From DASVDK01 sp036381125 [NCBI: Thermodesulfobacteriota bacterium] (lineage in GTDB: Bacteria; DASVDK01), in assembly GCA_036381125.1 (NCBI GenBank), contig DASVDK010000333.1:1-13082 (forward strand): 13,082 nt of DNA. The letters run 5' to 3'. The position numbers and the translations under genes were made by a program. Of this stretch, positions 1 through 13,082 are shown piece by piece. The notes beneath the pieces were generated by a model. It was not told the origin of the DNA. It saw only the letters and a program-made list of their open reading frames with translations, and searched no databases. The stretch's first letter is position 1; each line of letters begins with the position of its first letter.

Positions 1-567
1 CTCGAGCGGCCGGAACGTGACCACCTGGCACCGGGACGCAACCGTCGGCAGGAGGTGGTGGCGTCCGGGCGCGAGCAGCACCAGATGGCTCTCCGCGGGC
101 GGCTCCTCGAGCGTCTTGAGGAGCGCGTTGCCCGCCACGGGGCCGAGTCGCTCGGCCCGCTCGAGCACGGCCACCTTCCGGCGCCCCTCGAAGGGCCGGA
201 ACGAGAGATCACGCGCCAGGCCGCGGATCTGGGCGACCAGGTAGATGCCGCCGCCGCTCTGCCCCTCGGGGGCGAGCGTCTGCACGTCGGGGTGCTGCCC
301 GGCGGCGATCTTGCGGCAGGCCCGGCAGGCGCCGCAGCCGCCCCGCGCCCGCAGGTCCGACCCGTCGCCGCCGCCGAAGAGCGACGGCCCCTCCGCCTCG
401 GCGGCCGCCTCGCAGTTGAGCGCCTGCGCGAGGCTCAGCGCGGCCATCCGCCGCCCGACGCCTTCGGGGCCCTCGAAGAGGTACGCGTGCGCGACGCGCC
501 CGCCGCGCAGCGCGGCGGCCAGCACCGAGACCGCACGCGCCTGACCGAGGAGGGCATCGAAAGGCAT
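1..567 (-). CDS. holB: DNA polymerase III subunit delta' (holB), 5' part, cut by window edge
   Basis: This is the clamp-loader subunit delta', an AAA+ family protein that helps load the beta sliding clamp during replication. I read it directly from the minus strand; 189 codons are present and the frame is still open at base 1, so the C-terminal half lies outside the window. Seen: an opening MPFDALLGQ, a P-loop-like stretch FEGPEGVGRR (residues 31-40), a cysteine set C52...C78-x2-C81-x2-C84 that fits the zinc module of the gamma/delta' family, KTLEEPP near residue 155, and a family-typical SRC motif near the edge. The P-loop lacks the GK[ST] lysine, in line with delta' being a non-hydrolysing subunit in E. 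coli. The start ATG (567-565) has AAAGGG about seven bases upstream. The 25-residue spacer between the first two cysteines is long compared with E. coli. Confidence 0.93.
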   Translation of the reverse strand, partial: MPFDALLGQARAVSVLAAALRGGRVAHAYLFEGPEGVGRRMAALSLAQALNCEAAAEAEGPSLFGGGDGSDLRARGGCGACRACRKIAAGQHPDVQTLAPEGQSGGGIYLVAQIRGLARDLSFRPFEGRRKVAVLERAERLGPVAGNALLKTLEEPPAESHLVLLAPGRHHLLPTVASRCQVVTFRPLE

Positions 568-580
568 ACCGGAGCCCTTT

Positions 581-609
581 AGGATAGGGCAACGCCCGCA
601 GGGTGGCAA
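581..609 (-). promoter_or_regulatory. Candidate holB promoter
   Basis: On the minus strand TTGCCA (609-604) and TATCCT (586-581) are separated by 17 bases and end 13 bases before the holB ATG. Transcription would begin close to the start codon, so the Shine-Dalgarno-like AAAGGG at 580-575 would lie largely outside the transcript. One of the two signals is therefore probably coincidental. Confidence 0.35.
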
Positions 610-698
610 TGCGGGCCGCCCGGCGGCGGCGCCCACGCGCCGCGCGCCGGGCCGACGTGCGGAGGACGGAGGGGGTCGTGGTGCGAAAGTTGCTGAAC

Positions 699-1253
699 AT
701 GCGAGCGGTTTCCGGTTGGAGTCGGGTCGATGCCGCACGGAACGTTCCGGCACCTGGTGCTGGGCCTGCTGGTCCTGGTGGCGCTGCTCCTGGTCGTCGT
801 CGAGCTCGCGCTCCTGGGCGGCGGGCCGCCGCGGCGCCTCCTCCGGGAACCGGTTGTGCCGGGTTTCTCCGGCGCGCGCTGACCCACGCGGCCGCCGCCG
901 CCGTGATCGCCGCGCTCGCGGCCGGGTGCGCATCGGCGCCGGCCCGTCCGGGCGCCGCCACGCGGGCCGAGGAGGGGATCGCGTCCTGGTACGGCGCTGC
1001 CCACCACGGCCGCCGCACCGCGAGCGGCGAGATCTTCGACATGAACGCCATGACGGCCGCCCATCGGACCTATCCCTTCGGGACTCGGGTGCGCGTCACC
1101 GATCTCGCCACCGGCCGGACGGTCGTCGTCCGCATCAACGACCGGGGTCCCTTCGTCCGCGGCCGAGTGATCGACCTCTCCCGCGCCGCCGCGGCGCGGT
1201 TGGGCATTGTCCAGGCGGGCACTGCACGCGTACGCGTCGAGAGAATGGACTGA
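699..1253 (+). CDS. rlpA: RlpA-like septal/cell-wall lytic transglycosylase lipoprotein (5' boundary uncertain)
   Basis: RlpA proteins are double-psi beta-barrel lipoproteins that cleave peptidoglycan glycan strands lacking stem peptides, usually during cell separation. Seen: a twin-Arg n-region, an Ala/Val-rich hydrophobic stretch and the lipobox LAAGC with its cysteine at nt 927-929, then the RlpA core [21 protein letters not shown] and GRVIDLS. Counting from ATG 699, the catalytic set E111, D114, H122 and D148 keeps the spacing of Pseudomonas RlpA E120/D123/H131/D157. No SPOR domain follows, so septal targeting by denuded glycan is not evident. The start is a problem: 699 is the last upstream ATG/GTG/TTG that leaves a full signal peptide, yet codon bias says this frame is not coding before about 861. 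From there only a CTG (879), overlapping the small gene's TGA, is available. The domain call is firm; the coordinates before 861 are nominal. Confidence 0.85.
730..882 (+). CDS. Small single-span membrane protein (50 aa), possibly the leader or N-terminus of RlpA
   Basis: I do not recognise this gene. It starts at ATG 730 with GGAG at 718-721, eight bases upstream, and ends at TGA 880-882. Residues 9-29 form one strongly hydrophobic Leu/Val segment, followed by a Gly/Pro/Arg-rich tail, so it is predicted to sit in the inner membrane. Codon third positions are nearly all G or C in this frame from 730 to about 860. In the RlpA frame over the same bases they are largely T or A, so this frame is the coding one. 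It runs into the rlpA reading frame, which becomes the coding one at about 861-880. The junction contains G GGT TTC (861-867) in the phase needed for -1 slippage, which would fuse this segment to RlpA. It could equally be a separate coupled gene, or the front of RlpA split by a one-base error. Confidence 0.6.
861..882 (+). other. Possible -1 frameshift or start/stop coupling site
   Basis: The heptamer G GGT TTC at 861-867 is in X XXY YYZ phase relative to the small membrane ORF. Slipping back one base gives GGG TTT CTC, which enters the RlpA frame and produces ...P-G-F-L-R-R-A-L ahead of the lipoprotein hydrophobic segment. The small ORF stops 13 bases later at 880-882. A 7-bp stem (889-895 with 916-922) lies downstream, but such stems are common at this GC content. 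A missing G in the GGG run would produce exactly the same picture. Confidence 0.35.
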
Positions 1254-1274
1254 CGCGCAAGCCCTTGTTATCAT
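1246..1274 (+). promoter_or_regulatory. Candidate promoter for the HD-GYP gene
   Basis: TGGACT (1246-1251) and TATCAT (1269-1274) are 17 bases apart. The AT-rich stretch stands out in GC-rich surroundings. It lies across the end of rlpA and only eight bases before the HD-GYP ATG, so the mRNA would be nearly leaderless. A run of G at 1275-1279 could instead act as a ribosome-binding site on a read-through transcript from rlpA. Confidence 0.3.
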
Positions 1275-1282
1275 GGGGGCCC

Positions 1283-2266
1283 ATGAGCATCGTGGCCCGG
1301 CTCGAGGCCCCCAGGCCGCAAAAGATCCTCATCGTCGACGACCATCCCTTCAACCTCGAGTTGCTCGAGCAGTACCTGAGGCCCGAAGGCTACGTCCTCG
1401 TCCGCGCCCGCGACGGCGTCGAGGCGATCGAGAAGTTCGTGGCCGAGGAGCCCGATCTCATCGTCATGGACGTGATGATGCCGCGGCTCAACGGGTACCA
1501 GGTGACCGAGCAGCTCAAGGCGCTCGAGGAGGCGTCCTGGGTCCCCATCGTCCTCGTGACGGCCATGTCGGATCCGGAGGACCGCATCCGCGCGACCGAC
1601 GCCGGCGCCGACGGCTTCCTCTCGAAGCCGTACCACCAGGGGGAGCTCCTCTCGAAGGTCCGCTCGCTCCTGAAGCTCAAGGCGCGCTTCGACGCGAAGG
1701 ACACCCAGGAGAGCGTCATCTTCTCCCTCGCCGCCGCCGTCGAGGCCAAGCACGTGTACACGCGCGGCCACTCGGAGCGGGTCGCGCACTACGCGGTGCG
1801 GCTCGCCCGCGCGCTCGACTTCGGCCAGGCCGACCGGCTCAACCTCCGCTACGCCGGGCTGCTGCACGACATCGGCAAGATCGGCATGGCCGACGCCATC
1901 CTCGACAAGCCGGGCCCCCTGACCGACGTGGAGTACGCCATCGTCCGGTCGCACTCGGTGATCGGCGCGCGCATCTGCACGCCGCTGCGCGCGGCGGCTG
2001 CCATCACCCCCATGATCCGCCACCACCACGAGCGCTTCGACGGCTGCGGCCACCCGGACAACCTCGCGGGCCGCGACATCCCGGTGGGGGCGCGCATCAT
2101 CGCCATCTGCGACAGCTGGGACGCCATGACCAGCACGCGAGCCTACCGCAAGGCGATGCCGCGCGAGGACGCGGCCGCGGTCATGCGCCGGGAGCGGTCG
2201 AGCGGTCAGTGGGACGAGGAGCTCCTGGCCGTGTTCCTCGAGCTGGTGGATCGGGGGGACATCTAG
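1283..2266 (+). CDS. Two-domain response regulator: REC receiver plus HD-GYP c-di-GMP phosphodiesterase
   Basis: This 327-residue cytoplasmic signalling protein probably degrades cyclic-di-GMP in response to phosphorylation by an unlinked sensor kinase; no kinase gene is adjacent. The receiver domain spans about residues 14-130, with the acidic pair D19-D20, phospho-acceptor D63 in VMDVMMP, and the conserved Thr and Lys in LVTAM and LSKPY. A linker leads to the HD-GYP domain (about 148-315) with H195-D196 in HDIGKIG, KPGPLT, HHHE (247-250), DGCGHP (253-258), GARIIAICD and DAMTSTRAYRKA. The signature reads G-H-P where the family name expects G-Y-P. The metal-binding histidines and aspartates look intact, so activity is plausible but not assured. 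The start at ATG 1283 puts the receiver domain at the usual distance from the N-terminus. The gene lies 29 bases after rlpA, so co-transcription is possible, and it is followed by a perfect hairpin. Confidence 0.93.
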   Translation: MSIVARLEAPRPQKILIVDDHPFNLELLEQYLRPEGYVLVRARDGVEAIEKFVAEEPDLIVMDVMMPRLNGYQVTEQLKALEEASWVPIVLVTAMSDPEDRIRATDAGADGFLSKPYHQGELLSKVRSLLKLKARFDAKDTQESVIFSLAAAVEAKHVYTRGHSERVAHYAVRLARALDFGQADRLNLRYAGLLHDIGKIGMADAILDKPGPLTDVEYAIVRSHSVIGARICTPLRAAAAITPMIRHHHERFDGCGHPDNLAGRDIPVGARIIAICDSWDAMTSTRAYRKAMPREDAAAVMRRERSSGQWDEELLAVFLELVDRGDI

Positions 2267-2270
2267 CGTT

Positions 2271-2291
2271 CACCGGGGGACCTCCCCGGTG
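2271..2291 (+). terminator. Hairpin after the HD-GYP gene, possible terminator
   Basis: CACCGGGG (2271-2278) pairs perfectly with CCCCGGTG (2284-2291) around the loop GACCT, five bases after the stop codon. No T-run follows, so it is a terminator by position and stability only. It separates the HD-GYP gene from the ffh promoter. Confidence 0.5.
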
Positions 2292-2302
2292 CGTGATCGC
2301 TC

Positions 2303-2322
2303 CGGCCGGGTTCTCGCGGCCG
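2303..2322. repeat. GC hairpin with the CGGCCGGGTTCT core (copy 1)
   Basis: CGGCCG at 2303-2308 can pair with CGGCCG at 2317-2322. The twelve bases CGGCCGGGTTCT (2303-2314) recur exactly at 4692-4703, and ten of them recur at 8077-8086. All three copies lie in gaps between genes of the ffh-rnhB stretch. This copy sits between the HD-GYP hairpin and the ffh promoter. Confidence 0.4.
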
Positions 2323-2343
2323 CGCGCCGGAAGACCCCTCGCC

Positions 2344-2373
2344 TTGACACATCTCCCGTAACCCCGGTAAGAT
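2344..2373 (+). promoter_or_regulatory. Strong sigma-70-type promoter for the ffh-rpsP-rimM-trmD-rplS operon
   Basis: A perfect -35 TTGACA (2344-2349), an 18-base spacer and -10 TAAGAT (2368-2373) precede ffh. The predicted start near 2380 leaves an untranslated leader of about 90 bases that is GC-rich and shows no riboswitch or ribosomal-protein leader fold that I recognise. It is one of the best promoter matches in the window, in keeping with a highly expressed translation operon. Confidence 0.75.
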
Positions 2374-2472
2374 CGCCAGGTTTCGCCGCACGCGGCCCCG
2401 GCCGCAAGCCGCCGCCGGCGCCAGCCCGGGAGCCGACCGGGCGCTGCCGGACCGAACGAGCCTCGAGGACCC

Positions 2473-3810
2473 ATGTTCGATTCGTTGACCGAGAAGCTGT
2501 CCGCCGCCTTCAAGCGGCTCCGCAGCCACGGGGCGCTCACCCCGGAGGACGTGCAGGTCGCGTTGCGCGACGTCCGGATGGCGCTCCTCGAGGCGGACGT
2601 GAACTTCCGGGTGGTGAAGGACTTCATCGCCCGCGTCACCGAGAAGGCCACCGGCCGCGACGTACTCGAGAGCCTCACGCCGGCGCAGCAGGTCGTGAAG
2701 ATCGTGCACGACGAGATGGCCGAGCTCCTCGGCGGCCAGGCGTCGGGGCTGGCGCTCGCCGGCAAGCCGCCGGTGCCGGTCATGCTCGTCGGGCTGCAGG
2801 GCTCGGGCAAGACGACGACGGCGGCGAAGCTCGCCAGGTTCCTTCGGGAGAAGCAGGGGCGCCGTCCCTACCTCGCGTCGGTGGACGTCTACCGGCCTGC
2901 CGCCATCGAGCAGCTCAAGACGCTCGCCCGGCAGGTCGAGACCCCCTGCTTCGACACCGACCCGTCGGCGAGCCCGGTCGACGCGGCCCGGCAGGCGCTC
3001 AGGGCGGCCGACGCGGCGGCCTGCGACACGCTCCTCCTCGACACGGCGGGACGCCTCCACATCGACGAGCGGCTCATGCAGGAGCTGCGCGACCTCAAGG
3101 CGGCCGTCCAACCGCGCGAGGTGCTCCTCGTGGTGGATGCCATGACGGGGCAGGACGCCGTCACGGTGGCGAAGGCCTTCAACGAGGGGCTCGGCTTCGA
3201 CGGCGTCGTGATGACCAAGCTCGACGGCGACGCGCGCGGCGGCGCGGCGCTGTCCGTCCGGGCGGTCACGGGGCGGCCGCTCAAGCTCGTCGGCGTCGGC
3301 GAGAAGGTCGACGCGCTCGAGGTCTTCCACCCGGAGCGGATGGCGTCGCGGATCCTCGGGATGGGCGACGTCCTCACGCTCATCGAGAAGGCCCAGCAGG
3401 CGGTCGAGGTCGAGCAGGCGCGCGAGCTCGAGCGCAAGCTCCGCAAGAACCAGTTCACGCTGGAGGACTTCAGGGAGCAGCTCCAGCAGGTGAAGAAGAT
3501 GGGCCCCATCGAGTCGCTCCTCGGCATGATCCCCGGCTTCGACAAACTCAAGGGGCAGGGGATCCGCGTGGACGAGCGGGAGCTCGTCCGGGTCGAGGCC
3601 ATCATCAACTCGATGACGCCCCAGGAGCGGCGCAACCACGCCATCCTGAACGGCAGCCGGCGCAAGCGGATCGCGCGCGGCAGCGGTACGTCGGTCGAAG
3701 AGGTGAACCGGCTGGTCAAGCGGTACCTCGAGGCCCGGAAGATGATGATGCGGCTCAGCCGGGGCGGCATGAAGGCGCTCCGGCGCGGCGGCCGCCTCCC
3801 ATTCGCGTAA
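2473..3810 (+). CDS. ffh: Signal recognition particle protein Ffh (SRP54 GTPase)
   Basis: Ffh binds signal sequences and transmembrane segments emerging from the ribosome and, with SRP RNA and FtsY, targets them to the membrane. The 445-residue product has the full architecture: a helical N domain (about 1-95), a G domain with P-loop GLQGSGKTTT (from 107), DTAGRL (from 190), TKLDGDARGG (from 248) and a GMGDVLTLIEKA boundary. A methionine-rich M domain follows, with KKMGPIESLLGMIPGF and the RNA-binding helix region RRNHAILNGSRRKRIARGSG. Length is normal for the family. ATG 2473 is preceded by GAGGA at 2465-2469, rather close. It is the first gene after the strong promoter, and rpsP begins 19 bases after its stop. 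SRP RNA itself was not found in this window. Confidence 0.98.
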   Translation: MFDSLTEKLSAAFKRLRSHGALTPEDVQVALRDVRMALLEADVNFRVVKDFIARVTEKATGRDVLESLTPAQQVVKIVHDEMAELLGGQASGLALAGKPPVPVMLVGLQGSGKTTTAAKLARFLREKQGRRPYLASVDVYRPAAIEQLKTLARQVETPCFDTDPSASPVDAARQALRAADAAACDTLLLDTAGRLHIDERLMQELRDLKAAVQPREVLLVVDAMTGQDAVTVAKAFNEGLGFDGVVMTKLDGDARGGAALSVRAVTGRPLKLVGVGEKVDALEVFHPERMASRILGMGDVLTLIEKAQQAVEVEQARELERKLRKNQFTLEDFREQLQQVKKMGPIESLLGMIPGFDKLKGQGIRVDERELVRVEAIINSMTPQERRNHAILNGSRRKRIARGSGTSVEEVNRLVKRYLEARKMMMRLSRGGMKALRRGGRLPFA

Positions 3811-3829
3811 CGGCAAAGGAGTCTCCCGG

Positions 3830-4090
3830 ATGGTCAAGATCAGGCTCGCGCGCTGGGGTGCGCGCAAGCGTCCCTACTACCGCGTCGTGGTCAGCGACAG
3901 CGCCAACCCGCGCGACGGCCGGTTCATCGAGCAGGTCGGCACCTACGACCCCGTGCAGTCGCCCTCGGCCTTCCGGGTCGACGAGGCGAAGGTGATCGAG
4001 TGGCTCAGGAAGGGCGCCCAGCCGACCGAGACCGTCGGCCGCTATCTGAAGAAGGCCGGCGTCCTCAAGAAGCTGGCCGGCGCGGCGTAG
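3830..4090 (+). CDS. rpsP: 30S ribosomal protein S16
   Basis: This is a primary-type assembly protein of the small ribosomal subunit. The 86-residue product begins MVKIRLARWGARKRPYYRVV and carries the S16 hallmarks DSANPRDGRFIEQVGTYDP and, near the end, GAQPTETVGRYLKKAGV. Length is standard. The start is well defined by AAAGGAG (3815-3821) eight bases before ATG 3830. The basic N-terminal strand fits 16S rRNA contact. It lies second in the operon, between ffh and rimM. The small KH-domain RNA-binding gene that often follows rpsP in many phyla is absent here. Confidence 0.98.
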   Translation: MVKIRLARWGARKRPYYRVVVSDSANPRDGRFIEQVGTYDPVQSPSAFRVDEAKVIEWLRKGAQPTETVGRYLKKAGVLKKLAGAA

Positions 4091-4170
4091 GCGCCGTCCG
4101 GCCGGTCGCGTCGCCGGCGGGCCGGGGGGGGCGCGGCGAGCCGCCGGCCGGCCGGTCCGAGCCCGGGCGG

Positions 4171-4668
4171 GTGCGGCTCGGCCGTCTCGTCGGGATCCAC
4201 GGGTTGCGCGGCGAGCTGAAGCTGCGCCCCGACAACCCCGACAGCGACGCCGTCCGGCCCGGCGTCCCCCTCGTGCTCGAGGGGCGCGGGGCGGCGCGCG
4301 ACGCGAGGGTCGTCAGCGTCCGGCGGCACAAGGGCGCGCTCCTCGTGCGGTTCGAGGGGGTGGCGAGCGTCAACGACGCCGAGCCGCTCGTGGGCTCCCG
4401 GGTGCTGATCGCGCGCGAGGACCTGCCGAGGCTCCCCGAGGGGGAGTTCTACTGGTTCGAGGTGATCGGCCTCGAGGGGGTCACCGAGGACGGCGAGCCG
4501 CTCGGGCGGGTGGCGGAGATCCTGAGCGGGCCGGAGCACGACGTGTACGTGCTGCGCGACGGCAGCCGCGAGCGCCTCGTGCCGGCGGTGGACGACGTGG
4601 TCGTCGCCATCGATCCGGCGGCGGGCCGGATCGTGATCCGGCCCATCGAGGGGCTCTGGGAGTCGTAG
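4171..4668 (+). CDS. rimM: Ribosome maturation factor RimM
   Basis: RimM binds S19 on the 30S head and assists late 16S rRNA maturation. Seen: the N-terminal RimM beta-barrel opening RLGRLVGIHGLRGELKLRP, a central LVGSRVLIAREDLPRLPEGEFYWFEVIGLEGV that links to the PRC-barrel, and the C-terminal SGPEHDVYVLRDGSRERLVPAVDDVV...GLWES. I chose GTG 4171, which gives 165 residues, the usual family length, with the conserved block starting a few residues in. No clear Shine-Dalgarno sequence stands before it. The 80 bases between rpsP and this GTG are open in the same frame with G/C-ending codons but contain no standard start. An N-terminal extension from an unusual start cannot be excluded. Confidence 0.93.
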   Translation: MRLGRLVGIHGLRGELKLRPDNPDSDAVRPGVPLVLEGRGAARDARVVSVRRHKGALLVRFEGVASVNDAEPLVGSRVLIAREDLPRLPEGEFYWFEVIGLEGVTEDGEPLGRVAEILSGPEHDVYVLRDGSRERLVPAVDDVVVAIDPAAGRIVIRPIEGLWES

Positions 4669-4691
4669 GGACGGGCGGGTCCGCTGCGGCG

Positions 4692-4712
4692 CGGCCGGGT
4701 TCTGCCCGGCCG
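4692..4712. repeat. GC hairpin between rimM and trmD (core copy 2)
   Basis: CGGCCGGG (4692-4699) pairs perfectly with CCCGGCCG (4705-4712) around the loop TTCTG. It lies 23 bases after the rimM stop in a 159-base gap that otherwise holds no convincing gene. There is no T-run. It may be a partial terminator, an mRNA-stabilising stem or a REP-like repeat, since its core recurs at 2303 and 8077. Confidence 0.5.
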
Positions 4713-4827
4713 GTGCGCGTGACGGCAGGGGGAGGTTGCGCCGCCGCGCGGCGCGACTCGCCGTCGTCGGGAGCCGAGCTGTCGGGAGGGGCGGACCGTC
4801 GATGACGCAGAGTGCGGAGCCCCCCTC

Positions 4828-5601
4828 TTGACTCGTATCGATGTCCTGACGCTCTTCCCCGAGATGTTCCGGGGGCCGCTCGACCACTCGATCGTCGGGC
4901 TGGCGCGGGAGCGCGGGCTCGTCGACCTGCGGGTCCACAACCTGCGCGACTGGGCGGCCGATCGGCACAAGGTGGCCGACGACACGCCCTACGGCGGCGG
5001 CGCGGGGATGGTCATGAAGGTCGAGCCTGTCGTGGCGGCGCTCGAGGCGCTCGGCGGCGAGGGGCCGGCCCGCTCGCTCCTCATGTCGCCCGCCGGCGCG
5101 CGGTTCGAGCAGGCGGACGCCCGACGGCTCGCGAGGGAGCCGCGGCTCGTCGTGATCTGCGGCCGGTACGAGGGGATCGACGCGCGCGTCCGGCGGTTCG
5201 TCGACGAGGAGATCTCGATCGGCGACTACGTCCTGACCGGCGGCGAGCTGCCGGCCATGGTGGTGATCGACGCGGTGGTTCGACTCCTGCCGGGCGCGCT
5301 CGGGGCGCCGGCCTCGGCGGTGGAGGAGAGCTTCGCCGGCGGGCTGCTCGAGTACCCGCAGTACACTCGCCCCCGGGAGTTCCGGGGGCTTTCGGTGCCC
5401 GAGGTGCTCCTCTCCGGGCACCACGCGGAGATCGCCCGGTGGCGGCGGCGCGAGGCGCTCAGGCTCACGGCCGAGCGGCGCCCCGACCTGCTCGCCCGGG
5501 CGGAGCTGAGCGACGAGGATCGCGCGTTCCTCGCGGCCCTGGCGGCCGAGCGGGAAGCCGGGGGCGCGCCCGAAGCTGACGAGGGAGACCAGAGGCCATG
5601 A
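4828..5601 (+). CDS. trmD: tRNA (guanine-N1-)-methyltransferase TrmD (m1G37)
   Basis: TrmD transfers a methyl group from S-adenosylmethionine to G37 of tRNAs, which protects against +1 frameshifting. The 257-residue SPOUT-family protein shows [13 protein letters not shown] at the start, [18 protein letters not shown], and the trefoil-knot cofactor region [31 protein letters not shown] from about residue 112. Its C-terminal domain includes [12 protein letters not shown] and [15 protein letters not shown]. The start is TTG 4828, supported by GGAG at 4816-4819 exactly eight bases upstream and by the conserved N-terminus. Its stop overlaps the rplS start by four bases (ATGA), indicating translational coupling. 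The 159-base gap before it is long for this operon and carries a hairpin. Confidence 0.97.
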
Positions 5602-5963
5602 ACGTCATCGACCGTCTCGAGAAGGGGCGGATGCGGCAGGACATCCCGGAGTTCCGGGTGGGCGACACCGTCCGCGTCCACGTGAAGATCCGCGAGGGCG
5701 AGAAGGACCGCGTCCAGGTCTTCGAGGGCGTCGTGATCGCCCGGAAGAACGCCGGGGTCCGCTCCTCGTTCCGCGTGCGGAAGATCTCGTACGGCGTCGG
5801 GGTCGAGCGGACGTTCCTCCTGCACACCCCGTGGATCGAGAAGATCGAGCGGGTGCAGGAGGGCCGCGTCCGGCGCTCGAAGCTCTACTACCTGCGCGGC
5901 CTCGCCGGCAAGGCGGCGCGGATCAAGGAGAAGCGCGCCGCGGAAGAGACGGCGGCGGGCTAG
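5598..5963 (+). CDS. rplS: 50S ribosomal protein L19
   Basis: L19 lies at the 30S-50S interface. The 121-residue product shows the family blocks [58 protein letters not shown] and [21 protein letters not shown], with a short Ala/Glu/Gly tail. ATG 5598 overlaps the trmD stop (ATGA) and has GAGGGAG upstream at 5581-5587. It is the last canonical gene of the rpsP-rimM-trmD-rplS set and is followed after 23 bases by the SMC-like ATPase gene, so transcription probably continues into that gene. Confidence 0.98.
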
Positions 5964-5986
5964 GCGCCGCCGTCCGGGCAGGGCGC

Positions 5987-7912
5987 GTGCGCATCACCGA
6001 GTTCGCGCTGCGCGGTCTTCGCCGCTTCGAAGGGGGGCGCAAGCTCGCCTTCCAGGAGGGGTACAACCTCCTCTCCGGGCCCAACGAGAGCGGCAAGACC
6101 ACCTGCCTGCTCGCCCTCCTCGCCACGCTCGAGCCCGAGTGGATCGAGGGGCGCGGCGGCTCGCTCGCCCCGGAAGGGGCGCCGCACGGCCAGGCCCGCA
6201 CCGGCCTCATCTTCCTGCACGAGGATCGGACCTACCGCCTCGTTCGCGACCTCGACGACGGCGCCGCCTCCCTGGGCGTCCTCGACCCCGACTCCGGGAA
6301 GTATCAGGCGATCGGGCGTGACGCCGAGGCGGTCCGTCGCTGGCTCCACGAGTCGGCCGGGCTGCCCGGCCGACGCGCCTTCGAGACGCTCTTCTGCCTC
6401 GACCGGGCCGGCATGCCGTCGGCCGCCGACCGGCGAGGGCTGGCGGGCGGCTTCGCCGGCCGGGGCGCCGCCGCGAGCGGCGACGGCCTCGGGGCGGTGC
6501 GCGTCGCCGCCGCCCCCGCCGCGCCGCCGAGCGGCGCGGCCAAGGAGGCACGCATCGCCGAGCTCAAGGCCGAGCTCGCCCGCATCGAGGAGATGGGGCA
6601 GGTCGAGTTCCGGCTCGACGGCGTCAAGGCCAAGCTCTTCGAGATCGAGGCCGAGTTCGGCGACATCCGCAAGCTCGACCAGATGGCGGCCGAGCTGGAT
6701 CGGGCGATCGCCGAGTTCGAGGCGCTCGGCGTCGACCCCGACCAGCTCGAGGCGCGGGCGCGCGGCTTCAAGGCGCTGGCCGATCGGCGCGAGGCCGACC
6801 TCGCGGCCGTCGAGGCCGAGCGCGAGGCGCTCGAGCTGGCGGCCAACGCCCCCGTCACGCCGGTCCAGAAGGACCCGCTCGTCCTCGCGGGGGGCGGCGT
6901 TGCCGTGGCCGGGCTGGTGGGCGGGGTTTTCCTGCAAGGCCTCGCGGTCCTCGCCCTCCTCGGCCTCGGCACGGCCGTCTACGGCGCCGTCCGGGACATC
7001 CAGGCCGCCGGCAGGCGCAAGGCCGCCTTCGACGCCCTGGCCGGCCTCGACGACCGGATCCAGGCGATCGAGAAGCGCTTCGAGATCGAGACCAAGGCGG
7101 TCCGCGCCGCGCAGGAGACGCTGGCCGTGGCGGGGCCGGGCGGCGTCCTCGAGCGGGTGGAGCAGTACCGCGCCCTCAAGGAGCGCCGCGCGGCGGTTGC
7201 CGAGCGCCGGGAGGCGGTCACGCAGCAGAAGAACGTGGCCGCGCTCGAGGCCGAGCGGGAGCGCCTGACCGCCGAGGTGGCCGCGCTCGAGGAGCAGCTG
7301 CGCGGCTTCGGCGCAACGGCCGCGTTCGACGCCGGGGAGCTCAAGCGGGAGCTGGACGTGCTCGAGGGCCGCGCGGCGCCGGCGCCGGCCGCCCTGGACG
7401 ACGCCGTCGGCCTCGGCATCGAGGGCGACCCCTTCGACGGGGGGCGGGGCGGCGGCGGGCCGTCGCCGCTCTCGGCGGCGCTCGATGCCTGGCTCGACGC
7501 GGCGGCGCGCATCCTGCCCAACTCCCGCGAGGGGATCGCCCGCGAGCTGCTGCTCCGGGTCCAGCCGATGGTCGGGCCGCTCACGGCCAATCTCTACCGG
7601 AGCCTCGCGTTCGACGGGGACGGACGACTCGTCGCGGTCGCCGCCGACGGGCGTGCGCGTCCGGTCGCCGACGCCTCTGCCGGGACCCAGGACGTCCTCT
7701 ACTTCGCGCTGCGCCTCGCCGGTCACACGATGGTGGTCCGCGAGCGAGCCTTCCCGCTCCTGCTCGACGACCCGCTCGGCGCGCTCGACGACTCCCGGCT
7801 GCCGGTGGCCTGCCGGGCGCTCAAGGCGGCCGCGCGCAGCGGGCAGATCATCCACACGACCGTCCGCCGTCGCCCTCCCGCGCTCGCCGACGCCGTGCAG
7901 AGCCTCGCGTAG
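5987..7912 (+). CDS. Membrane-anchored SMC/YhaN-like AAA ATPase with coiled coils
   Basis: The 641-residue protein has a split ABC/SMC-type ATPase head. N-terminal: Walker A GPNESGKTT (31-39) behind the FEGGRKLAFQEGYNLLSG lead-in. Then comes an Ala/Gly-rich low-complexity stretch (about 145-183), a charged coiled coil (about 184-295), a two-helix hydrophobic hairpin (about 297-336), and a second coiled coil (about 340-470). The C-terminal half-head has a signature-like SAGTQDVLYFALRLA (564-578) and Walker B LLLDDPLGALDD (591-602). This resembles RecN/Rad50/YhaN-type proteins. There is no zinc-hook CxxC at the coil apex; the membrane hairpin sits where the hook or hinge would be. The double Asp after the Walker B strand is like YhaN and RecF rather than Rad50. 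No SbcD-type nuclease is adjacent. GTG 5987 begins MRITEFALRG, as expected for the first beta strand. Function is unknown; a DNA- or envelope-related mechanical ATPase is an inference. Confidence 0.85.
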   Translation: MRITEFALRGLRRFEGGRKLAFQEGYNLLSGPNESGKTTCLLALLATLEPEWIEGRGGSLAPEGAPHGQARTGLIFLHEDRTYRLVRDLDDGAASLGVLDPDSGKYQAIGRDAEAVRRWLHESAGLPGRRAFETLFCLDRAGMPSAADRRGLAGGFAGRGAAASGDGLGAVRVAAAPAAPPSGAAKEARIAELKAELARIEEMGQVEFRLDGVKAKLFEIEAEFGDIRKLDQMAAELDRAIAEFEALGVDPDQLEARARGFKALADRREADLAAVEAEREALELAANAPVTPVQKDPLVLAGGGVAVAGLVGGVFLQGLAVLALLGLGTAVYGAVRDIQAAGRRKAAFDALAGLDDRIQAIEKRFEIETKAVRAAQETLAVAGPGGVLERVEQYRALKERRAAVAERREAVTQQKNVAALEAERERLTAEVAALEEQLRGFGATAAFDAGELKRELDVLEGRAAPAPAALDDAVGLGIEGDPFDGGRGGGGPSPLSAALDAWLDAAARILPNSREGIARELLLRVQPMVGPLTANLYRSLAFDGDGRLVAVAADGRARPVADASAGTQDVLYFALRLAGHTMVVRERAFPLLLDDPLGALDDSRLPVACRALKAAARSGQIIHTTVRRRPPALADAVQSLA

Positions 7913-7919
7913 GCGAGGC
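7902..7919 (+). terminator. Hairpin across the ATPase stop codon
   Basis: GCCTCGC (7902-7908) pairs with GCGAGGC (7913-7919), and the loop GTAG contains the stop codon. With the two further hairpins downstream it makes the ATPase-rnhB gap (7913-8149) the most structured in the window. No T-run follows, so termination is only a suggestion. Confidence 0.4.
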
Positions 7920-8051
7920 GCGCTGGCCCGCGGCGGCGGCGACGCGGTATACCTCAATGCCGAGAAGAGACGGCGCGGCCGCCGTTGCCCGAGGAGCGCG
8001 CTGCGGCGCCGGCAGGCGCCGCCGAGGCGGCCGCGCCACCGGTAGTGGGGG

Positions 8052-8068
8052 GCGGGGCGGAGCCCCGC
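8052..8068. repeat. GC hairpin upstream of rnhB
   Basis: GCGGGGC (8052-8058) pairs perfectly with GCCCCGC (8062-8068) around GGA. It lies nine bases before a second hairpin at 8077. Both fall in the Ala/Gly-rich open frame upstream of rnhB and argue that this stretch is intergenic, not coding. Confidence 0.45.
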
Positions 8069-8076
8069 GGAGCGGA

Positions 8077-8095
8077 GGCCGGGTTCATCCCGGCC
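8077..8095. repeat. GC hairpin upstream of rnhB (core copy 3)
   Basis: GGCCGGG (8077-8083) pairs with CCCGGCC (8089-8095) around TTCAT. Compared with the hairpin at 4693-4711, the stems are identical and only two loop bases differ. It is part of a small family of related hairpins in the gaps of this gene cluster. Confidence 0.5.
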
Positions 8096-8149
8096 GGAGC
8101 GGACGGCGGCGCGGCCGCCGTTGATGGAACGGACGGAGGCCGCGAGCCG

Positions 8150-8875
8150 GTGGTGGAAAGCGGCTGGCTGCCGTGTGCGGGGCGGGTGCGGGGGCGTCTG
8201 GCCTTCGAGCGGGAGGCCTATGCCTCCGGCTGGTTGCGCGTCGCGGGGGTGGACGAGGCCGGCAGGGGGCCGCTCGCCGGCCCCGTCGTGGCGGCGGCCG
8301 TCGTGCTGCCGCCGGGCGCGCGCCTGCCCGGGGTGACCGACTCGAAGCAGCTCGACCCGGCCACGCGCGAGCGCCTCTTCGCCCGCGTCGAGGCGCGGGC
8401 GCTCGCGCTCGGCGTCGGCATCGTCGGCCCCGAGGAGATCGACCGGATCAACATCCTCAGGGCGTCGCTGCGGGCCATGTCGCTCGCGCTGGCCGCGCTC
8501 GCCTGCCCGCGGACGGGGGCTCCCCTCGAGCCGGACTACGTGCTCGTCGACGGCATCGTCCCGGTCCCCGGGGTGGCGCGCCAGCGGACCATCCCGCAGG
8601 GCGACGCGCGGTCGCTCAGCATCGGGGCCGCGTCGATCGTGGCCAAGGTCACGCGCGACCGGCTCATGGAGGCGCTCGACCGGGAGCACCCGGGCTACGG
8701 CTTCGCCCGGCACAAGGGCTACCCGACGCCCGAGCACCTCGACGCCATCCGCCGGAAGGGGGTCCTGCCGATTCATCGGCGCACGTTCCGCGGCGTCCGC
8801 GAGCACTGCCCGGAATGGACGGCCCGCCGGGCCGACGAGCCGGTGCAGCCGGCGCTCTGGGGGGGCGAGGATTGA
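8150..8875 (+). CDS. rnhB: Ribonuclease HII
   Basis: RNase HII cuts the RNA strand of RNA-DNA hybrids and initiates removal of single ribonucleotides from DNA. Seen: RVAGVDEAGRGPLAGPVVAAAVVL, carrying the catalytic D35-E36 pair, TDSKQLDPATRERLF, EIDRINILRASLRAM, YVLVDGIVPVPG, QGDARSLSIGAASIVAKVTRDRLM and the C-terminal HPGYGFARHKGYPTPEHLDAI. All main family motifs are present. I chose GTG 8150, with CGGAGG at 8134-8139 ten bases upstream, giving 241 residues. The frame stays open back to TTG 7985 (296 residues), but that extension is low-complexity Ala/Gly/Glu, contains two strong hairpins and has poorer codon bias. GTG 8186 is another possible start. The stop overlaps the yraN start. Confidence 0.96.
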   Translation: MVESGWLPCAGRVRGRLAFEREAYASGWLRVAGVDEAGRGPLAGPVVAAAVVLPPGARLPGVTDSKQLDPATRERLFARVEARALALGVGIVGPEEIDRINILRASLRAMSLALAALACPRTGAPLEPDYVLVDGIVPVPGVARQRTIPQGDARSLSIGAASIVAKVTRDRLMEALDREHPGYGFARHKGYPTPEHLDAIRRKGVLPIHRRTFRGVREHCPEWTARRADEPVQPALWGGED

Positions 8876-9267
8876 CGCAGGCGCGCCTGGCGAGGGGCCG
8901 GCGGGGCGAGGCGCTCGCGGCGGCCTACCTGGCGGCCGCGGGCTACCGCATCGTCGACCGGAACCCCCGCAGCGGCGGGGGCGAGATCGACCTCGTGGCC
9001 GAGGCGGGGGGCGTCGTGGTGTTCGTCGAGGTGCGTTGCCGCGCGTCGACGCGGTTCGGTGGGGCCGCGGGCTCGGTCACGCGCGAGAAGCAGGCGCGCC
9101 TGACGCGCGCGGCCGACGGGTATCTCGCGGCGCGAGGTTGGACCGAGCGGCCCGCCCGCTTCGACGTCGTGGCCGTGGAGGGTCCCCTCGGCGCCGAGCG
9201 GATCACGCTGATCGCCGACGCGTTCGAGGCGGTCCCGCTCGAGTCCGCGCCGAGGCGTTGGCGGTAG
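8872..9267 (+). CDS. yraN: YraN/UPF0102 family endonuclease-fold protein
   Basis: This is a 131-residue member of the UPF0102 family, which has a restriction-endonuclease-like (PD-(D/E)xK) fold. A Holliday-junction or DNA-processing role has been suggested for the family but is not settled. Seen: RGRRGEALAAAYLAAAGYRIVDRN, GGGEIDLVA with D40, and VVVFVEVRCR with E53 and R55, matching the D...ExK nuclease core, but with Arg where Lys is usual. The start TTG 8872 overlaps the rnhB stop (TTGA), with a GAGGA just ahead, so the pair is translationally coupled. The rnhB-yraN neighbourhood is common across bacteria and supports both calls. The small cysteine-rich gene follows after ten bases. Confidence 0.93.
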   Translation: MTQARLARGRRGEALAAAYLAAAGYRIVDRNPRSGGGEIDLVAEAGGVVVFVEVRCRASTRFGGAAGSVTREKQARLTRAADGYLAARGWTERPARFDVVAVEGPLGAERITLIADAFEAVPLESAPRRWR

Positions 9268-9277
9268 GGGAGAAGCG

Positions 9278-9601
9278 ATGAGCGACGACCTGGTGATGGT
9301 GGAGTGCCCGACCTGCGGCCGCCCCGGGGCGCTGCCGGTGAACAACCCGGCCGCCCGGACGCCGACGCGCGCCGATCACACCCGCTTCGTCCTCCTGCCG
9401 CCGCGCTACACCGTCCAGCAGGGAAGCTGCGACGCCTGCCCGCAGATGATCACCCTCAAGGCCACGTGCCACGGGAAGTACTTCTGCCGCAAGTGCAGCG
9501 AGGCGCCCTGCGACTGCACGCGCACGACGCCCGAGCCCGAGGAGGGGGCGACGGACCGGCCGGCGCCGACGCGTCCGGGCCTCCGGGTGGTCAAGAAGTA
9601 G
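9278..9601 (+). CDS. Small nine-cysteine, probably zinc-binding protein of unknown function
   Basis: I do not recognise this 107-residue protein. It has cysteines at 10, 13, 51, 54, 64, 70, 73, 78 and 80: a CPTC knuckle, a CDAC knuckle 37 residues later, then C-x5-C-x2-C-x4-C-x1-C with HGKYFCRKC in between, plus histidines 34 and 65. Two zinc-ribbon-like sites (10/13/51/54 and 64/70/73/78) are a reasonable inference. The tail is Pro/Thr-rich and ends in basic GLRVVKK. There is no signal peptide or membrane segment. AGGGGAGA (9266-9273) sits five bases before ATG 9278, a good ribosome-binding site. It starts ten bases after yraN, so it is probably the last gene of that transcript. Its 3' end overlaps the convergent CGNR gene by 11 bases. 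Nucleic-acid or rRNA contact is a guess from context. Confidence 0.8.
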   Translation: MSDDLVMVECPTCGRPGALPVNNPAARTPTRADHTRFVLLPPRYTVQQGSCDACPQMITLKATCHGKYFCRKCSEAPCDCTRTTPEPEEGATDRPAPTRPGLRVVKK

Positions 9602-10220
9602 CCGGCCGGGCGGCGGGCCGCTTCCGCCCGCCGGCGCGCGCGCGCCGGGCGAAGGCCGCCGCCTTCATCCGGTTGCCGCAGACCGCCATGCTGCACCAGC
9701 GCCGGCGGCCGGTGCGCGACGTGTCCAGGAAGTAGAGGACGCAGGCCGGGTGGCCGCAGCGACGCACGCGCGCCCGCTCTCCCGCCTCGATCACCTCCGC
9801 GGCCGCCCGGGCGATCCCCACCAGAGCCGACTCCGGGCCCTCGCGCCGCGGGACCACCCGCCGTCGGAACCCGCGGCCGGACGGCACGAGCGCCTCGCGC
9901 CCCTCGCCGACCGCGAGCGCCCCGTTCACCACCTCGATCCACTCCGGCGCGAGGGCGCGCCCCTCCGCGCGCGCGCCGAAGATCGCGCGCAGCGCCTCCC
10001 GCAGCCCCCTGGCGGCGGCGAGGGCGCCTGCCGCGCCCCTCGGGTCGGCCTCGGCCATCGCCCGAAGCCGCCGCGCCTCCTGCCGCGTCGCGCCGCCGGC
10101 GGCGACGAGGAACGCGATCAGGTCCTCGTAGCGGCGCAGGGTGTCGCCTGCGCCGTCCGGGGAGACCACGGTGTTCGCGAAGTCGACGGCGAGGTGATTG
10201 CCGGACAGGTAGAAGCGCAT
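9591..10220 (-). CDS. CGNR zinc-finger (ABATE-domain) putative stress-type regulator
   Basis: The 209-residue protein begins MRFYLSGNHLAVDFANTV, the usual opening of ABATE-domain proteins. That N-terminal domain runs to about residue 135. A C-terminal CGNR zinc finger follows: C155-x4-C160 ... W175-C176-x4-C181-G-N-R184, ending in a very basic Arg/Lys/Ala tail. The family is annotated as putative stress-induced transcription regulators, and the zinc finger plus basic tail suit nucleic-acid binding. The start ATG (10220-10218) is fixed by the conserved N-terminus, but no good Shine-Dalgarno sequence precedes it. The gene diverges from the VOC-PPOX pair, and the gap between them contains a large inverted repeat, so local regulation of those genes and of itself is a natural inference. 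It converges on the cysteine-rich gene with an 11-base tail overlap. Confidence 0.9.
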   Translation of the reverse strand: MRFYLSGNHLAVDFANTVVSPDGAGDTLRRYEDLIAFLVAAGGATRQEARRLRAMAEADPRGAAGALAAARGLREALRAIFGARAEGRALAPEWIEVVNGALAVGEGREALVPSGRGFRRRVVPRREGPESALVGIARAAAEVIEAGERARVRRCGHPACVLYFLDTSRTGRRRWCSMAVCGNRMKAAAFARRARAGGRKRPAARPATS

Positions 10221-10270
10221 GGCGCGGATGGTAGCGCGCGGCCGCTCGCGCGACGGACGCGGCGGCCGAT

Positions 10271-10300
10271 CTAACCTGTATAGTCTATTTGACAGGTTAG
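10271..10300. promoter_or_regulatory. Candidate operator: 9-bp inverted repeat in the divergent CGNR/VOC gap
   Basis: CTAACCTGT (10271-10279) and ACAGGTTAG (10292-10300) are perfect inverse complements separated by 12 bases, so the arm centres are 21 bp apart, two helical turns. A smaller palindrome ATAG-T-CTAT (10280-10288) sits at the centre. The site is notably AT-richer than its surroundings. Its right arm overlaps the TTGACA -35 element (10289-10294), as a repressor site would. The flanking CGNR protein is the obvious candidate ligand, by inference only. Confidence 0.7.
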
Positions 10301-10317
10301 TACCGGCGAGCTAGCGT
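10289..10317 (+). promoter_or_regulatory. Promoter of the VOC-PPOX pair, overlapping the operator
   Basis: A perfect -35 TTGACA (10289-10294), a 17-base spacer and a weak -10 TAGCGT (10312-10317) point toward the VOC gene. The predicted leader is about 60 bases. The weak -10 and the overlap with the inverted repeat fit a regulated promoter. No equally good promoter was found facing the CGNR gene. Confidence 0.55.
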
Positions 10318-10329
10318 GCTCCGCACGAG

Positions 10330-10367
10330 CCGGCCGGGTAGCCGGCCGCGAGCGGCCCGAGGGCCGC
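10330..10367 (+). other. Two hairpins in the VOC leader
   Basis: GCCGGC (10330-10335) can pair with GCCGGC (10341-10346), and GCGGCCC (10352-10358) pairs with GGGCCGC (10361-10367) around a two-base loop. They lie between the promoter and the ribosome-binding site AGGGGG (10370-10375). They could modulate translation or RNA stability, but such stems arise easily in this base composition. Confidence 0.3.
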
Positions 10368-10382
10368 GCAGGGGGTGTTCAC

Positions 10383-10847
10383 ATGAGCGACAGCGGAGCG
10401 CAGCGCCCCGTGCTTCGGACCGGGCACGTGGGGCTCAACGTCACCAATCTCGAGCGGTCGACCGCGTTCTACAGGACGGTCTTCGGCTTCGAGGTCGTCG
10501 ACCAGTCGACGGAAGCGGGCCGCCGGTTCGCGTTCCTGGGCGACGGGCGGACGGTGGTGCTGACCCTCTGGGAGCAGAGCGACGGTCGCTTCGACGCCGC
10601 GCGGCCCGGGCTGCACCACCTGTCGTTCCAGGCCCCGACGGTCGAGGAGGTGCGGGAAGCCGAGGCGCGGTTGCGGGCCCTCGGCGCCCGCTTCCGGTAC
10701 GACGGCATCGTCGCGCACCGCGAGGGGGCGTCGTCCGGCGGCATCTTCTTCGAGGACCCCGACGGCACGCGTCTCGAGATCTACGCGCCGGCCGGCGTCG
10801 CCGCGGAGGCCCCCGTGGCGGGAAGCCCGACCTGCGGCTTCTTCTAG
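10383..10847 (+). CDS. VOC (glyoxalase/dioxygenase fold) metalloprotein
   Basis: This 154-residue single-module member of the vicinal-oxygen-chelate superfamily contains GHVGLNVTNLERSTAFYRTVFGFEVV at the N-terminus, GLHHLSFQA in the middle and IFFEDPDGTRLEIYAP near the end. Likely metal ligands are H15, H79 and E132, the usual His/His/Glu set. The superfamily includes glyoxalases, extradiol dioxygenases and antibiotic-binding or modifying proteins; the substrate cannot be told from sequence alone. A tail of about 18 residues ends in PTCGFF, with the only cysteine near the terminus. ATG 10383 has AGGGGG seven bases upstream. It is first in a two-gene unit with the PPOX-fold protein (70-base gap) under the operator-bearing promoter, which suggests detoxification or stress use. 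Confidence 0.92.
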   Translation: MSDSGAQRPVLRTGHVGLNVTNLERSTAFYRTVFGFEVVDQSTEAGRRFAFLGDGRTVVLTLWEQSDGRFDAARPGLHHLSFQAPTVEEVREAEARLRALGARFRYDGIVAHREGASSGGIFFEDPDGTRLEIYAPAGVAAEAPVAGSPTCGFF

Positions 10848-10854
10848 GGCGGAT

Positions 10855-10886
10855 CGCGGTGGAGTAAGGCAGGGCCTGACCCCGCG
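10855..10886. repeat. Stem-loop with CCTGACCCCGC (copy 1)
   Basis: CGCGG (10855-10859) and CCGCG (10882-10886) close a 22-base loop ending in GGGCCTGACC. CCTGACCCCGC (10875-10885) recurs at 11911-11921 in the same orientation and also at the 3' side of a stem-loop. The two copies bracket the PPOX-fold gene. Confidence 0.35.
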
Positions 10887-10917
10887 GACCCCGGGGGCCG
10901 CGAGCGAGAGGAGTCCG

Positions 10918-11874
10918 ATGCCTTCCGCCTACCACGCCGGACAGCTCGAGGTGCAGGCGCGCGCCGGGGTGCGCGCCCGGGCGCGGCAGCTCGCCGGGAT
11001 CGTCCGGCCCGTCATCCCGCCGGTCGCGCAGGCGTTCCTGCGCGACCGGCGGGTCGTGTTCCTCGGAAGCGTCGAGCCGAACGGCCGGGTCTGGGCGTCG
11101 GCGCTGGCCGGCCCGCCAGGGTTCGCGCGCGCCGAGGACGAGCGCACGGTCCGGATCGACGCAAGCCCCGCGCCGGGCGACCCGCTCCTCGACGACGTGC
11201 GGGCAACCGGCCGGCTCGGCATGCTCGCGATCGAGTTCGCCGCCAGGCGCCGCATGCGGCTCGGCGGCCCGGCGCGCGTGGACGGCGAGGGAGGGCTCGT
11301 GCTCGAGACCGAGCGGGTCCTCGCGAACTGCCCGAAGTACATCCAGGCGCGCGACCTGGACGCCGAGGCGGCGGCACGCCGGGACTCGACCCCGAGCCCC
11401 CGGCGCGCCCCGGCCCTCTCCGACCGCCAGCGCGCCTGGATCGAAGGAGCCGACACCTTCTTCGTCGCCACGGCGCCGCCCGACGGCGGGGCCGACGTCT
11501 CGCACCGCGGCGGGCGGCCCGGCTTCGTACGGGTCGAGGGGCCGACCCGCGTGGTCTTCCCCGACTACCCGGGCAACAACATGTTCCTCACGCTCGGGAA
11601 CATCACGGCGAATCCCCGGGCGGGGCTCCTGTTCCTCGACTTCGAGGCCGGGGGGACGCTGCAGGTGACGGGACGAGCCCGCGTGAACTGGGACCCGGCG
11701 GCGGCTGCGGCGTTCCCGGGGGCGCAGCGCCTGGTCGAGTTCGACGTCGAGGAGGCGCTGGAGAGCGCGCTCCCCCGGCCGCTGCGGTGGCGGTTCCTCG
11801 GGTACTCGCCGTTCGACCCCGATCCGCCGCACGTCGCCTCGACCGGCGAGTCGGCCGATGGGCCGTCCGGGTGA
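10918..11874 (+). CDS. Two-domain pyridoxamine-phosphate-oxidase-fold flavoprotein (COG3576-like)
   Basis: The 318-residue protein contains two split-barrel flavin-binding-type domains. The N-terminal one (about 25-145) has FLRDRRVVFLGSVEPNGRVWASALAG and ends with ETERVLANCPKYIQARDL. The C-terminal one (about 170-300) has ADTFFVATAPPDGGADVSHRGGRPGFVRV, FPDYPGNNMFLTLGNITANPRAGLLFLDFE and LQVTGRARV. These blocks match the PPOX-like COG3576 type; FMN or F420 binding and a redox role are expected, but the substrate is unknown. It is not a vitamin B6 biosynthesis enzyme by architecture. The start ATG 10918 has AGGAG (10909-10913) four bases ahead. It follows the VOC gene by 70 bases on the same strand and converges on the phosphofructokinase gene with 52 bases between stops. 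Confidence 0.9.
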   Translation: MPSAYHAGQLEVQARAGVRARARQLAGIVRPVIPPVAQAFLRDRRVVFLGSVEPNGRVWASALAGPPGFARAEDERTVRIDASPAPGDPLLDDVRATGRLGMLAIEFAARRRMRLGGPARVDGEGGLVLETERVLANCPKYIQARDLDAEAAARRDSTPSPRRAPALSDRQRAWIEGADTFFVATAPPDGGADVSHRGGRPGFVRVEGPTRVVFPDYPGNNMFLTLGNITANPRAGLLFLDFEAGGTLQVTGRARVNWDPAAAAAFPGAQRLVEFDVEEALESALPRPLRWRFLGYSPFDPDPPHVASTGESADGPSG

Positions 11875-11890
11875 GCTCGAGATCGCCGAC

Positions 11891-11925
11891 GCCGGCGGAA
11901 AATGGAAAGACCTGACCCCGCCGGC
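11891..11925. repeat. Stem-loop between convergent genes, with CCTGACCCCGC (copy 2)
   Basis: GCCGGCGG (11891-11898) pairs perfectly with CCGCCGGC (11918-11925), closing a 19-base A-rich loop that contains GGAAAGACCTGACC. It lies in the 52-base gap between the convergent PPOX and phosphofructokinase stops, so it may serve as a bidirectional terminator. Its 3' side matches the repeat at 10875-10885. Confidence 0.5.
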
Positions 11926-11926
11926 C

Positions 11927-12961
11927 CTAACCGAAGAACACCTCGGCGATCCGGAAGGTCTCCGGGTCGACGAGCTTGAGCTCGGCGGTCGCCTCGGAGA
12001 GCGGGACCGACACGATCCGGTTGCCGCGGAGGGCGGCCATCATGCCCCACTCGCCGCGCTGCACCATCTCGACCGCGTGGACCCCGTACCGGGTGGCGAG
12101 GATGCGGTCGTACGCGGTGGGGGTCCCTCCGCGCTGCACGTGGCCGAGGATGGTCACGCGCGTCTCGTAGCCGGTCCGCTTCTCGATCTCCTCGCCGACG
12201 TAGTTGCCGACCCCGCCGAGCCGTACGTGGCCGAAGGCGTCGGTCTCCTTCGAGGCGGTCGTCGCCTGCCCGGGCGCCTCCTTCGGCGTCGCCCCTTCGG
12301 CCACCACGACGATGGAGAAGTTCTTGCCTCGCGCGTGGCGCCGCGTGATCAGGGCGCAGACCTCGTCGAGGTCGAACGGCCGCTCGGGGATCAGGATGAC
12401 GTCGGCGCCGCCGGCGATGCCCGAGTACGTCGCGATCCAGCCGGCGTGCCGCCCCATGACCTCGACGACCATGACCCGGTTGTGCGCCTCGGCCGTCGTG
12501 TGGAGGCGATCGATCGCCTCGGTGACGATCGCAACCGCGGTGTCGAAGCCGAAGGTCACGTCGGTCCCGCCGAGGTCGTTGTCGATCGTCTTGGGCACGC
12601 CGACCACCCGGTAGCCCTTCTCGTGAAGCCTGCGCGCCACCCCGAGCGTGTCCTCGCCGCCGATGGCGACGAGCGCGTCGAGCGAGAGCTCCTTCCAGTT
12701 CCGGTAGAGGGCCTCCTCGTGCTCCGGCCGCTTGAAGGGGTTCGTCCGCGAGGTCCCCAGGATCGTGCCGCCCCGGGGGAGGATGCCGCTCACCGCATCG
12801 AGGGTGAGCTTCTCGTGCTTCCGGTCGATCAGCCCCCGCCAGCCGCCCTTGAGGCCCATGACGTCGTAGCCGAGCTGCTCGGCGCGGCGCACGACGGCCC
12901 GGATGACCGCGTTCAACCCCGGGCAGTCCCCGCCACCCGTCAAGACCCCGATCTTCGTCAT
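11927..12961 (-). CDS. pfp: 6-phosphofructokinase, probably pyrophosphate-dependent
   Basis: It phosphorylates fructose 6-phosphate to fructose 1,6-bisphosphate in glycolysis. The 344-residue PfkA-superfamily protein has MTKIGVLTGGGDCPGLNAVIRAVV, GILPRGGTILGTSRTNPF, IGGEDTLGVA, PKTIDNDLGGTD (catalytic D127), VVEVMGRHAGWIATYSG and ILGHVQRGGTP. With E. coli-like numbering, residue 104 is Asp and residue 124 is Lys. ATP-dependent enzymes have Gly at both; Asp104/Lys124 is the known hallmark of PPi-dependent enzymes such as that of Amycolatopsis methanolica. The reaction would then be reversible and serve gluconeogenesis too. ATG 12961 is preferred over ATG 13015: the conserved strand begins there, GGAG lies 11 bases ahead, and the upstream ATG lies ahead of the predicted transcription start. 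The gene stands alone on the minus strand. Confidence 0.95.
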   Translation of the reverse strand: MTKIGVLTGGGDCPGLNAVIRAVVRRAEQLGYDVMGLKGGWRGLIDRKHEKLTLDAVSGILPRGGTILGTSRTNPFKRPEHEEALYRNWKELSLDALVAIGGEDTLGVARRLHEKGYRVVGVPKTIDNDLGGTDVTFGFDTAVAIVTEAIDRLHTTAEAHNRVMVVEVMGRHAGWIATYSGIAGGADVILIPERPFDLDEVCALITRRHARGKNFSIVVVAEGATPKEAPGQATTASKETDAFGHVRLGGVGNYVGEEIEKRTGYETRVTILGHVQRGGTPTAYDRILATRYGVHAVEMVQRGEWGMMAALRGNRIVSVPLSEATAELKLVDPETFRIAEVFFG

Positions 12962-12999
12962 GCGTCTGCTCGCTCCGTGTGCAGGATTGCCCAACGGGC

Positions 13000-13029
13000 A
13001 GGCTAGCAACGGCATTCCGGGGGTGTCAA
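13000..13029 (-). promoter_or_regulatory. Promoter of the phosphofructokinase gene
   Basis: On the minus strand a perfect TTGACA (13029-13024), an 18-base spacer and TAGCCT (13005-13000) lead to a start near 12993 and a leader of about 30 bases to ATG 12961. This rules in favour of the shorter protein start. Confidence 0.55.
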
Positions 13030-13039
13030 TCGGGAGCGC

Positions 13040-13069
13040 TTTACATCGGGTCGCTCGGCGTGTTATAAA
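13040..13069 (+). promoter_or_regulatory. Outward-facing promoter at the right edge
   Basis: TTTACA (13040-13045) and TATAAA (13064-13069) are 18 bases apart on the plus strand, in an AT-rich patch at the very end of the window. It points to an unseen gene to the right and stands back to back with the phosphofructokinase promoter. Confidence 0.6.
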
Positions 13070-13082
13070 CTATCGAAATTCA

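Follow-up and report, generated by a model that had tools for sequence, protein, structure and literature searches.

Known CGNR regulators and the locus

The closest described relatives of the regulator studied here are proteins that join an ABATE domain (PF07336), which Pfam labels a putative stress-induced regulator, to a CGNR zinc finger (PF11706). For one of them, Jann_2411 (PDB 3h0n), the available text of the structure paper proposes a probably dimeric, ligand-responsive transcription regulator, with a ligand that is not identified there (PMC2954205). In one transcriptome of Bordetella pertussis, as given in the available extract of its report, the CGNR gene bp3097 goes up between 4 and 8 h along with modA (bp3095) (PMC9976334), and this joint rise is compatible with the regulation by CGNR proteins that we propose below. 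A search of open-licence papers found no operator or DNA target for the CGNR family.

We analyze a window of 13,082 nucleotides (by window we mean the whole stretch of DNA) in which a CGNR gene diverges from the genes for a VOC and a PPOX protein. The features that matter here are

9591-10220, minus strand: gene of the CGNR regulator (Pfam PF07336 and PF11706, cysteines, predicted model)
10271-10300, no strand: candidate operator, with the core TAACC-N18-GGTTA at 10272-10299 and a flanking C on both arms
10289-10294, plus strand: TTGACA, proposed -35 of the VOC promoter, within the candidate operator (from the sequence; the same TTGACA-GGTTA junction is found in paired-site relatives and in locus L304)
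10312-10317, plus strand: TAGCGT, a putative weak -10-like hexamer (3/6 matches, 17-bp spacer after TTGACA)
10383-10847, plus strand: VOC protein, proposed target gene 1 (Pfam PF00903, E-value 6e-20; alignment of 18)
10918-11874, plus strand: PPOX (PNPOx_N) protein, proposed target gene 2 (Pfam PF01243, E-value 2.4e-24; neighbor of VOC in 18/18 related cassettes)

The regulator is an ABATE-CGNR protein by both domain cut-offs (ABATE at residues 8-145, PF07336 E-value 2.9e-20, 73.6 bits vs. 24.4; treble-clef zinc finger at residues 151-193, PF11706 E-value 3.2e-18, 65.7 bits vs. 24), by its four cysteines, and by its Jann_2411 (3h0n) fold. The zinc-finger residues C155, C160, C176 and C181, together with G182 and N183, are invariant in 29 sequences. 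The AlphaFold model (mean pLDDT 85.5) has a predicted helix at 178-197 that contains Ala191, and its best structural match is 3h0n (Z 9.2, rmsd 5.8 over 162 residues; rank 2 has Z 4.4), which is also the only sequence relative of solved structure that we found for this protein. The other structural matches of the predicted model have low Z, and we rejected them as unrelated. No CGNR relatives were found in phage records. In bacterial genomes, zf-CGNR genes above the family cut-off are present in 26 of 149 genomes in the phylum of an Acidobacteria locus, 18 of 41 in that of a Streptomyces locus, 17 of 150 in that of a Pseudomonas locus and 61 of 148 in that of an Eremiobacterota locus, where each of these samples includes the gene-bearing genome at its center, and in 4 of 199 genomes of the planctomycete phylum.

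As for the two proposed targets, the VOC protein scores 72.3 bits against its Pfam profile (cut-off 20.6). In an alignment of 18 cassette VOC proteins, His15, His79, Glu132 and a C-terminal CGFF are invariant, and the first three are candidates for a metal triad. All 18 proteins end in P-x-C-G-F-F, an invariant C-terminal tail with a cysteine. The PPOX protein finds its best NCBIfam match in the MSMEG_1061-type PPOX flavoproteins (TIGR04025), yet at 99.5 bits it stays below the subfamily cut-off of 170, and it is longer (318 aa vs. a profile of 197 positions).

An inverted repeat in the divergent gap

The gap between the CGNR and VOC genes holds the inverted repeat CTAACCTGT-N12-ACAGGTTAG at 10271-10300. 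Just as the first-pass annotation had described it, its two 9-bp arms (10271-10279 and 10292-10300) are 100% complementary and 12 nt apart, with centers separated by 21 bp. The AT-rich patch and the overlap with TTGACA that were reported with it are also there: 19 of the 30 bases of the repeat are A or T in a gap that is otherwise GC-rich, and the ACA of the TTGACA at 10289-10294 is common to the right arm.

How much weight should such a repeat carry? Taken alone it is weak evidence, because perfect 9-bp repeats with a spacer of 0-25 start at 28 positions of the GC-rich window, several of them nested inside longer repeats; most of the support comes from its conservation at other loci. The repeat at 10271-10300 is the sole one with more than 3 A/T bases per arm, and the pattern TAACC-N17..19-GGTTA occurs once in the window and in none of 200 dinucleotide shuffles (0/200). 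A degenerate second site lies at 10312-10340, 40 bp from the first and with mismatches at 3 of 10 positions, and its left arm coincides with the TAGCGT hexamer. A promoter scan of the window that required at least 4/6 matches per hexamer reported none.

Conservation of the site upstream of CGNR genes

The first set of homologs consists of 80 loci, the best 80 of at least 198 relatives in one genome scan with the CGNR protein. Upstream of many of these CGNR genes there are repeats that have the arms TAACC and GGTTA in common. We counted exact pairs TAACC-N(d)-GGTTA, with d from 0 to 40, in the 400 bp upstream of CGNR, using the 80 loci and the window. We observe 67 of 71 pairs at 18 or 19 (22 with d = 18 and 45 with d = 19), which leaves 4 for the other spacings together, and the remaining 938 kb of the same 81 loci yields 15 exact pairs at d 18/19 and 5 at other spacings. 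An exact site with d 15-24 is found in 57/81 loci. Of the 15 sites remote from CGNR, 14 stand before or at the start of a neighboring gene as called automatically, and the fifteenth is in a convergent gap in L056. In every locus, 400 bp taken some 2.5 kb downstream contain no site with one mismatch or fewer, but this DNA is a weak control because it is probably mostly coding; the comparison between spacings is a better one.

The motif as first annotated stands in part. The core TAACC-N18/19-GGTTA is conserved, whereas the full 9-bp arms are not: the outer base and the inner TGT vary.

The count was extended to other collections. A search of the L002 phylum (Acidobacteria) with the zf-CGNR profile gave 26 counted genes, of which 12 have an exact site and 17 a site with at most one mismatch (L115 duplicates L002, and 4 of the 30 loci of this set, which have no protein match to the CGNR profile, are uncounted). 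In a pooled set, 182 of 183 distinct genes have enough upstream DNA, and if we call window-type those with a profile E-value < 1e-40, an exact site is found in 79 of 108 window-type genes and a site with at most one mismatch in 100. A further 52 genes include 23 of the window type, 13 with an exact site and 18 with one mismatch or fewer. For all distinct window-type CGNR genes the counts are 92/131 and 118/131. The other 13 of the 131 lack an 18/19 site at this tolerance; in L009 and L038 the site precedes a unit that is displaced, in L298 the spacing is 17, in L059 and L060 the sites have two mismatches, and eight others remain exceptions. On plasmids, 5 of 12 loci have an exact site and 6 a site with at most one mismatch, and an 18/19 site at that tolerance is missing in the other 6 (L161, L162, L163, L164, L165 and L170), although L163 has spacing 16 and L170 spacing 8.

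Exact sites occur in window-type loci of Acidobacteria, Proteobacteria, Actinomycetes, a cyanobacterium (L016), planctomycetes (L034, L080), Eremiobacterota (L025, L078), a Nitrospirae bin (L065) and a Methylacidiphilales bin (L037). The Deinococcus plasmid gene L159, a more distant CGNR, also has one. Because loci were picked by CGNR similarity, Streptomyces, Paraburkholderia and others are over-represented, and the counts are of genes, not of independent events. Loci L081-L099 were obtained by the pattern itself and are excluded from all gene counts. The same place appears twice in L115/L002, L222/L028 and L307/L008, and the plasmid and whole-genome site analysis re-examines genes of the first set.

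Because the site is conserved beside related regulator genes in several phyla, it very probably serves the regulator itself as a switch, and a large branch of CGNR (ABATE plus zf-CGNR) proteins very probably uses the core TAACC-N18-GGTTA of the window as its operator.

The site before VOC-PPOX cassettes

The first-pass annotation had read the locus as a circuit of CGNR regulator, operator and VOC gene, and had suggested looking for the repeat upstream of related cassettes. VOC and PPOX occur together in 18 of the 80 first-set loci (counted after tblastn, in the best 80 of at least 198 relatives), with VOC proteins 53-66% identical to that of the window. Upstream of VOC in these 18 cassettes the site is exact in 12, has one mismatch in 4 and two mismatches in 2 (L059, L060). 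A search of 296 genomes in the phylum of L028 (with Streptomyces at its center) found 8 VOC relatives at E ≤ 1e-25, and each of the 8 is accompanied by PPOX and by a CGNR match and has a site, exact in 5 and off by no more than one base in the rest (L222 is the same place as L028). Among 396 genomes in the phylum of L002 (Acidobacteria) there are five VOC places, three of them with CGNR and an exact site (L304, L305, L307). The other two are VOC-PPOX copies in a single genome (L306; L308 with L309), which have neither an exact nor a one-mismatch site, nor a CGNR gene in the stretch from 1.5 kb upstream of VOC to about 0.3 kb past it. In L308/L309 the VOC gene is split, and L308 has one two-mismatch match 198 bp upstream; the genome has four zf-CGNR genes elsewhere.

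When the arrangement changes, the site stays with the target. In L038, VOC-PPOX is 3.7 kb from CGNR, in L226 CGNR is downstream of PPOX, and in both the site remains before VOC. The core is present before VOC in 18/18 cassettes of the first set (two mismatches allowed), in 8/8 of the second search (one mismatch allowed) and, exactly, in 3/3 of the Acidobacteria cassettes that have a CGNR gene. A lack of conservation before related cassettes, named in the first-pass annotation as a refutation, is thus not what we see, and the result supports the circuit as it was annotated.

Paired sites, promoters and the proposed mechanism

Two or more sites are present in 68 of the 108 window-type genes of the pooled set. 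Start-to-start distances between sites (n = 74) concentrate at 40-43 bp (47 cases) and 52-57 bp (13 cases), near four and five helical turns. For the 61 loci with pairs 38-45 bp apart, we find a promoter-like match (at least 9/12) for the divergent gene in 36, compared with 1, 1, 9 and 0 of 61 for the same test at four shifted places, in a test that is post hoc since it was designed after seeing L304. In L304, 17 bp separate TTGACA from TATAAC, which stands where a second TAACC arm starts. The best 25 of the 36 promoter matches have a perfect TTGACA directly abutting one GGTTA, and the -10 overlaps the arm of the other site by at least 4 bases in 26 of the 36 loci, by 1 base in 6, and adjoins it in 4. 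This paired-site test replaces an earlier -10 test on single sites, which gave a weak peak at spacer 16 (7/27). The window has the same TTGACA-GGTTA junction as its paired-site relatives, but one clear site, a degenerate second one and a weak -10.

Since in the paired-site loci the target promoter largely coincides with the operator arms, the mechanism that fits best is repression, in which bound CGNR would keep RNA polymerase off the promoter. In our main reading, to which we assign a probability of about 0.8, CGNR would be an autoregulated repressor that sits as a dimer on 10271-10300, shuts both divergent promoters and is released by a ligand. The comparison shows that site and spacing are conserved, that sites lie near CGNR genes and that they covary with the protein; we infer binding, repression and ligand release as follows. 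A CGNR dimer would bind the palindrome with one zinc finger per TAACC/GGTTA half-site. The site covers the proposed -35 of VOC-PPOX and is about 50 bp before the CGNR start, so that binding would shut both promoters. A small molecule, perhaps related to the chemistry of VOC and PPOX, would act on the ABATE domain and release CGNR. Related circuits, with other enzymes as targets, may be in use across this branch of CGNR proteins.

Could CGNR bind the same site and do the opposite, activating VOC-PPOX from a position that overlaps the -35 while repressing only itself? Activators that touch RNA polymerase often sit near -40, and the center of the site is indeed near -40 (about 40 bp before) relative to the expected VOC transcription start, with a poor -10 in the window. 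We nevertheless find activation unlikely. A promoter that depends on an activator would have no need of a perfect -35, and the TTGACA within the site is perfect. Where relatives have paired sites, the -10 is for the most part covered or touched by the second one, and L305 has an exact site that spans GGAGG and ends 3 bases before an apparent ATG of VOC. Both positions suit blocking.

Which protein reads the site

The repressor reading gives the site to CGNR. A regulator other than CGNR could also read it, and such a partner gene, if common, could have been overlooked in loci that were chosen for CGNR, whose binding is itself a proposal here. Four observations speak for CGNR and make another reader quite improbable.

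One is location. The 12 whole genomes that we scanned (76.4 Mb, 31 zf-CGNR genes) have 35 exact sites, and a CGNR gene is no more than 1 kb away for 14 of them and no more than 6 kb away for 18. The genome-wide number is not above the control, which has 62 matches to the reversed pattern in the same 76.4 Mb; the site total is therefore not enriched, and nearness to CGNR alone is informative. The sites cluster at CGNR genes, and regulation is probably mostly local. In a Rhizobium locus (L041:4265-11675), one CGNR gene has five exact sites around it in about 5 kb, and these may form a small local regulon.

A second one is the wide variety of divergent neighbors. A Pfam scan of 75 of them, including that of the window, finds alpha/beta hydrolases (28, PF12697), glyoxalase/VOC proteins (15), alcohol dehydrogenases (6), nitronate monooxygenase (4), flavodoxin-like proteins (4) and others. 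The candidate operator is not confined to VOC cassettes. On the other side of CGNR and on its strand, many Streptomyces loci have a gene of about 1100-1160 aa, which in L028 (6665-10144) is a subtilase with a PPC domain.

In third place, the two VOC-PPOX copies seen without CGNR are also without an exact or one-mismatch site.

Finally, the base that flanks the half-site goes with the identity of one residue in the CGNR helix. At the position of Ala191, ten residues after the C of the CGNR motif, arginine goes with a flanking G and any other residue with a different base in 100 of 115 genes, which is the best of 352 residue splits; the window has Ala with flank C. The exceptions are 12 genes that have Arg but another flank and 3 that have G but no Arg. 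A ranking of 180 columns by mutual information puts this position third. In new genes, Arg goes with G in 4/5 and Tyr with a base other than G in 11/11, and two His genes have G. Tyr is found with flank C in the phylum of L011 (Pseudomonas; L207, L208, L215, L218) and in that of L002 (L105, L106, L127), and the latter phylum also has Arg with flank G (L109, L113, L128). When the tree is taken into account, Arg-G has 5 well-supported independent pairs, of which on average 4.0 agree and 0 oppose (median p 0.125), and for Tyr and flank C on average 1.8 agree and 0 oppose (median p 0.5). With five independent pairs only, the covariation falls short of significance by tree-independent pairs. The Ala191 position corresponds to Arg182 of Jann_2411, which the structure paper counts among the conserved basic residues with a suggested role in nucleic-acid binding (PMC2954205). 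That one zinc-finger residue predicts the flanking base in 100 of 115 genes points to CGNR itself as the reader.

Distant paralogues and other spacings

Outside the window type, the site becomes rare. Distant CGNR paralogues of the pooled set have it exactly in 4/74 cases and with at most one mismatch in 15/74, and among the further 52 genes none of 29 distant paralogues has a TAACC-N18/19-GGTTA site with one mismatch or fewer (0/29). In an exploratory screen, distant paralogues keep the half-sites but space them differently, at 17 and 9 in the L025 phylum, and also at 16, 8 and 0. Equally exploratory, and without a control, is the finding in distant paralogues of other half-sites in the same layout: TAACT, TAACG, TGACC, AACACC and TCATG. 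Upstream of some CGNR genes (L109, L116, L120, L168), the same half-sites form a contiguous palindrome, TAACCGGTTA, with no spacer. In the phylum of L025 (Eremiobacterota), zf-CGNR at E ≤ 0.001 is found in 62/148 genomes, some with two or three genes (L245-L273), and several of these have TAACC sites at spacing 17 or 9.

We think it rather likely that there is a protein-DNA code for a widespread class of regulators. Each clade of CGNR treble-clef repressors would have its own spacing between the TAACC-type half-sites that it reads (17, 18 or 19, and perhaps 8/9 or 16 in other clades), and one residue of the zinc-finger helix would choose the flanking base. Many target promoters would be two tandem operators about four helical turns apart, and distant paralogues would keep the layout but change the half-site.

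Two further explanations are hardly credible. The repeat might act as an RNA hairpin in a leader transcript, as the distant paralogues could suggest in that their two arms change together (in a screen that selected for palindromes), but an AT-rich loop of 12-19 would be closed by short arms of 5-9 bp, the promoter fit of the paired sites puts them at -35 and -10, and the window site would not be in the VOC transcript because it spans the proposed -35. As for a chance palindrome of a GC-rich genome, which the many 9-bp repeats of the window would allow, the absence of the core from the shuffles and its conservation elsewhere at a fixed spacing speak against it.

Comparison with known systems

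The structure of the CGNR family and the proposal of a role in regulation were known, and a divergent, self-regulated repressor circuit is ordinary. What would be new is the DNA-binding fold, the candidate operator and the protein-DNA code. A concrete operator would make target genes readable from the sequence (among the 75 neighbors, mostly hydrolases, VOC proteins and oxidoreductases). It is also directly testable, as it provides a ready gel-shift probe and a named residue (191) for swapping.

The window CGNR and Jann_2411 (PF07336 plus PF11706; PDB 3h0n) have in common the two domains, the four zinc cysteines and the overall fold. In its available text, the Jann_2411 paper names no DNA target and no specificity residue (PMC2954205), and here we propose a candidate operator, target units and a candidate residue.

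One-component repressors of the TetR and MarR type have divergent, self-regulated targets. Regulator and enzyme operon diverge in them from one palindromic operator that overlaps the promoter, as they do here. Unlike those repressors, CGNR has a treble-clef zinc finger and not a helix-turn-helix, and its half-sites are 23-24 bp apart from center to center. If our reading is true, a treble-clef finger, instead of a helix-turn-helix, would be the reader of a classic bacterial operator.
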